Shown: positions 1 through 64,000 of the stretch, in pieces | Layout: every line of letters starts with the position of its first letter | Numbering within the stretch: the first letter of the stretch is position 1 | Source of the DNA: Paenibacillus baekrokdamisoli | GTDB taxonomy: Bacteria; Bacillota; Bacilli; Paenibacillales; Paenibacillaceae | Direction of reading: 5' to 3' | NCBI RefSeq assembly: GCF_003945345.1 | Contig: NZ_AP019308.1 | Location: forward strand, 1,426,001 to 1,490,000 | Length of the DNA: 64,000 nt | Program-made: the position numbers and the translations under genes | The notes under the pieces: model-generated | The model's input: only the letters and a program-made list of their open reading frames with translations | Database searches by the model: none | Told to the model about the DNA's origin: nothing

Positions 1-1
1 C

Positions 2-1204
2 AGCCGGATCTATGGGCTTGGCGGCAAGGATTTCTACGCCGAGGACGGTCATCATTTGTTTGAATTGGCCATAGAAGCAGCTAATAGCGGTAAAGTGGCG
101 ATTCCATTCGACTACTATGGCCACACAGCGGGCGACCCAAACAAGGTGATGCAGCGCGTGCTCGAGCCGATGAAATTCGAAGAGCTGAAGACAGGTCTTA
201 TTACGGTTGATCGAGATGCATCTACAGGCAAGTTGAAAGTGAAAGTACCGCCCGTCCGTCAGCTTACCAAGAAGCCGAAGAGGCTGGCGCCAGGTCACGG
301 AGCATGCCCAGGCTGCGGTATTTTCTCCGGTCTGGAGCTGTTCTTCAAAGGCATCGAAGGCGATATCGTTGCTCTGTATCAAACAGGGTGCGCAATGGTT
401 GTCACGACCGGCTTCCCCTATTCCTCGCATAAGGCTACTTACATTCATAACCTTTTCCAGAACGGCGCAGCCACGTTATCAGGCGTTGTCGAGATGTTCT
501 GGGAACGCAAGCGCCGCGGTGAGCTTGACGGACTAGGTATTCAAGACGATTTCACATTCGTTATGATCACTGGGGATGGCGGTATGGATATCGGAATGGG
601 CCCAGCGATCGGAAGTGCCCTGCGGAACCATAAAATGATCATTGTCGAGTATGATAACGAGGGTTATATGAATACCGGTGCTCAGCTTTCCTACTCCACA
701 CCACTTGGTCATAGAACGTCCACCTCCAACGTGGGTAAGCATCAAGGCGGTAAATTATTTCACCATAAAGACACAGCTCAAATTATGGCGGCAACCAATA
801 TTTCTTATGTCTTTACAGGTTCAGAATCACTTCCGCAGGATTTGCTGCGTAAAGCTGCAAAAGCCCAGTATTATGCGAATAATGTAGGTCTCGTTTATGG
901 AAAAATATTGATTTCCTGTCCGCTCAATTGGCTCTCAGAGGAAAAGATCGGACAAACCTTAATCGATGAAGCGGTTAATACCTGCTTCTTTCCGATGTAC
1001 GAGGTGGAGGAAGGCATAACGAACATTACGTTCAATCCGGAAGAGAAGGGCAAGCGAATACCACTTGCCGATTGGCTCAAAAACATGGGTAAAACCAAGC
1101 ATATGACTCGTCCTGAATATGCAGAAGCACTGCAATCGTTTGAAGATGAGGTTGAGCGCAGATGGCTTAGGCTAAAAGCGAAGCACGAAAGTCCTTATTT
1201 ATAA
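2..1204 (+). CDS. 2-oxoacid:ferredoxin oxidoreductase, alpha C-terminus fused to beta (5'-truncated by window)
   Basis: The frame is open from the first bases (RIYGLGGKDFYAEDG), so the 5' end lies outside the window; the TTG at 56 is not the start. The first ~80 residues resemble the C-terminal end of an alpha (PorA-like) subunit, and the rest is a TPP-binding beta subunit. Visible beta motifs are GHGACPGCG, GDGGMDIGMG (TPP/Mg) and YDNEGYMNTGAQ. Cysteines in CPGC, QTGC and ISCP are placed like the ligands of the proximal 4Fe-4S cluster. Such enzymes oxidatively decarboxylate pyruvate or a related 2-oxoacid with CoA, reducing ferredoxin. The substrate cannot be told from this part. A gamma subunit would be expected in the missing upstream part or a separate gene. 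Confidence 0.88.
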   Translation, partial: SRIYGLGGKDFYAEDGHHLFELAIEAANSGKVAIPFDYYGHTAGDPNKVMQRVLEPMKFEELKTGLITVDRDASTGKLKVKVPPVRQLTKKPKRLAPGHGACPGCGIFSGLELFFKGIEGDIVALYQTGCAMVVTTGFPYSSHKATYIHNLFQNGAATLSGVVEMFWERKRRGELDGLGIQDDFTFVMITGDGGMDIGMGPAIGSALRNHKMIIVEYDNEGYMNTGAQLSYSTPLGHRTSTSNVGKHQGGKLFHHKDTAQIMAATNISYVFTGSESLPQDLLRKAAKAQYYANNVGLVYGKILISCPLNWLSEEKIGQTLIDEAVNTCFFPMYEVEEGITNITFNPEEKGKRIPLADWLKNMGKTKHMTRPEYAEALQSFEDEVERRWLRLKAKHESPYL

Positions 1205-1280
1205 GAAAAATAGCCAATCGGAATAAGCAGCGAGGTGCAGCAGATCGTGCTTGCACCTCGTTTGTGTAGGGGGATACTTA

Positions 1281-1574
1281 ATGCCAACAGTAATTCGTAA
1301 CCGCCGAACGGGAGAAATCGCTTGCGGATTTCTTCGTAATACGTATGATATTCAGTATTATGGAGCCTTCTGGTGGGAAGATAATGAAACGGCAGTGAAA
1401 AACTACGTATCTGCATTACATAGTAAGACAGCCGATCTGGAGGACCATTCAAGCTGGGAGCTGCTCGACATTCAAGAAGAGCGATTGAAGATGTTCAATG
1501 TAAAGCTGAATAATGATACGAGAAGAAAATTATTTCTAGAGAAAGACGGTACCCTAACCGTCCAAAAAGCCTAG
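1281..1574 (+). CDS. hypothetical protein, 97 aa
   Basis: I do not recognise this protein. The ATG at 1281 follows a GGGGGA-type ribosome site about 7 bases upstream; an in-frame start at 1251 lacks one. It is soluble, mixed-charge and rich in aromatics (a YYGAFWW stretch), with no signal peptide, membrane segment or obvious motif. It lies between the oxidoreductase and another unknown gene on the same strand and may be cotranscribed with the latter, which starts 30 bases downstream. Confidence 0.7.
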   Translation: MPTVIRNRRTGEIACGFLRNTYDIQYYGAFWWEDNETAVKNYVSALHSKTADLEDHSSWELLDIQEERLKMFNVKLNNDTRRKLFLEKDGTLTVQKA

Positions 1575-1603
1575 CAAGTGTAAGAGGGAGGCTGCAGCGT
1601 AAG

Positions 1604-2113
1604 ATGAAAGTGGCGCAAAATGACTATTTTCAACAGTTAATTGAAATGAGAAATGATGAGGACGCACGAGGGCTAGGAGTGCAGCTGCGCCAAGAAGGCT
1701 TCACACCTGTAAGGAGATTATTGGACCGGCTGCGTGATTATTTAAGACAGTTTACAGATGAGGAAGGAGAGATGGCGCTCGAGCTTCTTCATTACGCTCG
1801 TACAGCGCTTCCTGAACCAGGACAAATCAGTCCGTCATGGGCACATATATGGCAAGAATTTGAAAGAATAATCCGTACTAAAATGTATACATTTCGTTCC
1901 ATAGCTGTTGAAGAGCGGGAAGGTGAATGGCAGGTACTTTTGGATAATCCGCATTCCAATCAGAATATTGCTGTTTATCCTGCACTGACATTTATGGAGG
2001 CGATTTACCTGTTTGCTTATTTTCGAACGGATATGACCCGTAATGAATATATTCGTCTACAAAAGATTGCCACGGTAATGACGGTTACGGGAACAGACAC
2101 CGATGGATTATAG
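1604..2113 (+). CDS. hypothetical protein, 169 aa
   Basis: Not recognised. An AGGGAGG-like ribosome site precedes the ATG. The sequence is predicted soluble and largely helical, beginning with an acidic/basic helix (QLIEMRNDEDARGLG) and containing LRDYLRQF and ALELLHYARTAL segments. It has no transmembrane segment, signal peptide or catalytic motif that I can name. It is the last gene before a strong terminator and probably forms a small transcription unit with the 97-aa gene upstream. Confidence 0.7.
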   Translation: MKVAQNDYFQQLIEMRNDEDARGLGVQLRQEGFTPVRRLLDRLRDYLRQFTDEEGEMALELLHYARTALPEPGQISPSWAHIWQEFERIIRTKMYTFRSIAVEEREGEWQVLLDNPHSNQNIAVYPALTFMEAIYLFAYFRTDMTRNEYIRLQKIATVMTVTGTDTDGL

Positions 2114-2162
2114 AGGAAAGCGCAATAAGACCAAACGGCATGTTTGGGATAATCTGAGCTTA

Positions 2163-2211
2163 CAAAAGGGCTGCTCCTTCAGTCAGTGATGACTTGAAGA
2201 GCAGCCCTTTG
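2163..2211. terminator. bidirectional intrinsic terminator
   Basis: A long stem pairs AAAGGGCTGCTC with GAGCAGCCCTTT, with TTCAGTCA/TGACTTGAA extending it inward. It is A-rich on the left and T-ended on the right. It sits between converging genes (1604-2113 and the minus-strand reductase) and can serve both. Confidence 0.85.
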
Positions 2212-2263
2212 TGCGAGTTATGAATGATGAGCAAGTGTCCGATCGATCATTTATTTAATGGCA

Positions 2264-3259
2264 TTAATCAAAGGGTCTTTGCTCACATTGTGAGAGGTGA
2301 GCGGCGATTTTTCGACCATGAAACCGACCCGTTTCAATGAAAATCTCATTGGCCTCGCGCCTTGAGGCCACGACTCCAGCAAGATAGATGCCGGGAATGT
2401 TCGTCTCCATCGTTACATCGTTAAAGGTCGGATAACCCTCTTCCTCAATCGTAACACCAAACGATGTAAGAAACTCACGAACCGGATGGAAACCAGTGAG
2501 TGCCAGGACAAAGTCGTTTGGCAGCTCCTCTGTTCCATCAGCGTTCTCTATAGTTACAGTACGGGGACTGATTTCAATCAGCCGCGAAGCAAACCGCATT
2601 GAGATTCTTTCTCTAGCCACGAGGCTCTCGAAAGTCGGACGAACCCAGGGCTTGATGCTGGAGGAGTAATCTTCTCCTCTGTAGACGACAGTAACTTTTG
2701 CACCTACTCGTTCCAGCTCCAGCGCAGCATCTATCGCAGAGTTGCTGCCGCCAATGATGGCAACGTTCATTCCTGTATAGGGATGAGCTTCATGGAAGAA
2801 ATGGCTGACCTTCTCCGTCTGTTCACCCGGAATGCCAAGCTCATTCGGATGGTCAAAATATCCGGTAGCTACAATCACATTATCAGCTCGATATGTATTT
2901 GAATCCCCATGACGATCTATGCTTTGAAGAAGAAACCCATTACCCTCCGATGATGGATGAATCGACGTTATCGTCTCATAGGCATGAATTCGAACTTTCC
3001 GCCGCAGGGCCACATTACGATAATAATGGAGGGCTTCTATTCGGGATGGCTTATCATTTGCCGTTGTAAATGGGATTCCTCCAATTTCCAGCAGCTCTGG
3101 TGTGCTGAAGAAATGCATATAAGTCGGATATTGTGAGATGGAATGCACAATATTCCGTTTCTCGATGATAAGTGGCTCAATACCAGCTGCTTGAAGCTCG
3201 ATTGCTGCTGCGAGACCGCATGGACCGGCACCGATAATAATTACTTGTTCGTTCATCAT
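2264..3259 (-). CDS. ypdA: YpdA-family FAD/NADPH oxidoreductase (putative bacillithiol disulfide reductase)
   Basis: About 331 aa. The N-terminus has the FAD-binding GAGPCGLAAA motif, a central NADPH motif IIGGSNSAIDAALE, and ATGYFDHPN and GIYLAGVV segments typical of the YpdA/Bdr family. YpdA (Bdr) reduces oxidised bacillithiol with NADPH in Firmicutes, keeping the bacillithiol redox buffer working together with bacilliredoxins. The start was set at the tandem ATG (3259) because a GAGGTG ribosome site lies about 9 bases upstream; a GTG at 3271 overlaps that site. Not in an operon: flanked by a convergent terminator and a divergent gene. Other thioredoxin-reductase-like flavoproteins lack this pattern, but substrate specificity is inferred from family. 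Confidence 0.85.
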   Translation of the reverse strand: MMNEQVIIIGAGPCGLAAAIELQAAGIEPLIIEKRNIVHSISQYPTYMHFFSTPELLEIGGIPFTTANDKPSRIEALHYYRNVALRRKVRIHAYETITSIHPSSEGNGFLLQSIDRHGDSNTYRADNVIVATGYFDHPNELGIPGEQTEKVSHFFHEAHPYTGMNVAIIGGSNSAIDAALELERVGAKVTVVYRGEDYSSSIKPWVRPTFESLVARERISMRFASRLIEISPRTVTIENADGTEELPNDFVLALTGFHPVREFLTSFGVTIEEEGYPTFNDVTMETNIPGIYLAGVVASRREANEIFIETGRFHGRKIAAHLSQCEQRPFD

Positions 3260-3502
3260 AACGTTAGACACCTCGATTCCTGCATACTTTTTCGATCAGC
3301 AAACTGCTTGAGAAGCATATGCTGAATTTTGAAACATACAACTATTTTAACATATTCAACAATGACTTACTCCTTATCAAGGAGAACGTATTGTGAATCA
3401 ATCGTTACCTTCCTTTAGATCACGCAGGCAATTGGCTCTGTGTACAGGCGGCGATATGATGTATAATGAACGAACATCGCAAGCCACGAAGGGGGAGATA
3501 GA

Positions 3503-4036
3503 ATGCGACGGCGCTTTGTTGTTGAAGCTGTGATGATAGCTACGTATGGACAATTGCTCGTACCAAGTCGTCCTGTCGATTTTGTCTTGCCATATTCGAC
3601 AATCATGGAGTTGTACGATATGAAGGAAGGGGCAGAACCGGTGATGGATGATCCCCAGGATGATGCCCATGTGAAACAGAAAATAACGGAGCTTATTACT
3701 TTTTTTGAGGATCCTTTGAATCGCAAAAAAATTGAGCGAGCCTTGCAAATGCCCTGGAGAGAGAGTTCTCCGCTGCTTTTGAACGATCTGATTCAATTTA
3801 CTGTTGTGCATGCAGTAGACAACGCACAATATGGAGAATATTTTGACCCGATCGAAACGGAAATACTCTTGACTTCTCTGAAACTAAGCATCCCGTTATT
3901 ATCAGATCAATTCGAATTTCAAGATCGTCTGCTTGAAGCGGAAGTCCCTGTTCAAGTGTATGATATTGAGGATTATGAGTTCGCGGTGGAGCAAGGAATT
4001 TCTGCAGCAGACTTCGAATCATCCCATGACATTTAA
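3503..4036 (+). CDS. conserved hypothetical protein, 177 aa
   Basis: Not assigned a function. The ATG follows GGGGGAGA by 6 bases. The protein is soluble with an acidic C-terminal half (EVPVQVYDIEDYEFAVEQG). The N-terminal MRRRFVVEAVMIATYGQLLVP segment is followed by PYSTIMELYDMKE, then a mainly helical region. No metal-binding, nucleotide-binding or membrane motif is evident. It is monocistronic by context: the upstream gene is divergent, and a separate promoter starts the ABC exporter unit downstream. Confidence 0.75.
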   Translation: MRRRFVVEAVMIATYGQLLVPSRPVDFVLPYSTIMELYDMKEGAEPVMDDPQDDAHVKQKITELITFFEDPLNRKKIERALQMPWRESSPLLLNDLIQFTVVHAVDNAQYGEYFDPIETEILLTSLKLSIPLLSDQFEFQDRLLEAEVPVQVYDIEDYEFAVEQGISAADFESSHDI

Positions 4037-4077
4037 GAATATGACTAATTTTGAAAAAAATTGTGAAAATGTTTCTC

Positions 4078-4106
4078 TTGCACGTTGGTGGAAGTGATGA
4101 TAAGAT
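4078..4106 (+). promoter_or_regulatory. sigma-A-type promoter of ABC exporter leader
   Basis: TTGCAC (-35), a 17-base spacer and TAAGAT (-10). Transcription would start near 4113, about 35 bases before the leader peptide ORF. Confidence 0.7.
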
Positions 4107-4146
4107 TTGGGTGTTCCAATAATCGGAAAATAAGGAAAGGAGGGCG

Positions 4147-4236
4147 ATGGCTATGATTCAGTTTAATGTTGATGTACACAATTTTAATTTAAATGATAGC
4201 CATCGGCCCAACTTCTTGCGTATAACGCAGCTTTAG
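4147..4236 (+). CDS. 29-aa leader peptide of ABC exporter operon
   Basis: A 29-codon ORF (begins MAMIQFNVDVHNF, ends LRITQL) behind a near-perfect ribosome site, AAGGAGGGCG directly before the ATG. It lies between a good promoter and an intrinsic terminator that precedes the first ABC gene. Its stop codon falls inside a hairpin loop (4225-4246). In Bacillus subtilis the related bmrCD (yheIH) exporter is preceded by the short bmrB ORF, and translation of that leader controls attenuation in response to ribosome-targeting antibiotics. I infer the same role here from architecture; the peptide sequence itself was not matched to BmrB. Confidence 0.7.
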   Translation: MAMIQFNVDVHNFNLNDSHRPNFLRITQL

Positions 4237-4246
4237 CTAGCTGCGT
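4216..4246 (+). promoter_or_regulatory. two mutually exclusive leader hairpins
   Basis: Hairpin A pairs TGCGT (4217-4221) with ACGCA (4225-4229). Hairpin B pairs ACGCAGCT (4225-4232) with AGCTGCGT (4239-4246). They share the same middle strand and span the last leader codons and its stop, so ribosome position can choose between them. Confidence 0.55.
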
Positions 4247-4259
4247 GCTTAGCGCGAAT

Positions 4260-4302
4260 AAGGAGATTTTGAGCCCTTGTGGCTTGAAGTCTCCTTTTTT
4301 GT
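4260..4302 (+). terminator. attenuator terminator upstream of ABC exporter
   Basis: AAGGAGATTTTGAGCC pairs with GGCTTGAAGTCTCCTT through 16 positions including G-U pairs, with a five-base loop and a run of six T. It lies between the leader peptide and the exporter, so read-through must be regulated or partial. Confidence 0.8.
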
Positions 4303-4349
4303 TGTCCGCCAATGGATTTCGCATACTTTCGGAGGAGGAGATAGAGAAA

Positions 4350-6098
4350 ATGAAAGTATTGCTTCGACTAATGAAATACCTGCGTCCCAGTACCAAGTGG
4401 GTGGTCTTGTCGCTGTCACTGCTTATTCTGGGAACACTGATCGACCTTATTGCGCCATGGTTGTTAAAAGAAGTCTTTGATAATGGGATTGCGAAGAAGA
4501 ATACATCCGTAATTCTAGGCTTAACATTAGCGCTTGCAGGCATTCAGGTCATTAAGAGCTTCGCTATGTTTTTGCAAGGGCGATCACAAGAGCTGGTCGG
4601 ACAAAATGTGGTATTCACACTTCGTAAACAAATGTATGAGCATCTTCAGAAATTATCATTCAGTTACTATGATAAAGCCAAAACGGGGCAGTTAATGTCC
4701 CGGATGACTGGAGATATTGAGGCGGTCAAGAACTTCATCGGGTTTGGTGCCTTGAATATGGTGGGCGGCTTGCTCACGTTTATTGGTACGATTATCTTCA
4801 TGGTCATCATGCAATGGCAGGTCACTTTACTCAGTATGTCGACGATTCCGCTGCTTGTGTTCATCTTGTTTCGGTTCAACAAAAAAGTGGGCCCGGCATG
4901 GGGACAAATTCGGGAGCAAATGGGTAGGCTCACCACAACATTGCAGGAGAATATCTCGGGAATCCGCGTAGTTAAAGCATTTGCACGAGAGCAGGCGGAG
5001 CAAGTTAAATTCGAGAAGCGCAATGATGAGAACTTTGATACCAATATGGAGCGGGCGAAGCTTGAAGCAAAGGCTTTTCCAATGATGGGCTTCTACGGTG
5101 GTCTTACCTTTTTGATTATGATTTGGTTGGGTGCTTATTATGTGGCGAAGGGTCAAATGACTCTAGGGACTTTCATGGCATTCCAGTGGTATACATGGGG
5201 AATTATATGGCCGCTAAATATGCTAGGCTGGCAAATCAATATTATGCAGCAGGCGATCAAAGCAGCTCCTCGCGTATTCGAGGTCGTAGATACGCCAATT
5301 GACATTAGTGATCCTGCTAATGGAGGTATTGCTTCAGCCCCGATTAAAGGCAATGTTACGTTCGAGCATGTATCCTTCCATTTTGCTGATCAGGATCAGG
5401 AAAAGGAAGAGGGAATTTTGCAGGATATCTTGCTTGACGTGCGAGAGGGCGAGATTATCGCGGTTCTTGGTGCGACCGGTTCAGGTAAAAGCAGTCTTAT
5501 CGCTCTGATGTCTCGCTTTTATGATGTGAGTGAAGGTCGTGTACTCATTGATGGCGTTGATGTTCGGGATTACGAGCTCGATGGACTTCGTCGGAAAATT
5601 GGTATTGTACCGCAGGAAACCTTCCTATTCTCGGCTTCCATTCGGGAGAATATCGCTTACGGTGTGCCAGAGGCTACGCAGGAGCAGATCGAATGGGCCG
5701 CTACGAAAGCACAGATTCATACGTACATTGAATCCATGCCTTTTGGCTATGACACTTTAATTGGAGAGCGCGGTGTTGGGCTCTCAGGCGGTCAACGGCA
5801 GCGTGTGGCGCTTGCGCGTGCCATTCTGATGGATCCCCCTATTCTCGTTCTTGACGAAGCCACGGCAAGCGTTGATACAGCGACAGAATCGGCGATCCAC
5901 GAAGAGCTGCTGGAGGTAATGAAAGGCCGCACAACCTTTATCATTGCTCAGCGCCTGTCCTCCGTGAAAAGAGCAGACCGTATTATCGTTCTTGATCAAG
6001 GGAAAGTTGTGCAGCAAGGTACACACAAGGAGCTATTCGAACAGGATGGATTCTTCCGCAATTTGTTCGAAATGCAGGAAGCAGCTTCGGTCGGATAG
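4350..6098 (+). CDS. heterodimeric ABC exporter subunit, YheI/BmrC-like
   Basis: About 582 aa, one half-transporter: six hydrophobic segments in the first ~320 residues, then an ATPase domain. Walker A is GATGSGKSS (near residue 374), signature LSGGQRQR, Walker B ILVLDEATAS. The switch region reads IIAQRLSS, so the usual H-loop histidine is Gln. The start at 4350 has GGAGGAGG upstream; the longer ORF from 4245 runs back through the terminator and is not used. The family exports drugs or lipids-like substrates using ATP. It forms an operon with the next half-transporter (45 bases apart), and the pair resembles the BmrC/BmrD multidrug exporter in order and regulation. The substrate is unproven. 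Confidence 0.88.
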   Translation: MKVLLRLMKYLRPSTKWVVLSLSLLILGTLIDLIAPWLLKEVFDNGIAKKNTSVILGLTLALAGIQVIKSFAMFLQGRSQELVGQNVVFTLRKQMYEHLQKLSFSYYDKAKTGQLMSRMTGDIEAVKNFIGFGALNMVGGLLTFIGTIIFMVIMQWQVTLLSMSTIPLLVFILFRFNKKVGPAWGQIREQMGRLTTTLQENISGIRVVKAFAREQAEQVKFEKRNDENFDTNMERAKLEAKAFPMMGFYGGLTFLIMIWLGAYYVAKGQMTLGTFMAFQWYTWGIIWPLNMLGWQINIMQQAIKAAPRVFEVVDTPIDISDPANGGIASAPIKGNVTFEHVSFHFADQDQEKEEGILQDILLDVREGEIIAVLGATGSGKSSLIALMSRFYDVSEGRVLIDGVDVRDYELDGLRRKIGIVPQETFLFSASIRENIAYGVPEATQEQIEWAATKAQIHTYIESMPFGYDTLIGERGVGLSGGQRQRVALARAILMDPPILVLDEATASVDTATESAIHEELLEVMKGRTTFIIAQRLSSVKRADRIIVLDQGKVVQQGTHKELFEQDGFFRNLFEMQEAASVG

Positions 6099-6143
6099 TG
6101 GGTTTATAGCTTTATATAGATTGATCTTTGAGGGGGGAATGAA

Positions 6144-7955
6144 ATGAGTCAAGTAGAGTGGGATTCAGACGAGCTGGAGGAGAAGCCCTTTAATCGTACG
6201 TACATGAAGCGGCTGTTCAAATACGTACTTCCCTATCGCAGGGTGCTCACAATCGTTATTATCATTGTCCTTTTCAATATGGCACTTAGCTTAGCAGAGC
6301 CCTTACTGCTGCGAGTCATTATCGATAAAGGTATCGGGCTTGGAAATCCTAATTTCAAGATCATTCATTGGATTGGATTCAGTCTTCTTGCGATACGGAT
6401 TATCGGTTGGGTGTTCGGTTACTGGCATACGAAGCTGATTAACTTTACAGGTCAGCGCATTTTGTTCGATTTGCGTCAGCAATTGTTTAATCATCTGCAA
6501 ACCTTATCTTTCCGTTTCTTCGACGGTAGGCCAGCTGGGAAAATTATGTCTCGTATCACGAATGATACGAATGCAATTGGTGAGCTGATCAACGGTGGAT
6601 TGATCACAATCGTCATGGAGGTCACTCATCTAGTCGGTATCGTGGCCATTCTGCTATGGATGGATTGGAAGCTGGCCTTACTGTCTTTTATTACAATGCC
6701 TCTTTTATATTTAATTGTAGGTAAAATGCAGCCCAAAATCGAAAGCTCCTGGTCGCGGTCACGTAAGACGATGTCGGCGATTAACGGGAATGTGAATGAG
6801 ACGATTCAAGGGATTCGCGTTATTCAAGCCTTCTCTCGGCAGAAGGCAAATAACCGTCGTTTTGAGACGCTGAATAGTAATAATAAGTCTGCTTTTATGC
6901 GTGCGGTAACGCTGGAATCAACGGTATGGCCAGCTGTCGAAATGATCGGGATGATCGGTACCTGTATCGTCCTATGGTTCGGTGCGAAACTGGTTATGGA
7001 TCAAGTTCTGACATTGGGCTTTATTATGGCCTTCATTAATTATTTGTGGCGTTTCTGGGGCCCGCTTAGCGCATTATCCAAGGTTTATAGTCAGGTGCTA
7101 TCGGCAATGGCATCAGCGGAGCGGATTTTTGAAGTACTTGATACGGATCCAGAAGTAAAGGATCAAACGGATGCCAAGCCACTCAAAACTATTCAAGGAA
7201 GTGTCGTATTCGAGAACGTATCCTTCCGATATGGAGAGGACAAACCAGAGGTGCTGCATGGTGTCAATTTGCAGATTAAACCGGGCCAACGTGTTGCTCT
7301 TGTCGGTCCTACTGGAGCGGGGAAGAGTACAATCGTCAATCTTCTTATGAGGTTCTATGATGCAACCGGTGGACGTATTCTGATTGATGGGCAGGATGTG
7401 AAGGATGTAACCCTTGAATCATTGCGCCGCCAGATGGGTATCGTGCTGCAGGATTCCTTTATATTCTCAGGCACGATTGAGGAGAATCTTCGATATGGGA
7501 ATGAAGATGCATCAGATGAGGCGCTCATGCGTGCTGCTACAAGTGTTCGGATTGATAAGTTTGTCTCCGCATTCGCTGACGGCTATCATACACAGGTTGA
7601 GGAGCGTGGGTCTAAGCTCTCCGTTGGACAGCGTCAGCTGCTCGCTTTTGGCCGGGTTCTGCTCTCTGATCCGCGCATCCTTATTCTCGATGAGGCGACC
7701 TCCAGTGTCGATACGGAAACAGAACAGCATATCCAATCTGCTCTGCAAACTGTTCTTGAGGGACGTACGGCTTTCATTATCGCCCATCGGCTGTCAACCA
7801 TTCGAGATGCGGATCTTATCCTTGTTGTTCAGGATGGTCGAATTTCGGAGCAAGGCACTCATGATGAACTATTGAAGATAGACGGATTATACCGGAAACT
7901 GTATCGGACTCAATTTGAGATGCAGCAGTCACTGACCATGCAAACGGGTGCATAA
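6144..7955 (+). CDS. heterodimeric ABC exporter subunit, YheH/BmrD-like
   Basis: 603 aa, preceded by GAGGGGGG. It has a transmembrane domain of about six helices and an ATPase domain with Walker A GPTGAGKST (near residue 390), variant signature LSVGQRQL, Walker B ILILDEATSS and a canonical IIAHRLST H-loop. The pair with the previous gene is therefore asymmetric: canonical signature with altered H-loop in the first, altered signature with canonical H-loop in the second. This is usual in heterodimeric exporters with one degenerate ATP site. The N-terminal ~25 residues are charged and cytoplasmic. A terminator follows. Which drug or lipid is moved cannot be told from sequence. Confidence 0.88.
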   Translation: MSQVEWDSDELEEKPFNRTYMKRLFKYVLPYRRVLTIVIIIVLFNMALSLAEPLLLRVIIDKGIGLGNPNFKIIHWIGFSLLAIRIIGWVFGYWHTKLINFTGQRILFDLRQQLFNHLQTLSFRFFDGRPAGKIMSRITNDTNAIGELINGGLITIVMEVTHLVGIVAILLWMDWKLALLSFITMPLLYLIVGKMQPKIESSWSRSRKTMSAINGNVNETIQGIRVIQAFSRQKANNRRFETLNSNNKSAFMRAVTLESTVWPAVEMIGMIGTCIVLWFGAKLVMDQVLTLGFIMAFINYLWRFWGPLSALSKVYSQVLSAMASAERIFEVLDTDPEVKDQTDAKPLKTIQGSVVFENVSFRYGEDKPEVLHGVNLQIKPGQRVALVGPTGAGKSTIVNLLMRFYDATGGRILIDGQDVKDVTLESLRRQMGIVLQDSFIFSGTIEENLRYGNEDASDEALMRAATSVRIDKFVSAFADGYHTQVEERGSKLSVGQRQLLAFGRVLLSDPRILILDEATSSVDTETEQHIQSALQTVLEGRTAFIIAHRLSTIRDADLILVVQDGRISEQGTHDELLKIDGLYRKLYRTQFEMQQSLTMQTGA

Positions 7956-7967
7956 TAAGGCAAGGAG

Positions 7968-8013
7968 AAGCAGCTTCGTGAAAAGGATTCACTTTTGCGA
8001 AGCTGCTTGTTTT
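7968..8013 (+). terminator. intrinsic terminator of ABC exporter operon
   Basis: AAGCAGCTTCG pairs with CGAAGCTGCTT, with GTGA/TCAC extending the stem inward, followed by GTTTTG. Confidence 0.8.
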
Positions 8014-8179
8014 GTGGAAAGGAATTTGCAAGAAGAGGTATTCTTTTCGGCAAAATGATGAATAATAAAGGATAAAACGAAAAAACAACTTCTACCGATG
8101 CATAATTTATTTGACAAGTCTCCAAAAAGTATATAAGCTTACTATGCCTTTTTAAATCTAAACAAACAGGAGATTGATT

Positions 8180-8452
8180 ATGTCATTCAATTTTAAAATT
8201 AAAAATTTTGTTGCGGCAGATAGTAATCCGGCGACAGGACTTTATCATTTTGTTGCCACTTTCTCCGATCGAACACAGGTAAGATTGATGTTCCAGAAGA
8301 ATCCAGAATGGACATTAATCGGAACGAATCGCTTGTTAACCGTACCTTGCCCAGTCTGCAGACGTGACTACTACTGTAACTGCATGAGCAAATATGCACC
8401 TCAATTCGAAGAGCAAGTATTAGAAGGCGAGCTTTACAATACCGTCGACTAA
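8180..8452 (+). CDS. small Cys-cluster protein, 90 aa
   Basis: Unrecognised function. The ATG at 8180 has AGGAGA about 6 bases upstream; a TTG at 8174 is less likely. The C-terminal half carries a cysteine cluster, CPVCRRDYYCNCM, which could bind zinc or a metal. The N-terminal half looks like beta strands (FNFKIKNFVAADSNPATG, HFVATFSDRTQVRLMF). No signal peptide or membrane segment is present. It stands alone between two terminators, which suggests its own promoter; I could not identify one with confidence. Confidence 0.7.
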   Translation: MSFNFKIKNFVAADSNPATGLYHFVATFSDRTQVRLMFQKNPEWTLIGTNRLLTVPCPVCRRDYYCNCMSKYAPQFEEQVLEGELYNTVD

Positions 8453-8483
8453 TCATTTGAACAAGAATCGAATTGTTGATTTG

Positions 8484-8509
8484 AAGCAGGTTAACAGCCT
8501 GCTTTTTTG
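8484..8509 (+). terminator. intrinsic terminator
   Basis: AAGCAGG and CCTGCTT pair around a seven-base loop, followed by a T-run; it ends the small Cys-cluster gene. Confidence 0.75.
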
Positions 8510-8636
8510 CTTTGTTGAGAAGTTTGGTCTGAAGCTCGTGGACAGCGGTCGGAAGAACATTCCATCTGTGCAGCGGCTCATTGTTCGTTTCTTAAGTTCA
8601 ACTTATATAGAATTATTAATGAATTTACGAAGCAAT

Positions 8637-8694
8637 GCATTATGTTTGATGCATTATGTTTCATGGCATTATGTTTCATGGCATTATGTTTGAT
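8637..8694 (+). repeat. short tandem repeat GCATTATGTTTSATG
   Basis: Four near-identical copies of GCATTATGTTT(G/C)ATG lie just upstream of the serS promoter. They contain no ORF of note and look like slippage-generated repeats. Confidence 0.8.
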
Positions 8695-8697
8695 GGC

Positions 8698-8726
8698 TTG
8701 CGTCATTGTTGAAGCTTTGCTATAAT
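8698..8726 (+). promoter_or_regulatory. serS promoter
   Basis: TTGCGT, 17-base spacer, TATAAT. Transcription would begin near 8733 and read the T-box leader. Confidence 0.8.
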
Positions 8727-8732
8727 TACGAC

Positions 8733-8956
8733 CAATAACCGTATATGCAATTAGGCCTATGAAGAGAATCCAACTCGGAGGCGTTGCGATCGGGACTGTG
8801 CAGCATTGGGCTGCAAGCGTCCTTTAAGTATTCCGGTACCGCACCGTTACCTGCGGATCAAGAGAATCGGTTCAGCAATGAACGATTAATTTGGGTGGCA
8901 CCGCGAACGCGTTCTTCGTCCCATTATGGGGAGAAGAACGCGTATTTTGTTATTTC
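8733..8956 (+). promoter_or_regulatory. T-box riboswitch leader of serS
   Basis: The T-box sequence TGGGTGGCACCGCG is at 8892-8905. It is followed at once by a terminator stem, ACGCGTTCTTC paired with GAAGAACGCGT (8907-8943), and a T-rich run. A stem-III-like hairpin CCGCA/TGCGG lies near 8840-8857. Uncharged tRNA binding would favour the antiterminator and switch serS on. A serine specifier codon is expected in stem I, but I could not place it reliably. Confidence 0.9.
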
Positions 8957-8976
8957 GCGAAGAGGAGTGCTTAGCC

Positions 8977-10251
8977 ATGTTAGACATTCGTACGATAAGA
9001 AACCGATCAGAAGAGGTGCAGCAAGCAGCAGATCAGAAAGGGATAAATTTCGATGTACTGGAACTCATTGCGATTGATGATCGAAGAAGGGCGCTTCTCA
9101 CGATAAGTGAAACGCTTCGGGCAGAACGTAATAAACGATCAGACAAGATTAAGCAGTTGATGATCGAGCACCGCAGGGAAGAAGCTAGTGCAGAGAGGGT
9201 AATCGCTCAGGAAAGTCTTGAGAAGTTAAGGACAGTTGACTTGGAGCTGCGAGATGTAGGGGCGGAATTTGAGAGGCTGATGCTGCTTGTACCTAATTTC
9301 ACTTCACCTACAACGCCTGTTGGAACAAGCGATAAGGACAATGTAGAGGTAAGAAGAACGGGAGAGCAGCCGATATTCAGCTTCCAGCCTAGAAACCACG
9401 TTGAAATCGGTCAAAGCTTGGATATTCTTGATTTGGAACGTGGGGTCAAAATTGGCGGGTCGAGACAATATGTGCTCAAAAATAATGGTTTGATGCTTCA
9501 TCGTGCTGTTCAGCAGCTTGCTCTTGATTTGTTGATAGAGCTAGGCTATACCCTGCTTGATGTACCGATTATGGTGAAGGAAGAGACGTTGGTTGCGTCG
9601 GGCTTCTTCCCAGGCCATCGGGATCAAACCTATGCGATTCAAGAGGAAGACAAGTGGCTGGTTGGGACGGCGGAAGTGCCGCTTGTATCTTATTATAGCG
9701 GTGAGGTGCTCGACTTAACTAAGCCTATGCTTCTTGGGGCTGTAAGCCCTTGTTATCGAAGTGAGATTGGATCAGCAGGACGCGATGTGCATGGCCTATA
9801 TAGAGTTCATCAATTCGCGAAAGTAGAGCAGGTTGTGATTTGTCAGGCTGATCTTGCACAGGCGGAAGCGATACTTGAGCAAATGACTGCCAATGCGGAG
9901 AAGCTGCTGCAGCTTCTTGAGCTTCCTTATCGGGTTGTTGCTGTTTGCACAGGGGATATGTCGCAAAAGAATTATAAGCAATATGATCTGGAAACCTGGA
10001 TGCCAAGCCGTAATAGCTACGGAGAAACACATTCGGCCTCACTGCTGCTCGACTTTCAGACCAGACGCTCGCGTATTCGTTACCGGGACGAGACAGGACA
10101 GCTGCAGTTTGCCTATACGCTCAATAACACAATGGTGGCAACGCCTCGTATTCTAATCCCATTGCTCGAGAATCATCAGCAGGAGGATGGATCGATCTAT
10201 GTACCAAAAGCGCTCCGTCCTTATATGAAAGGACAGGAAGCTCTTCGTTAG
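8977..10251 (+). CDS. serS: seryl-tRNA synthetase
   Basis: 424 aa, a normal length. The start at 8977 follows AGAGGAG; the longer frame begins inside the T-box terminator. The N-terminal ~110 residues form the tRNA-binding helical arm (EQRRALLTISETLRAERNKRS-like region), followed by the class II catalytic core with motif 2 GLYRVHQFAKVEQ and motif 3 NNTMVATPRILIPLLENHQQ. It charges tRNA-Ser with serine in the cytoplasm. The T-box makes expression respond to serine-tRNA charging. The active-site region is complete. Firmicutes can carry two serS genes; whether this is the only copy cannot be told here. Confidence 0.95.
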   Translation: MLDIRTIRNRSEEVQQAADQKGINFDVLELIAIDDRRRALLTISETLRAERNKRSDKIKQLMIEHRREEASAERVIAQESLEKLRTVDLELRDVGAEFERLMLLVPNFTSPTTPVGTSDKDNVEVRRTGEQPIFSFQPRNHVEIGQSLDILDLERGVKIGGSRQYVLKNNGLMLHRAVQQLALDLLIELGYTLLDVPIMVKEETLVASGFFPGHRDQTYAIQEEDKWLVGTAEVPLVSYYSGEVLDLTKPMLLGAVSPCYRSEIGSAGRDVHGLYRVHQFAKVEQVVICQADLAQAEAILEQMTANAEKLLQLLELPYRVVAVCTGDMSQKNYKQYDLETWMPSRNSYGETHSASLLLDFQTRRSRIRYRDETGQLQFAYTLNNTMVATPRILIPLLENHQQEDGSIYVPKALRPYMKGQEALR

Positions 10252-10278
10252 TCGTCTTTTAAGTCAAAAGGCATTCTA

Positions 10279-10315
10279 TTGATAGCGCTCCGACTTCAGG
10301 TTGGGGCGCTATCAA
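10279..10315 (+). terminator. strong hairpin after serS, no T-run
   Basis: TTGATAGCGCTCC pairs with GGGGCGCTATCAA with one G-T pair. No T-run follows, so it may protect the mRNA end or act as a weak terminator. Confidence 0.5.
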
Positions 10316-10323
10316 TATGGTAG

Positions 10324-10399
10324 GGGATGTGCAGGGATGTGCAGGGATGTGCAGGGATGTGCAGGGATGTGCAGGGATGTGCAGGGATGTGCAGGGATG
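10324..10399 (+). repeat. 10-bp tandem repeat GCAGGGATGT
   Basis: Six exact copies of GCAGGGATGT at 10331-10390, with a partial copy on each side. It is non-coding, between serS and the MoxR operon. There are no spacers, so it is not a CRISPR array. Confidence 0.95.
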
Positions 10400-10493
10400 A
10401 TCATCAAGTTAAGCTGTGGCGATTCCAACAATTAGCAGTTATACTGAAAAATAGGACTGCCATTTCTTTGGAAGATGAGAGGAGCACCGTCAG

Positions 10494-11459
10494 ATGACTT
10501 TGCAAAAGATTCAAGGGTTAGCGGATCGAATTCGTACGAATGTCAGTAAGGTAATCGTAGGCAAGGAAGCAATCATGGATCATTTATTCATCGCTATACT
10601 TACATCGGGACATGTCTTATTAGAGGATGTACCTGGAACAGGCAAGACCCTCCTTGCGAAAGCGCTGGCAAAATCAGTGCACTGCTCCTTCAAACGAATT
10701 CAATTCACTCCGGATCTATTACCGTCCGATTTGAGCGGTATTCACTTCTATAATCAAAAGCTCTCTGAATTCGAATTCAGACCGGGACCGCTGTTTACCA
10801 ATATAGTCCTTGCAGATGAGATAAACCGTGCAACGCCAAGGACACAATCCAGTCTTCTGGAATGTATGGAGGAACGGCAGGTAAGCATTGACGGGACCAC
10901 ACATCAGTTAAGCCGTCCTTTTCTCGTTATAGCCACCCAAAATCCAGTCGAGCAGCAAGGGACTTTCCCACTGCCAGAAGCGCAGCTGGATCGGTTTCTT
11001 TTTAAAGTGAAAATGGGTTACCCGTCAACAGCAGAAGGTATTGGTATTATGAAAAGATTCATGTCGGATAATCCAATTGACCAGCTGCAGCCTGTGACTA
11101 CAGTTGAAGAAATCGAAGAGGCTCAACGTATCTATACGTCGGTTGCTGTATCCGATGATTTACTATCGTACATGCTGGCAATTGTTGAAGCAACGCGGGT
11201 CCATGCGGATGCTGCACTTGGAGCTAGCCCTCGGAGCAGTCAAGCTTTGCTGAGAGCTTGTCAGGCTTTTGCCGCCTTACATGGACGAGATTATGTCATG
11301 CCTGATGATGTGAAAGCGATGTCGATCCCCGTGCTTGCACACCGGATCACGGTAAGAAGCGCTCAGCGGCTGCGACCAAACGCGGCAGAGAGTATTGTGG
11401 AATCAATCCTGCAAATGATTGCGGTACCTTCGGATACACCGCTTTTGACTCGCTCTTAA
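10494..11459 (+). CDS. MoxR-family AAA+ ATPase
   Basis: 321 aa. Walker A is DVPGTGKT (near residue 47), Walker B is VLADEINRATPRTQ, and the sensor region is IATQNPVEQQGTFPLPEAQLDRF, a typical MoxR/AAA_3 pattern. MoxR ATPases act as chaperones for maturation or regulation of partner proteins, often together with DUF58 or VWA proteins. It is the first gene of a three-gene cluster (29 bases before the DUF58 gene, which then overlaps the membrane protein). The start has GAGGAG upstream. The client is unknown. Confidence 0.9.
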   Translation: MTLQKIQGLADRIRTNVSKVIVGKEAIMDHLFIAILTSGHVLLEDVPGTGKTLLAKALAKSVHCSFKRIQFTPDLLPSDLSGIHFYNQKLSEFEFRPGPLFTNIVLADEINRATPRTQSSLLECMEERQVSIDGTTHQLSRPFLVIATQNPVEQQGTFPLPEAQLDRFLFKVKMGYPSTAEGIGIMKRFMSDNPIDQLQPVTTVEEIEEAQRIYTSVAVSDDLLSYMLAIVEATRVHADAALGASPRSSQALLRACQAFAALHGRDYVMPDDVKAMSIPVLAHRITVRSAQRLRPNAAESIVESILQMIAVPSDTPLLTRS

Positions 11460-11488
11460 GAGCAACCGGATGCGGAGGACGTTGGAGA

Positions 11489-12592
11489 ATGGGCATACAT
11501 TGGTATATTTTAAGTGCAATCGTCGTTATTATCATCCAACAGTTTGTGTTTCGTAGGTTCGGAATGAAGAAGCTGACTTATGAACGACGCTTTAGTGTAA
11601 GTCACTGCTTTGAGGGCGAGCGTATTGAAATGATTGAACGACTTACGAACAGTAAATCACTTCCAGTGCCATGGTTGCGGGTGGAATCACTGCTTCACAC
11701 GGGGCTAAAGTTTGAAAGAAATGCTAATTTTGATGTAAGCAGTGGGCAATTTTATCAGAATCATAAGAGCTTATTCAGTCTAATGGGCAATAAACAGCTC
11801 ACAAGAAGACATTCCGTACAATGTGTTCAAAGAGGCTTCTACCGGCTATCGAGTGCCTCACTTTCCTATGGTGATTTGTTCGGCATGTTCAGCTCCCATG
11901 TGAAATTGCCGCTTAAGGAAGAGCTTGTCGTGTATCCGCAGCCGGTCGACTACTCGGAACTAAACTTCCCCTCGCGAAGTTTCCAAGGAGATATTGCGGT
12001 GCGGCGCTGGATTGTAGAAGATCCATTCACGATCTCCGGTGTTCGCGACTATCACTCGGGTGATTCGCTAAAGACGATCAATTGGAATGCGACGGCACGA
12101 GCGGGCAAGCTTCAGGTTCATCGACGGGATTTCACAGCTGATTACAGGCTGATGATTCTGTTGAATGTAGAAGATCACGCCGAAATGTGGGATGTGGTAA
12201 AGGATACTGAGCTGATTGAGCAGGGGATTCGAATGGCTGCTGCGCTTGTGCAGTATGCCACAGAGCAAGGCTTGGAAACGGGATTTGCTGCGAATGGACA
12301 TGAGATTGATGTTCCTGGTATGCCAATGACTGTAGAACGGAGCAGTGGTAATGAGCATTTACTGCATATTTTAGAACAAATGGCCAAGCTAGTTATTGTA
12401 CGTGAAGTGCCTTTCGACGCGTTGCTCCATCAATTGACAGAGCGATGGCAAGATGAAGATTCCTATGATGTTGTCATCGTATCTGCCTTCATGAGCGAGA
12501 AGATCGAGCTGGCTATCGACAAAATGAGAAGCGGTGGTCATAGTGTGGACTGGATGCCGATCAATCTGGTGCGGGTAGGTGATTCGGCATGA
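11489..12592 (+). CDS. DUF58 domain protein
   Basis: 367 aa, one N-terminal hydrophobic helix (residues ~3-20) and then a large domain. The DUF58 hallmark FTISGVRDYHSGDSLKTINW lies in the second half, followed by a VWA-like region (YRLMILLNVEDHAEMWD). DUF58 proteins travel with MoxR ATPases and are thought to be their membrane-anchored partners. Its stop codon overlaps the start of the next gene by four bases (ATGA), indicating translational coupling. Precise function unknown. Confidence 0.88.
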   Translation: MGIHWYILSAIVVIIIQQFVFRRFGMKKLTYERRFSVSHCFEGERIEMIERLTNSKSLPVPWLRVESLLHTGLKFERNANFDVSSGQFYQNHKSLFSLMGNKQLTRRHSVQCVQRGFYRLSSASLSYGDLFGMFSSHVKLPLKEELVVYPQPVDYSELNFPSRSFQGDIAVRRWIVEDPFTISGVRDYHSGDSLKTINWNATARAGKLQVHRRDFTADYRLMILLNVEDHAEMWDVVKDTELIEQGIRMAAALVQYATEQGLETGFAANGHEIDVPGMPMTVERSSGNEHLLHILEQMAKLVIVREVPFDALLHQLTERWQDEDSYDVVIVSAFMSEKIELAIDKMRSGGHSVDWMPINLVRVGDSA

Positions 12593-13884
12593 AGCACAGA
12601 TGGAGAGATTTCACTTCAGTTTTTGTGATCGGAATCCTTGAGCTGTTGCTGATTTTTCCGATTGTATTGGTTCTCTACCTGCAGGCGCCGCCTACTTCAG
12701 CTTTATGGCAGCTGGTAGTCATGCAATTGTTCGGATATGCAGTTGGCTTTCTATTGAATGTTCTCTTGAAATTCAGGAACTCAGTTCCGCTGTTGATGAT
12801 TAGCCTTATCGTTGCAGGTGGCTTCAGCTGGATGCAAAATGGTGGCTCAGTAGAAGCTGCTGTCGAAACGATAGTCCTGACATTCTGCTTGTTTCGCGGT
12901 GAACGACTTGCGGTATCGTCAGCAGCACAAGGCGTGCCTCCCCGCCATTATAGTCTAGGATTGCTGGCCTATTTTATCGTATCCGTTATTTTTGGGATCA
13001 AGCATGATTATGCTTCCTCCTATCAAGCTTTGTTCACAGCTGCTGGACTCCTTGTACTTGTTCTTGCATTATTTAAGACCAATCGAGGTCTTGTCGATCA
13101 AGAATCGCTCTCTGGCAGCAACAAGCCTATGGTGGAGCCTACCGTCAGAAGACATAATCAACTCTTTGTCGGCATTTTGCTTGTCATCACGATACTTATC
13201 GTATTTAGTTATCAGATTCAAGCTTTGTTTGGATCATTATGGAGCATGCTGGTCGCTAGGCTGGCTAAGCTATTCTCAGGCAGTGGGAAGCAGAATCCCG
13301 TACCTGAACCAGTTCCTAATGAACCACCGCCTGAGCTGCCCTTTCCTGATGATGTTAAACCGCCTTCACACTGGGGCGATTATATTATGTATGGCTTGCT
13401 TGTATTGATTGCTGCGGCTCTGCTTTGGCTTGTAATTCGTAAGCTCAAATATTTGCCAAGCTGGTTTAAGCAGCTGCGCGAGAAGCTTGCAGAGCTTTTT
13501 AAGAGGGAAAAGCAAAAGGAATCTCCTCAGGGTTATGTAGATGATATTCAGAATATTAAGAAGCCAGGGCGGATTGGAAGCTTATGGCGGAGCTCTTTCA
13601 AAGAACCAAAGCTGCGTTGGAAGGATCTGAACGACTATGAATCGCGTATTCGCTATTTGTACAGACAATGGGTAGGGCGACGTGTGAGGAATGGCTATTC
13701 ATTCAAGCCTCATTTCACACCAAGCGAAACGGGTGCTGAGCTGAGTATGCAGCAGCAACTGCAAGATGCTGGATCGGCGGCGGAGCTCGTTCGTTCCTAC
13801 AATTCCGTTCGATATGGCGGGAAGCCTGTTTCGGATGAGCAGCTTCGTCAGCTGAAGGAGCAGCAAGATAAGGGCGGCCGGTAA
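12589..13884 (+). CDS. membrane protein with DUF4129-like C-terminus
   Basis: 431 aa. Several N-terminal membrane helices (roughly residues 10-160), a helix near 190-215, a Pro-rich linker (PEPVPNEPPPELPFP), another helix near 270, and a cytoplasmic C-terminal domain. The region RIRYLYRQWVGRRVRNGYSF plus SETGAEL matches the DUF4129 pattern seen at the end of transglutaminase-like proteins of MoxR/DUF58 operons. The transglutaminase domain itself is not visible here. ATGA overlap with the DUF58 gene supports a common complex at the membrane. Confidence 0.75.
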   Translation: MKHRWRDFTSVFVIGILELLLIFPIVLVLYLQAPPTSALWQLVVMQLFGYAVGFLLNVLLKFRNSVPLLMISLIVAGGFSWMQNGGSVEAAVETIVLTFCLFRGERLAVSSAAQGVPPRHYSLGLLAYFIVSVIFGIKHDYASSYQALFTAAGLLVLVLALFKTNRGLVDQESLSGSNKPMVEPTVRRHNQLFVGILLVITILIVFSYQIQALFGSLWSMLVARLAKLFSGSGKQNPVPEPVPNEPPPELPFPDDVKPPSHWGDYIMYGLLVLIAAALLWLVIRKLKYLPSWFKQLREKLAELFKREKQKESPQGYVDDIQNIKKPGRIGSLWRSSFKEPKLRWKDLNDYESRIRYLYRQWVGRRVRNGYSFKPHFTPSETGAELSMQQQLQDAGSAAELVRSYNSVRYGGKPVSDEQLRQLKEQQDKGGR

Positions 13885-14007
13885 CGGATAACGCCGCATA
13901 CATAAATATCCATCTTTGCGGGCATTCTAATCGGGGATAACATGACTGTGTATATACTTGGGAAACGAGTATAGCCCGAGGATGACAACTTCTAGGAGGA
14001 TGCAAAG

Positions 14008-14367
14008 ATGGATAATCAAAATCAGCCTGTGAATAGCCAGCAATTGAGCTATGAGCAGTTCCAAGAGCAAGTGATGAGGCAGCAGCAGCAGGAACAGATG
14101 CAAGCGCAGCAAGCGCTTCGCAATGCAGGCTTAGATCCAAAGTCGCAACAGGTACAGCAGGTCGTACAGGAGCTTCAAAATATTCAAAGTGAGCTCAACT
14201 TGGCGGAGAATCAGATTCAAATGCAAATGGATGCACAAAAACGTCAGATTCAAAGCATTCAACAACGCCTACAGCAGGCAGTGAAGCAAGTACAAAGTAC
14301 GCTGTCAGCCAATCAAGTATCGAATGCGTCGAATCAAACCATGCCAACGAATGGTTTCGTACAATAA
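14008..14367 (+). CDS. Gln-rich coiled-coil protein, 119 aa
   Basis: A strong AGGAGG precedes the ATG by 8 bases. The sequence is dominated by Gln, with heptad-like helices (QQVVQELQNIQSELNLAENQ) suggesting a coiled coil over residues ~45-100 and a low-complexity Asn/Ser tail. No signal peptide or cysteine. I do not recognise a family; such proteins are common in spore-formers, but no spore role can be claimed from this sequence. It is followed by its own terminator. Confidence 0.75.
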   Translation: MDNQNQPVNSQQLSYEQFQEQVMRQQQQEQMQAQQALRNAGLDPKSQQVQQVVQELQNIQSELNLAENQIQMQMDAQKRQIQSIQQRLQQAVKQVQSTLSANQVSNASNQTMPTNGFVQ

Positions 14368-14400
14368 AGTTTGGATGTATAGCTTATTTGCTAGATATAG

Positions 14401-14466
14401 CCCCTCGAAAGTGATTATGGTAATGCGGTGCAAGAAGCCGCTCCAAATTGCTGCGAGGGGTTTTTG
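14401..14466 (+). terminator. intrinsic terminator
   Basis: CCCCTCG at 14401-14407 pairs with CGAGGGG at 14454-14460, followed by TTTTT; inner AGCCGCTCC/GCGGTG-type pairing fills the stem. The next ~150 bases are AT-rich and hold nothing I can name. Confidence 0.75.
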
Positions 14467-14616
14467 CTGTCTAAAAGGAAGCTGAGAAAATTTTTTTATA
14501 TGTTAGATATATTTACATTAAATTATTGAAAATGGACACTATCCAGTCTAAAATGTAATATTATATAACATGTTTATTACTCTTAATGAAGCTTGGTTGT
14601 CATCTCTCATTCGTAA

Positions 14617-14745
14617 GCTGCGGATATGGAGGTCCCTTTCCTGGACGTGGAATGGGCGATCGGTGCCGATGGTCCGGATGAAATTGCGGTCAGTGTTGCA
14701 GTTGAGCTAATTACTGTTCGGTCACGAGGCCTGGGGAGGAACCAA
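14617..14745 (+). pseudogene. C-terminal remnant of XdhC/PucA (xanthine dehydrogenase maturation)
   Basis: Codons here read AIGADGPDEIAVSVAVELI then TVRSRG, which matches the conserved C-terminal end of XdhC-family proteins (IGADGPDEIAVSI-type). Nothing upstream continues the protein: an in-frame stop lies at 14614 and the preceding DNA is AT-rich. It is therefore the last ~40 residues of a deleted gene. The frame runs straight on into the lipoprotein gene, giving one artificial long ORF. A GGGGAGG site before 14746 shows the real start of the next gene. XdhC inserts the sulfurated molybdenum cofactor into xanthine dehydrogenase. Confidence 0.65.
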
Positions 14746-15927
14746 ATGAGAAAGCCAAATAAAGTGTGGACGATGGGTTTGTTATTCATCTTTACGATTG
14801 CGATCGTTTTTTCTGGCTGTTCGAAGAGCGACAATACAGCGGCAACGAACACGAATAAGGCGGACATAACGGCAAACGATGCAGCGAAGGGAAACACAAC
14901 CATAATTAATAAAGCTGTCATCCGCGCTCTCCGGTATATTCTCAACTGTATCCGCTTTGATGCCTGTTTGTTCTTCCATAAATTTTCCTCCTTGTTCATG
15001 CTGGTAAGTCCAGCCGCCATCTCTAGGAGGTCCAATTTAAACAAAAGCGACGCAAGGCTTTTTCTTCTCCGTGTCCGCTCGGAGCGAATCATAACCGATC
15101 TTGCGCAGAATCATGACATCATTTTTACGACAAGCTTCGGTTACATGGATTACACGTTGAACGTTGCAAAGAAGTTCCCAAAAATCATTTTCGAGCATTC
15201 GGCTGGCCACAAAACTGCGAATAATATGGGAACTTATTTCGGCAAAAACTTTGAAGGCAGTTATCTAGCTGGTATTGCGGCAGGTATAGTGACGAAGAAG
15301 AATCTACTCGGTTACGTCGGTGCTTTTCCAATTCCAGAAGTCATCTATAACATTAATGCATTTGCGCTAGGCGCGCAGAGCGTGAATCCAGATGCCAAAG
15401 TTAGTGTCGTATGGTCCAATACTTGGTACGATCCAACTACCGAACGACAAGCGGCGATCAGCTTGCTCGATAAAGGCGCAGATGTCTTGCTTGCTTATCG
15501 GGGTTCGTCGACTACTGTTCAAGCAGCTGCGGAACGAGGGGCATTCGCGAGCGGCAATGACTTTGACAGGACGAAGGATGCTCCAGATGATTATTTAACC
15601 AATCCGACTTGGAACAGGGGTCCCTATTATTCCAAAATTATGAAGGCGGTAGAGGCTGGAACGTGGACCAATGCGCCATATATGGGATCTCTTGCAGATG
15701 GCAGGGTAGACATTGCACCGCTTGGACCTAAGATTCCGGACGATGTGAAGAAGTTGGTAGCAGACGCTAAAGCGAAGATATTGGATGGCAGCTTGAAAGT
15801 GTTCACTGGCTCCATTATGGAAGCTAGTGGAGCTGAGAAGGTCAAAGCAGGCGATACCATGAGTCTAGAAGATATTTTGAAAATGGATTGGTTTGTTAAA
15901 GGAGTAGACGGCACTATTCCCAAGTAA
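14746..15927 (+). pseudogene. BMP-family purine-binding lipoprotein, broken by internal inversion
   Basis: Starts at ATG 14746 with a lipoprotein signal (lipobox FSGC). From about 15085 it reads as a normal BMP-family (basic membrane lipoprotein, nucleoside/purine ABC binding) protein: IIFTTSFGYMD, FEHSAGHKTANN, GTYFGKNFEGSYLAG, AAFPIPEV-like, MDWFVKGV. The part between is foreign in sense but, read on the other strand, gives GPPRDGGWTYQHEQGG and GIKADTVENIPESAD, the missing piece of the same protein. The piece has been inverted in place. The flipped piece also contains a TAA (minus strand, 15037-15039). The ORF stays open by chance, but the ligand domain cannot fold normally. Confidence 0.85.
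14921..15080. other. ~160-bp intragenic inverted segment
   Basis: Re-inverting approximately 14921-15080 restores one continuous BMP reading frame across both joints (..INKAVRADTEKKKP.. and ..IPESAEERIITDL..), except for one TAA. The ends carry only short GC-rich similarity (CGCTC/GAGCG), not long inverted repeats. Endpoints are good to a few bases. Confidence 0.8.
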
Positions 15928-15970
15928 CCACTAGCCTCTATTTCCCCCAACCAACAAATCCCTTGCAAGA

Positions 15971-16039
15971 GGTTATGGTTACACGGCTATTATTGTGGGA
16001 AGCATGCTCAGCAAGCTTCGTTTGCGCCGAATTGGATGA
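15971..16039 (+). pseudogene. remnant of ABC purine/nucleoside permease
   Basis: A short frame reads GYGYTAIIVGSMLSKLR before stopping. GYGYTAIIV is the conserved C-terminal transmembrane motif of the permeases that accompany BMP lipoproteins (GYTAIAVALLGRLHP-type). Only about 20 codons survive. It lies directly downstream of the lipoprotein gene where such a permease is expected, although the ATPase gene is gone. Confidence 0.5.
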
Positions 16040-16139
16040 AAGGAGAGGAAGGGATATGGATGATTTGTCGCTGCACGGGTTATGGCGAAATCCTTCGAGC
16101 AGTCCAAAGAGCCATCGAAATGGGGAGGGAATCGTTATG
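16036..16139 (+). pseudogene. C-terminal remnant of 2Fe-2S subunit of xanthine dehydrogenase-like enzyme
   Basis: The frame reads MICRCTGYGEILRAVQRAIE then stops. CRCTGY followed by an I..AV..A helix is the C-terminal signature of the CoxS/XdhC-type [2Fe-2S] subunit of molybdenum hydroxylases. The N-terminal ferredoxin part is missing. The stop overlaps the start of the deaminase fragment (ATGA), which suggests the original operon joint is preserved. Confidence 0.6.
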
Positions 16140-16352
16140 AATGAACAGCAGCGGGAACGGGATCTGCATGTACGTTATTTGCGAAAATGCATTGAAGTGT
16201 CCGAGCAAGCCATACTTTCTGGGAATATGCCTTTTGGCGCTATTCTCGTAGCCCCATCCGGAGAAATACTGCTGGAAAAGGGCAATATTGAAGTGACGGG
16301 ATCGATTTATGAAGCAGAGACCGCTGTCGTTCATGAGGGGTATTGGTCATGA
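16137..16352 (+). pseudogene. truncated purine nucleoside/guanine deaminase-like gene
   Basis: 71 codons starting at an ATG coupled to the preceding fragment. MPFGAILVAPSGEILLEKGN is typical of the CMP/dCMP-deaminase fold used by guanine deaminase and TadA-like enzymes. The zinc-binding HAE motif appears degraded: IYEAETAVV replaces an expected AHAETALV, and the PCxxC half is absent because the frame ends at 16352. The protein cannot be an active deaminase. The stop overlaps the uraD start (ATGA). Confidence 0.7.
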
Positions 16353-16849
16353 TTATAACACTCTGGCAATTAAACACACTCAGCCGTGAAATATTCGTCC
16401 ATTTGATTGGCGGCATATTCGAGCATTCCCCTTGGGTGGCGGACAAAGCTTGGGAACAAAGACCGTTTCATTCCTGTCAAGAGCTGCATGAAGCTATGAT
16501 GCGAACTGTTCACAAGGCAGCTCCCGAGCAGGTGCTGAGCTTGATACGTTCCCATCCGGATCTCGTAACCCGTTTAGAAATAAGTGAATTCTCTACGCTA
16601 GAGCAGAAGGGATCTGGACTTGATTGTCTATCTCCTGAGCAATTCAAGCAGTTCTCTAATCTGAATCGAGCTTATGTGGAGAAGTTCGGATTTCCTTTTG
16701 TTTATGCTATTCGCGGTAAGTCCAAGGAGGATATCCTCGAAGCGTTGAAAGCAAGAATGGAGCATACACCGATAGAAGAACGTCAGCTGGCACTAGTGGA
16801 GATTGGCCGAATCACCAAATTTCGTATACAGGATGTTGTTGAAGAATAA
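16349..16849 (+). CDS. uraD: 2-oxo-4-hydroxy-4-carboxy-5-ureidoimidazoline (OHCU) decarboxylase
   Basis: 166 aa, full length for the family. Key motifs are intact: SHPDLVTR (catalytic-loop region), FSTLEQKGSGLDCLSP, YVEKFGFPFVYAIRGKSK and the C-terminal ALVEIGRITKFRI helix. It converts OHCU to S-allantoin, the third step of urate breakdown. It starts at ATG 16349, overlapping the truncated deaminase. Its partners in the window are all broken, including the pucM tail just downstream, so it is probably a leftover of a dying operon and may not be expressed usefully. In some species uraD and pucM are fused; here a stop separates them. Confidence 0.88.
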   Translation: MIITLWQLNTLSREIFVHLIGGIFEHSPWVADKAWEQRPFHSCQELHEAMMRTVHKAAPEQVLSLIRSHPDLVTRLEISEFSTLEQKGSGLDCLSPEQFKQFSNLNRAYVEKFGFPFVYAIRGKSKEDILEALKARMEHTPIEERQLALVEIGRITKFRIQDVVEE

Positions 16850-16851
16850 AT

Positions 16852-16935
16852 GAAGAATTGTTGAATCCAAGTGCGCACTATCATGTCCCAATGCTATTTG
16901 CACCAGGAGGGTAGAGCACGTATCAAGGGAGCTAA
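16852..16935 (+). pseudogene. C-terminal remnant of 5-hydroxyisourate hydrolase (PucM/HIUase)
   Basis: Codons read NPSAHYHVPMLFAPGG, stop (TAG, 16912-16914), then STYQGS and a stop. HYHVPLLLSPxGYSTYRGS is the invariant C-terminal end of HIUase/transthyretin-related proteins, so the TAG replaces the Tyr codon of GGYSTY. Only the end of the gene remains, immediately after uraD. Confidence 0.75.
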
Positions 16936-17024
16936 AAGAGACATGTTGATACCAGGGCAGACTGGACTTCACTTTAAGCTTGGTGGTAGATTTAATCTAG
17001 ACCATAACTAAGGAGTGACTGATT

Positions 17025-17234
17025 CTGTCTAGCCACAATGATCTTCAGGTACATTCGTTCTACCAGCATACAGAGCAAGCTTTTGCCCTTATGCCGTCTG
17101 CTATTACAAGCTTGACACAGCTCAAGCAAGCCTTCGCGGCGGCGGATGAGGATTTTCTTGCTATTGAATTGAAGAGCATGATTGAACGATTGAATGAGAT
17201 TCAGAAGCTGCTTGCTGATGGACCGCAGGGGTAG
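17025..17234 (+). CDS. possible small protein (69 aa) with non-canonical start
   Basis: An open frame of ~70 codons follows a perfect AAGGAG site (17010-17015), but no ATG, GTG or TTG stands at the right place; ATT (17022) or CTG (17025) does. The product is helical and amphipathic (VHSFYQHTEQAFALMP, SMIERLNEIQKLLADG), looks protein-like, and ends shortly before a terminator. It may be a real small protein with a rare start codon, or one that lost its start by mutation. No family recognised. Confidence 0.45.
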   Translation: MSSHNDLQVHSFYQHTEQAFALMPSAITSLTQLKQAFAAADEDFLAIELKSMIERLNEIQKLLADGPQG

Positions 17235-17318
17235 AATCATTTTCATTCAGAGGAGTAGTGAGATTATCCCGTGTGAATGCGGATGAATAGCTTAAGAAAT
17301 GCTGGGAGAGCGTAATAA

Positions 17319-17351
17319 GGGCGTCCGAGTCTTCAGATCGGACGTTTTTTT
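17319..17351 (+). terminator. intrinsic terminator
   Basis: GCGTCCGA and TCGGACGT pair around GTCTTCAGA, followed by a T7 run. It closes the transcript of the small 17025 ORF and the purine remnants. Confidence 0.85.
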
Positions 17352-17449
17352 GTGCTTTGAAAACTACTATTCCTGTTGGTGAAATGTCTCATGCGATGTG
17401 CTCTACCATTTCATACGATAGAGGATGGAAGAGTAGAGGAGGCGTCTGC

Positions 17450-18808
17450 ATGCCAATACTAGATTCGGGTCTGCTGATTAATAGGAAGCATAAGCGTACC
17501 GCAGTTCTCAACTTGACGGTTATGAATATGGGAAGGCAGCCTGCTGTTGCCGGTATTCAAGTTTATACGCTGAACAAAGAAAGCTCGTTAACGGATGAAT
17601 CACTAGCGGACAAAGGGAGCGGCATGCAGCATGAAGGCCTCTATGGCAGTCTGATCTTGCATACTCTTAAGCTCATTACGTTGAAGCCGCTCGGTCAGAA
17701 TGAATCTGTTTTTGCAATTAGTCATGAGGTTAGTGAGCTAGAGATGTTTGGCGTACGGATCGTTACGAATGGTCTTGGTGCAGGAGATGTCCGTTCCTTA
17801 CTCGTAGAGCTGGGTGAAGATGGAACGAGCATTGGTGAGCATCAGTTAAATGCGGAGAGTGCTAATCTAGTAGATGAGCAGATGCTTGCCTATGTGGCTA
17901 ATCATACACAGCACACGTTGTCAGTCATACAAACCTCTACCTTAACTCAGGTTGCAACCGTTGTGCTTCCTCCCGGCAGTGGACCTCGCTTGCTGGCGAT
18001 AACGCCAGATGGCGCTCTTGTTTATGTCACCTGCCAAGGCGACAAAACGATCAAAGTGATAGACTCCTTCACACAAACAGTCATCGCCGAGATAATCCTG
18101 CCGGTTGGAGCCGTTCCATTTGCGGTCGCTGTCTCACCGCACGGCAACAAAGCTTATGTATCCACTCTTCTTGAAGAATACGTAGTTGTCATTGACATCG
18201 CTACACAAACGATAAGCAAGTTTATACCCCTCCCTAAAGGATGCGACTGTTCAAGTATTGCGTTCACTCCGGATGGCCGGTATGCCTACTTATGTCTTAT
18301 CAACAAAGGCTCAATGGCCATGTTGGATACGATGACCGATTCGATTATTCAAACGTTCAAGCTGCCTAGCGGCTGCCTGCCTTCCGCGGTTGTAATTTCA
18401 CCTAACGGTGCTTTTGTATATGTAACCGATATCCATTTGGAAAAGGTATATGTCATTCGCCTTGCCACAAACACCATCATTGCTTCGATTAAGCTTGACG
18501 TCAACAGTGATCCTCAGAATCTTGTCGTTACGCCAGACGGCGCTCTTCTTTATGTAGCGTGCCGTGGGGGAGATGAGATCGTTGTTATTAATACGTCACG
18601 CAATGAAAAATTGACGACGATCGACCTGCCGGAAGGAAGCAACCTTAGCGATATTGCCGTATCAGCGGATGGTGCGAAAATCTACGTTACCGTGCTGACA
18701 TTTGGATATGTGGCCGTCATTGATGTACAGAGTCAGCTGCCGATTGCTATACTGCCGACTGGAAGCTTCCCATCAGGAATCGCAATTACGCCGATATTGC
18801 TGAATTGA
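17450..18808 (+). CDS. YVTN-type beta-propeller repeat protein
   Basis: 452 aa from the ATG at 17450 (GAGGAGG upstream); the longer frame from 17357 lacks a site. The N-terminal ~150 residues are not typed. From about residue 165 there are seven or so ~42-residue repeats with the pattern ITPDGALVYVTCQGDKTIKV, ending in VIDxxTxTxIxxI. These form a beta-propeller of the YVTN/surface-layer type, used for protein or ligand binding. There is no signal peptide, so it is probably cytoplasmic or exported by another route, perhaps with spores. Ligand and role are unknown. Confidence 0.85.
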   Translation: MPILDSGLLINRKHKRTAVLNLTVMNMGRQPAVAGIQVYTLNKESSLTDESLADKGSGMQHEGLYGSLILHTLKLITLKPLGQNESVFAISHEVSELEMFGVRIVTNGLGAGDVRSLLVELGEDGTSIGEHQLNAESANLVDEQMLAYVANHTQHTLSVIQTSTLTQVATVVLPPGSGPRLLAITPDGALVYVTCQGDKTIKVIDSFTQTVIAEIILPVGAVPFAVAVSPHGNKAYVSTLLEEYVVVIDIATQTISKFIPLPKGCDCSSIAFTPDGRYAYLCLINKGSMAMLDTMTDSIIQTFKLPSGCLPSAVVISPNGAFVYVTDIHLEKVYVIRLATNTIIASIKLDVNSDPQNLVVTPDGALLYVACRGGDEIVVINTSRNEKLTTIDLPEGSNLSDIAVSADGAKIYVTVLTFGYVAVIDVQSQLPIAILPTGSFPSGIAITPILLN

Positions 18809-18810
18809 AA

Positions 18811-18864
18811 GAGGCAGTTCCTTAAGTAGCTTGAAGACTACTAATGGAACTGCCTCTTTTTTTT
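18811..18864. terminator. bidirectional terminator
   Basis: GAGGCAGTTCC and GGAACTGCCTC pair across an inner AAGTAG/CTACT hairpin, with T8 on the right. It separates the convergent propeller and esterase genes. Confidence 0.85.
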
Positions 18865-18872
18865 GATGTTAA

Positions 18873-19649
18873 TTATCGATTCAAATCCAGTGGAAGCCAT
18901 TCGAGCACACGCTTGATTTGTTTATCCCAGTAGCCCCACTCATGTGTACCAGACTCCTCTTCATAGGTGAGCGGTAGATTCAGTTCTCGAGCATAGTCAC
19001 GGAATTTGATATTGTCCTCGTATAGGAAATCTTCAGTCCCACAGCACTGGTAGAGAAGCGGAGCTTTGTCGCCTAAAGCGGCTACATCGCGTGCTAGCTT
19101 GAATAAGTCGCTAGAGCTGTTTTCAGCTTGCTCCATAGACCCGAAGGATTTCTTGAAGTCATCAGAAAACAGCTTATGTACGCTAGAGATATCAAGAGAA
19201 CCGGATAAGCTCGCCGCTGCTTGATAACGATCTGGTTGATTAAGCGCTAGCTTGAATGCGCCATAGCCGCCCATGGATAGACCGGCAACGAAATTATCTT
19301 CCCGGCGATCTGATAGAGGGAAGAACGATCTTGCAATAGCAGGTAATTCTTCGCTGATAAAAGACCAAAAATTTAATCCTTGCTCCATATCCGTATAGAA
19401 GCTTCGCTGAGCAGATGGCATGACTACTGCAATGCCTAGTTCTGCAACGTAACGTTCAATGGAAGTGCGTCTGAGCCATATCGTATGATCATCTGAAAGT
19501 CCATGTAAGAGAAGCAGTGTTTTATGCTTCTGATCGGAAGCGCGTGAGTGCATGCCAATTTGGGAATAAGTCGTTTGCGGTAAAATGACAGTCATTGAGG
19601 TGGAGATGCCAAGTGTTTCGGAATAAAAGTCACATTGAATTAGAGCCAT
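18873..19649 (-). CDS. alpha/beta-hydrolase esterase (tributyrin/acetyl esterase type)
   Basis: 258 aa from ATG 19649, with GGAGG upstream on the minus strand; the longer frame has no site. The nucleophile elbow is GLSMGGYGA, with the acid likely Asp in GTEDFLYE and the His in GTHEWGYWD. The oxyanion region [13 protein letters not shown] fits the esterase D/S-formylglutathione-hydrolase-like family used for acetyl or short-chain ester removal. It has no signal peptide and so is cytoplasmic. It is divergent from the copper ATPase. Natural substrate unknown. Confidence 0.88.
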
Positions 19650-19822
19650 AGTAGTACCTCCATTTGATATAAGGATCATGAATGTCTGAGAACAACATTC
19701 CACGCTGCCGTGTGAAAATCCTGCCTCGATCAACAATTATTCATTTCTTGGACTGGTCAGCCATATAGTGTGAGAAGAGATATTCTAGGTCGAGCCTTGA
19801 GCCTGGTGGAGGAGGGTAGACA

Positions 19823-22033
19823 ATGAGTGAGAAGAATGGTGTGCTTGATCTGCATATACAAGGGATGAGCTGTACAGCTTGTGCTGTTCGGATTGAAAAG
19901 GCAGTTGGCAAAATGTCCGGCATATCCAGCATATCTGTCCAATATGCAGCCAAATCAGCCCATATTCGTTTCACGCCAGATGTCGCTAATGCCTCAGGTA
20001 TTATCGAAAGGATTGGCCAAATCGGATTTCATGCCGATTATGCGGAGGCAGCTAAAGGCAGTGACAACGAAATTGAAAAGCTGCAAATGAGATTCATCGT
20101 GGCAGCTCTTCTGACGTTTCCTTTACTTTGGGCGATGGCACATCATTATAGCTGGCTGCGCGGGATCCCGGTACCCTTCATGCTGCAGGAGCCGCTGCTG
20201 CAATTTATACTCGCAGCAATTGTTCAATTTTTTATCGGAATGCCTTTTTATTTTGGTGCTTTTTATGCCCTGCGAGAACGGATGGCGAACATGGATGTAC
20301 TGGTCGCAATCGGGACAACAGCAGCATTCGGATATAGTTATTATGCGATGATGACGGGGGGAGCTCTGTACTTTGAGACCTCAGCTGTTGTGATTACGGC
20401 TGTTCTTCTCGGTAAGCTGCTCGAAGCATCAGCTACCGAGCGGGTGATGAGGGATAATGAAGCGTTCGCGGCGCTGCAGGCAAAAGATGCGCTGGTGCTC
20501 CGCAGTGGTAGAAGAGAAAAAATTCCGGTCGATCGGATTCGAGTGGGTGATCAGCTTCTTGCGGAGGATAATCAGCTTCTTGCTGCGGATGGCATTGTGT
20601 TAGAAGGGCAGGCATCCGTAGACGAATCATTCCTAACAGGTGAGAGCATGCCCGTTACGAAGCATATCGGAGATCAAGTGTTCGCTGGCACTAGAATTCG
20701 TGGATTCTCAGCGCTTCGCATTCAAGTAACGGCTATCGGAGAGGATAGGCTGTTAAGTCGTATCACGGTACTGACCCGTCAGGCACAGTCGACCAAATCA
20801 TCAATTGGAAGAAAAGTGGATCGAATCTCGGGGATTTTTGTTCCAGTTATGCTTCTGCTTTCTCTAGGTACTTTATTGCTGTGGCTGCTTGTTCTGCGGC
20901 CAGGCGATTGGGGAACGGCCTCTGTACATGCACTTGCTGTTCTGCTGGCGGCTTGTCCCTGTGCGCTTGGTCTTGCTGCTCCGATATCACTTGTTTTGGC
21001 ATCGGGCAAGCTAGCTAGACGAGGCATCGTGCTTAAGGATGCGGGGGCACTAGAGAGGCTGACGCAGATTGATACGATTGTACTCGATAAGACAGGCACC
21101 CTTACAGAAGGGCATCCTTCATTAACAGGTATATCTAGTGGATATGGATCACCAAATCGACTGCTGAGATTGGTGGCAGCTGTGGAAGAGCATGCCCAGC
21201 ATCCCTTTGCCTCCGCCGTATGCGCGGCGGCAAAGCGAGCGGGTCTTGTTGTTCCTGAAGCAAAAGCTTTCCAAACTTATCTAGGTAAGGGTGTTGAAGC
21301 CACCGTCGAGGGCATGCGAATTGAGGTGGGCAACGCCCGCTTTGGCTCAGAGCGGGGATGGTGGCAGCCAACTCCGGAAGTCAATCGATTTGTCACGAAT
21401 AAAGAAATGGCAGGGGAAACGGTTGTCTATGTTGCGATCAATGGGGAGTTTAGTGGAGCACTAGCCTTTGCAGATCCAGTGAAGCGCTCTTCGGTGGAGG
21501 CTGTACAAGCTCTTCAATCAGAAGGAATTGCGGTATGGATGGCAACTGGGGACCATTGGGCTGCAGCTAATTCGGCAGGGCTTAAGACAGGTATAGGCTC
21601 CATTCATGCCTCGATGCTGCCAGAGCAAAAAGTGAATTTTATTAAAAAGCTGCAGCAGGAAGGGCATATTGTGGGGATGGTTGGCGATGGATTCAATGAT
21701 GCGCCAGCTCTTGCTATGGCCGATGTCGGTGTTGCTATGGGGAATGGTACGGAAGCAGCGCTAGATGCTGGGCATCTGACTCTTATACGTCCGAGGCTAA
21801 CGGGTATCCATGAAGCTTTAATCATCAGCCGTTTAACCGTAACAAACATTCGTCAGAACTTAGGATTTGCTTTTGTATACAATCTTGTCGTTATTCCGTT
21901 CGCTGCACTTGGTGCCATTGAGCCCTGGATGGCAGGCACCGCGATGGCACTTAGCTCTGTCTCCGTTGTAGGCAATGCTCTGAGATTAAGTGGTCAAATG
22001 AACAGGGCCTTGAACCGTAGTCAGCTTGTTTGA
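19823..22033 (+). CDS. copA: Cu(+)-exporting P1B-type ATPase
   Basis: 736 aa. One N-terminal heavy-metal domain (GMSCTACAVRIEKAV), transmembrane CPC motif (AACPCALGLA), TGES (FLTGESMP), phosphorylation site DKTGTLTEGHP, HP locus (EEHAQHPFASA) and hinge GDGFNDAPALAMADVG. The last membrane helix contains MALSSVSVVGNALRL, and a YN is in the preceding helix, a combination typical of Cu(+)/Ag(+) exporters (CopA). It pumps cytosolic copper out using ATP. No csoR or copZ is adjacent. GGAGGAGG precedes the ATG. A duplicated phrase near residue 245 (QLLAEDNQLLAADG) is a small local repeat. Confidence 0.92.
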   Translation: MSEKNGVLDLHIQGMSCTACAVRIEKAVGKMSGISSISVQYAAKSAHIRFTPDVANASGIIERIGQIGFHADYAEAAKGSDNEIEKLQMRFIVAALLTFPLLWAMAHHYSWLRGIPVPFMLQEPLLQFILAAIVQFFIGMPFYFGAFYALRERMANMDVLVAIGTTAAFGYSYYAMMTGGALYFETSAVVITAVLLGKLLEASATERVMRDNEAFAALQAKDALVLRSGRREKIPVDRIRVGDQLLAEDNQLLAADGIVLEGQASVDESFLTGESMPVTKHIGDQVFAGTRIRGFSALRIQVTAIGEDRLLSRITVLTRQAQSTKSSIGRKVDRISGIFVPVMLLLSLGTLLLWLLVLRPGDWGTASVHALAVLLAACPCALGLAAPISLVLASGKLARRGIVLKDAGALERLTQIDTIVLDKTGTLTEGHPSLTGISSGYGSPNRLLRLVAAVEEHAQHPFASAVCAAAKRAGLVVPEAKAFQTYLGKGVEATVEGMRIEVGNARFGSERGWWQPTPEVNRFVTNKEMAGETVVYVAINGEFSGALAFADPVKRSSVEAVQALQSEGIAVWMATGDHWAAANSAGLKTGIGSIHASMLPEQKVNFIKKLQQEGHIVGMVGDGFNDAPALAMADVGVAMGNGTEAALDAGHLTLIRPRLTGIHEALIISRLTVTNIRQNLGFAFVYNLVVIPFAALGAIEPWMAGTAMALSSVSVVGNALRLSGQMNRALNRSQLV

Positions 22034-22049
22034 GGTTGCTTATGGGGTC

Positions 22050-22178
22050 TTATTCCTCCAAATCGTCTAGTATGTCTTCTGCTGGGTTACTTGTCTTCGC
22101 ACGGATGATCGCTAAGACCGCTGCTGCGGCCCATAAAGCAGAGGAATTGTTTACTGGCGGTTTTTCCTTTTCACTCAT
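22050..22178 (-). CDS. small protein, 42 aa, with hydrophobic helix
   Basis: Reads MSEKEKPPVNNSSALW, then an Ala-rich hydrophobic stretch (AAAAVLAIIRA) and an acidic tail ending DDLEE. A textbook AGGAGG lies 7 bases before the ATG on the minus strand. It is convergent with copA (16 bases apart) and divergent from the cobalamin operon. It could be a single-pass membrane microprotein, but the hydrophobic run is short. Family unknown. Confidence 0.65.
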   Translation of the reverse strand: MSEKEKPPVNNSSALWAAAAVLAIIRAKTSNPAEDILDDLEE

Positions 22179-22274
22179 TCGTTTAGCCTCCTATTTTCTC
22201 ACGTAGTAATCTTATACTTTTAGAATTATGCGGCAAGGCTCGACAAAAGACCCCGTTATGAAGGCTGTTTAGTG

Positions 22275-22303
22275 TAGACAACTTTAAAACAGAGTGTTAT
22301 AGT
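22275..22303 (+). promoter_or_regulatory. promoter of cobalamin operon
   Basis: TAGACA, 17-base spacer, TATAGT, about 25 bases upstream of the riboswitch. Confidence 0.7.
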
Positions 22304-22329
22304 TACACATGCAATAATCACATAGTAGT

Positions 22330-22550
22330 TTGAAACAGGTGCCTTAGCAGATGCTACGGCTTAATAGGGAAGACCGGTGAAACACCGGCACGGACCCGCC
22401 ACTGTAAGGAGTGTCAGTACGCAAATACGAGCTTTGATAAAGCTGGGCATTGCGGATTGACGAACGCATGGATTAAAAGGTCACTGGGCGTACGGAACGC
22501 TCGGGAAGATGATCAATGCGGTTGCTCCAAGTCAGGATACCTGCCTGTTT
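22330..22550 (+). promoter_or_regulatory. cobalamin (B12) riboswitch
   Basis: Conserved elements appear in order: CAGGTGCC, AATAGGGAA, CCGGTGAAACACCGGCACGG, CCCGCCACTGT and the B12 box GTCAGGATACCTGCCTG. A longer than usual variable arm (about 90 bases, 22400-22500) sits between the CCACTGT core and GGGAAGATGAT. It should repress the downstream uptake/salvage genes when adenosylcobalamin is plentiful. Confidence 0.95.
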
Positions 22551-22669
22551 TGTTAAACGCTACCTACGAGGATTTAGGGAAGTGTTAGAGATTGGCTAAG
22601 ATACGAATTCGGACACGGATCCCTCGCAATGGACTGTTGCGCGTAGGGAACTGCTGTTCTTCGAACCTT

Positions 22670-22708
22670 AAGCATTTCTGACACTTTTGTCGGAGATGCT
22701 TTTTTTGT
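22670..22708 (+). terminator. riboswitch expression-platform terminator
   Basis: AAGCATTTCTGACA pairs with TGTCGGAGATGCTT (two G-U pairs), followed by seven T, about 80 bases before btuF. It suggests control by premature termination. Confidence 0.85.
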
Positions 22709-22786
22709 TGCTTTCATAGAGAAGCAATTAGTAGAAGAGAAACAATTGGGCAGAGCCTGATAATAATGAACAAAGGAGCTAGAAAA

Positions 22787-23806
22787 ATGAAATCAAGCAA
22801 CATGTACAAATGGTTGAAATTATCCATGATGGTCGTCTTTACAGCTATGCTGCTTATCACAGCAGCTTGCGGAAACAAAGGAACAGGAAGCGATGGAGAC
22901 ACAAAAAATACGAATGCCGGAACAATAACGAACACAGGTGATGCAGCTACACCGAACGATACAAAAGAAGCAGCGAAAGCAACCGTCTACCCTTTAACAG
23001 TCAAGGATGCGACGAATACAGAGCTTACTTTTGCTCAAGCGCCTCAAAAAATCGTAACCCTGCTTCCTAGTGAAACCGAGATTGTTTATTCACTTGGTGC
23101 TGGCGAACAGGTCGTTGGTGTGGATGACAATTCCAATTATCCTTCAGAAGTGGCATCCAAAGAGAAAATCGGTGGAATGGAAGCGAATATTGAGAAGATT
23201 GTTTCCTTGAAGCCTGATCTTGTACTAGCTTCCTCAAGCATGAACAAGCCCGTTATTGACAAATTGCGCTCATTGAAATTAAACGTTTATGCAACAGATC
23301 CGAAGACGTACAACGCTGTAATCGAGAAAATCACTCAAATCGGTGCTATCCTTGACCACAACGATAAAGCAGCTGAAGTAACGAAGCATATGCAAGAAGT
23401 ACTTACGCAGGTAACGGATACGCTGAAAGATGCACCGAAGCCTACGGTTTACCTGGAGTTCTCGCCGGGCTGGACAGTTGGAAAAGGCCAATTTCTTGAT
23501 GAATTGATTACGCTAGCTGGCGGGACAAACATCGCCACTAAGCCCGATTGGTATGAGATTGATCCAGAAGCAGTCTTGAAAGCTAATCCAGACTTCATCA
23601 TCTATGCATCGATGACGGTCAAAGAAGGCGAGAAGAATCCCATTCTTGCCGCAATCGAGAGCAGACCAGGCTGGAAAACGATTAAAGCCATTTCGGACAA
23701 GAAGCTATTCGAGGTTGATCAGGACCCGCTTGTTCGCGTAGGTCCCCGTCTTGCAGACGGTTTACTGGAAGTAGCCAAAAAACTTCATCCTGATCTTATT
23801 AAGTAA
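22787..23806 (+). CDS. btuF: cobalamin/cobinamide ABC transporter substrate-binding lipoprotein
   Basis: 339 aa; ATG 22787 has AAAGGAG at the right spacing, better than the upstream ATG at 22766. A lipoprotein signal with lipobox ITAACG is followed by an Asn/Thr/Asp-rich linker and a periplasmic-binding-protein type III fold: KIVTLLPSETEIVYSLGAGEQVVGV, DLVLASSSMNKP, TVYLEFSPGWTVGKG, GGTNIA. The location behind the B12 riboswitch and before FecCD-type permease and ATPase genes supports cobalamin or cobinamide rather than siderophore. It overlaps the permease start by one base (TAATG). Confidence 0.9.
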   Translation: MKSSNMYKWLKLSMMVVFTAMLLITAACGNKGTGSDGDTKNTNAGTITNTGDAATPNDTKEAAKATVYPLTVKDATNTELTFAQAPQKIVTLLPSETEIVYSLGAGEQVVGVDDNSNYPSEVASKEKIGGMEANIEKIVSLKPDLVLASSSMNKPVIDKLRSLKLNVYATDPKTYNAVIEKITQIGAILDHNDKAAEVTKHMQEVLTQVTDTLKDAPKPTVYLEFSPGWTVGKGQFLDELITLAGGTNIATKPDWYEIDPEAVLKANPDFIIYASMTVKEGEKNPILAAIESRPGWKTIKAISDKKLFEVDQDPLVRVGPRLADGLLEVAKKLHPDLIK

Positions 23807-24846
23807 TGATGAAAATAAAACTGTACACTTACGGAGGAGCAGCTATGCTCCTCCTTCTCGCATCTATAGTCGTTAGTTTATCGATCGGTTCGGCTGGTTT
23901 ACCGTTGCGTGATGTGTGGGGAATTCTTGTTCATCAGCTTCCTTGGATGGATGGAGGTGTTAGCAAATGGGATGCAGGAGACATCGCTATTGTGACCCAA
24001 TTAAGACTTTCACGTGTTCTGCTAGCCATACTTGTTGGTGCTTGTCTATCCCTTGCAGGCGCTGGTTTTCAAGGTGTCCTGCGCAACCCGCTTGCTGATC
24101 CTTTTACGCTTGGTGTGGCTTCAGGCTGCTCGGTCGGTGCAGCTTTTCTAATCGTATTTGGATTTCAGACGGTCATTGGCATCTGGTCGGTGCCGCTCGT
24201 TGCTTTTATTACGGGTATAATTACGCTTCTTATTGTTTTTACACTTTCCAGGGCAAGAGGTTCGATGAATGTAGAGACACTTATTCTATCTGGTGTTATT
24301 GTGCAAGCGTTTCTAGGAGCAATCGTTTCTTTCATGGTTTCCTTATCGCAAGGTGTTGTGAACGAAATAATGTTCTGGTTAATGGGCAGCTTGAGCGCTC
24401 GCAGCTGGGAGCATGTGAAGCTGATATTGCCTTTCCTTCTAGTTGGTTTTCCAGTGCTCATCCGCTATGGTCAGCCTTTGAATCTATTTGTCTTTGGAGA
24501 ACGGCATGCGGCTCAAATGGGAATTAATGTGGAACGGACGAAGCTGCTCGTACTTATAACCTCAACACTTCTAACCGCTGTAGCAGTCTCGATTGCTGGA
24601 GTCGTCGGCTTTGTTGGATTAGTCGTGCCTCATTTGCTTCGGCTATTGGTAGGGCCGGATTATCGGATTATTATTCCGTTATCTGCGATTGGAGGAGGCA
24701 TTTACTTACTATGGGCCGATACGCTTGCAAGAACCATGTTGAGCCCAAAGGAAATTTCACTCGGTGTGGTTACAGCATTAATCGGTGCACCATTTTTCGC
24801 ATATTTGCTCTATAGGCGCAAGGTGCTGCAAGGAGGCTCGTCATGA
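23806..24846 (+). CDS. btuC: cobalamin ABC transporter permease (FecCD/BtuC family)
   Basis: 346 aa, about ten membrane helices. It contains GAGFQGVLRNPLADPFTLGVASGC, the family signature, and VGFVGLVVPHLLRLLVGPDYR, the coupling-helix region. It forms the translocation channel with BtuD. Tandem ATGs at 23806/23809 follow the btuF stop directly, and its own stop overlaps the ATPase start (ATGA), so translation is coupled. Confidence 0.92.
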   Translation: MMKIKLYTYGGAAMLLLLASIVVSLSIGSAGLPLRDVWGILVHQLPWMDGGVSKWDAGDIAIVTQLRLSRVLLAILVGACLSLAGAGFQGVLRNPLADPFTLGVASGCSVGAAFLIVFGFQTVIGIWSVPLVAFITGIITLLIVFTLSRARGSMNVETLILSGVIVQAFLGAIVSFMVSLSQGVVNEIMFWLMGSLSARSWEHVKLILPFLLVGFPVLIRYGQPLNLFVFGERHAAQMGINVERTKLLVLITSTLLTAVAVSIAGVVGFVGLVVPHLLRLLVGPDYRIIIPLSAIGGGIYLLWADTLARTMLSPKEISLGVVTALIGAPFFAYLLYRRKVLQGGSS

Positions 24847-25646
24847 TCGAGGTACGAGGCTTGGTGAAAGAGATAAACGGAAATCCGATCTTGAATGATC
24901 TATCGTTTATATTGGAACCAGGCAGCATGTATGGGATTATTGGACCAAATGGCGTAGGCAAGTCTACGCTGTTACATCTCTTATCCGGAGTCGATAAGCC
25001 AACGAGTGGAGAGGTGCTACTTGAAGGACGGGTGGCAAGCAGCTATAACCGAAAGGAAGTAGCAAAGTGGGTTGCCGTGCTTCAGCAGGGAGGACTCGGC
25101 TCAGTCGGATTTACGGTGCGTGAAGTTGTAGCTATGGGACGGTATCCCTTTCAAAACTGGATGGGTGAAGAGAAGGCAGATCAATCTTCTATTATTGATG
25201 AGGCACTTCAAGCGATGGGTTTGACGGAACTGCAGGAGCGAAGAATGGATCAGCTTAGTGGGGGGGAAAGGCAGCGTGTTGCCTTGGCTAAAGTCATGGT
25301 ACAAGAGCCAAGACTGCTGCTTCTTGATGAACCGACAACCTTCCTAGATATTGGCTTCCAGGTTCAACTTCTTGACATCGTGAAGGGCTGGCAGCGCGAG
25401 CGAAAGATGACCGTTGTTGCTGTACTGCATGATCTCAATTTGGCCGCTCATTACTGCGATAAACTGCTTGTGCTCCATGAAGGCCATATTGAAGCGTTCG
25501 CATCTGCAGTAGACATTATAGAACCTCAGTTAATTGAACGAGTATTTGGTGCTAGAACCATCATACTGACTCATCCAGAAACAGGAGTTCCCCAGCTGCT
25601 GCTGCATCCATCACAGCCTTCGGCACAACAAGAATATGGGATATAG
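24843..25646 (+). CDS. btuD: cobalamin ABC transporter ATPase
   Basis: 267 aa. Walker A GPNGVGKSTLLH, Q-loop VLQQGG, signature LSGGERQRVALAK, Walker B LLLLDEPTTFLD, H-loop LHDLN: all complete. Typical FepC/BtuD ATPase that powers BtuC. The C-terminal ~40 residues are an extension with VFGARTIILTHPETGVPQLL, as in related iron/cobalamin ATPases. Four-base overlap with btuC. Confidence 0.92.
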   Translation: MIEVRGLVKEINGNPILNDLSFILEPGSMYGIIGPNGVGKSTLLHLLSGVDKPTSGEVLLEGRVASSYNRKEVAKWVAVLQQGGLGSVGFTVREVVAMGRYPFQNWMGEEKADQSSIIDEALQAMGLTELQERRMDQLSGGERQRVALAKVMVQEPRLLLLDEPTTFLDIGFQVQLLDIVKGWQRERKMTVVAVLHDLNLAAHYCDKLLVLHEGHIEAFASAVDIIEPQLIERVFGARTIILTHPETGVPQLLLHPSQPSAQQEYGI

Positions 25647-25663
25647 AGAGGAAGTAGAGGGAA

Positions 25664-26719
25664 ATGAATGAACAAGTATTAGAAGACCTAATTAACGCAA
25701 TAAAACCGATTAACGAGCAAGCTGCTGAGGAGGCGACTCATCGGCTGGATAGTTTGACCAAGCCGCCGGGCAGCTTAGGCAAGCTCGAAGATATTGCCCG
25801 CCAGCTTGCTGGAATTACAGGTGAAGTAGCAGCTGACTTATCGAAGCGAGCTGTCATAGTGATGGCGGGTGATCATGGGGTTTGTGAGGAAGGAATAAGT
25901 GCTTTCCCTGCTGAGGTAACACCGCAGATGGTGATGAACTTCCTATCAGGGGGGGCAGCTGTTAATGTGCTCGCTAGACAGGCGGGTGCTGAAGTGTTTT
26001 GCGTAGATATGGGAGTAAATGCAGATCTTGAGCATGCTCTGTTGATTGATCGTAAGGTGCGTAAAGGGACAGCTAATATGGCGCGTGAAGCAGCAATGTC
26101 ACGTAAAGAGGCGATCTCTGCTATCGTGGCAGGGGTTGAAGTCGTGGCTGAGCTAGTTGCTAAGGGCTACCGGATGTTCGCGACCGGAGAGATGGGAATT
26201 GGCAACACGACGGCGAGTGCTGCGCTATGCACCGTGCTTGGCGGTATGTCGGCTGATGAAGCTGTCGGTCTTGGTACAGGTATCGCGCAGCAGCGTAGGG
26301 AGCATAAAGTGGATGTGGTGAATCGCGCCATTGCCTTGAATCAACCAAGCTCAACCGATGCGGTTGATGCCCTTGCAAAGGTTGGCGGACTTGAAATCGC
26401 TGGCTTGGTGGGTGTTATTCTTGGTGCCGCTGTGAATCGTTGTCCCGTTGTCATCGATGGATTCATCTCCTCCGCGGCAGCCTTAGTTGCTTCCGTTATT
26501 GCGCCTCAAAGTGTACCTTATATGATTGGCTCTCATCTATCCCATGAACAAGGACATCGTAAGCTGTTATCTACTATAGGACTTTCGCCAATGATTCATT
26601 TGGATATGAGGCTTGGGGAAGGGACTGGAGCTGTGCTCGGCTTCCATTTCATAGATGCTGCTCTTCTTATTATGCGAGAGATGGCTACCTTTGAAAGTGC
26701 TGGTGTATCCCGGGAGTAA
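25664..26719 (+). CDS. cobT: nicotinate-nucleotide--dimethylbenzimidazole phosphoribosyltransferase
   Basis: 351 aa, normal length. Motifs include LTKPPGSLGKLEDIA, VMAGDHGVCEEGISAFP, TGEMGIGNTTASAAL and the C-terminal LDMRLGEGTGAVLGF with the catalytic Glu. It makes alpha-ribazole 5'-phosphate from dimethylbenzimidazole (or another lower ligand base) and nicotinate mononucleotide, preparing the lower ligand for CobS. It follows btuD by 17 bases with a GAGG-type site. Confidence 0.95.
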   Translation: MNEQVLEDLINAIKPINEQAAEEATHRLDSLTKPPGSLGKLEDIARQLAGITGEVAADLSKRAVIVMAGDHGVCEEGISAFPAEVTPQMVMNFLSGGAAVNVLARQAGAEVFCVDMGVNADLEHALLIDRKVRKGTANMAREAAMSRKEAISAIVAGVEVVAELVAKGYRMFATGEMGIGNTTASAALCTVLGGMSADEAVGLGTGIAQQRREHKVDVVNRAIALNQPSSTDAVDALAKVGGLEIAGLVGVILGAAVNRCPVVIDGFISSAAALVASVIAPQSVPYMIGSHLSHEQGHRKLLSTIGLSPMIHLDMRLGEGTGAVLGFHFIDAALLIMREMATFESAGVSRE

Positions 26720-26761
26720 GGGAGTGTTCATAACGTTAAGCGTTAGGGGGCAAAAGTAGAT

Positions 26762-27439
26762 ATGGCGATTTTAGTTACAGGCGGGGCCCGAAGCGGCAAA
26801 AGCGATTTTGCCGAACGTTATGCGATGAAATTGAGCTCAAATGGGGTTTATATCGCAACATCGCAGAGCTGGGACAATGAGATGACAGAGCGAATTGAGC
26901 GTCATAAGCAGGCACGTGGTTTATCCGCGTACAGGTGGCAAACGGTGGAAGAGCCCTATGAGATTGCCGCGTTATTACGGCAGTTTGAACAGGAAGCGGT
27001 GGCTGGTGAAGAAAGGCCAGCCGTTCTGATTGATTGTTTAACGCTTTGGCTAACGAATTGGATGCTCAAGCTGGATCAGGGAGAGATAGAGGATTCTGTG
27101 GTGATGGGTCATACTGATCAGAACGATCAGAACGATCAGAATGATCAGAACGATCAGAATGATCAGAACGATCACCCTTTGCATGTAACAGAACACGATT
27201 TAGCTTCTGTGTTGGATGATTTTATCCTGGCTGTAGAGAGCTATAGCGGGCCGTTAATTATGGTCACGAATGAGGTAGGCAGCGGCATCGTTCCTGCTTA
27301 TCCGCTAGGAAGAAGATTTCGGGATGAAGCAGGTCGATTGAATCGAAGGCTGGCTGGTATTTGTGAACAAGCTTTTCTCGTCGTAGCGGGCTTTCCACTA
27401 GACTTGAAGGCACATGCCTTCAAGTTGGAGGAGCTGTAG
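26762..27439 (+). CDS. cobU: adenosylcobinamide kinase / phosphate guanylyltransferase with Asp-Gln-Asn repeat insert
   Basis: 225 aa. The N-terminal P-loop is VTGGARSGKSDFAE; ATSQSWDNEMTERIERHK carries the GTP/guanylylation His region; LIDCLTLWLTNWML and VTNEVGSGIVP are the later CobU motifs. It phosphorylates and then guanylylates adenosylcobinamide. Between LTNWML and the EVGSGIVP part is an acidic insert of about six DQN triplets from a 9-bp DNA repeat (27116-27174), making it some 25-30 residues longer than usual CobU. The insert lies in a region that is a variable loop in the family, so activity is probably kept. Confidence 0.93.
   Translation: MAILVTGGARSGKSDFAERYAMKLSSNGVYIATSQSWDNEMTERIERHKQARGLSAYRWQTVEEPYEIAALLRQFEQEAVAGEERPAVLIDCLTLWLTNWMLKLDQGEIEDSVVMGHTDQNDQNDQNDQNDQNDQNDHPLHVTEHDLASVLDDFILAVESYSGPLIMVTNEVGSGIVPAYPLGRRFRDEAGRLNRRLAGICEQAFLVVAGFPLDLKAHAFKLEEL
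27116..27174 (+). repeat. in-frame 9-bp repeat GATCAGAAY inside cobU
   Basis: Six copies of GATCAGAA(C/T) plus a partial copy, coding Asp-Gln-Asn repeats. Alternation of C and T at the last base is consistent with some age. Confidence 0.95.
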
Positions 27440-27440
27440 C

Positions 27441-28424
27441 ATGCTGTTTTACTCCTTGCCAGAGATTCTCCTGCTCACAGCCGCCGCTATTATAATCGAT
27501 TGGATTATCGGCGATCCCAAATGGCCGACTCATCCTGTAATTTGGATAGGAAAGTTCATTCGATTGCTGGAGAAGCGTCTTCGACCGGACGGGGTAGAGA
27601 TGTCCTCGTCCAAACTTCGAGCTCAGGGTGTTATTTTGACTAGCATAGTAACGCTGCTTTCATTTGTAATGATAGGGCTGATCACGATACTTGCTGCTTG
27701 GATCCATCCTTGGTTGGGTTATGCCTTCACGGCATGGTACATTTCGACGACAATGGCGGTTAAAGGACTCAAGGATGCGGCTATGCTTGTTTATCGTCCA
27801 TTAATGGCAGGTAATTTAGATGATGCTAGAAAGTATACGGGATACATTGTTAGCCGAGATACAGCGACGATGGAAGAAAAGGATACGGTACGTGCAACGG
27901 TAGAGACCGTTGCCGAGAACACGGTAGACGCCTTTGTTTCGCCGTTTGTTTTTGCTTTATTAGGCGGCGCTCCACTAGCCATGCTCTATAGAGCGGCGAA
28001 TACACTGGATTCTATGGTTGGCTATCGGAATGAACAGTATCTCTATTTTGGCTGGGCTTCAGCAAGATTCGATGATGTCTTGAATTATATACCTGCACGT
28101 CTAGCTGGGCTGCTCCTTGCTTTGTCTTCAGTCCTTTGTTTAGGGTTTCGGGCTGGTCTGCGCTCGATCAAGGCGATTGTTCAATTCGCCAACCTTCACC
28201 CGAGTCCGAACAGCGGTATTCCAGAATCTGCTGTGGCCGGTGCGCTTGGTATTGAACTCGGAGGGCGGAATGTTTACTTTGGTATTGCGAGTGAACGGGC
28301 AAGATTAGGCTGGCCGCTTCGTGAGCTAAGAGCACAAGATATTATCATTTCGGTTCGTCTGCTCTATTTGGTTTCCATGCTGTTGTTAGCGGGGGTATTT
28401 ATTCTATGGCTGTTCGTTTCTTAA
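27441..28424 (+). CDS. cbiB: adenosylcobinamide-phosphate synthase (CbiB/CobD type)
   Basis: 327 aa from ATG 27441 (GGAGGAG inside the cobU end; the stop of cobU is only 1 base upstream). Polytopic membrane protein: IIDWIIGDPKWPTHPVIWIG, VSRDT, and TVAENTVDAFVSPFVFALLGG are family hallmarks. It joins (R)-1-amino-2-propanol phosphate to adenosylcobyric acid. It overlaps the next gene by 19 bases. Confidence 0.92.
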   Translation: MLFYSLPEILLLTAAAIIIDWIIGDPKWPTHPVIWIGKFIRLLEKRLRPDGVEMSSSKLRAQGVILTSIVTLLSFVMIGLITILAAWIHPWLGYAFTAWYISTTMAVKGLKDAAMLVYRPLMAGNLDDARKYTGYIVSRDTATMEEKDTVRATVETVAENTVDAFVSPFVFALLGGAPLAMLYRAANTLDSMVGYRNEQYLYFGWASARFDDVLNYIPARLAGLLLALSSVLCLGFRAGLRSIKAIVQFANLHPSPNSGIPESAVAGALGIELGGRNVYFGIASERARLGWPLRELRAQDIIISVRLLYLVSMLLLAGVFILWLFVS

Positions 28425-29221
28425 AGAATCAAATGCAAGCAGCTGGCGCTGCTTTTCAGCTTATTACGCGAATTCCAATTCCAGTCATGATCCCGTTCGT
28501 TCCCCAGGTGCTAGCACGAAGCGTCATCTACTATCCCGTTGTAGGAACGATAGTAGGCGGCTTTGCAGCAGCAGCAGGCTGGCTATTATTCGGCCATTTA
28601 CCGGCTATGCCATCGGCAGTCATTGTATTAATGCTATGGGCTGCGCTAAGTGGTGCCTTGCATTTGGACGGTTTAATGGATACGGCTGACGGTGTATTAA
28701 GTCATCGTTCACGCGATCGGATGCTGGAGATTATGAAAGATAGCCGAGTTGGAGCGATGGGCGTCATTGTAGCTGTTATCTTGCTTCTCTTTAAATTCTC
28801 GCTTCTTGCTTCGCTGCTAGAAGGAGAGAGTTGGCTCGGGGCAGCGCTGCAGATTATTGCTGCCTGCGGCTGGAGCAGGCTGTGGCTTGTATGGGCAATG
28901 ATTATTTGGCCCTTTGCCCGAACGGGTGAGGGAATGGCATCGATGTTCGCTGAAGTTCGTGTACGTCACGCCATAGCGGCAACCTTGCTGCAAGTAGTAT
29001 TGATATTTGGGGTTGGTCTTGCCTTTGGCAGCTCATGGAGTTCAATCATGAGTCTGATGCTTATACAAGCAGGCGTAACGCTTGTAATAGGGGGAATCAT
29101 TTCTCACTGGTTGTATCGCAAACTTGGTGGCTTAACAGGTGATACGTATGGGGCGTTGAATGAACTGATAGAATCAGCCTTATTGTTCGCCACTCTATGT
29201 GAATTAATGTGGTTAAATTAA
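28406..29221 (+). CDS. cobS: adenosylcobinamide-GDP ribazoletransferase (cobalamin synthase)
   Basis: 271 aa, membrane-embedded. LITRIPIP near the N-terminus, GALHLDGLMDTADGV (acidic Mg-binding motif), LEIMKDSRVGAMG and GDTYGALNEL are the conserved blocks. It joins adenosylcobinamide-GDP to alpha-ribazole phosphate, the last assembly step. The last codons lie in a 17-bp direct repeat whose other copy is at 29452-29468. Confidence 0.93.
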   Translation: MAVRFLKNQMQAAGAAFQLITRIPIPVMIPFVPQVLARSVIYYPVVGTIVGGFAAAAGWLLFGHLPAMPSAVIVLMLWAALSGALHLDGLMDTADGVLSHRSRDRMLEIMKDSRVGAMGVIVAVILLLFKFSLLASLLEGESWLGAALQIIAACGWSRLWLVWAMIIWPFARTGEGMASMFAEVRVRHAIAATLLQVVLIFGVGLAFGSSWSSIMSLMLIQAGVTLVIGGIISHWLYRKLGGLTGDTYGALNELIESALLFATLCELMWLN

Positions 29222-29468
29222 GGTTCTAAACCATAATCAATGCATGCCATCACCAGAAGTGCATAGCGAAGCGGACGGAATCGTTCTGAAGAAGCGATAG
29301 CGTTCGCCTTTGTCTCCTTATTTCTACCCCCTAAGGGATAGAATCAGGAAATAGGGAGACAACAGCGATCGTAAGAATGATCCGGCAGCAAAGCGGCCTT
29401 CTACGAACAATACTTTAAATATATCAAGCACTTATTTTGGTGTTGAGTCTAAATTAATGTGGTTAAAT
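29202..29468. repeat. 17-bp direct repeat flanking a ~230-bp insert
   Basis: AATTAATGTGGTTAAAT occurs at 29202-29218 (end of cobS) and again at 29452-29468. The DNA between holds copy 1 of the palindromic element. The direct repeat looks like a target duplication left by insertion. Confidence 0.8.
29264..29405. repeat. palindromic interspersed repeat, copy 1
   Basis: About 140 bp starting TAGCGAAGCGGACGG and ending near GCAAAGCGGCC. It is a long imperfect palindrome: TTGTCTCCTTATTTCT opposite AGGAAATAGGGAGACAA, with outer arms around GAATCGTTCT and AGAATGATCC. A further shared tail (GCACTTATTTT, GTGTTGAG) runs to about 29449. Copies 2 and 3 are at 36168 and 60500. The rest of 29222-29551 is AT-rich non-coding DNA with nothing else recognised. 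Confidence 0.92.
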
Positions 29469-29551
29469 AAATGTTTGAATAAATGGTTAAATAAATAATT
29501 ATTCCGGGATTTGAATATATTTAATGAGATTAAATAAAGGGGCGTTTAGTC

Positions 29552-30664
29552 ATGTTGGAGCGATTCGGACACGGTGGGGATTTGCTGACTGCACAGGAGC
29601 TGTACGGAATGGGAGCAGATCGTTTTCTCGATTTTAGCGCCAATATGAATCCGCTTGGACCACCGCCCTGCGTTGCCGATGTGCTTAGACGATACGCAGA
29701 TTCAATTGGTCACTATCCGGATCCAGTGGTGAGAGGCTTACGGCTTAAGTTGGCTAATCATCATAGCGTAGAAGAAGACAATATTCTGGTAGGGAATGGT
29801 GCAGCAGAGCTTATTGATCTTGTCGTTCGTTTACTCAAGCCAGCTGTAACGGTAATCACTGCCCCTTGCTTCAATGAATATGGGGATGCTTCCCGTAAAA
29901 TTGGCAGTGAGGTTCGCTTGCTCCAGCTTAAAGCCGATCATCAATTTCGTCTGACTGAGGAGCTTGTCCTGCAGATGCTTAGCAGGCTAAGGGATGAGGG
30001 GAAAAAGGCGAGTGAAACATTATGGTTCCTAGGCTCTCCGAATAATCCAACGGGTCAGCTCATTGAACCCGAGGTCGTAAAGCTGCTGCTCCATGAAGGT
30101 GAGACGGTTGCCGTAGACGAGGCATTCATGGATTTTGTAGAGAATGAGAATCGTTGGAGTCTGTTGGAGGAGGCAGCTTCATCCGAGCGGCTGATCGTCA
30201 TCCGTTCGATGACTAAATTTTATGCGATCCCAGGCATTCGTCTAGGCTATCTAGTAGGAGGTTCAGCGTTTGTTCAAGCGTTAGGAGAGCTGCAAATTCC
30301 ATGGAGTGTTAATTCACTAGCACAGCAAATTGGTGAAGTGGTGTTGGAAGATCGGGAGTATCACGAGAAGACGAGAACATGGCTGCAAACGGAACGTCCT
30401 TGGTTTACAGAGCAGCTATCCTCAATGGGTCTAACGGTCTTTGAGGGTTCTGTCAATTATGTCCTCTTTGAGATTCCAGAGCGATTCGGATGGACGTCGA
30501 TACAGCTGCAGCAAGCATTAGGCAAAAGAGGGATTCTCCTTCGTGATGCATCCGGCTATAAAGGTTTGAATGGGGCCTATTGCCGAAGCGCAGTTCGCTT
30601 CCGTGGGGATCATATCCGACTTCTACATGAGCTGGAAGAGCTGCTGCTTCAGGGTGCTAAATGA
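29552..30664 (+). CDS. cobD: threonine-phosphate decarboxylase (CobD, PLP-dependent)
   Basis: 370 aa, aminotransferase fold type I related to HisC. FGHGGDL and FSANMNPLGPP at the N-terminus are CobD signatures; FLGSPNNPTGQ and DEAFMDF position PLP, and RSMTKFYAIPGIRLGY contains the Schiff-base Lys. It makes (R)-1-amino-2-propanol O-2-phosphate, the linker that CbiB attaches. Its start lies ~330 bases after cobS, so the operon is interrupted by the repeat insert. It may depend on read-through or its own promoter. Confidence 0.92.
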   Translation: MLERFGHGGDLLTAQELYGMGADRFLDFSANMNPLGPPPCVADVLRRYADSIGHYPDPVVRGLRLKLANHHSVEEDNILVGNGAAELIDLVVRLLKPAVTVITAPCFNEYGDASRKIGSEVRLLQLKADHQFRLTEELVLQMLSRLRDEGKKASETLWFLGSPNNPTGQLIEPEVVKLLLHEGETVAVDEAFMDFVENENRWSLLEEAASSERLIVIRSMTKFYAIPGIRLGYLVGGSAFVQALGELQIPWSVNSLAQQIGEVVLEDREYHEKTRTWLQTERPWFTEQLSSMGLTVFEGSVNYVLFEIPERFGWTSIQLQQALGKRGILLRDASGYKGLNGAYCRSAVRFRGDHIRLLHELEELLLQGAK

Positions 30665-30698
30665 GGTCAGTGAGAGAATAATCGGAGGTTGGTTCAGA

Positions 30699-32570
30699 AT
30701 GAGAGAAAGAGAGCCGCTTAAGCTCGCTCGAACGATAATGGTGCAGGGAACGGCATCAGATGTTGGGAAAAGCGTCATTACCGCCGCGTTATGCCGAATT
30801 TTTACAGAGGATGGTTGGCGGGTTGCACCGTTTAAATCGCAAAATATGTCTCTGAACTCCTACGTAACATGGGATGGTAAAGAGATCGGACGTGCTCAGG
30901 GTATGCAGGCAGATGCGTGCGGAATTCTAGCGACTACGGATATGAATCCCATTCTATTAAAGCCGAAGAAGGATATGGTCTCGCAGGTTATTGTCCATGG
31001 CAAGCCGCTCGGAGATTTCGCGGCTCGTGTCTACCGTGAAGAGGTACTCTCTAAGGCGGAGCCGATCGTAAGGCAAGCACTGGACAATTTGCGGAAAGAG
31101 TACGACATCGTTGTGCTTGAGGGTGCTGGCAGCCCAGCCGAGATTAATTTGAAGAGCCGCGATATTGTCAATATGAAAGCTGCAAAGTGGGCTGACGCTC
31201 CTGTCATTCTTGTCGCAGATATTGACCGGGGTGGTGTATTCGCCTCTATCGTCGGTACACTTGAGCTGCTTGAACCGGATGAGCGTGCTCGTGTGTGCGG
31301 TTTTATTATTAATAAATTCCGCGGTGATGTATCACTGCTGCAATCAGGGCTGGACTGGCTGGAAGAGAGAACGGGGAAACCGGTATTGGGCGTTGTTCCT
31401 CATTTGCATGAGCTAGGCCTAGAAGATGAGGATTCACTGTCCCTTGATGTTGCGATTCAGAAACTTGCAGCTGAATCACTGGCGGAGCAATCAAACGCAA
31501 AGAAGTTGGATATTGCCGTTCTTCGACTTCCTCATATATCCAATTTCACCGATATTGATCCCTTGCGCTCTGAGCCGGATGTCCATGTGCGATTTATTAC
31601 TTCTTTACAGCAATGGGGCAAGCCAGATGCCGTCATCGTTCCAGGCAGTAAAAACACGGTTGATGATCTTCTTTATCTGCGCGCGAGCGGACTTGCTGAG
31701 AAGCTCGAACAATATAGGCTGAGCGGTGGGGATATTGCAGGTATATGCGGTGGCTATGAAATGTTTGGCTCCAAGCTGCTTGATCCTCTGCATACTGAAT
31801 CTGACCAAGGGGAGACGGAGGGATTCAATTGGTTCCCTTTTGAGGTCACTTTCGCCGCTGAGAAAAGAACGGAGCGGGTGGAAGGGACGATTCAGCTTGC
31901 TGGTCTCGATGGATCGTTTGCCGTTGAAGGCTATGAGATTCATATGGGTGAGGTTAGCTGGCAGGATAGGAAAGGCCATGAAGCGGGTAATCCCTCTTTC
32001 GTATTGGAAGGGGTGCTAGACCAGTTTGACGAGTCAGACCAAGCAGATCAGCCAGACCAAGCAGACCAAGCAGACCAAGCAGACCAAGCAGACCAAGCAG
32101 ACCAAGCAGACCAAGCAGACCAAGCAGACCAAGCTGACCAGGCAGACCAGGCAGACCAGCCAGACCAAGCAGACCAAACAGACCGAACAGACCAAACAGA
32201 CCAAACAGACCAAACAGACCAGGCAGCTAGATTGCCTTTGCTATTGCGAAATAAAAGGAACGCCCATGGGGATGGAAGTGAGCAGCATCTTGATTCTTAT
32301 ATAGCCGAGGGCTGCGCATCAGAGGATGGGCGCGTCTGGGGCACTTTTTTACACGGGATATTACATAATGATGACTTTCGACTCGCTTGGTTAAACAGGC
32401 TCCGAATGGATCGCGGACTCGAGCCATTGCTTGAAGGGGTACGTGTTCAGGAGCAGCGGGAACAATCCTTCAGCCGACTTGCAGACCATGTTCGTACATA
32501 TGTGAATATTGATCGTATCAAACAGGTTATGGGAATTGGTGAGCAAGCTTGTTTAAGCCGAAAGGACTAA
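30699..32570 (+). CDS. cbiP: adenosylcobyric acid synthase with Asp-Gln-Ala repeat insert
   Basis: 623 aa from ATG 30699 (CGGAGG upstream); family usual length is ~500. ATP site MVQGTASDVGKSVITAALCRIF, VLEGAGSPAEINL, and the type-1 glutamine amidotransferase part with catalytic Cys in GICGGYEMFG and His in WGTFLHGI. It amidates four side chains of cobyrinic a,c-diamide. The excess length is mostly a ~64-residue run of DQA/DQP/DQT triplets (32035-32226), between the amidotransferase Cys region and the C-terminal His region. Being in frame and in a likely loop it may be tolerated. Also called CobQ. Confidence 0.93.
   Translation: MREREPLKLARTIMVQGTASDVGKSVITAALCRIFTEDGWRVAPFKSQNMSLNSYVTWDGKEIGRAQGMQADACGILATTDMNPILLKPKKDMVSQVIVHGKPLGDFAARVYREEVLSKAEPIVRQALDNLRKEYDIVVLEGAGSPAEINLKSRDIVNMKAAKWADAPVILVADIDRGGVFASIVGTLELLEPDERARVCGFIINKFRGDVSLLQSGLDWLEERTGKPVLGVVPHLHELGLEDEDSLSLDVAIQKLAAESLAEQSNAKKLDIAVLRLPHISNFTDIDPLRSEPDVHVRFITSLQQWGKPDAVIVPGSKNTVDDLLYLRASGLAEKLEQYRLSGGDIAGICGGYEMFGSKLLDPLHTESDQGETEGFNWFPFEVTFAAEKRTERVEGTIQLAGLDGSFAVEGYEIHMGEVSWQDRKGHEAGNPSFVLEGVLDQFDESDQADQPDQADQADQADQADQADQADQADQADQADQADQADQPDQADQTDRTDQTDQTDQTDQAARLPLLLRNKRNAHGDGSEQHLDSYIAEGCASEDGRVWGTFLHGILHNDDFRLAWLNRLRMDRGLEPLLEGVRVQEQREQSFSRLADHVRTYVNIDRIKQVMGIGEQACLSRKD
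32035..32226 (+). repeat. in-frame 9-bp repeat GACCAAGCA inside cbiP
   Basis: About 21 tandem copies of GACCAAGCA with drift to GACCAAACA at the 3' end and GACCAGSCA variants. It codes Asp-Gln-Ala/Thr/Pro. Confidence 0.97.
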
Positions 32571-32589
32571 TGATGGAGGGGATACTGGG

Positions 32590-33303
32590 ATGAGTCAGCC
32601 TTTTCGCAGTGGACATGGTTTCTATCGACCTAGCGTCTGTGAGGGGATCACGCTGGAGCTTAGAGAGGATCATATTGCACTCAGAAGTCCTGAGGTTGTA
32701 TTAGCTCTAAGCAGTGCGGTTTATGGCGGTGGGTTCGTTTATGCGGATAGCTTTATTAATTGGAAGGTTCCCCTAACCTATAACTGCAGCGATCCCGTGA
32801 AGGATTTGAGCTTCATTATGGAGCAGCAAGGATATTCATTAAACTCTTCGGTAGGATTAATAACAGCGGCCAATCTAACGCATGCATCGATTATGGAGAC
32901 TGATGGAGATCGATTCTCAATCCTTTGCTGTACGACGGCGGGCACAACGAATGCTGCAAGAGCAGGGCTAAGACGTTCTTTTTTTCCAGCCTATGAGGCA
33001 GGCACTATTAATACCTTCTTATTCATCGATGGTAGGATGACGTCTTCTGCCATGGTGAATGCGGTAATAACAGCTACAGAGGCGAAGACCGCAGCTTTGC
33101 AGGATCTTGGAATTATGGAAACGATGCATGGCCGCCTTGCGACAGGAACGACAACGGATTCCATCGTTATTGCACTCAGTCAGTCCAATCGCTATGACGA
33201 GCTTCACGCTTATGCTGGCACAGCTACGACGATTGGCGATGGCATCTCGCGAATGGTGTATGAAACCGTTCATGAGTCCGTGCGTACACAGAATGAAGGT
33301 TAA
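32590..33303 (+). CDS. cbiZ: adenosylcobinamide amidohydrolase
   Basis: 237 aa. TTAGTTNAARAG, INTFLFIDGRMTSSAMVNAV and TEAKTAALQDL, GTTTDSIVIA are CbiZ family blocks. It cleaves the aminopropanol side chain of adenosylcobinamide (or pseudocobalamin) to give cobyric acid, which then re-enters at CbiB. With CbiB, CobD, CobU, CobT and CobS in the same cluster, the cell can remodel corrinoids with a foreign lower ligand. A GGAGGGG site precedes the ATG; it is the last gene before a terminator. Confidence 0.92.
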   Translation: MSQPFRSGHGFYRPSVCEGITLELREDHIALRSPEVVLALSSAVYGGGFVYADSFINWKVPLTYNCSDPVKDLSFIMEQQGYSLNSSVGLITAANLTHASIMETDGDRFSILCCTTAGTTNAARAGLRRSFFPAYEAGTINTFLFIDGRMTSSAMVNAVITATEAKTAALQDLGIMETMHGRLATGTTTDSIVIALSQSNRYDELHAYAGTATTIGDGISRMVYETVHESVRTQNEG

Positions 33304-33348
33304 CCCCTTGATCTAATTCATTCGATCTTCCACTTATGAACTTATATA

Positions 33349-33384
33349 GGAGCAGGAGTGAAACTTACACTTCTGCTTCTTTCC
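33349..33384 (+). terminator. intrinsic terminator of cobalamin operon
   Basis: GAGCAGGAGTG and CACTTCTGCTT pair around AAACTTA, followed by CTTTCC. The remaining 33385-33621 is non-coding; a TATAAT at 33551 may be a -10 for hrpB, but no good -35 is seen. Confidence 0.65.
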
Positions 33385-33621
33385 GTACATTCCGGCTTTG
33401 AATCCATTCCATAGTCATACCCTTCGATTTGACCAGCATTTCTGCTAACCCAATGACTAAACGAATACCAGTTCATTGAGAATCTGATTAACGAAGTTCC
33501 CTTCAATCGTTTATTTGTGATGCCATTAGCCTTTTAGACGCCAAAGTTAGTATAATGATACGATATATTCCGTTAAGTGATCAGTTATTGACTGTGTACA
33601 TGAAGAAGAGGTGACAAATAC

Positions 33622-36153
33622 ATGGAATACCGGCAAAAGCAGGAGTTGCCGATAGATGGCTTGCTTCCAGAGCTTCTGGAGAAGCTCGCCGAACAAAAGA
33701 ACGCTGTCCTTATCGCTGCGCCTGGTGCGGGGAAGACAACACGAGTGCCTTTGGCCTTGCTGGGTGCGCCTTGGCTTGATGGTCAGCGGATTGTTATGTT
33801 GGAGCCAAGGCGGCTCGCTGCACGAGCAGCTGCACGGTACATGGCGAATTCGTTGGGAGAACAACCAGGCGGTACGGTTGGGTACCGGGTTCGATTAGAT
33901 ACGAAGGTAGGACCGAATACACGGATTGAAGTGATAACAGAAGGTGTTTTTACTCGGATGCTGCAAGCAGACCCGGCACTTGAAGGTATTGGCATCGTCA
34001 TATTCGATGAATTTCATGAGCGTCATTTGCATTCAGATCTTGGACTCGCTCTGAGCTTGCAGTCCCAGTCGGTTTTTCGGGAAGACCTGCGGCTGCTTGT
34101 CATGTCTGCGACGCTTGATGCTGAGCCAGTGGCAGACTTGCTTGGTGGAGCGCCAGTTATCGTTAGTGAGGGACGCGCTTATCCGGTGGATACGCATTAT
34201 GCGATCAAACGAATGGAAGGACGTGTAGAGGAAGCTGTCGCCTTGCTTGTTGCTGATGCCATGAATAAGCATGATGGGGATGCGCTTGTGTTCTTGCCGG
34301 GCGCGGGTGAAATACGCCGTGTTCAGAGGCTGCTGGGAGCAGCAGGCTTAAGCGCGAATATTCGCGTGATGCCTTTATATGGCAGCATGCCGCCGGAAGC
34401 GCAGGATCATGCGGTTGCGGCTTGTGTTGATGGCGAGCGAAAGATCGTGCTCGCCTCAACCATTGCCGAGTCGAGCGTGACGGTGCGAGGCGTGCGAATC
34501 GTGGTCGACAGCGGCTTGAGCCGCGTGCCGCGCTTCTCTGCGCGCACGGGTATGACAAGGCTGGAGACAGTGCCCGTATCTGTCGCATCGGCCGATCAGC
34601 GGCGTGGACGGGCTGGTCGGGAAGCGCCGGGCGTATGCTACCGGCTGTGGACCGAGATGGAGCATCGCGCGCTGATTCCTCAGAGCGAGCCGGAGCTGCT
34701 TAGTGCCGATTTGGCGCCGCTTGCGTTGGAGCTCGCCATATGGGGCATCGATGATCCAGCGGCGGAGCTGGCGTGGCTGAACAAGCCGCCCGCTGCGGCT
34801 TACACGCAAGCGCTGAATTTGCTGCGCGAGTTGGATGCTCTTGATGCGCAGCGTCATCCAACTGCGCATGGAAGGGCGATGGCTGAGCTCGGTATGCATC
34901 CGCGGCTTGCGCATATGGTGCTTGAAGCGATCAAGCTGGGGTATGGCGCGGTCGCTTGTGAACTTGCAGCACTGCTGAGCGATCGCGACCCGCTGCGCGC
35001 AAGCCGAAGCTCAGATATGCGGCTTCGACTTGATGCGCTGCATGGACGAGCGACTAGCGGTGCGGAGCTAGATGAAGCGGCTAGCAGAAGAATCGCAGCC
35101 GAAGCAAAAGAGTGGATGCGAGCGGCTGGAATCCACACGAACAAGAATGGCAGCAGCCTTGGAAGTGAGGGGATTTCCGATAGGAACATAGCTTGCTGTG
35201 GTCTGCTGATCGCACTTGCCTACCCGGACCGAATCGCCAAGCGTCGCGAGGATGGAAGATTCCTGCTCCGTAACGGTCGCGGCGCGGCGATACAAGAGCT
35301 GCAGCAGCTATCGGGTTCCTCTTATTTGGCGGTAGCTGAGCTAGAGGATATTGGAGCAGACTGCCGCATTCTACTCGCGGCACCTCTAACACAAGCCGAA
35401 ATCGAGCAGCATTTTGCTAGTCAGCTGGAAGTGGAAACGGAAGTGAGATGGGAGCGTTCAGCCGAAGCTGTTCGAGCTAGGCGCAGAGTGAAGCTTGGTT
35501 CGCTCATCCTGAAGGAAGGGATGCTGGCAGATCCTAATCCATCTCTTGTAGCCGATGCCTTGTTGAGCGGAATCGCCGAGCAAGGACTTGATCTGCTCCC
35601 GTGGTCGAAGCCAGCTCGTCAACTTCAAGCGCGCATCGAGCTGATGCGTTCACACAATCTCACATGGCCAGACGTTTCTGAGACAACCTTGATCGCTTCG
35701 CTAAACGAATGGTTAAGCCCCTACATCGGAGGGATGCGAAGTCGCAGCGATCTAGGTCGATTGAATATGACTGCCATTATGGAATCCCAACTATCCTGGC
35801 AAGAACGGCAGCAGCTGGATGAAGAGGTGCCGACTCACCTGACTGTACCTAGCGGATCGCGTATTCCAGTCGATTATAGTGATCCAGCTGCTCCATTTCT
35901 AGCCGTGAGGCTTCAAGAACTGTTCGGTCTTCGCCAAACGCCGCTTATCGCGGGAGGCAAGCTGCCAGTTACGATTCATTTATTGTCCCCTGCGCACCGA
36001 CCAGTACAGGTCACGAAAGATTTAGCGAGCTTTTGGCAGCAGACCTATTTTGATGTGAAGAAGGATTTAAAAGGACGTTATCCCAAGCATTACTGGCCGG
36101 ATAATCCACTGGAAGCGACGCCGACGAATCGGGCCAAGCCTCGAACTTGGTAG
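33622..36153 (+). CDS. hrpB: ATP-dependent helicase HrpB
   Basis: 843 aa, DEAH/RHA-type. Walker A APGAGKTTRVPLAL, DEFH box (IFDEFHERH), motif III MSATLDAEP, motif V STIAESSVTVRGV, motif VI QRRGRAGREAPG, then the HrpB-specific C-terminal half (QELQQLSGSSYLAVAEL, and near the end DLKGRYPKHYWPDNP). Function in bacteria is unclear; it is a predicted RNA/DNA helicase. The middle (34440-35100) is noticeably GC-richer than its neighbours. Monocistronic. Confidence 0.93.
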   Translation: MEYRQKQELPIDGLLPELLEKLAEQKNAVLIAAPGAGKTTRVPLALLGAPWLDGQRIVMLEPRRLAARAAARYMANSLGEQPGGTVGYRVRLDTKVGPNTRIEVITEGVFTRMLQADPALEGIGIVIFDEFHERHLHSDLGLALSLQSQSVFREDLRLLVMSATLDAEPVADLLGGAPVIVSEGRAYPVDTHYAIKRMEGRVEEAVALLVADAMNKHDGDALVFLPGAGEIRRVQRLLGAAGLSANIRVMPLYGSMPPEAQDHAVAACVDGERKIVLASTIAESSVTVRGVRIVVDSGLSRVPRFSARTGMTRLETVPVSVASADQRRGRAGREAPGVCYRLWTEMEHRALIPQSEPELLSADLAPLALELAIWGIDDPAAELAWLNKPPAAAYTQALNLLRELDALDAQRHPTAHGRAMAELGMHPRLAHMVLEAIKLGYGAVACELAALLSDRDPLRASRSSDMRLRLDALHGRATSGAELDEAASRRIAAEAKEWMRAAGIHTNKNGSSLGSEGISDRNIACCGLLIALAYPDRIAKRREDGRFLLRNGRGAAIQELQQLSGSSYLAVAELEDIGADCRILLAAPLTQAEIEQHFASQLEVETEVRWERSAEAVRARRRVKLGSLILKEGMLADPNPSLVADALLSGIAEQGLDLLPWSKPARQLQARIELMRSHNLTWPDVSETTLIASLNEWLSPYIGGMRSRSDLGRLNMTAIMESQLSWQERQQLDEEVPTHLTVPSGSRIPVDYSDPAAPFLAVRLQELFGLRQTPLIAGGKLPVTIHLLSPAHRPVQVTKDLASFWQQTYFDVKKDLKGRYPKHYWPDNPLEATPTNRAKPRTW

Positions 36154-36167
36154 CTGATGAGTCAACC

Positions 36168-36306
36168 TAGCGAAGCGGACGGAATCGTTCTGAAGAAGCG
36201 ATAGCGTTCGCCTTTGTCTCCTTATTTCTACCCTTGAGGGATAGAATCAAGAAATAGGGAGACAACAGCGATCGTAAGAATGATCCGTCCGCGCAGCGGG
36301 CTTCTA
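36168..36306. repeat. palindromic interspersed repeat, copy 2
   Basis: Nearly identical to copy 1 at 29264 over ~140 bp, with a shared GCACTTATTTTAGTGTTGAG tail at about 36371-36390. A 15-bp tandem repeat is inserted between body and tail. Confidence 0.92.
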
Positions 36307-36363
36307 TGCACCCTGCTTCTATGCACCCTGCTTCTATGCACCCTGCTTCTACGCACCATGCTT
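36299..36363 (+). repeat. 15-bp tandem repeat CTTCTATGCACCCTG
   Basis: Four copies, the last diverged (CTTCTACGCACCATG), immediately after repeat copy 2. Non-coding. Confidence 0.92.
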
Positions 36364-36442
36364 CGAATTGCACTTATTTTAGTGTTGAGCCAACAAAAGG
36401 AAAACGAGATACTATCACGTACAAATAGGAGGTTCCTGCAAT

Positions 36443-36724
36443 ATGAATACGACCGTATCCGAAACAATTATTATCGCCTATCTGATTATTATGAACATAG
36501 CGGCATTCCTTATGATGCGCAGCGACAAAATTCGTGCGGTCCACGATCGCAGACATCGAATTCCAGAACGTAAGCTGCTAGGAGTGAGTGCTTTGGGAGG
36601 CTCGCTCGGTGGGTATGTCGCCATGCGTATGTTTCACCACAAAACAAAGCATGCTTCTTTTGCAATCGGCATTCCATTCATGCTCATTATTCATATAGCC
36701 ATTGGGATTATGTTGATCAGATAG
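36443..36724 (+). CDS. DUF1294 membrane protein
   Basis: 93 aa, with AGGAGG before the ATG. Two or three membrane helices; the central loop RSDKIRAVHDRRHRIPERKLLGVSALGGSLGGYVAM fits DUF1294 (KxxA..GxxRIPExxLxxLxxxGGxxGA). Function of the family is unknown. Single gene. Confidence 0.85.
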   Translation: MNTTVSETIIIAYLIIMNIAAFLMMRSDKIRAVHDRRHRIPERKLLGVSALGGSLGGYVAMRMFHHKTKHASFAIGIPFMLIIHIAIGIMLIR

Positions 36725-36796
36725 ATCAGTGAATCATTTACAAATAATATTAGTTGAACCTAATTACTATGCGATTTTTGTTACAAATGGAATGGA

Positions 36797-36826
36797 TTGA
36801 CTGTCCCTAGCTGACTGTGCTATATT
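36797..36826 (+). promoter_or_regulatory. promoter of first HelD-like gene
   Basis: TTGACT, 18-base spacer, TATATT. Transcription would start near 36833, leaving a ~150-base leader. Confidence 0.75.
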
Positions 36827-36878
36827 GTTCACTCGTGCTCCGTGTGCTTATCTGCGGGGACCATAATAGTATTCGACC

Positions 36879-36941
36879 AAGCCGCATGAGAATGCGGCTT
36901 TCGCTGACTTCGCATATGCGGATTGCTCGTGAAAGCCGCGT
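36879..36941 (+). promoter_or_regulatory. mutually exclusive hairpins in helD-like 5' leader
   Basis: Hairpin 1: AAGCCGCAT (36879-36887) with ATGCGGCTT (36892-36900), tetraloop GAGA. Hairpin 2: ATGCGGCTTTC (36892-36902) with GAAAGCCGCGT (36931-36941), enclosing palindrome CGCATATGCG. Both use the same strand, so only one can form. No T-run follows hairpin 1. Confidence 0.65.
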
Positions 36942-36981
36942 ACAAAAGGCAGGCTAGTAGTCGAAGAGGGAGGTAACTGAC

Positions 36982-39075
36982 ATGACTGTTCAAAGTGCCT
37001 TTCAAGACGAAGCGGAGCGGGTTGAAATCGTTCTGCGGCATATTCGCAATCAGCTTCGTGCAATCGGCCCAAGGTATACCGGAGATGATTTCACTGAGCA
37101 AATGCTCCAGCTCCAACGTGAGGAGCGGCAGCAGCGTCTTGAAGTATCGGAGAAGGAGCCCTATTTTGGCCGCATTGATTTTCAAGAGCCTTCACAGCAA
37201 GAACCTAAACCCCTTTATATTGGAAAAGCCGGCGTTGCCCATGAGAAGACCACTGAATTGCTCGTCATCGATTGGCGTGCTCCTGTAGCCAGTCTTTTCT
37301 ACGCGTTCAGCGGCGGTGAAGCACCAGTTTCCTATGAATCGCCTGATGGGGATATTGAAGGAACGGTCCATTTGAAGCGCAACCTAATGGTTCGCGAAGG
37401 TAAGCTGGAGCGTCTTGTAGACAGCTACGTCCGTGGACAAGAAGAGGAATCTGTTACGGATGAATTTCTATTGTACCGGCTGGGCGAGAGCAAGGATAAC
37501 AAGCTCCGTGACATTGTATCGACGATTCAGCAAGAGCAGGACCGCATTATTCGTACCGAGAAGAATAAAGCCGTATTCATTCAAGGGGTTGCGGGAAGCG
37601 GTAAAACGACCGTTGCGCTGCATCGCCTCGCTTATTTGCTATACCGTTACGCTGGCAGCATCCGAGCGGAGCGAATGGTTATTTTTGCGCCTAACCGAAT
37701 GTTTCTGGATTACATATCCGGTGTTCTGCCAGAGCTTGGTGTTGGGGATATCGTTCAGACCACTTATACCGAATGGGCGCTTGATCAGCTCCAGCAAACT
37801 GTAAGGCTTGATGAAGCGACCGACACGATGGACTATTGGTTCGAGCAGCCTCGCACAAGAGAAGAGATTGAGCAGGCACCTGGCCGTCTCAAAGGCAGCT
37901 TGGCATTCAAGCGGGCAGTCGATGAAAAGCTGGCTCAGACGGAGGAGACACTGCTTCCTCAGCAGTCCTTTGAACCGATTGAAGGCATGGTCTTGAAACC
38001 GGCAGCAATCGCAGAATGGATTGCCACGGATGATTACGGAGAACCATTCATGAAAAGGCGCAACCGTCTGGTCAGCCGCATCAAACGCTGGCTGGAATCA
38101 GAGTGGAAGACAAGACGTCTTACGGATAGTAAGTTAAAAACAAAAGCAAATGCAAAATTAAACGCGTACTGCAAAAAGATTCCTTCTTACACTGCGCCTC
38201 AATTATACAGTCTGCTCTTAAATGACGCGGCAGCAGTTCCGATGCTCAGTGCGCAGGCACGTACTACATCGATAAAAGCATTAAAGCAGTCCAAGGTGCA
38301 GCCCGAGGACTTGGCTCCGCTTGTGTATATCCAGCTTCGTTTATTCGGTTTCGACAATCCGACCTTTGATCATGTTGTTATTGATGAAGCCCAGGACTAT
38401 TCGCCTTTCCAGCTTGAAGCTCTAAAGCTCTGTCAACGACAAGCTTCTATGACGGTGCTAGGGGATTTACAGCAAGGTATTCATGGCTATGCAGGTATTC
38501 ATAGCTGGGGTGAGCTAACCGCTTTGTTCCCAGCGGATCATACTGGTTATTTCGAGCTCGACCGAAGCTATCGGTCGACGATGGAAATTATTGATTTTGC
38601 CAATCGGGTGCTCGGCGGGATGGGAGATGGGGTCAAACCTGCTACACCTGTATTCCGGAGCGGTGAGGCTGTTGATGTAGAGCAGGCTATCAATGATGGA
38701 GTTCGGCTGGACGAGATTGTTCAAACCGTGAAGAATTGGCGCAACGAAGAGAGCTATCGCACGATTGCTGTTCTTGGCCGGACTGCACGCTCCTGTGAGG
38801 CTATTGCGACGAGACTCGAAGCCGAAGGGATTCAGGTCTCGCTCGTGCAGAGCAAGCAGGAGGCGTACAAAGGCGGTTTGACGGTTGTTCCCGCTTACTT
38901 GGCCAAAGGCCTCGAGTTTGATGCGGTGCTTATTGCTGATGCTGATCAAACGAGCTTCGGCCCAAATGACGCGAAGCTGCTCTATGTAGCTTGCACACGT
39001 GCCCTCCATAAGCTGAAGCTGCTGTACTGCGGCGCTTTGACGAATTTAGTGGAAGAAGCTGTGGCACAAAGCTAG
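36982..39075 (+). CDS. HelD-like SF1 ATPase (RNA polymerase recycling factor family), paralog 1
   Basis: 697 aa. N-terminal helical arm with FGRIDF and YIGKAG, IDWRAPVASLFYAF (family hallmark), Walker A GVAGSGKTTVALHRLAYLLYRY (near residue 202), Walker B VVIDEAQDYSPFQLEAL, and VTVVPAYLAKGLEFDAVLIADAD plus LYVACTRALHKL at the end. HelD binds RNA polymerase and uses ATP to free it from DNA/RNA; related HelR proteins protect against rifamycins. It is shorter than paralog 2, mainly in the N-terminal arm (~65 versus ~100 residues). GAGGGAGG precedes the ATG. Confidence 0.9.
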   Translation: MTVQSAFQDEAERVEIVLRHIRNQLRAIGPRYTGDDFTEQMLQLQREERQQRLEVSEKEPYFGRIDFQEPSQQEPKPLYIGKAGVAHEKTTELLVIDWRAPVASLFYAFSGGEAPVSYESPDGDIEGTVHLKRNLMVREGKLERLVDSYVRGQEEESVTDEFLLYRLGESKDNKLRDIVSTIQQEQDRIIRTEKNKAVFIQGVAGSGKTTVALHRLAYLLYRYAGSIRAERMVIFAPNRMFLDYISGVLPELGVGDIVQTTYTEWALDQLQQTVRLDEATDTMDYWFEQPRTREEIEQAPGRLKGSLAFKRAVDEKLAQTEETLLPQQSFEPIEGMVLKPAAIAEWIATDDYGEPFMKRRNRLVSRIKRWLESEWKTRRLTDSKLKTKANAKLNAYCKKIPSYTAPQLYSLLLNDAAAVPMLSAQARTTSIKALKQSKVQPEDLAPLVYIQLRLFGFDNPTFDHVVIDEAQDYSPFQLEALKLCQRQASMTVLGDLQQGIHGYAGIHSWGELTALFPADHTGYFELDRSYRSTMEIIDFANRVLGGMGDGVKPATPVFRSGEAVDVEQAINDGVRLDEIVQTVKNWRNEESYRTIAVLGRTARSCEAIATRLEAEGIQVSLVQSKQEAYKGGLTVVPAYLAKGLEFDAVLIADADQTSFGPNDAKLLYVACTRALHKLKLLYCGALTNLVEEAVAQS

Positions 39076-39127
39076 CTATTGGCCTCAATTTGTATGTGAG
39101 TGAGTTTAGAATGAATATACGCGTCGC

Positions 39128-39175
39128 AAGAAGGGCCTTTCTTAGCAGCTTAAACTGCTGGGAGAGGCCCTTCTT
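39128..39175. terminator. bidirectional terminator
   Basis: AAGAAGGGCCT pairs with AGGCCCTTCTT, with AGCAG/CTGCT inside, between two convergent genes. Confidence 0.85.
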
Positions 39176-39179
39176 GTCG

Positions 39180-39800
39180 TTACGCCACATCGGCAGAGAG
39201 CAAATCAAGAGGACCGCCTTCAGCGATGATATCCTGCACCGAATAAATCGATATAGGAAACATCGGGAAGCCCACGTAATAGGGTGTGATCTCATACAAT
39301 TGAAAATAGATAACGATCGATTTGTCAGCTAGATAGAAATCTTGATTCGGTTTTATCGCAGTAAAACTATTCAGGAGCGGCAGATCTCTCTGCTTAAGTT
39401 GGACACTGATCTGGGAGGAAAGGGCGGCGACATAATCTGAGCCTGGTTTGAACAAATCTGAGAGGCTATATAACTTGCCTGTATTTACGTCAAACGTAAG
39501 TGATTTGGCGATCGTATTCCCATGCGCCATAGGCTGGGAATAGGCATAGTTGGTGAGGATTAGACTTAATATACCTCGCTCGTTCGTCTTGATTTCATAA
39601 TGACCGGTCATTTGCATATTTGTCCCAGTTTGCACTCGCAGCTGTTCTTGCTTTAAAATAGTAACAAGATTGATAATCGTTCTGTTGATGTGTTCCTGTA
39701 CACTGCGGTTCTGTAATCCGACAATTTGAGGATAATAAATCGTCGTGCCAGGAGAAGTCATAGAGTGGGTCTGAATACCAACTGGTAATTGAAATGCCAT
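39180..39800 (-). CDS. DUF3298/DUF4163-type protein
   Basis: 206 aa from ATG 39800; a TTG at 39851 gives 17 more residues but has a worse ribosome site. Contains PMAHGNTIAKSLTFDVNTGKLYSLSDLFKPGSDY, the DUF3298 pattern found in RsiV-type and lysozyme-binding extracellular domains, and a preceding DUF4163-like part (IVGLQNRSVQEHINRTI). No signal peptide or membrane helix is seen, so it would be cytoplasmic unless released otherwise. Function unknown. Confidence 0.75.
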   Translation of the reverse strand: MAFQLPVGIQTHSMTSPGTTIYYPQIVGLQNRSVQEHINRTIINLVTILKQEQLRVQTGTNMQMTGHYEIKTNERGILSLILTNYAYSQPMAHGNTIAKSLTFDVNTGKLYSLSDLFKPGSDYVAALSSQISVQLKQRDLPLLNSFTAIKPNQDFYLADKSIVIYFQLYEITPYYVGFPMFPISIYSVQDIIAEGGPLDLLSADVA

Positions 39801-39927
39801 TTTATTTCGCACCCTTTCGATGAGAGCTGCATCTACAATTAGCCTATTCAATTGGAAAGAAACCGTGTGATTATTTTTTCAAAGCTTGGAGTAATAGACA
39901 ATTAAAGTTTGTATCCGAGGTGATAGT

Positions 39928-40299
39928 GTGACATTTGCAAAATTATCTTTCATACTGGGTTTGACAGCAGGTTTTGCTTCTATCGTGCTTTGGTTCGTTC
40001 TTAACTTTCACAATTCGCATACAGGGCAAAGCCATGCACATGGCATAACACCTACCTTTATTATGGTGCTCCTACCCGCAGCTGCGGCGATTATCTCCTC
40101 TTTTCTAACGCTGCCTAGACTGATGATGCTTGCATTTATCTGGTCACTGCCACTATGCCTGTATTTGATTCTGACCCAAAGCGTGTTTGTATGGTTTGGC
40201 GTTACCTGTCTGCTGTATCTCATCTGCTACTTCTTAATGAGATCGAATGTCTATCTTAACCTTCACTCCAAAAAAGGCCAGTTTCCGCCGCGCGTCTAG
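39928..40299 (+). CDS. hypothetical integral membrane protein, 123 aa
   Basis: GTG start with GAGGTGATA upstream. Four hydrophobic segments (residues ~5-25, 42-62, 66-82, 86-106), with a His-containing loop SHTGQSHAHG. No family recognised. Monocistronic, followed directly by a strong terminator. Confidence 0.7.
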   Translation: MTFAKLSFILGLTAGFASIVLWFVLNFHNSHTGQSHAHGITPTFIMVLLPAAAAIISSFLTLPRLMMLAFIWSLPLCLYLILTQSVFVWFGVTCLLYLICYFLMRSNVYLNLHSKKGQFPPRV

Positions 40300-40324
40300 C
40301 GTGGATGGAAACTGGCTTTTTTTA
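40269..40324 (+). terminator. intrinsic terminator
   Basis: AAAAAAGGCCAGTTTCC pairs with GGAAACTGGCTTTTTTT around a GC-rich inner arm. It overlaps the last codons of the membrane protein gene. Confidence 0.85.
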
Positions 40325-40439
40325 AATCTCAGAAAGAATATAATTCGCCTATCCTTTTCTGATATTATTGTGGAAGAAAATTACGTCGCTACCAGAGGAC
40401 GGCATCAGCCGTTTCTTCTTATTGAGCGCGTGATTATGT

Positions 40440-41942
40440 TCACATTACAGCTTGACTGGCCAAGTCAAGCCGGATCAGGTCTGCGGTAAGCTGGCCGCTG
40501 AGGGTGACCATCGGCACGCCGCCACCGGGATGGACGGAACCGCCTACAAAGTACAGCTTGTCGACCACGGTACTGCGGCTAGCGATCTTGAAGCCGCCGT
40601 TCAACTTGCGGTTGGACACTACACCGTAGATGGAACCGCCGTTTGATCCATAAAGTGCCTGCAGGTCATCCGGTACGAAATCATATTCGAATTCAATCGC
40701 GCTTCGAAGCCCTGTCGCGCCCATTCGTTCAAGCTTCTCAAGCACGAGCTCCCGGTAATATTCCCGGCGATAGATCCAGCTCTCTTCCCCTTGGAGTGCA
40801 GGGACATGAGTAAGTACGAACCAATTTTCTTTGCCGTCTGGCGCCTGCTGACTGTCTGTTTTGGATGAAATGCCGACATAGACAGTGGGGTCCTCAGCGG
40901 GAAGACGTTCAACGAATATGCGGTGAAATTCTCGCTCCGGATCCTTCGACATGAAGAAATTATGATGCTTCATATTCGGAAAGGTACGATTAACACCAAG
41001 CAGCAGCACATGGCCCGAGACGCTTGGCACGAATTTGGCTAGCTTCTTCTGAGCAGCAGCGGCAGGTGCATAGTCACCTAGCAAAGACGAATAAGCAGGA
41101 ATTACTTCTTTGTTGCAGACAATAATGTCAGCCAGCATTAAGTCTCCATTCGCCAATCGGACGCCTGCTGCTTGACCGTTCTCAACAACGATCGATGACA
41201 CCTCAGCATTTGTACGAACTTCGACACTAAGCTCTTCGAGCAGCTTCAACATGGCTCTGGCGATGTTATACATACCACCCTCCACATAAAAGATGCCTAG
41301 ACCGAGCTGGACATAGGCGAGCTGTGTTAGTATAGCAGGAGCTGAATAAGGTGACGAACCGACATACATCACGAGGAAATTTAACAGCTGACGAAGATGA
41401 GGACTGTCAAAATAATTGGCCGTCGTCTGCGCTACCGTCTTCAGCGGATCCATTGCGAGCAATTCCTTCAATGAGTGATGATGCCTCAAATCAGTTCGCC
41501 CGCTCAAGCTGCTCTTGTAAAAGCTCTTAATACTCAGATCGTACAGCTTGCGTGCATGCTCCAAATAGGGAAGTAGTCGTTCACGATCATGCCGCGATAA
41601 TTCACCGACTTTGGCCAGCAGCTGAGGAAGATCGCCATCGAGATCAATCTGTACACCATCCTCGAAGAAGGTACGCCATTGTGGTTCGATTCTAGATAAT
41701 TTCAAATAGTCGGAAAGACTGCGTCCAGCGGAAGCAAACAATTGTTCCAATACCCAAGGCATAGTCAGGATGGAAGGACCCGTGTCGAAGGTATATCCTT
41801 TTCCGGCTCGGATATTCAACTTGCCGCCTGCACGCTCGTTCTTTTCGAGTACGGTAACCATGTGTCCGTCTGCTCTTAGCCGGATCGCAGCGGATAATCC
41901 GCCAAGTCCTCCTCCGACAACAATAATATTCTTGCTGCTCAT
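40440..41942 (-). CDS. carotenoid desaturase/oxygenase-like FAD enzyme (CrtI/CrtN/CrtP superfamily)
   Basis: 500 aa from ATG 41942 (GAGGAGG upstream); the longer frame is not needed. N-terminal FAD motif VVGGGLGGLSAAIRL, followed by EKNERAGGKLN, GYTFDTGPSILTMP, mid-part YVGSSPYSAPAILTQL and YVEGGMYNIARAM, and C-terminal FVGGSVHPGGGVPMVTLSG. All belong to the CrtI family that desaturates or oxidises carotenoid backbones. I cannot tell desaturase (CrtN) from terminal oxidase (CrtP). No squalene/phytoene synthase lies nearby, so it is an orphan here. Confidence 0.85.
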   Translation of the reverse strand: MSSKNIIVVGGGLGGLSAAIRLRADGHMVTVLEKNERAGGKLNIRAGKGYTFDTGPSILTMPWVLEQLFASAGRSLSDYLKLSRIEPQWRTFFEDGVQIDLDGDLPQLLAKVGELSRHDRERLLPYLEHARKLYDLSIKSFYKSSLSGRTDLRHHHSLKELLAMDPLKTVAQTTANYFDSPHLRQLLNFLVMYVGSSPYSAPAILTQLAYVQLGLGIFYVEGGMYNIARAMLKLLEELSVEVRTNAEVSSIVVENGQAAGVRLANGDLMLADIIVCNKEVIPAYSSLLGDYAPAAAAQKKLAKFVPSVSGHVLLLGVNRTFPNMKHHNFFMSKDPEREFHRIFVERLPAEDPTVYVGISSKTDSQQAPDGKENWFVLTHVPALQGEESWIYRREYYRELVLEKLERMGATGLRSAIEFEYDFVPDDLQALYGSNGGSIYGVVSNRKLNGGFKIASRSTVVDKLYFVGGSVHPGGGVPMVTLSGQLTADLIRLDLASQAVM

Positions 41943-42301
41943 GATTTTCCTCCTCATAGATTTCTGCCTTGCATCCACATTAAAAATTTAAATTATTGAC
42001 GATACTGCTATTACCCGCTCTATCTGTCATTTATACCCAGTTTGTACGCATTAGCTGCAGGAAATACCATCGTATTGAAAGTTTCTGAAAAAATTTCATT
42101 ATTATCAACATGGATGATAGAGCTAGTTCGCCAGTCCAGCTTCCCTACAGGCCAATCGCAGCAAACAGATGTCGCAACAGCGCCCAATATGCTATGCTAA
42201 TGACTTGAACCAGCAGCCTGCTGAGCTTGAAAAGGATTATTTTTCCTCTTAGCTTGGCATGAAGCTGATCGTTATTTTCAAAGCTAAAGGGGAAGCTGCA
42301 G

Positions 42302-43429
42302 ATGGATTTTATCGTCAATTATTTATCATTCTTCGTTATACAAGCGGATGGATCCGACAACGCCGCGAAGACCTTTAAGCATTTTCAAACCCTTGACCGT
42401 GAAGAGTATGCGGAGAGTGAGCTCAAGTCCTTTCTGGATGGCGAGTTTCAACGTATTTGCAAAAGAAAAGCGGAGCGTCATGCAAGCAGCGAGAACGCCC
42501 CGACCAAAATAGGCCGTTTCATTGCAGAGCCCGGCTATGAGCTCGATAGCAATCCGAACTACAATTTGTTCCAGCGTTTGCGTACTTCAGAATCGAAAGA
42601 GCAGTATCATGGCTTTGCCGATGAAATGGTTCGTTTGTATATGGATGCGGCTGCCGTTCGCGGTGGAGCGCTTATCATCGTTAGTGCAACGCCCAATAAG
42701 GTAACTGATGAAGCGCTGCTATTCGTGCTCAAATGTGATTTTGAACCGAAAATTGCAAGAATTGCCGATGAGAGACAGCTCATCTCGCATGTGGAAATGG
42801 CCATAAGTGCGCGTAATATGAAATCCATTCAATACCCGCTTATGCCAGAGGAAGGTATGATCGAGCCATGGGAGCTGAAAATTCATCAAGCCTCACATGC
42901 CAGATATTTTGAAGACTTTCTTCGATTTGTCAGCTATGAGAAGGCAATGCCGGAGCTGATGAGTGAGCAGATGCTTGAGATGGTCCATGAGTATATGGAG
43001 GATAAGTGGCAGGGGCAAGAGGGTGAAGGAAGGCAGCAGGAGGCTCAGAAGTACGAGGTTTGGGCGGCGAGCGAGAAGCGCGGACTACAGGAAGAATGGA
43101 CGCACGAGCAGGTAGTGACTGCCGCTGAACGACTTATTGAGCATCAGCCCAACCTGAGCGTGTCGTTCAAGCTGGATGCTGTCTCTGTTAAAGGACCGCT
43201 GACGGATTTTGGACAAGCGATTCATTTTGCCACTTATAATGGTCGTTATATTGCACTTATTGAAGGTGACGCGTTCCAATTCGATCGCAGCATGTCGCCA
43301 GTCGAGCTGCTTCAGCCTCCTGATCTGCTCGAAGTTCTGGAGCTTGTAGGGCGTAAACGGATTCCGGAGAAAGAAGCAGAGACGGCAGTGGCGCATGTTG
43401 CAGCCGATAGTGATGATATCCCTTATTAA
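42302..43429 (+). CDS. DUF3900 protein
   Basis: 375 aa, soluble. The start (MDFIVNYLSFFVIQ) and the sequence KIGRFIAEPGYELDSNPNYNLF, RGGALIIVSATPNKV fit the DUF3900 family of Bacilli, whose function is unknown. No catalytic motif or membrane segment. An acidic linker (EDKWQGQEGEGRQQEAQ) separates two domains near residue 240. The 323-base gap upstream (41979-42301) holds nothing I can identify. Confidence 0.8.
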   Translation: MDFIVNYLSFFVIQADGSDNAAKTFKHFQTLDREEYAESELKSFLDGEFQRICKRKAERHASSENAPTKIGRFIAEPGYELDSNPNYNLFQRLRTSESKEQYHGFADEMVRLYMDAAAVRGGALIIVSATPNKVTDEALLFVLKCDFEPKIARIADERQLISHVEMAISARNMKSIQYPLMPEEGMIEPWELKIHQASHARYFEDFLRFVSYEKAMPELMSEQMLEMVHEYMEDKWQGQEGEGRQQEAQKYEVWAASEKRGLQEEWTHEQVVTAAERLIEHQPNLSVSFKLDAVSVKGPLTDFGQAIHFATYNGRYIALIEGDAFQFDRSMSPVELLQPPDLLEVLELVGRKRIPEKEAETAVAHVAADSDDIPY

Positions 43430-43469
43430 AAAGGATTCTTAATAAAAACGAGCAGGAGGAGTAATCTGG

Positions 43470-43829
43470 ATGGAAAAGTTATTTTTTGTTCAGCTTGGAA
43501 TGGGTACGGATCTTCATGGACAGAGCGTGACCAAGGCGGCGATACGTGCCGTGCAGAATGCTATTCATCACAACTCGATGCCAGGACTTCGGTCTGTACT
43601 TCCTGAGGGAAGCTTGTATAACATGAAGGTGAATGTGAAATTGGCTGTTCCTTGCGAACGCGAGACGTTAGACGAAGATGCGGTTAAAGCTGTCCTTCCC
43701 TACGGTCAGGTAACGATCGAGGTTGTTGATGGCGGTATGGTTACCACTAGCGGAGTTGTACTCCCAGATAAGCAGGATAAGAATGACCTGATCTACGTCG
43801 TTATTGCCTCTGTAGAAGTTGGCTATTAG
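43470..43829 (+). CDS. Lin0512 family protein
   Basis: 119 aa, with GGAGGAG upstream. FVQLGMGTDLHGQ at the start, then AIRAVQNAIHHNSMPGL and VTIEVVDGGMVTTSGVVLPD match the Lin0512 family of small ring-forming proteins. Function unknown. It may be cotranscribed with DUF3900 (40 bases apart) and ends at a strong terminator. Confidence 0.85.
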   Translation: MEKLFFVQLGMGTDLHGQSVTKAAIRAVQNAIHHNSMPGLRSVLPEGSLYNMKVNVKLAVPCERETLDEDAVKAVLPYGQVTIEVVDGGMVTTSGVVLPDKQDKNDLIYVVIASVEVGY

Positions 43830-43840
43830 TATTCATTGGT

Positions 43841-43880
43841 AAGGCTGCCGAAAGCAATGAACGGCAGCCTTATTTGTTTT
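43841..43880 (+). terminator. intrinsic terminator
   Basis: AAGGCTGCCG and CGGCAGCCTT pair around AAAGCAATGAA, followed by ATTTGTTTT. It marks the left edge of the AT-rich insert. Confidence 0.85.
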
Positions 43881-43966
43881 GGCAGTATTTTTCCAATCTG
43901 TGAAGGAATTGTTGGAATTCTATTGAATTTTGAAGATTATAAACAGAATAGTAAAAGGAGGATAAA

Positions 43967-44110
43967 TGGGTCTTTCATAATTTGAATCCCGATGAAGTGA
44001 CTTACGTTGTGGAAAATGACGATGGTACTATTGTAGGATTCTCCAATGGTGGAAAGTGCAGAAGTGAACAATACAATTACGATTCAGAGCTTTATTCCAT
44101 TTACCTATAG
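43967..44110 (+). pseudogene. GNAT acetyltransferase fragment
   Basis: 48 codons reading NLNPDEVTYVVENDDGTIVGF, SNGGKCRSEQYNYDSELYSI, then stop. This matches the first half of GNAT proteins (VAEDEEGxIVGFxxGGKERSG..YDGELYAIYL), but there is no start codon in this frame and the acetyl-CoA-binding half is missing. It is a broken gene at the edge of an AT-rich segment. Confidence 0.7.
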
Positions 44111-44166
44111 GAGGAATTCCCCGTGAGCTGCCCCTTTATACAATTTGAGGTATCTGAGAAAAGGCG

Positions 44167-44913
44167 GTGTGGAAAGTGCTATTTGGTTTAAATCATTCAT
44201 TAAAAGCAAGGGTAATGAAGAAGAAAATAAATTGGAATGCCATGTTGCCCAAACATATCGCTATCATGATGGATGGGAATGGAAGATGGGCAACCCAAAG
44301 AGGCTTACCACGTACAGCAGGCCATTTTGCAGGAATGAAGACAATGAAAAATACGATACGTTTTTGTAAGAAAAATAACGTTGAATATTTAACTCTTTAC
44401 GCCTTCTCTACTGAAAACTGGAAGAGACCAAGATCAGAAGTTGATTATATTATCAGCTTAATTAATGAATTTGTAACCGATGATACTTTAGACGATTTGA
44501 ATAGGAACAACATAAGGATAAACTTTATTGGTGACATTTCTAGATTCTCTCTGGAAACTCAAAATATGATGAATAACGCCGCAGCACTAACGAAATCAAA
44601 TACGGATATGATAGTTAATTTTGCGGTGAATTATGGTGGTCGTAATGAAATTGTTCATGCTATGAAGTTGTTTTTAAAAGACGGTTCACATGAGCTTTCA
44701 GAAGAGGAATTCGAACGTTTCTTATACACTTCTGAATGTCCATATCCTGAACTTATCATAAGAACAAGCGGTGAAAAGAGATTAAGTGGTTTTTTGCTGT
44801 GGCAATCGGCCATGTCGGAACTTTGGTTTACTGATGAGATGTGGCCTAGCTTCAATGAGTACCTATTTTATAAAGCTATTTATGAGTTTCAGTGTCGTAA
44901 ACAATACGCATAA
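44167..44913 (+). CDS. isoprenyl (cis-prenyl) transferase, UppS-like paralog
   Basis: 248 aa if GTG 44167 is the start ([15 protein letters not shown], like the usual UppS N-terminus), or 232 from ATG 44215. Hallmarks are [24 protein letters not shown] (catalytic Asp), [28 protein letters not shown] and the C-terminal [19 protein letters not shown]. It condenses farnesyl-PP with IPP to make cis-polyprenyl diphosphates such as undecaprenyl-PP. Its AT-rich codons and GNAT/PhzF neighbours suggest it is an acquired second copy, not the housekeeping uppS usually near frr/cdsA. The product length is unknown. Confidence 0.88.
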
Positions 44914-44950
44914 ACAAGAGTTTACTGCACTAACGTTGGGGGGTGTTCTT

Positions 44951-45829
44951 ATGAAAACAATAAAGGTTTATCATTATGATGCATTCAGTAACATTCCCAA
45001 TATGGGGAACCCAGCTGGGGTAGTCTTGGATGGAGATAATCTTGAGGAAGAGCAAATGCAAGCAGTGGCTGAGAAAGTAGGTTTTAATGAAACGGCTTTC
45101 CCACTTAAATCCGATAAAGCTGATTTAAGAATTCGTTATTTTACACCGGGTCACGAAATAAACCTTTGTGGTCACGCAACAATGGCAACTATTTATGCAT
45201 TGAAAACGAAAGGGTTGCTGGGTGATAAAACAGATTTTACGATTGAAACAAAAGCAGGTGTTTTGCCGATTAGACTACATTCAAAAGACGGACTTTACAT
45301 AACAATGAAGCAAGCCATTCCCCAATTTCAAGAGTTCAATGGTTCTCTTCAAGAGTTGGCTCTTTCTATGGGAATACATGAAGGAGATATTGAGACAGAA
45401 CTACCAACATTGTATGGCAGTACAGGAACGTGGACATTATTGATTCCAATTATAAGCCTTGCTGCTTTCAAACGAATGAATCCAAATAACAAGCTCTTTC
45501 CGAACATTTTAAAGGAAATGCCTAGAGCGTCTATCCATCCTTTCTGTTTAGAAACCTACGATTCAAATGCACATATGCACGCTCGCCATTTTTCATCACC
45601 GTTTTCTGGTACAATTGAGGATCCAGTTACTGGTACTGCCTCTGGGGTTATGGGAGCTTATTATGCAAGATATATAACGAAGAATTCTGATTCTTCATTA
45701 AACCTTTTGATTGAACAAGGTCAGGAAATCGGAAGGAATGGAAGAGTCAGTGTAACAGTAACAAAATGTGATGAAATAGAGATTACGGGCAATGCTGTTT
45801 ATGTTAATGATTTTGAGGTTTCTATTTAA
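44951..45829 (+). CDS. PhzF-family isomerase
   Basis: 292 aa, starting at the ATG after a GGGGGG-rich site 9 bases upstream. [19 protein letters not shown], the catalytic Glu in [27 protein letters not shown] and [15 protein letters not shown] are PhzF/YddE motifs. PhzF isomerises trans-2,3-dihydro-3-hydroxyanthranilate in phenazine synthesis, but most members act on unknown substrates and no other phenazine genes are here. AT-rich like its neighbour; the two may be cotranscribed. Confidence 0.88.
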
Positions 45830-45932
45830 TCAGCCTTTAAAAATTTAATACCAATAGGGTTACCGTACTGCGTACAACCCAACCTCTCTTTAAAAATCAA
45901 TAATTACCGAACATACTTTTACTTAATTCAAC

Positions 45933-45964
45933 CAAAAGGACAGTGATTAATCGCTGTCCTTTTG
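45933..45964. terminator. bidirectional terminator
   Basis: AAAAGGACAGTGA pairs with TCGCTGTCCTTTT, serving both PhzF (plus) and the CMD gene (minus). Right edge of the AT-rich insert. Confidence 0.85.
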
Positions 45965-45988
45965 TAGATATTGCGTGTCATTTACTGC

Positions 45989-46429
45989 TTATTTATTTTG
46001 TCCAGGATCAAGCTGCATAGAAACCCCAATTCGATTCCAACTATTAATGACGTTAATAATCATTATGAGATCGATGATCTGCTTCTCATTATAGTGAGCA
46101 CGAGCTTGTTCATATACCTCATCAGTCAAACCATGTTCGCTTATTCGGGTCATCGCCTCGGCCAGATGTAAGGCTGCTTTCTCCTGCGCTGAGAATAAAG
46201 TGGTCTCCCGCCATGCATTCAAGAGATAGATTCGCTGCTCACTCTCACCAATCTTGCGTGCGTCTCTCGTATGGGAATCGATACAAAAGGCACATCCGTT
46301 TAACTGTGATACTCGAATTTTGATTAATTCACGTAAGATAGGATCAATGTCAACACTATTGGCGAATTGATCAAACTTAAGCATAGCTTGAAAAGCTCCG
46401 GGGTTTACTTCACGATAATTAAACCTCAA
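45989..46429 (-). CDS. carboxymuconolactone decarboxylase family (AhpD-like) protein, ECF41-linked
   Basis: 146 aa from TTG 46429, which has AGAGGAG 8 bases upstream. The longer frame to 46531 would run through the predicted promoter, so it was rejected. RFNYREVNPGAFQAM, then redox-type CAFCIDSHTRDARKIGE and NVINSWNRIGV, the CMD/AhpD fold with a CxxC. CMD proteins are the typical target gene of ECF41 sigma factors and probably act in detoxification or redox chemistry. It follows the sigma gene on the same strand, separated by 98 bases holding the promoter motif. Confidence 0.88.
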   Translation of the reverse strand: MRFNYREVNPGAFQAMLKFDQFANSVDIDPILRELIKIRVSQLNGCAFCIDSHTRDARKIGESEQRIYLLNAWRETTLFSAQEKAALHLAEAMTRISEHGLTDEVYEQARAHYNEKQIIDLIMIINVINSWNRIGVSMQLDPGQNK

Positions 46430-46483
46430 TCTTATCACTCCTCTTATTGATTGTTGAGAGACAATTTTATCACTCATAACTAA

Positions 46484-46510
46484 GACAAATGAGATCATGA
46501 TTTTGTGACA
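46484..46510 (-). promoter_or_regulatory. putative ECF41-type promoter
   Basis: On the minus strand: TGTCACA, 16 bases, TGTC. The ECF41 consensus I know is TGTCACA-N16-CGTC. It lies about 55 bases before the CMD start and downstream of the sigma gene. Confidence 0.65.
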
Positions 46511-46527
46511 ATAAGCGATGACTTTTT

Positions 46528-47427
46528 TCAAAAAGAGATCAAGTGCTTCATTCCTAGAATTAATTTATCCGGATTCATGACGGAATACACACGGGAGATC
46601 CGCTGAGTTCCTGGCTCATAACCAAATAGATAGACATGGGTTATTCGTTCAGCGACAAGAATAACCAACCCTTGCTGTCCATTGATCTGGGTGATGAGGG
46701 CTCTGGCATTTGCTGGTCTTTGTGCAATAGAGTAAGTGAGCAGAGCGATAACCCGATCCCTGCCATAGATTGGATTGATTGCAGCTTTCACCTTGCCGCC
46801 ACCATCAGTCAACATTACGGCATCGTCGCTTAGGAGATGTAGGAATTCTGCTACATTCCCAGCTATGAAGGCTTGGCTGAACTTTTGCGCTAGTTCAGCA
46901 TGATCTGTTGGATAAGGCTCCCAAAGAATATCGTTTCGTCCCTCATTGAGTAGCTTTTGCTTGGCACGGCTGTAGAGCTTACGACAGTTAATCACCGTCT
47001 TATCGAGCGATTCTGCAATCTCTTCGAAATCGTAACTAAGCGTCACTCTCAGTATGTACACGGCCCGTTCTGCGGGGGATAGCAACTGAAGCAGAACTAG
47101 AAAAGAATAGGCAACCTCTTCGCGTCTTTCTGATAAGACAGCTGGATTACTGTCATCCTGATATTCCACTAAAGGTTCGGGAAGCCAAGGACCAATATAT
47201 TGTAGTCTTGTTCTGCGAACCGATTTCAATTCGTTCAAGCAGCGGTTTGTCACCATTTTGCATAAATATGCTTTCGTGTCTCGGATAGAGGAGGAAGGCA
47301 TTTGCTGTTGAAGGGTGACAAATACATCCTGAACGATATCCTCTGCATCTTGAATGAGGCCAAGCATACGGTATGCTATTGAGAATAACAAGGGTCGATA
47401 TTCCTCATAGAGTTCGCTTACATTCAT
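46528..47427 (-). CDS. ECF41-group RNA polymerase sigma factor
   Basis: 299 aa from ATG 47427 (AAAGGAG upstream). Sigma region 2 (LYEEYRPLLFSIAYRMLG..AEDIVQDVF) and region 4 (LSPAERAVYILRVTLSYDFEEIAESLDKTVINC), then a C-terminal SnoaL-like domain. The hallmark ECF41 motifs are all present: IGPWLPEPL linker, DGGGK and NPDKL-like (NPDKLIL). In this group the fused C-terminal domain controls activity instead of a separate anti-sigma factor. The signal is not known. Pairs with the CMD gene and possibly the divergent SDR gene. Confidence 0.93.
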   Translation of the reverse strand: MNVSELYEEYRPLLFSIAYRMLGLIQDAEDIVQDVFVTLQQQMPSSSIRDTKAYLCKMVTNRCLNELKSVRRTRLQYIGPWLPEPLVEYQDDSNPAVLSERREEVAYSFLVLLQLLSPAERAVYILRVTLSYDFEEIAESLDKTVINCRKLYSRAKQKLLNEGRNDILWEPYPTDHAELAQKFSQAFIAGNVAEFLHLLSDDAVMLTDGGGKVKAAINPIYGRDRVIALLTYSIAQRPANARALITQINGQQGLVILVAERITHVYLFGYEPGTQRISRVYSVMNPDKLILGMKHLISF

Positions 47428-47604
47428 AATGGAGTAACTCCTTTGTCGTATATAGAAGATGAGAAATAAGGCTCCATTCGTAATGATGGAGATGATGTTC
47501 TTATCGTAAAGTAAAGCTTCCCTATGCGCAACAAGTTGCACGAATGGCTAAGATGTCGATAATAGAGATAGAAAGTAAAATTGTGGAAAGAAGGAAGTGG
47601 CCCT

Positions 47605-48351
47605 ATGCCAGAAGCAATCGCGATCGTAACGGGAACCTCAAGAGGAATTGGAGAAGCACTCGCTTTGAGTTTGCTTGAGAAGGGCTTTCGTGTATTCGGA
47701 ATCGCTAGATCAAACTCATTAGTGGAAAAGCTTATCAGTCATGAGCGGTTTATATCCATAAGTTATGATCTTTCACAAACTGACGGTATCGCAAGGATAA
47801 TGGAGGAGTTATTTAATGAGATTAATTATTCGAATACCACAGAAATACTACTCATTAATAATGCGGCTATGTTAGAACCATTGAAGTCGATTGATCAGTG
47901 TGATGAAGCAGAGATGGCTCTCCATCTACATATAAATTTGTTAGCGCCTATGGTCCTAATCTCATCCTTTATCCGGCATACTCAAAAGTGGGAGATAAGG
48001 AAGCGAATTGTGAACGTAACATCAGGTCTGGCTGAGTATTCTGCGCCTTCGATGAGCCTGTACGCATCCTCGAAGGCGGCTCTTAATATACTATCCCGAT
48101 GTGTAGCGGATGAACAACGTCAACTATCTCATCCGGTTGAGGTTGTTTCGGTTGATCCAGGCATGGCAGATACCGCTATGCAGACAACTGCACGCAGCCA
48201 AGCGGCAGATGTTTTCCCCATGCTGACCTTCTTCAAATCCTCCTATGAGGATGGCAAGCTGTGGTCCGCAGAAGAGGTTGCGATTAAGTTATTAAATCGA
48301 ATAGAGCCGATTCATTTGGATGGAAAGCTGCTGCGTTTGTATGAAGACTAG
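47605..48351 (+). CDS. short-chain dehydrogenase/reductase
   Basis: 248 aa from ATG 47605 (AAGGAAG upstream). TGTSRGIGEALA dinucleotide motif, NNAAM, Ser in VNVTSG and the YASSK catalytic Tyr/Lys. It resembles YueD-type benzil/sepiapterin-reductase-like SDRs in length and in NITSG/FSPGVMDTEMQ-like segments (here VSVDPGMADTAMQ). It is divergent from the ECF41 gene; such oxidoreductases are one of the common ECF41 partner classes, but no ECF41 promoter motif was found upstream. Confidence 0.85.
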   Translation: MPEAIAIVTGTSRGIGEALALSLLEKGFRVFGIARSNSLVEKLISHERFISISYDLSQTDGIARIMEELFNEINYSNTTEILLINNAAMLEPLKSIDQCDEAEMALHLHINLLAPMVLISSFIRHTQKWEIRKRIVNVTSGLAEYSAPSMSLYASSKAALNILSRCVADEQRQLSHPVEVVSVDPGMADTAMQTTARSQAADVFPMLTFFKSSYEDGKLWSAEEVAIKLLNRIEPIHLDGKLLRLYED

Positions 48352-48501
48352 TCATTTTCTGCAACCTGCTGGACGTGTACGAGAATGAGCACCAGTCATC
48401 GCAATTTATCGCGCTGTACCGTTCATATTCTGTTCATAATAGCCATGTATATTGTGTGAAGTTAGAGAAGCTGAACATGAATGAATCGGAGATGAATGGA
48501 T

Positions 48502-49170
48502 ATGACCAAACTGCTTGTTGTAGACGATGATCCGCATATTCGCGAGCTTGTAAAGCTCTTCTTAATAAGGGAAGGCTTTGAAGTAATAGAAGCCTCTGAT
48601 GGAATAGATGCACTTCGTATACTTGAAACGGAGCAAGTGGATATGGCCATAATCGACGTTATGATGCCGAATATGGACGGTTGGGCGCTATGCAAGGAGT
48701 TAAGAGAAAACACCGAAACCCCCGTGCTGATGCTGACTGCTAAAGGTGAGACTTCGCAAAAATTGAAAGGCTTTGAGCTGGGTGCGGATGATTATCTCGT
48801 TAAGCCTTTCGAGCCTCTTGAGCTCATCGTTAGGGTTAAGGCGCTGCTCAAACGTTACCGAATTGCCATCTCGCAATCCATACAGATCGGTGAGGTTCAG
48901 CTTAACCGTATTACTTTTGAGGTAACGATAGGCGGACGGGCAATAACCCTCCCGCTTAAGGAATTCGAGCTGTTATTCAAACTAGCTAGCTATCCGGGCC
49001 AAACCTTTTCTAGAGAACTGCTGATCGAACAGCTCTGGGGCTTCGACTATGAAGGAGACGAGCGTACGGTAGACGTTCATATCAAGCGGCTTCGTGAGCG
49101 ATTTCCAGAAGAACTAAGCCGCTTTCGCATTCAGACTATTCGTGGACTTGGCTACAGACTGGAGATGTGA
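48502..49170 (+). CDS. OmpR-family response regulator
   Basis: 222 aa from ATG 48502 (GGAG 10 bases upstream; ATG at 48496 is the alternative). Receiver domain with LLVVDDDPHIREL, phosphoacceptor Asp in AIIDVMMPNMDGW, Thr in MLTAKGE and Lys in LVKPFEP; C-terminal winged helix with LPLKEFELLFKLASYPGQTFSRELL and RTVDVHIKRLRERF. It forms an operon with the next kinase gene, overlapping it by 4 bases. Target genes unknown. Confidence 0.92.
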   Translation: MTKLLVVDDDPHIRELVKLFLIREGFEVIEASDGIDALRILETEQVDMAIIDVMMPNMDGWALCKELRENTETPVLMLTAKGETSQKLKGFELGADDYLVKPFEPLELIVRVKALLKRYRIAISQSIQIGEVQLNRITFEVTIGGRAITLPLKEFELLFKLASYPGQTFSRELLIEQLWGFDYEGDERTVDVHIKRLRERFPEELSRFRIQTIRGLGYRLEM

Positions 49171-50576
49171 GGATGCTCAAGGTTCTGAAGGTTATCGCCG
49201 GTGTGATTTTTATTAATCTTATGATTTATCTTAGCTGGAGTGTCGCGTTCACGATAGTCTCCTATACCAAGGAGAAGAGAAACGAATCTAATGTGACTGC
49301 TGCCATGATTCATGAAGGGGTGCTGATGGGGGATATGTTGGCACTCCAACATTCCTCATGGAAGGAAGGGCTCGAACGAATCGCGCAGCATAATCATTAC
49401 TCGATGCTTGTCAGGGATGCGCAAGGAATCGAACAACATTTTGGCAGTAACAGTAAGAAGTATCCAGAGATTAGTCAGACTAGCATGCAATCGATTATTT
49501 CAGGTGGCACCTTCACGGAGATAGAGCGAAGCAATATTTTCAAAACTGGGGTTGCTACAGTAGGGGTTCCGATTCAACTAGATGGGAAGCAAAGGGCTTT
49601 GGTCATTCAAAGTGAAACGCCAAGTCTCTATGACCATTATGGAAGCCAACTATTAACGGTATTCTTAGGGTTTCTCATAATGTTTCTGGGTATGCTCTCC
49701 TTTCGGCCGTGGAAGAAAGAAGCGGGTGCTCTATATAGCATAATCGAGGCACTTCGTCGGATGTCGAAGGGTGACTTCAAGGTTAATCTTTACAAGAATA
49801 GACATATGAACGGTCAGTTCGGCCAGCTGGTCGAGAGCATTAATGATATGGCTTCTGAGCTTAATCAGATGGAGCAAATGCGTCAGACCTTTATCTCAAA
49901 CGTATCACATGAGATTCAGTCGCCGCTCACCTCGATTCGCGGATTTGCACGCGCACTTCAGCAAGAAGGACTGGATACGGAGCAAAGGCATCATTATTAT
50001 TCAATCATCGAAACGGAGAGTCTGCGCTTGTCCAAGCTCAGTGATAATCTGTTAAAGCTGACCTCTCTTGAATCGGATCAGCATCCCTTCGAGCCTAAGC
50101 CTTATCGACTGGATAAGCAAATTCGCCGTGTGATCCTTGCTTGTGAGCCGCAATGGGTGGAGAAGAATATTAGGATGGATGTTGATTTGGGAGAAGTCAT
50201 CATCACTGCGGATGAGGATCTATTGTCTCAAGTATGGACGAATTTGATCGGCAATAGCATCAAATTCACACCTAATGGGGGGACCATTTCAGTTGATGTA
50301 ACATCATTATCAGACGGTGAAGGAGCCAAGATATCGATCTCAGACAATGGAACGGGTATCTCAGAAGAGGATTTGCCCCATATCTTCGAGCGGTTCTTCA
50401 TTGCGGATAAATCACGTAATCGAACAGTGGGCGGAAGTGGACTAGGCTTGTCCATCGCGAAACGAATTATTGATATGCATCATAGTGATATTCAAGTCAG
50501 CAGTAAGCGGGATGCAGGTACAACTTTCACGATTAGAATCAGTAATACGAAGAAAATAAACCTGAAACAATCATAG
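49167..50576 (+). CDS. sensor histidine kinase
   Basis: 469 aa, GTG start overlapping the regulator's stop (ATG at 49173 possible). Two membrane helices (residues ~5-28 and ~168-190) flank an extracytoplasmic domain. These are followed by HAMP, the His box FISNVSHEIQSPLTSIRGFA with Gln after Ile where Leu/Arg is common, and an HATPase part with N-box LIGNSIKFTPNGG, DNGTGISEEDLPHIF and GGSGLGLSIAKR. It pairs with the regulator upstream. The stimulus is unknown; no ABC transporter lies next to it. Confidence 0.92.
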   Translation: MRMLKVLKVIAGVIFINLMIYLSWSVAFTIVSYTKEKRNESNVTAAMIHEGVLMGDMLALQHSSWKEGLERIAQHNHYSMLVRDAQGIEQHFGSNSKKYPEISQTSMQSIISGGTFTEIERSNIFKTGVATVGVPIQLDGKQRALVIQSETPSLYDHYGSQLLTVFLGFLIMFLGMLSFRPWKKEAGALYSIIEALRRMSKGDFKVNLYKNRHMNGQFGQLVESINDMASELNQMEQMRQTFISNVSHEIQSPLTSIRGFARALQQEGLDTEQRHHYYSIIETESLRLSKLSDNLLKLTSLESDQHPFEPKPYRLDKQIRRVILACEPQWVEKNIRMDVDLGEVIITADEDLLSQVWTNLIGNSIKFTPNGGTISVDVTSLSDGEGAKISISDNGTGISEEDLPHIFERFFIADKSRNRTVGGSGLGLSIAKRIIDMHHSDIQVSSKRDAGTTFTIRISNTKKINLKQS

Positions 50577-50669
50577 GTTCCCAGCCAATCAGATATAGGT
50601 GTCGAAGCTGAGGGATGGAACAAAGCATGAATAGCTTGCAGAGGATATGTAGGAAGGGAAATCGTGTTT

Positions 50670-51275
50670 ATGGACTTGAAAAAACTACGTTACTTTATCG
50701 CAGTAGCAGAAGAACTGCATTTCAATCGTGCTGCAAAAAAACTGAATATAACCCAACCTCCCTTGAGCCAACAAATCCAAAGTCTTGAGGAAGAACTCGG
50801 TGTGAAGCTTTTGGAGCGAACTAAGAGACAGGTCCGACTTACGTCAGCAGGAACGATATTTTTGGAGGAATCCAGAAACATTGTTTCTCAATTGGAACAA
50901 TCAATTAAGCTGACACAACATGCAAGTCAAGGGAAAGTTGGACTTTTGTCTATCGCATTTGTAGATTCGGCACTTGGTGGTATGATGGTTAACGTTTTAA
51001 AGGTATTTCGGGAGCGTTTTCCCGATGTGCAGCTTACTCTATTTGAAATGACATCTGCCCAACAACTGAAAGCTTTATATGATGGAAAAATACATGTCGG
51101 CTTCCTTCGTTTGGTAGATCCGTCAAAACATATCACCTCTCGACTCTACACTAACGAATCACTCGTTGCCGTATTACCCGAGAATCATCCATTAGCCAAG
51201 TCAGACAAGCAAACTTGTGTAAAGGCTATAATCTTAACCGGTCTTGCTTGGATCAAACTCAGAAACGCCATTTAA
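50670..51275 (+). pseudogene. LysR-family regulator, 3'-truncated
   Basis: Starts MDLKKLRYFIAVAEELHFNRA, a normal LysR winged helix (ITQPPLSQQIQSLEEELG), then the first part of the effector domain up to VAVLPENHPLAKSDKQTC at about 51220. The remaining ~100 residues of a typical ~295-aa LysR are missing; the frame runs 40 bases into the end of the convergent aldo/keto reductase gene and stops. DNA binding may be retained but effector response is unlikely. Confidence 0.8.
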
Positions 51276-52223
51276 AATAGTATTTATTTGTCTCATGACC
51301 TCAGTATCTAGAGTGACACCTGCAGCTTTGACGTTTTCCTTTACCTGCTCGGGCTTCGAGGCTCCAATAATAGCAGATGAGACTTGCGGGTTTTGCAAAA
51401 CCCACGCTACTGCAAGCTGTGGCAGTGTTAACCCGGACTCCTGTGCGATCGGCCGAATTCGCTCTACTGCCTGGAGGACTTCTTTACGCAACCACTGTCC
51501 GGCCAAACGTTCGAAAAATGGTGAACCAGCTATCGTAGAGGCGCGGGAGCCCTCCGGTATCGGCTTGTCTGGTGCATATTTACCGGAAAGAATACCCTGG
51601 GCCAGTGGAGACCAGACAACCTGTCCAATTCCTTCACGCTCACAAGCGGGAATAACTTCGGCTTCAATAACACGCCACAACATGGAATATTGGGGTTGAC
51701 TTGCCACGAAGGGAACTCTCAGTTCCCTTGCCAAAGCCGCCCCAAGCTTTATCTGTTCTGCTGTCCACTCGCTCACCCCCACATATAGTACTTTTCCCTG
51801 CCGAACCAAATCGGAAAATGCCAAAAATGTTTCTTCAAGCGATACAGTCGAATCAAATCGGTGTGCATAGTAGACATCGATATAATCCGTTTGCAATCTT
51901 CGAAGCGAAGCATGGCAGGCTTCCATGATATGTTTACGGGATAGCCCTTTATCGTTATGTCCGGTACCCGTTGGATGAAACACCTTCGTGCACAACTCAA
52001 TACTTTCACGACGTATCCCCTTTAAAGACTCCCCTAAAATAGATTCCGCTCTCGTCTCCGAGTAAACATCAGCTGTATCGAAAGTTGTGATCCCGGAGTC
52101 TAGTGCAGCATCTACACAAGCTTGCGCTGTGGTGTCATCCACTTGTGCACCGTGGGTTATCCAGTTTCCGAGTGCCATCTCACTTACCAACAAACCGCTT
52201 TTGCCAAGTTTCCGATATTGCAT
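51234..52223 (-). CDS. aldo/keto reductase, Kv-beta type
   Basis: 329 aa with a GGGAGGA site. Catalytic tetrad visible: Asp in TFDTADVYSE, Tyr in the same motif, Lys in LCTKVF, His in VYYAHRFD. NADPH-binding region SPLAQGILSGKY and GASKPEQV. Resembles the Kv-channel beta/YghZ-like branch. Reduces aldehydes or ketones; substrate unknown. Its 3' end overlaps the truncated LysR on the other strand. Confidence 0.92.
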   Translation of the reverse strand: MQYRKLGKSGLLVSEMALGNWITHGAQVDDTTAQACVDAALDSGITTFDTADVYSETRAESILGESLKGIRRESIELCTKVFHPTGTGHNDKGLSRKHIMEACHASLRRLQTDYIDVYYAHRFDSTVSLEETFLAFSDLVRQGKVLYVGVSEWTAEQIKLGAALARELRVPFVASQPQYSMLWRVIEAEVIPACEREGIGQVVWSPLAQGILSGKYAPDKPIPEGSRASTIAGSPFFERLAGQWLRKEVLQAVERIRPIAQESGLTLPQLAVAWVLQNPQVSSAIIGASKPEQVKENVKAAGVTLDTEVMRQINTILNGVSEFDPSKTG

Positions 52224-52435
52224 TCTTTATTCCTCCCTTCATTATAAATCTGATTATAACAAGTGTTATTTAATATTAAAAATATATAAAACACTCATTA
52301 TTAATTCGAAATATGTATTAATGGGATGCTGTTATTCTCAAAAGGATCAGCTGTAATATTTTAGGAAAAGGAAATGGAGGAATAGTGTGGAAATAAATTT
52401 AGAACACAATTATTCTGTACAAGAGAGGAACAACG

Positions 52436-53899
52436 ATGATTTCTTTAACAGAAGCGTATGTAGATTCTTTAGCAATCAACAGCAGTGCGATGAAGAATGG
52501 TCGCGACCTAGTCAAGAAGAACAGCTTTCCCAAGCTGGGTAAAACCTCGGATGAGACACTCATATTCGGTGAATGCAAGGGAAGCGGCAAAGAACCTTAC
52601 CATTGCTCGGTAGATTTCGTGAAGCCGGAGGAGCCTGTATTTCGCTGCAGTTGCCCGAGTCGACAGTTTCCATGCAAACATATTCTGGGGTTAATGTACG
52701 CTTACGCGCTCGGCAATGCTTTTGAAATCACCGATATCCCTGATGATATTGTTGAAAAGAGGGAGAAGGCAGAGAAGCGCGAAGAGAAGCGGGAAGAGAA
52801 GAAAAAAGAACCTGTAGGCGAAGCTGCTGCGAAACGCAAAAAAACGAATCAGTCGACTTTGCTCAAAAAAATAGCGTCACAGCTGGAGGGCATCGAGCTA
52901 TTGGAGAAGCTTATTCAGCAGCTTACGAATTCGGGCCTCGGCAGTTTGGACAAGAAGACAGTGAAAACGTTCGAGGATCAGTCTAAGCAGCTTGGCAACT
53001 ATTATATACCGGGGCTGCAAACGGCCTTCCGTGGGCTGCTCTTTGAATTGAATGCTTCGAATGAAGCGAGCAGCTCCGAGCAGAAGGAATCGTTGTATAC
53101 CTCAATCGTGGAGAGCTTGGGCGTTCTGCATACCTTAGTCAAGAAGAGCCGCGAGTATTTAACCGCACGCATGGACAATCCCGAGAGCTCTATCGATAGT
53201 GAAACGACGCTAGAGGAGTGGATCGGTCACGCTTGGCAGCTTATTGAGCTGCGCGAGCATGGACGCGTGCATCCAAGTACGGAGCTGGTTCAGTTGTCGT
53301 TCCTATCCTATACAGATCAAGCGCGAAGTGAATTTGTAGATGAGGGCTACTGGTTGAGTTTGTTGAACGGACGGATCGACGTAACGCGAACCTATCGTCC
53401 TTTTCGCGCGGCCAAGCATATACGGGAGGAAGACTCCTGGTATCAAGTCGTGCAAACAGAAGAACTGTTTATGTACCCTGGGGAGCTGAATGCGAGGGTG
53501 CGTTGGGAAGCTTCAACACAGCGTGAAATGGCTGCCGATGACTTCGCAGCCATTCGTAATGCAGCTCACAAGTCATTTCCTGAAGCGGTTAAGCTGGTTA
53601 AGAACCAGATTAAAAATCCGTTGTCAGACAAATTCCCTGTCCTGCTGCTGTTCTATACCGAGATCGGACAAATTGACGATACCTTGGTTATCGTGGACGC
53701 TCAGGGCAAGCAGATTCAGTTGGCTAACATCGCTTTCCCAGATCATGACACGACATCATTGATACCTTACTTGAATAAACAATATGTGAAGGATCAGGCC
53801 ATCCTCGTCAAATTCGGCCACATGATGGATAAGAATCAGCTGCAAGCCCAGCCATTAAGTATAGTGTCGTCTAACGAAATCATCCGATTGTTATATTGA
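52436..53899 (+). CDS. SWIM zinc-finger protein (gene 1 of five-gene AAA+/VWA operon)
   Basis: 487 aa, GAGAGGA site before the ATG. The SWIM motif is CxC-x6-CxH at residues 71-82 (RCSCPSRQFPCKH), preceded by a beta-rich segment. A highly charged Lys/Glu linker (EKREKAEKREEKREEKKKE, ~105-125) separates it from a helical C-terminal half. SWIM domains bind DNA or protein. The gene opens a compact operon and is 24 bases from the next gene. No promoter could be assigned with confidence in the 212 bases upstream. Confidence 0.85.
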   Translation: MISLTEAYVDSLAINSSAMKNGRDLVKKNSFPKLGKTSDETLIFGECKGSGKEPYHCSVDFVKPEEPVFRCSCPSRQFPCKHILGLMYAYALGNAFEITDIPDDIVEKREKAEKREEKREEKKKEPVGEAAAKRKKTNQSTLLKKIASQLEGIELLEKLIQQLTNSGLGSLDKKTVKTFEDQSKQLGNYYIPGLQTAFRGLLFELNASNEASSSEQKESLYTSIVESLGVLHTLVKKSREYLTARMDNPESSIDSETTLEEWIGHAWQLIELREHGRVHPSTELVQLSFLSYTDQARSEFVDEGYWLSLLNGRIDVTRTYRPFRAAKHIREEDSWYQVVQTEELFMYPGELNARVRWEASTQREMAADDFAAIRNAAHKSFPEAVKLVKNQIKNPLSDKFPVLLLFYTEIGQIDDTLVIVDAQGKQIQLANIAFPDHDTTSLIPYLNKQYVKDQAILVKFGHMMDKNQLQAQPLSIVSSNEIIRLLY

Positions 53900-53923
53900 T
53901 TTAAAAGGTTAGGAGAAAATGTG

Positions 53924-55747
53924 ATGAGCATAGCTATTTTATTCGATCTACAGCTGGAGGTACGGCGCTTATTTATTGCAGGCAGCAGGATGGCCGAAGG
54001 CGATCTACGGTTAAAAAAAATATTGCCTCAATTACAAAAGCTTGGTGAATCCGCTGCGGTTTTTAAAAGAGTGGCCCAGGCGTTTATAGATGTAGTGGAA
54101 CCAACCGACAAAAGCGAGGGTGCTGCGGCAAAACTACTTGATCTAAGCACGCTTCTTAATTCGATTTTATATACGCAGGGAACGACCGAGGTACAAGGGG
54201 ACAGCGAGGAGGTAGTTGGGACTACTATTGCTTTATCCACGAAGATCCCTTACCGCAAGCTGAGTCCGGTTATCGAGGCATTGACGTCCAAGGGGCAAGG
54301 TCGTATGGAGCGGATCAACCAGGCTTATGAGGAACATTTGCTAAAGGATTTTCGTGTCCTTCCTGCAGTTGTTGCTGCGCTTGATGACAGTTACGCAGAG
54401 ATAGCTGATTTTGTAAGCCAAAAGGTTATTCCCGAATATGGGGAAGATGCACTTCCAGTGCTCCTTAAACAGTATGATCTTAATGGAGGCAGGGCGCATG
54501 GGCGTCGGCTTACACTTGTGCACGAGCTTTTGAGAGAATCCGGAATGGAGCTGTATCTTCAGGCTGCTCGGGAGGGCTCAGTAGAGGTTCGTATGTCCGC
54601 GATTGAGCTGCTTGGGAATTACCCGGCACAAGAAAGTCTTATCCTGGAGCAAGCCGATGATAAGAAGAAGGAAATTCGCAATGCGGCATACGTTGGCTTG
54701 GCCAAGCTTGGAACGGATAAAGCCGTAGACCGTCTATATCGGGCGCTAACGACAGGGAGAGACCGGGATAATGCCGTTGCGGCGATTCAACAATGCGAGG
54801 CTGCATCGCTTACCCATAAAGTAATTGATAATGCAGAGGTCGCGTTGGAGCAGATAGTCAGCGCCACGGAAAAAGAAGAACCGATCAAACAACTGCTTGC
54901 GGATCTGGAATGTTTGGATGAGAAGCAGCAGCCAGAGGTACTTGATTTTTTGAAAAAGCTGCTCTCAACGCCTGGTGTTATGATTCCCGCAGCAGAGAAT
55001 ATTCAAGAAAAAGCCGCTCAGCTTCTGCTGTGGATGAAATTGCCCGAAGCTTACGAATTTGCTGTAGGATTACAAGAAGTCTTTAATGGCAGATTCATTG
55101 GGTACAGCTTTCAAGCTGCATATACAACGCTGACTGCTGATGAAGTTTATGAACGCTTCTCTAAAGAGCTCAGGGAACCGAAGAAAAAGATGGTCAAAGA
55201 CCTGCTGATCGCAGCAATACATCAGGTGGCGCCCTCATCGTATCAGCAGTTGGCTTTAGTTAGAGATCCTGTTTCTTCTGACGAAGAATATATACACAAG
55301 CTGGACCCCAGATGGGTTCACTTATTCGCAGAGATTGATCAGGAAGAGCTGGTATGGAGCCTGGCTGAGAAGCCGGATAAAAAAATTACAGCTTATCTGG
55401 TGAGAAAGTTCCAGGTAAAACCTAAATTCAGAACACATCGATCGAATGCAATCCTACTGGTGTTATTCCGAAGCGGTTACAAAGAAGCTCCGGAGCTGTT
55501 AATGACTATGCTCGAGAAGGATACAGCGAACAACATTTATTATTTAGATGAGCTTCAGCGAACTCTGCTTTATCTGCTGCCGCGATCCTATGCGGACAGA
55601 CTGCGCGTATTCGCCGATGGCTTCAATTACTTAAGTGTCAAGCAGCAGACGCTTGAAATTGCCGAGCAATTAGCAGAGAAACCAGAAGAATTGGTCACAG
55701 AGAAGGGGACGGGATTATGGGGATGGATCAAAAACAAGATGTCTTAA
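53924..55747 (+). CDS. HEAT-like repeat scaffold protein (gene 2 of operon)
   Basis: 607 aa from ATG 53924 (AGGAG 8 bases upstream; GTG at 53921 possible). Almost wholly helical, with HEAT/PBS-like repeats visible at residues ~205-290: VEVRMSAIELLGNYP, KKEIRNAAYVGLAKLG, RDNAVAAIQQCEA. No catalytic motif. It occupies the position of DUF5691-type proteins in similar clusters of other bacteria; I could not verify that match. Probably a scaffold binding other operon products. Its 3' end overlaps the MoxR gene by 31 bases. Confidence 0.75.
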   Translation: MSIAILFDLQLEVRRLFIAGSRMAEGDLRLKKILPQLQKLGESAAVFKRVAQAFIDVVEPTDKSEGAAAKLLDLSTLLNSILYTQGTTEVQGDSEEVVGTTIALSTKIPYRKLSPVIEALTSKGQGRMERINQAYEEHLLKDFRVLPAVVAALDDSYAEIADFVSQKVIPEYGEDALPVLLKQYDLNGGRAHGRRLTLVHELLRESGMELYLQAAREGSVEVRMSAIELLGNYPAQESLILEQADDKKKEIRNAAYVGLAKLGTDKAVDRLYRALTTGRDRDNAVAAIQQCEAASLTHKVIDNAEVALEQIVSATEKEEPIKQLLADLECLDEKQQPEVLDFLKKLLSTPGVMIPAAENIQEKAAQLLLWMKLPEAYEFAVGLQEVFNGRFIGYSFQAAYTTLTADEVYERFSKELREPKKKMVKDLLIAAIHQVAPSSYQQLALVRDPVSSDEEYIHKLDPRWVHLFAEIDQEELVWSLAEKPDKKITAYLVRKFQVKPKFRTHRSNAILLVLFRSGYKEAPELLMTMLEKDTANNIYYLDELQRTLLYLLPRSYADRLRVFADGFNYLSVKQQTLEIAEQLAEKPEELVTEKGTGLWGWIKNKMS

Positions 55748-56814
55748 GGCTTCCAGCTGAACGGTTATATGAGCATGAGCTTGAGGCTTTAAAGAAAGCG
55801 GATAAGGATGCGCTGCCTTCTGGGTGGAAGCTTTCTCCCAAATCAGTGCTAACCTTCATAACGGGTGGAAAAGTCGGAGGTGTCGAGATTACACCCAAAT
55901 ATATCGGCAATCGGCGCTTGGTAGAAATGGCTATTGCTACCTTACTTACTGACAGGGCACTGATGCTGATTGGCGAGCCGGGAACGGCCAAATCTTGGTT
56001 GTCTGAGAACCTGACGGCTGCTATTCATGGTGATTCCTCCAAGGTTATTCAGGGTACGGCTGGTACAAGTGAGGAGCATATTCGCTATTCATGGAATTAC
56101 GCAATGCTGTTGGCTCAAGGCCCTTCCGATCAGGCACTGATCAAAAGTCCGATCTTTCGGGCGATGGAAAGCGGTGGTATCACCAGATTCGAGGAAATCT
56201 CGCGCTGCGCATCGGAGGTTCAGGATGCTCTAATCTCGATATTATCCGAGAAAACACTTTCGATTCCCGAGCTTGATAGAGAGCTATCAGCAGCCAGAGG
56301 CTTCTCCGTCATTGCAACGGCGAATACACGTGATCGCGGTGTGAATGAAATGTCAGCAGCGCTGAAAAGACGCTTCAATATCATTGTTCTTCCCGCACCT
56401 TCGGATATTGAAACTGAGGTCGGTATTGTCCGCAAGCGTGTTGGTGAAATCTCCGCCAATTATGAGTTGAACGCATCGCCACCTGATGACGAGGCGGTTC
56501 GCAAGGTCGTGACGATCTTCCGTGAGCTTCGCAACGGGATGACGATAGACAGCAAGGATAAGGTAAAACCGCCAAGCGGTGTTATTTCGACTGCTGAAGC
56601 GATCTCCCTCTTAACGGGCAGCATGGCGCTGGCAGCCAGCTTCGGGAACGGCACGATTACTGATGAGGATGTAGCCGCAGGACTTCAAGGCGCGATTGTG
56701 AAGGACGAAGAGAAGGACCGTCTGGTGTGGAAAGAATACTTAGAAAATGTGATGAAGAAGCGGGGTTCTTCATGGAGAAGCTTGTATCAAGCTTGCTCGG
56801 AGATGAACGGTTGA
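55717..56814 (+). CDS. MoxR-type AAA+ ATPase (gene 3 of operon)
   Basis: 365 aa. Walker A is GEPGTAKSW (residues ~86-93). The Walker B region reads GGITRFEEISRCASEVQDA (~152-170), with Glu-Glu where classical MoxR has Asp-Glu. Sensor 1 is VIATANTRDRGV, and ALKRRFN is the arginine-finger region. It differs clearly from the MoxR at 10494 and belongs with the AAA_5/RavA-like MoxR branch that partners VWA proteins. Expected to hydrolyse ATP in a hexameric ring and remodel or activate a client, with the VWA protein as adaptor. Overlaps both neighbours. Confidence 0.88.
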   Translation: MGMDQKQDVLRLPAERLYEHELEALKKADKDALPSGWKLSPKSVLTFITGGKVGGVEITPKYIGNRRLVEMAIATLLTDRALMLIGEPGTAKSWLSENLTAAIHGDSSKVIQGTAGTSEEHIRYSWNYAMLLAQGPSDQALIKSPIFRAMESGGITRFEEISRCASEVQDALISILSEKTLSIPELDRELSAARGFSVIATANTRDRGVNEMSAALKRRFNIIVLPAPSDIETEVGIVRKRVGEISANYELNASPPDDEAVRKVVTIFRELRNGMTIDSKDKVKPPSGVISTAEAISLLTGSMALAASFGNGTITDEDVAAGLQGAIVKDEEKDRLVWKEYLENVMKKRGSSWRSLYQACSEMNG

Positions 56815-59246
56815 GCAGCGAATCTAACATGAGCGCGGACCATACGATAGGCAGAACGCCTACGGGCAGTGAACAGAACGAAGACTTTCACGTTTTCGGG
56901 ATTCGGCACTTATCCCCTGCAGGTGCCCATCATCTGCTGTCTTTTCTCGATACGATCCAGCCAACGGCCATATTGGTTGAAGGACCGAGCGATGCAAGTG
57001 GAGTAATTGCTCAGTTAACTTCCCGCGGAGTGGTGCCTCCAATTGCGATTCTAGCCTATACGGATCAGCTTCCAATACGGACGCTGCTCTACCCTTTGGC
57101 CGAATATTCACCGGAATATCAGGCCTTCGTGTGGGCGAACCGTCATGGTGTGCATACCGAATTCATCGATCTGCCTTCAGAGACGGCGCTGGCTCTTCAT
57201 GAGCAGCGGAGGGCTTGGCGCACAAACTCCCTCCTTGCAGAGGATGAGCAGGAAGATCAGCAAGATGAACTTGAGGCAGGCCAATCAGCGGCAGCAGTTG
57301 AGAACGGGCTGCAAGCTTATCTGCGCAAGCAGAATGAACGTTATGAGCATATCGCTGAGTTAGCTGGTGAGCCCAGCTATGATGCTTACTGGGAACGCCA
57401 CTTTGAGCATAATCTACAGAAGGATGCCTATCGGCATGCGGTGTATGAGTTCTCAGCGCAAATGAGGGAGCTTTCTGAGCTGGATGAGCGTGAGCATGAC
57501 GCAGCAGAGACTGCCTACAATGAAATTCGAGAAGCCTATATGAGGCGTCGCATTCAGGAGGTATTACAGGCAGGTCATGCCCCGAATAAAGTTGTTGTGG
57601 TTACGGGCGCTCACCACGCCTCGGCATTAGACCTGCGGTTTCCCGTTATGACGGATAAGCAGCATGCGAGCTTGCCCAAGGTACCAACCAAATTAACGTT
57701 AATGCCTTACTCCTTTTATAAGCTATCCACCCATTCTGGCTATGGAGCGGGCAATCAAGCTCCCGCATACTTCACTTTATTCTGGGAGTGTTTGCAGAAG
57801 GGTGATTTAAGCCAGCTTCCATCGCTATACTTTTCCCATGTGGCTGCACGACTTCGTGAGCAGGGTAATTTCCGGTCCACTGCGGCTCTAATTGAAGCGG
57901 TCCGGTTAGCGGAGGCGTTGGCTTCTCTCCAGGGAGGCAGTCAACCGACGTGGCAAGATCTGCGCGATGCGGCAGTCGTATGTCTAGGTTATGGGGAGCT
58001 ATCCACGATTGCAGATGCGCTAGCGAGAACGGATGTGGGCACAGCGATAGGAAGCCTGCCGGAGGGTGTTAGCCAAACGCCGATACAGGACGATATGAAT
58101 CGGGAGTTGAAGCGGCTTAAGCTGGAGAAATACAAATCGACGGTAGCAGTGACGCTGCAGCTGGATCTGCGAGAAAACCGCCGAGTGCAATCGGAAGAGG
58201 CGGCTTTTATCGATCTCAAGCGGTCTGTGCTTCTGCATCGGCTGGAGCTGCTCGGGATTAATTTTGCCCGTAAGCAGCGGGTCAATCAGGAGGCCGCGTC
58301 ATGGGCTGAGCATTGGGTGCTGCAGTGGACGCCTGAAGCGGAGATCCAAGTCGTCGAGTCCACGTTAAAAGGCGAAACGATTGAATTGGCAGCGGCTTTT
58401 GTGCTCAATGAGCGATTGGAGTCTTGCGTAGATATTGCCGAATCCTCCAAACTGATTCGATTGGCTTGTGATTGCGGAATACCTAAGCTGATGGAGCAAG
58501 CGCGAAACACCCTGCAGGAGCTAGCTGTTGATGCAGGTAATTTCAATCAAATTGCAAGCAGCGCCTACGATCTATCCGTGTTGATTCAATATGGGTCCTT
58601 ACGTAAAATCGAGACGGATTCATTAATTCCGCTACTTCAGCAGCTGTTTCTTAGAGGCGCCCTTTTGCTGAGCGATGCTGCCAACTGTAATGATGATGCG
58701 TCGAAAGGCGTTGTAGACGCTATTCAAACGCTGCATGGAGTGGCACAGGAGCATTTTGAAATCGTTGATGATGGACTTTGGCTGCAAAAGCTGCACGAGC
58801 TGTCCTCGCGTGATGACCGGAATGCGAAGTGCTCGGGGTTTGCTTTTGCTATTTTACTGGAACGCAATGAGGTATCAGAAGAACAAAGCGCACAAGAAGT
58901 ATCGAGACGGTTGTCTCCTGGTATCCCTACTGACTTGGGAGCAGGCTGGTTTGAAGGCTTATCGATGCGCAACCGTTATGCGCTGTTATCCCGCCTTTCA
59001 TTATGGAGACAGCTCGATAACTACATGGAATCACTGGAGGAAGAGCAATTTCACCGTTCACTCGTATTTCTCCGCAGAGCATTTGGCTCCTTCGAACCTA
59101 GAGAAAAGGCGGCAATTGCTGAAATGATGGGTGATATCTGGGGAGTGGATACGGATCAGACGGGTGAAATGCTGCAGCGTCCGCTCAGTGAGGAAGAAAA
59201 GGGGAAACTCGATGAGCTTAACGATTTTGACTTCGGGGATTTGTAG
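56811..59246 (+). CDS. DUF5682-like large protein (gene 4 of operon)
   Basis: About 811 aa. The preferred start is TTG 56811, which overlaps the MoxR stop (TTGA) and has GGAG 8 bases before it; ATG 56772 and 56829 are alternatives. N-terminal FHVFGIRHLSPAGAHHL (His ~33) and ILVEGPSDASG (Glu ~57), then SYDAYWERHFEHN, VVVTGAHHASAL and LMPYSFYKLSTHSGYGAGN are the conserved blocks of this family. The His/Glu layout resembles the TraB/EreA/ChaN-like hydrolase fold, which is an inference. The C-terminal ~400 residues are helical. Probably the effector or catalytic subunit of the system. Confidence 0.8.
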   Translation: MSSESNMSADHTIGRTPTGSEQNEDFHVFGIRHLSPAGAHHLLSFLDTIQPTAILVEGPSDASGVIAQLTSRGVVPPIAILAYTDQLPIRTLLYPLAEYSPEYQAFVWANRHGVHTEFIDLPSETALALHEQRRAWRTNSLLAEDEQEDQQDELEAGQSAAAVENGLQAYLRKQNERYEHIAELAGEPSYDAYWERHFEHNLQKDAYRHAVYEFSAQMRELSELDEREHDAAETAYNEIREAYMRRRIQEVLQAGHAPNKVVVVTGAHHASALDLRFPVMTDKQHASLPKVPTKLTLMPYSFYKLSTHSGYGAGNQAPAYFTLFWECLQKGDLSQLPSLYFSHVAARLREQGNFRSTAALIEAVRLAEALASLQGGSQPTWQDLRDAAVVCLGYGELSTIADALARTDVGTAIGSLPEGVSQTPIQDDMNRELKRLKLEKYKSTVAVTLQLDLRENRRVQSEEAAFIDLKRSVLLHRLELLGINFARKQRVNQEAASWAEHWVLQWTPEAEIQVVESTLKGETIELAAAFVLNERLESCVDIAESSKLIRLACDCGIPKLMEQARNTLQELAVDAGNFNQIASSAYDLSVLIQYGSLRKIETDSLIPLLQQLFLRGALLLSDAANCNDDASKGVVDAIQTLHGVAQEHFEIVDDGLWLQKLHELSSRDDRNAKCSGFAFAILLERNEVSEEQSAQEVSRRLSPGIPTDLGAGWFEGLSMRNRYALLSRLSLWRQLDNYMESLEEEQFHRSLVFLRRAFGSFEPREKAAIAEMMGDIWGVDTDQTGEMLQRPLSEEEKGKLDELNDFDFGDL

Positions 59247-59249
59247 ACG

Positions 59250-60458
59250 ATGACATCTGTTAACAAAGAACAGGTAAAGCGCTGGAGATTGGTGCTTGGT
59301 GCAGCTTCTGAAGAAAAGCTACAGTCTTATGGCAGCAATGGCAGCATACTCGTTAATGATGCGGCATTGATGGATGAAGCGCTGGCCGCGATCTATGACA
59401 ATACTGGCAGCAGCACAGATCTGGATGCCGGCGGTTCAGGACGTTCAAGATCTGCCGGATTGGGGGCATCCTCTCCGAAGCTGGCCAAGTGGCTGGGGGA
59501 TATCCGTACTTTTTTCCCGGCAGATGTGGTATCAGTCATTCAGGCTGATGCGATTGAGCGGAAGGGACTAACACAGCTGTTGTTTGAGCCGGAGCTGCTC
59601 GCTCAGGTGAAGCCTGATATCCAAATGGTGGCGACGTTAATGGCGCTTAAGGGGAAAATTCCCGAGAAAACAAAAGAGACGGCAAGGCAACTAGTCAAAG
59701 CAGTGGTCGATGAAATTATCAAAAGGCTGTCGCAGAACATTCAACGCGCTGTCACAGGAGCCTTGAATCGGAGGCGGCATTCTCCGCTTCCTTCTTTCAC
59801 AGGACTAGATTGGAACCGAACGATTCAAAAAAACCTCAAGCACTACGATATGGAGCGTAAGCTGTTGATTCCCGAGAAGGTTTATTTCTTTGATCGTGCT
59901 CGCAAGAGCAAGGAATGGACTGTCATCCTAGATATTGATCAGAGTGGCTCGATGGCGAATTCAGTGATCTATGCATCGATAATTGGCTCTATATTCGCTA
60001 GCATGCCCGCGCTGGATACACGTGTCGTAGCCTTCGATACCGAGGTGGTCGATCTGAGTGAGCAGTGTGCTGAGGATCCTGTTGACATGCTGTTCGGCAT
60101 CCAGCTTGGAGGAGGAACCGATATTAATAAATCGGTTGCTTACTGTGAGCAGTTTGTTACGGAGCCAAAGAAGACGCTGTTCATTCTAGTAACCGATCTG
60201 TATGAAGGCGGGAATCGATCAGAACTGCTGCGAAGATTGGACGATCTGCAGCAGGCAGGAGTCAAAACGATCTGTTTGCTGGCCTTATCGGATCAAGGGG
60301 TACCAGACTATGATGAATCGGTAGCCAAAAGACTAGCCCAGTTCGGCATTCCCTGTTTCGGCTGCTCACCTGATCGACTCCCTGAATTGATTGAGGGCGC
60401 ACTAAAAGGAATGGATCTGCAAATGCTGGCAGGCCGCGTACAAACAGGCTCGGATTAA
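59250..60458 (+). CDS. VWA-domain protein (gene 5 of operon)
   Basis: 402 aa, starting 3 bases after the DUF5682-like stop. N-terminal ~200 residues are helical and charged. The von Willebrand A domain starts near 222 with MIDAS DIDQSGS (Asp230, Ser232, Ser234), then GGGTDINKS (Thr290) and FILVTDLYEGG for the third Asp. All metal-site residues are present. With the MoxR ATPase this makes an AAA+/VWA pair like RavA-ViaA, CbbQ-CbbO or the Mg-chelatase I-D subunits. No signal peptide. Last gene of the operon. Confidence 0.88.
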   Translation: MTSVNKEQVKRWRLVLGAASEEKLQSYGSNGSILVNDAALMDEALAAIYDNTGSSTDLDAGGSGRSRSAGLGASSPKLAKWLGDIRTFFPADVVSVIQADAIERKGLTQLLFEPELLAQVKPDIQMVATLMALKGKIPEKTKETARQLVKAVVDEIIKRLSQNIQRAVTGALNRRRHSPLPSFTGLDWNRTIQKNLKHYDMERKLLIPEKVYFFDRARKSKEWTVILDIDQSGSMANSVIYASIIGSIFASMPALDTRVVAFDTEVVDLSEQCAEDPVDMLFGIQLGGGTDINKSVAYCEQFVTEPKKTLFILVTDLYEGGNRSELLRRLDDLQQAGVKTICLLALSDQGVPDYDESVAKRLAQFGIPCFGCSPDRLPELIEGALKGMDLQMLAGRVQTGSD

Positions 60459-60499
60459 AGAGGACAGTTGATTAACTCGTGTTATAGAAATCAGAAAAG

Positions 60500-60562
60500 T
60501 AGAATCAAGAAATAGGGAGACAACAGCGATCGTAAGAATGATCCGGCAGCAAAGCGGCCTTA
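60500..60562. repeat. palindromic interspersed repeat, copy 3 (right half only)
   Basis: Matches the right arm of copies 1 and 2 (AGAATCAAGAAATAGGG through GATCCGGCAGCAAAGCGG). The left arm is missing. Copy 3 is nearest copy 1 at its end and copy 2 in the middle. Confidence 0.9.
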
Positions 60563-60648
60563 TTAAGCCATGATTTTCGGCCAAATAAAAGGTTGGCATT
60601 GCGTCTAAGCTGCCATGAGGTTATCATAAAATAAGTGAATCCAAAAAG

Positions 60649-60694
60649 AATCCCCTCGTTGTTGGGCTGGTGCTCAGCCGTTAACGAGGGGATT
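60649..60694 (+). terminator. hairpin, probable terminator
   Basis: AATCCCCTCGTT pairs with AACGAGGGGATT; the inner arm is GGCTG/CAGCC. Ends with ATTTAT rather than a full T-run. It probably ends the five-gene operon. Confidence 0.65.
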
Positions 60695-60711
60695 TATACG
60701 TTACATAGAAT

Positions 60712-60743
60712 AAAAAAACGGAGCTGGATCGAGAGCGCTCCGT
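60712..60743 (-). terminator. minus-strand-oriented intrinsic terminator without a gene
   Basis: ACGGAGC pairs with GCTCCGT and the A7 run on the left becomes a T7 run on the minus strand. No minus-strand gene lies nearby, so it would stop an antisense or unannotated transcript. Confidence 0.55.
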
Positions 60744-60769
60744 AATGAGTGAGATATAAGAATGATCAG

Positions 60770-60798
60770 TTGATTTTAAGAAAAGAGTCTGTTAGAAT
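60770..60798 (+). promoter_or_regulatory. promoter of second HelD-like gene
   Basis: TTGATT, 17-base spacer, TAGAAT. Leaves a ~138-base leader with a small TTGAC/GTCAA hairpin near 60867. The rest of 60744-60942 shows nothing else. Confidence 0.7.
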
Positions 60799-60942
60799 AA
60801 GATTTGGACTTCTCAATTCACTTATTTTTAAACGTGAATATCCAACATAATTATAGCACATGGGAGTTGACGAAGTCAAGCATATTTCTCTTCGATTGTA
60901 TTTCCAATTATGAATGGTCCATTGTGAAAGGATGGGATTTGA

Positions 60943-63327
60943 GTGAGTAATCCAACCAACCAGGAGCAGCACATTGAACAGCAGCGCGTTGACAAGGTTA
61001 TAGAGCTCATTAATGGTCGTATTGAAGTTCTTGAGGAAGAAACTTTAGGTTCGAAATCTGAAATGGTCGATATACGCAAAAATTTCTGGGATGATGTGAC
61101 AGTCAATTTCGAGGATTCTGCCGAATCCGCGGAAACCTTTGCGAGCTTGAAGCAGCAGGCGGAGGTACTATCGGAACGCGAGCGTACTTACAAGCAAGCC
61201 GAGATACAGCTCCAAACGTTAAGGAAGCTTCAGCACTCTCCATATTTTGGTCGAATTGATTTTGTGGAAGAGGGTCAATCGCGTAAGGATCTCGTCTATC
61301 TGGGTATTGCTTCTCTTAGAGATAAGAATGACGAGGATTATTTGATCTATGACTGGCGTGCACCGATATCTAGCCTCTATTATGATTACCCGCCTGGTCC
61401 AGCCCAAATGGAGACGCCGATGGGGACCATTCATGGCGATTTATTAGTGAAACGTCAGTTTATGATTCGTGATGGAAAGATCATCAGCATGTTTGATACG
61501 GGTGTTACCATTGGGGATGAGCTGCTAAAGGAAGTACTCGGCAAACAATCTGATGCGCAGATGAAAAGTATCGTAGCCACCATACAACGGGAGCAGAATC
61601 GAATTATTCGTGATGAACGCAGCCGTCTGCTTATCGTACAAGGGGCAGCTGGAAGCGGCAAGACATCCGCTGCTCTTCAGCGTGTTGCTTATTTACTCTA
61701 TCGTTACCGGGGAATACTCACTGCTGATCAGATTGTTTTATTTTCGCCCAATCCGATGTTTAACAGTTATGTATCGACCGTTCTGCCTGAGCTGGGTGAA
61801 GAGAACATGCAGCAGACGACGTTTCAGGATTATCTGGTTTATCGGATTGGACGTTCTTTCAAGCTAGAAGATCCTTATGTGCAGCTGGAGTATGCCTTAA
61901 CTGCGGTGGAGGAGCCCGAATATGAATCAAGAATGGCTGGTATTCGTTATAAGGCCTCAGCTGATTACGTGATATTGATTGAACGATATTTGTCCCACTT
62001 AGGTCAGGAGGGATTGATATTCCGCGATGTTAATTTCCGTGGGGAAAAGGTTGCCGATGCAGAAGCAATTAGTGACTATTTTTACGGACTCCCTCGAACC
62101 CAGGCGATTGCCAACCGTCTTCGTCTTGTAGCGGAATGGCTGCTGGAACTGCTGAAGAAACGCGAGGCTGAGACTGCCTATGAAGCTTGGGTAGATGAAG
62201 AAATCGAGCTGCTGGATAAAGAAACGTATCTAAAGGCTTACCAAAGCTTAAGACGCAAAACGGGGTATTCGGGAAATTCCTTCGATGACTTTGACCGTGA
62301 ACGAGATTTGCTAGCCAACTATGTTGTGCGTGAGGCGTTCAAGCCGCTTCGTTCTCTGGTACGTAAGTTAGGCTTTATTAACATTCGTGCTTGCTTCCGC
62401 AAGCTGTTTCTAGATCCGGAGTTTGCACAGGGCTTAGCTGTCGAATGTACAGGTGGATCGGGGCTTCCAGTTGAATGGTCGTCAATAGCGAAGCAAACAC
62501 TTGCTCGATTAGATCAGCGTGTTATGGCGTACGAGGATGCGACGCCTTTCCTTTATTTGGTGGAGCGCATTCGCGGTTTCCAGGTAAATAATACCGTACG
62601 CCATCTCTTCATTGATGAGGCGCAGGACTATACGGCTTTCCAGTTTGCCTTTCTTATGCGGCTGTTTCCTCGGAGTAGAGTGACAGCGCTTGGTGATTTG
62701 AACCAGTCTATTCATGCTCATTCGGTTGGCGGAGCAAGTGGATTCGATGCGTTGAAGGAACGCTTCGATGACAAGCTGACAGAGACGATTATTCTGACAC
62801 GAAGTTATCGATCGACCAGACCCATTGTAGAATTTACGAGGTGCTTCATTCCGGGAGGAGGGCTGATTGAGCCATTCAATCGTGATGGAGCTAAGCCTAC
62901 CTTGACTGCTTTCACGGATCAGGAGGAACTTCAGCAGGAAGTTGGCAATCGAATTAAGAAGCTCCGCTCAGAAGGCTGTCGCACGGTTGCGGTTATTTGC
63001 AAGACAGCCGCCGAAAGTCTGAATACCTTTAACGCACTAGGAAGTGTCGGTGATTTACGGCTTATCGAGAAGGAAACAAACACCTTTGAGCCTGGAATCG
63101 TCGTTATACCTTCCTATCTCGCAAAAGGTGTGGAATTTGATGCGGTCATCGTTTATGATGCTTCGGCTGATTGCTACGGGCGTGAGAGTGAGCGGCGATT
63201 GTTCTATACGGTATGTACGCGGGCGATGCATGAGCTGCATTTGTACATGGTGGGAACAGCTTGGAGCCCCTTCATTACGGTGGAGGCGATGCAGTTGGCG
63301 CATGTGGAGAATAAACAAGAAGCCTAA
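60943..63327 (+). CDS. helD: HelD-like SF1 ATPase (RNA polymerase recycling factor), paralog 2
   Basis: 794 aa, close to the length of Bacillus subtilis HelD. GTG start with GAAAGGA-type site. N-terminal coiled-coil arm of ~100 residues (EQQRVDKVIELINGRIEVLEEE), FGRIDFVEEG, IYDWRAPISSLYYDYPPGPA, Walker A GAAGSGKTSAALQRVAYLLYRY (~233), IDEAQDYTAFQF, TRSYRSTRPIVEF, IPSYLAKGVEFDAVIVYDA and YTVCTRAMHEL. It uses ATP to release stalled RNA polymerase. It is the more conventional of the two HelD-like genes in the window. Confidence 0.9.
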   Translation: MSNPTNQEQHIEQQRVDKVIELINGRIEVLEEETLGSKSEMVDIRKNFWDDVTVNFEDSAESAETFASLKQQAEVLSERERTYKQAEIQLQTLRKLQHSPYFGRIDFVEEGQSRKDLVYLGIASLRDKNDEDYLIYDWRAPISSLYYDYPPGPAQMETPMGTIHGDLLVKRQFMIRDGKIISMFDTGVTIGDELLKEVLGKQSDAQMKSIVATIQREQNRIIRDERSRLLIVQGAAGSGKTSAALQRVAYLLYRYRGILTADQIVLFSPNPMFNSYVSTVLPELGEENMQQTTFQDYLVYRIGRSFKLEDPYVQLEYALTAVEEPEYESRMAGIRYKASADYVILIERYLSHLGQEGLIFRDVNFRGEKVADAEAISDYFYGLPRTQAIANRLRLVAEWLLELLKKREAETAYEAWVDEEIELLDKETYLKAYQSLRRKTGYSGNSFDDFDRERDLLANYVVREAFKPLRSLVRKLGFINIRACFRKLFLDPEFAQGLAVECTGGSGLPVEWSSIAKQTLARLDQRVMAYEDATPFLYLVERIRGFQVNNTVRHLFIDEAQDYTAFQFAFLMRLFPRSRVTALGDLNQSIHAHSVGGASGFDALKERFDDKLTETIILTRSYRSTRPIVEFTRCFIPGGGLIEPFNRDGAKPTLTAFTDQEELQQEVGNRIKKLRSEGCRTVAVICKTAAESLNTFNALGSVGDLRLIEKETNTFEPGIVVIPSYLAKGVEFDAVIVYDASADCYGRESERRLFYTVCTRAMHELHLYMVGTAWSPFITVEAMQLAHVENKQEA

Positions 63328-63375
63328 AAGGTCGGTATTCACGAGCAAAATGCAAATGAGAAAGAGGTTACTCCC

Positions 63376-63813
63376 TTGGAATTAGTCAAAATTACTACTG
63401 AAGATCTACTTAAAGAAGCGCTAGCGATCCGTAATGAGGTATTCGTTGTTGAACAGGGTGTACCTGAAGAACTTGAATATGATGAATTCGATGTTTCGCC
63501 TCATGCCTGTCATCATTTTGTGCTGCAAGAGAATGGGAAAACGATTGCGGCTGGAAGATGGCGGGAATATGAGCCAGGCATTGTCAAGTATCAACGGATT
63601 GTCGTAGCTAAGTCCTCCCGGGGACGAGGGATTGGGAAGCTGCTGCTGCTTGGCATGGAGCAGGACGCGAAGAAGCTTGGCTACCATTCAGGCGTGCTGG
63701 ATGCACAATGCTCTGCTGAAGCATTTTATCAGAAATTGGGATATGGCACGGAATCGACGGAGCCTTTCCTGGATGCCAATATTTTGCATGTGAGAATGAG
63801 TAAGAAACTGTAG
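63376..63813 (+). CDS. GNAT-family N-acetyltransferase, YjcF-like
   Basis: 145 aa, starting at TTG 63376 with AAAGAGG 8 bases upstream. ALAIRNEVFVVEQGVPEELEYDEFD, RIVVAKSSRGRGIGKLLL (acetyl-CoA pyrophosphate loop R-G-x-G-x-G) and FYQKLGYGTES are typical of the ElaA/YjcF GNAT branch. Acetylates an unknown amine. About 50 bases after the HelD-like gene on the same strand. Confidence 0.88.
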   Translation: MELVKITTEDLLKEALAIRNEVFVVEQGVPEELEYDEFDVSPHACHHFVLQENGKTIAAGRWREYEPGIVKYQRIVVAKSSRGRGIGKLLLLGMEQDAKKLGYHSGVLDAQCSAEAFYQKLGYGTESTEPFLDANILHVRMSKKL

Positions 63814-63862
63814 TGGCTCTGATGAATGGATAGTAACCAGGCTATGACTGAGTATATCTAAT

Positions 63863-63898
63863 AAAAGAGACGCTCTCATCATGGAGCGTCTCTTTTTC
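63863..63898 (+). terminator. intrinsic terminator
   Basis: AAAAGAGACGCTC pairs with GAGCGTCTCTTTT around TCATCATG, followed by T. Confidence 0.85.
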
Positions 63899-63973
63899 CA
63901 TGGCTTGTGAGCGATAATAGATTCCATCAGGATACAATGAAGAGCATGTACGCATAGACAGAAAGGACGTCCT

Positions 63974-64000
63974 ATGAAAATCTTACTATTAGGTGCAACA
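63974..64000 (+). CDS. start of Rossmann-fold (NmrA/epimerase-like) gene, cut by window end
   Basis: Nine codons, MKILLLGAT, the first strand and glycine turn of an NAD(P)-binding Rossmann fold such as NmrA/YhfK-type SDRs. GAAAGGACG precedes it. The rest lies outside the window, so the family is only suggested. Confidence 0.6.

What the first reader, a model, noticed from the sequence alone, without database searches (positions are those of the whole stretch)
52436..60458. Compact five-gene SWIM - HEAT - MoxR - DUF5682-like - VWA operon: candidate undescribed NTP-dependent system
Seen: five genes on one strand with gaps of 24, -31, -4 and 3 bases; a SWIM CxCx6CxH zinc motif; HEAT-like helical repeats; a MoxR AAA+ with intact Walker A; a large protein with conserved His (GIRHLSP) and Glu (LVEGP); and a VWA protein with an intact MIDAS. 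Known: MoxR/VWA pairs (RavA-ViaA, CbbQO, Mg-chelatase I/D) remodel or load clients, and AAA+/VWA modules also occur in multi-gene conflict systems. Inference: the SWIM and HEAT proteins recognise a target, the AAA+/VWA pair is the ATP-driven switch, and the DUF5682-like protein is the effector. Tight coupling implies fixed stoichiometry. I know of no established function for this combination.
Basis: partly seen in the sequence, partly recalled or inferred. Interest (0 to 1): 0.85.

Follow-up and report, generated by a model that had tools for sequence, protein, structure and literature searches.

The report
Widespread ATP-driven hydrolase-like gene module
Five neighbouring bacterial genes form one conserved unit that pairs an ATP-driven motor and its adaptor with a probable enzyme of a known hydrolase fold; E. 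coli K-12 carries a relative (yehL-yehM-yehP-yehQ) of unknown function, so the prediction can be tested there.

The parts
52436..53899 (+). SWIM zinc-finger protein, 487 aa
   Evidence: PF04434 E 9.7e-6; same family as the SWIM protein of three DUF5691-type clusters, hhalign probability 99.8
52646..52681 (+). CxCx6CxH zinc motif (C71, C73, C80, H82)
   Evidence: invariant in 33 aligned SWIM proteins
53924..55747 (+). HEAT-repeat protein, 607 aa from ATG (GTG at 53921 also possible); fastest-changing component
   Evidence: HEAT_2 PF13646 E 2.3e-11; 49.7% mean identity over the 192 pairs where MoxR averages 89.6%
55717..56814 (+). MoxR AAA+ ATPase, YehL clade, 365 aa
   Evidence: PF07728 E 2.1e-36; clade with E. 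coli YehL, FastTree support 0.997
55972..55995 (+). Walker A GEPGTAKS (residues 86-93)
   Evidence: alignment A5, 24 rows: GEPGTAK invariant, S93 nearly invariant
56185..56196 (+). Walker B acidic pair (R157-E160)
   Evidence: R157, E159, E160 invariant in A5; the name Walker B is recalled
56811..59246 (+). DUF5682 protein (811 aa from TTG 56811; 824 aa from ATG 56772): predicted Tiki/Ere/ChaN-fold N-terminal domain, C-terminal alpha-solenoid
   Evidence: PF18934 E 1.2e-140; AF2 model pLDDT 86; solenoid matches; N-domain model pLDDT 89 and fold matches
56880..57806 (+). predicted Tiki/Ere/ChaN-fold domain (residues 37-345, numbering from 56772)
56907..56909 (+). His46 of GIRHLSP, candidate catalytic base
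   Evidence: 136 of 142 rows, 6 rows gapped, none different
56979..56981 (+). Glu70 of LVEGP, candidate catalytic acid
   Evidence: 136 of 142 rows, 6 gapped, none different
57528..57533 (+). Arg253-Glu254, candidate active-site pair
   Evidence: 141 of 142 rows, 1 gapped, none different
57615..57617 (+). His282 of GAHH, candidate second catalytic His
   Evidence: 142 of 142 rows
59250..60458 (+). VWA protein (CoxE type), 402 aa
   Evidence: PF05762 E 1.1e-49; YehP aligned at 33%
59937..59951 (+). MIDAS DxSxS (D230-S234)
   Evidence: D230, S232, S234 invariant in 21 rows
60648..60695 (+). stable hairpin, possible terminator
   Evidence: MFE -31.5 kcal/mol, z -6.2, 0 of 200 shuffles as good; only a short T stretch follows and the consensus scan did not list it, so termination is inferred

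Best explanation
The operon encodes one ATP-driven enzyme machine of the YehL type. A MoxR AAA+ ring works with the CoxE-type VWA adaptor; together they open, load or activate the DUF5682 protein, whose N-terminal domain is a Tiki/Ere/ChaN-fold hydrolase (candidate residues His46, Glu70, Arg253-Glu254, His282) carried on an alpha-solenoid. SWIM and the helical-repeat protein in the second slot (HEAT here, DUF5691 or DUF4132 elsewhere) are recognition or scaffold parts that bring the substrate, probably a protein or nucleoprotein. SHOWN by computation: gene set, conserved neighbourhood, parallel divergence, MoxR clade, predicted fold, unvarying residues. INFERRED: complex formation, ATP coupling, hydrolysis, roles of SWIM and HEAT, substrate.
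Confidence: 0.45

Rival explanations
1. Maturation chaperone: MoxR-VWA inserts a metal or haem into the DUF5682 protein (or into another client that DUF5682 serves), as CoxD-CoxE and NorQ-NorD do for their enzymes; the Tiki-like pocket holds the cofactor.
For: VWA is of the CoxE type (PF05762); NorQD drives metal insertion (PMC13036017, title and start of abstract); ChaN of the same fold binds haem (PMC7979712 passage); Tiki itself is described as metal-dependent (PMC6254334 passage); the candidate pocket holds unvarying His and Glu residues.
Against: No metalloenzyme or respiratory family stands out among 92 scanned nearest neighbours (first 25 of 95 families shown) or in the flank clusters; EreC is metal-independent, as is another member; SWIM and HEAT parts are not explained.
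Confidence: 0.25
2. Conflict (anti-phage or self-limiting) system of the MoxR-vWA ternary kind, with DUF5682 as effector switched on by infection.
For: MoxR-vWA ternary conflict systems exist (PMC7159879, passages); patchy presence: 27 of 98 relatives and 8 of 398 phylum genomes above the family cut-off; found in 31 of 72,556 plasmid-collection records, several of them chromosome-sized; the Iodobacter copy sits by restriction genes; HEAT is fast-changing.
Against: No PADLOC match; no Pfam match to the third components of those systems; yehM is core in E. coli (5166 of 5426 genomes); among 92 nearest neighbours no PADLOC family matches more than 2 (no control set was scanned); one phage-collection record of 50,697.
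Confidence: 0.12
3. Stress or DNA-damage response module: the machine removes or remodels damaged nucleoprotein after genotoxic stress.
For: Layout II includes DUF4132; a Deinococcus operon with a DUF4132 gene rises on depletion of the repressor DdrO, and that paper says E. [quoted passage not shown] E. coli yehF, upstream of yehI, has a WGR domain.
Against: Layout-I operons show no clear LexA-box excess: 11 of 69 upstream regions with 2 or fewer mismatches against about 6.4 expected by shuffling, none perfect; no consensus box in the E. coli stretch; [quoted passage not shown] I did not check that the Deinococcus operon has a DUF5682 gene.
Confidence: 0.1

Closest known systems
E. coli K-12 yehL-yehM-yehP-yehQ (with yehI, DUF4132)
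   Same: MoxR of the same clade, DUF5682 (E 2.4e-98), CoxE-type VWA and SWIM proteins encoded together
   Different: SWIM gene last instead of first; DUF4132 protein and no HEAT gene; MoxR 41-43%, DUF5682 25-28%, VWA 33% identical
SWIM-DUF5691-AAA-DUF5682-VWA clusters (Rhizobium sp. K102, Methylosinus trichosporium OB3b, Deinococcus taeanensis)
   Same: Same order; in Methylosinus the incomplete gene table lists no VWA gene, and Deinococcus has a small extra gene
   Different: DUF5691 in the HEAT slot, no detectable sequence relation to HEAT (hhalign probability 0.9, only 3 DUF5691 sequences)
RavA-ViaA, CoxD-CoxE, NorQ-NorD
   Same: MoxR AAA+ with VWA partner
   Different: RavA is 16% identical and outside the clade (CoxD and NorQ were not in the tree); clients are respiratory or metal enzymes; no DUF5682, SWIM or HEAT gene known to me in those operons (recalled)
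MoxR-vWA ternary conflict systems (Kaur et al. 2020, PMC7159879)
   Same: MoxR, VWA and a third core protein
   Different: third component is VMAP, iSTAND, FtsH or beta-propeller there (passages); DUF5682 here; that paper has no occurrence of YehL
EreC / ChaN / TraB (Tiki superfamily)
   Same: predicted fold of the DUF5682 N-domain and order of His, Glu, Arg, His residues
   Different: no sequence-profile similarity found for the N-domain; fused to an alpha-solenoid and linked to an AAA+ motor; E47 of EreC not matched

Membership tests
YehL subfamily of MoxR AAA+ ATPases | MoxR-type AAA+ domain with intact ATPase motifs | tested here: met
   PF07728 E 2.1e-36; motifs in A5
YehL subfamily of MoxR AAA+ ATPases | groups with E. 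coli YehL apart from other MoxR subfamilies | tested here: met
   FastTree of 17 proteins: support 0.997 for the split from RavA and four MoxR-like paralogs of the same genome; the other named subfamilies were not all represented
YehL subfamily of MoxR AAA+ ATPases | encoded beside a VWA partner | tested here: met
   PF05762; VWA labelled in 78 of 80 loci
Tiki/EreA/ChaN/TraB superfamily (DUF5682 N-domain) | common alpha/beta core fold | tested here: met
Tiki/EreA/ChaN/TraB superfamily (DUF5682 N-domain) | two-His, two-Glu catalytic motif | tested here: inconclusive
   H46, E70, H282 unvarying; a second Glu could be E254, E115 or E212, while the EreC E47 position is G43 or Pro; no coordinates were available to me for superposition
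Tiki/EreA/ChaN/TraB superfamily (DUF5682 N-domain) | sequence-profile similarity to PF05139 or PF01963 (supporting, not defining) | tested here: inconclusive
   no match, probabilities below 6; 20 sequences per target family, all from one bacterial order
Tiki/EreA/ChaN/TraB superfamily (DUF5682 N-domain) | hydrolase activity | not testable with these tools
   needs biochemistry; ChaN of this fold is described as haem-binding
MoxR-vWA ternary conflict systems | VMAP, iSTAND, FtsH or beta-propeller third component | tested here: not met
   Pfam scan of the five proteins shows none; DUF5682 fills residues 57-789 of the third protein; bpMoxR PF20030 scores 24.2 against cut-off 27
MoxR-vWA ternary conflict systems | variable effector domains fused to VWA | tested here: not met
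   21 aligned VWA proteins are about 380-430 aa and end shortly after the VWA domain
Known anti-phage systems (PADLOC 2.0.0) | a PADLOC model match | tested here: not met
   0 families at E 0.1 for all five
RavA-ViaA | RavA-type MoxR | tested here: not met
   16.1% identity, outside the clade

The most novel reading that the evidence does not exclude
The YehL-type operon is an ATP-gated hydrolase of a new architecture: a MoxR-VWA motor powering or unlocking a Tiki-fold active site, with an exchangeable helical-repeat receptor slot (HEAT, DUF5691 or DUF4132) that sets the target. It would be a bacterial machine for regulated proteolysis or ester/peptide cleavage unrelated to Clp, Lon, FtsH and HslUV, with a version in about 95% of E. 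coli genomes examined (5166 of 5426).
Probability: 0.28. Interest if true: 0.82.

Novelty: new variant of a known kind. Interest (0 to 1): 0.56.

Why it matters
YehL is a named MoxR subfamily for which I found no functional study in the library I could search, and yehM is nearly universal in E. coli. Assigning a Tiki/Ere/ChaN fold and a handful of unvarying candidate residues to its DUF5682 partner, and showing that MoxR, DUF5682 and VWA form a constant core with an exchangeable recognition slot, turns an orphan operon into a specific, cheap test in E. coli K-12: mutate YehM's matching residues and look for binding, cleavage and phenotype.

Tried and rejected

Each ORF got one family label only, so fusions hide a partner: in L080 the DUF5682 ORF is 1188 aa and may include VWA, and in L087 an over-long open frame gives an odd order. 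8 of the 9 loci lacking a gene label lie on stretches under 20 kb; L080 does not. L003-L022 and L023-L042 are the same places, some also among L049-L128; the 142 rows are 116 distinct sequences. L023 has MoxR in two ORFs and was left as is. Of the five relatives without HEAT, only L046 was read on for neighbours. One search listed 40 of 650 papers, mostly author-name matches; two further papers that mention YehL once were listed but not opened.

Full report
WHAT IS THERE. The window lies in a 7.26-Mb single-contig genome whose closest named relatives at this locus are Paenibacillus. Pfam assigns SWIM, HEAT_2, AAA_5 (MoxR), DUF5682 and VWA_CoxE. The DUF5682 assignment is strong (E 1.2e-140). 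NCBIfam gives nothing above its cut-offs; PADLOC gives no match. A stable hairpin follows the last gene. Upstream lie a two-component system, a short LysR-type gene and an aldo-keto reductase on the other strand; downstream is a UvrD-like helicase. In the 80 homologous loci no neighbouring family recurs in more than 20.

IT IS ONE UNIT. In 26 unnamed relatives with a full DUF5682 match, 21 have SWIM, HEAT, MoxR, DUF5682 and VWA on one strand and 5 have MoxR-DUF5682-VWA; for one of those five (L046) I read on and found a DUF4132 protein and a SWIM-type protein directly downstream (the latter has CxCx5CxH by eye but no Pfam match). In the 80 best of 562 named relatives, all labelled genes lie on one strand, 71 loci have all five, and 8 of the other 9 lie on short stretches. 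Loci with all five come from Paenibacillus, Cohnella, Saccharibacillus, Bacillus, Priestia, Lachnospiraceae, Oscillospiraceae and two Planctomycete assemblies. Over 72 loci (71 plus the window) pairwise distances of the five proteins correlate at r 0.865-0.962; shared ancestry alone can give much of this, but it agrees with joint inheritance. MoxR is the most conserved (mean identity 73.5%), HEAT the least (27.3%); 4 of the 72 have two or three full-length HEAT genes, and so has one unnamed relative, L032. Presence is patchy: 27 of 98 relatives and 8 of 398 genomes of the phylum score over the family cut-off (both counts include the window's own genome).

IT IS THE YEHL SYSTEM. E. coli K-12 yehL, yehM, yehP, yehQ encode a MoxR ATPase, a DUF5682 protein (E 2.4e-98), a CoxE-type VWA protein and a SWIM protein; yehI upstream is DUF4132. 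A FastTree of 17 MoxR proteins puts all twelve DUF5682-linked ones in one clade with YehL (YehL being one of them; support 0.997), apart from RavA and four MoxR-like paralogs of the window's genome. Inside it, layout I (window, Phycisphaerales, Lachnospiraceae, Rhizobium, Methylosinus, Deinococcus, Hymenobacter) groups at 0.972 and layout II (E. coli, Iodobacter, Sinorhizobium, a Paenibacillaceae copy, Streptomyces) at 0.853. The split matches the helical partner: HEAT or DUF5691 in layout I, DUF4132 in layout II. The layouts are not rigid: in Hymenobacter no SWIM gene is listed, in Sinorhizobium DUF4132 lies between DUF5682 and VWA, in Streptomyces no VWA or SWIM is listed. SWIM proteins of the HEAT and DUF5691 clusters are homologous (probability 99.8); HEAT and DUF5691 are not detectably so. 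YehL is one of seven named MoxR subfamilies (PMC3893208, passage seen). Searches for yehL/M/P/Q/I and for DUF5682, DUF5691 and DUF4132 in the held library showed no functional study of this operon; subscription papers and preprints are not held, so this is not proof of absence.

HOW IT MOST LIKELY WORKS. In known MoxR-VWA pairs the VWA protein captures a peptide of the client and the AAA+ ring drives a conformational change (stated in PMC7159879, passages). Here the most constant partner of the pair is DUF5682, so it is the likeliest client or effector. I read the system as a motor-gated hydrolase, with SWIM and the variable helical-repeat protein recognising the target. Complex formation, ATP coupling, hydrolysis and target are all inferred. 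The main rival is cofactor insertion into DUF5682, since the VWA is CoxE-like and ChaN, of the same fold, binds haem. Defence is weakened by the lack of PADLOC matches, the constancy of the core and the near-universal presence of yehM in E. coli (5166 of 5426 genomes at 80% coverage or more), though copies occur in 31 plasmid-collection records (8 are Escherichia, and several records are chromosome-sized) and one lies beside restriction genes. A genotoxic-stress role has one literature hint for DUF4132 and no clear support from LexA boxes here.

VERDICT. Observation confirmed; interpretation partly supported. Not a new system, but one layout of an orphan AAA+ system found in several bacterial phyla, with a new and testable fold assignment for its core protein of unknown function.

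Noticed in passing
window 10494-11459: Another MoxR-type ATPase, outside the YehL clade, lies in the same window (genome 1436611-1437003, AAA_3 E 1.3e-64).
   Followed up: partly
window 50664-51275: LysR-type regulator of only 203 aa whose substrate domain matches only positions 2-95 of 209 and whose 3' end overlaps the opposite-strand aldo-keto reductase (51234-52223): looks truncated.
   Followed up: no
window 60943-63327: UvrD-like helicase of 794 aa directly downstream, with a stable hairpin in between.
   Followed up: no
three loci, probably including L062:4377-5612: RtcB RNA ligase family matches 3 of 92 scanned nearest neighbours (the table does not say which, L062 is my reading of its sequence).
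   Followed up: no
MT835988.1:10533-12785 (phage collection): A 14.2-kb record called Bacteriophage sp. from human faeces carries a 46% identical DUF5682 gene; possibly a bacterial fragment misnamed as phage.
   Followed up: no
NZ_CP137737.1 (E. coli HNSQ2209): An IS5-family transposase is annotated within the yehM match, so the gene seems interrupted in that strain.
   Followed up: no
L108, L113, L102, L071, L032: Two or three full-length HEAT genes in a row before MoxR.
   Followed up: partly
L080:9956-13519: DUF5682 open frame of 1188 aa, long enough to be a DUF5682-VWA fusion.
   Followed up: no
L079:12371-13591: Phycisphaerales VWA protein has Ala-Glu-Asp where most others have Gly-Thr-Asp (or Asn) at the MIDAS Thr, so its metal site may be altered.
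   Followed up: no
E. coli ST131 DUF4132/yeh region: A resistance transposon sits in the metG/DUF4132/yeh region of one ST131 subbranch; 184 isolates are counted with a disrupted DUF4132 region (PMC9334617, passages), so the region tolerates disruption.
   Followed up: no
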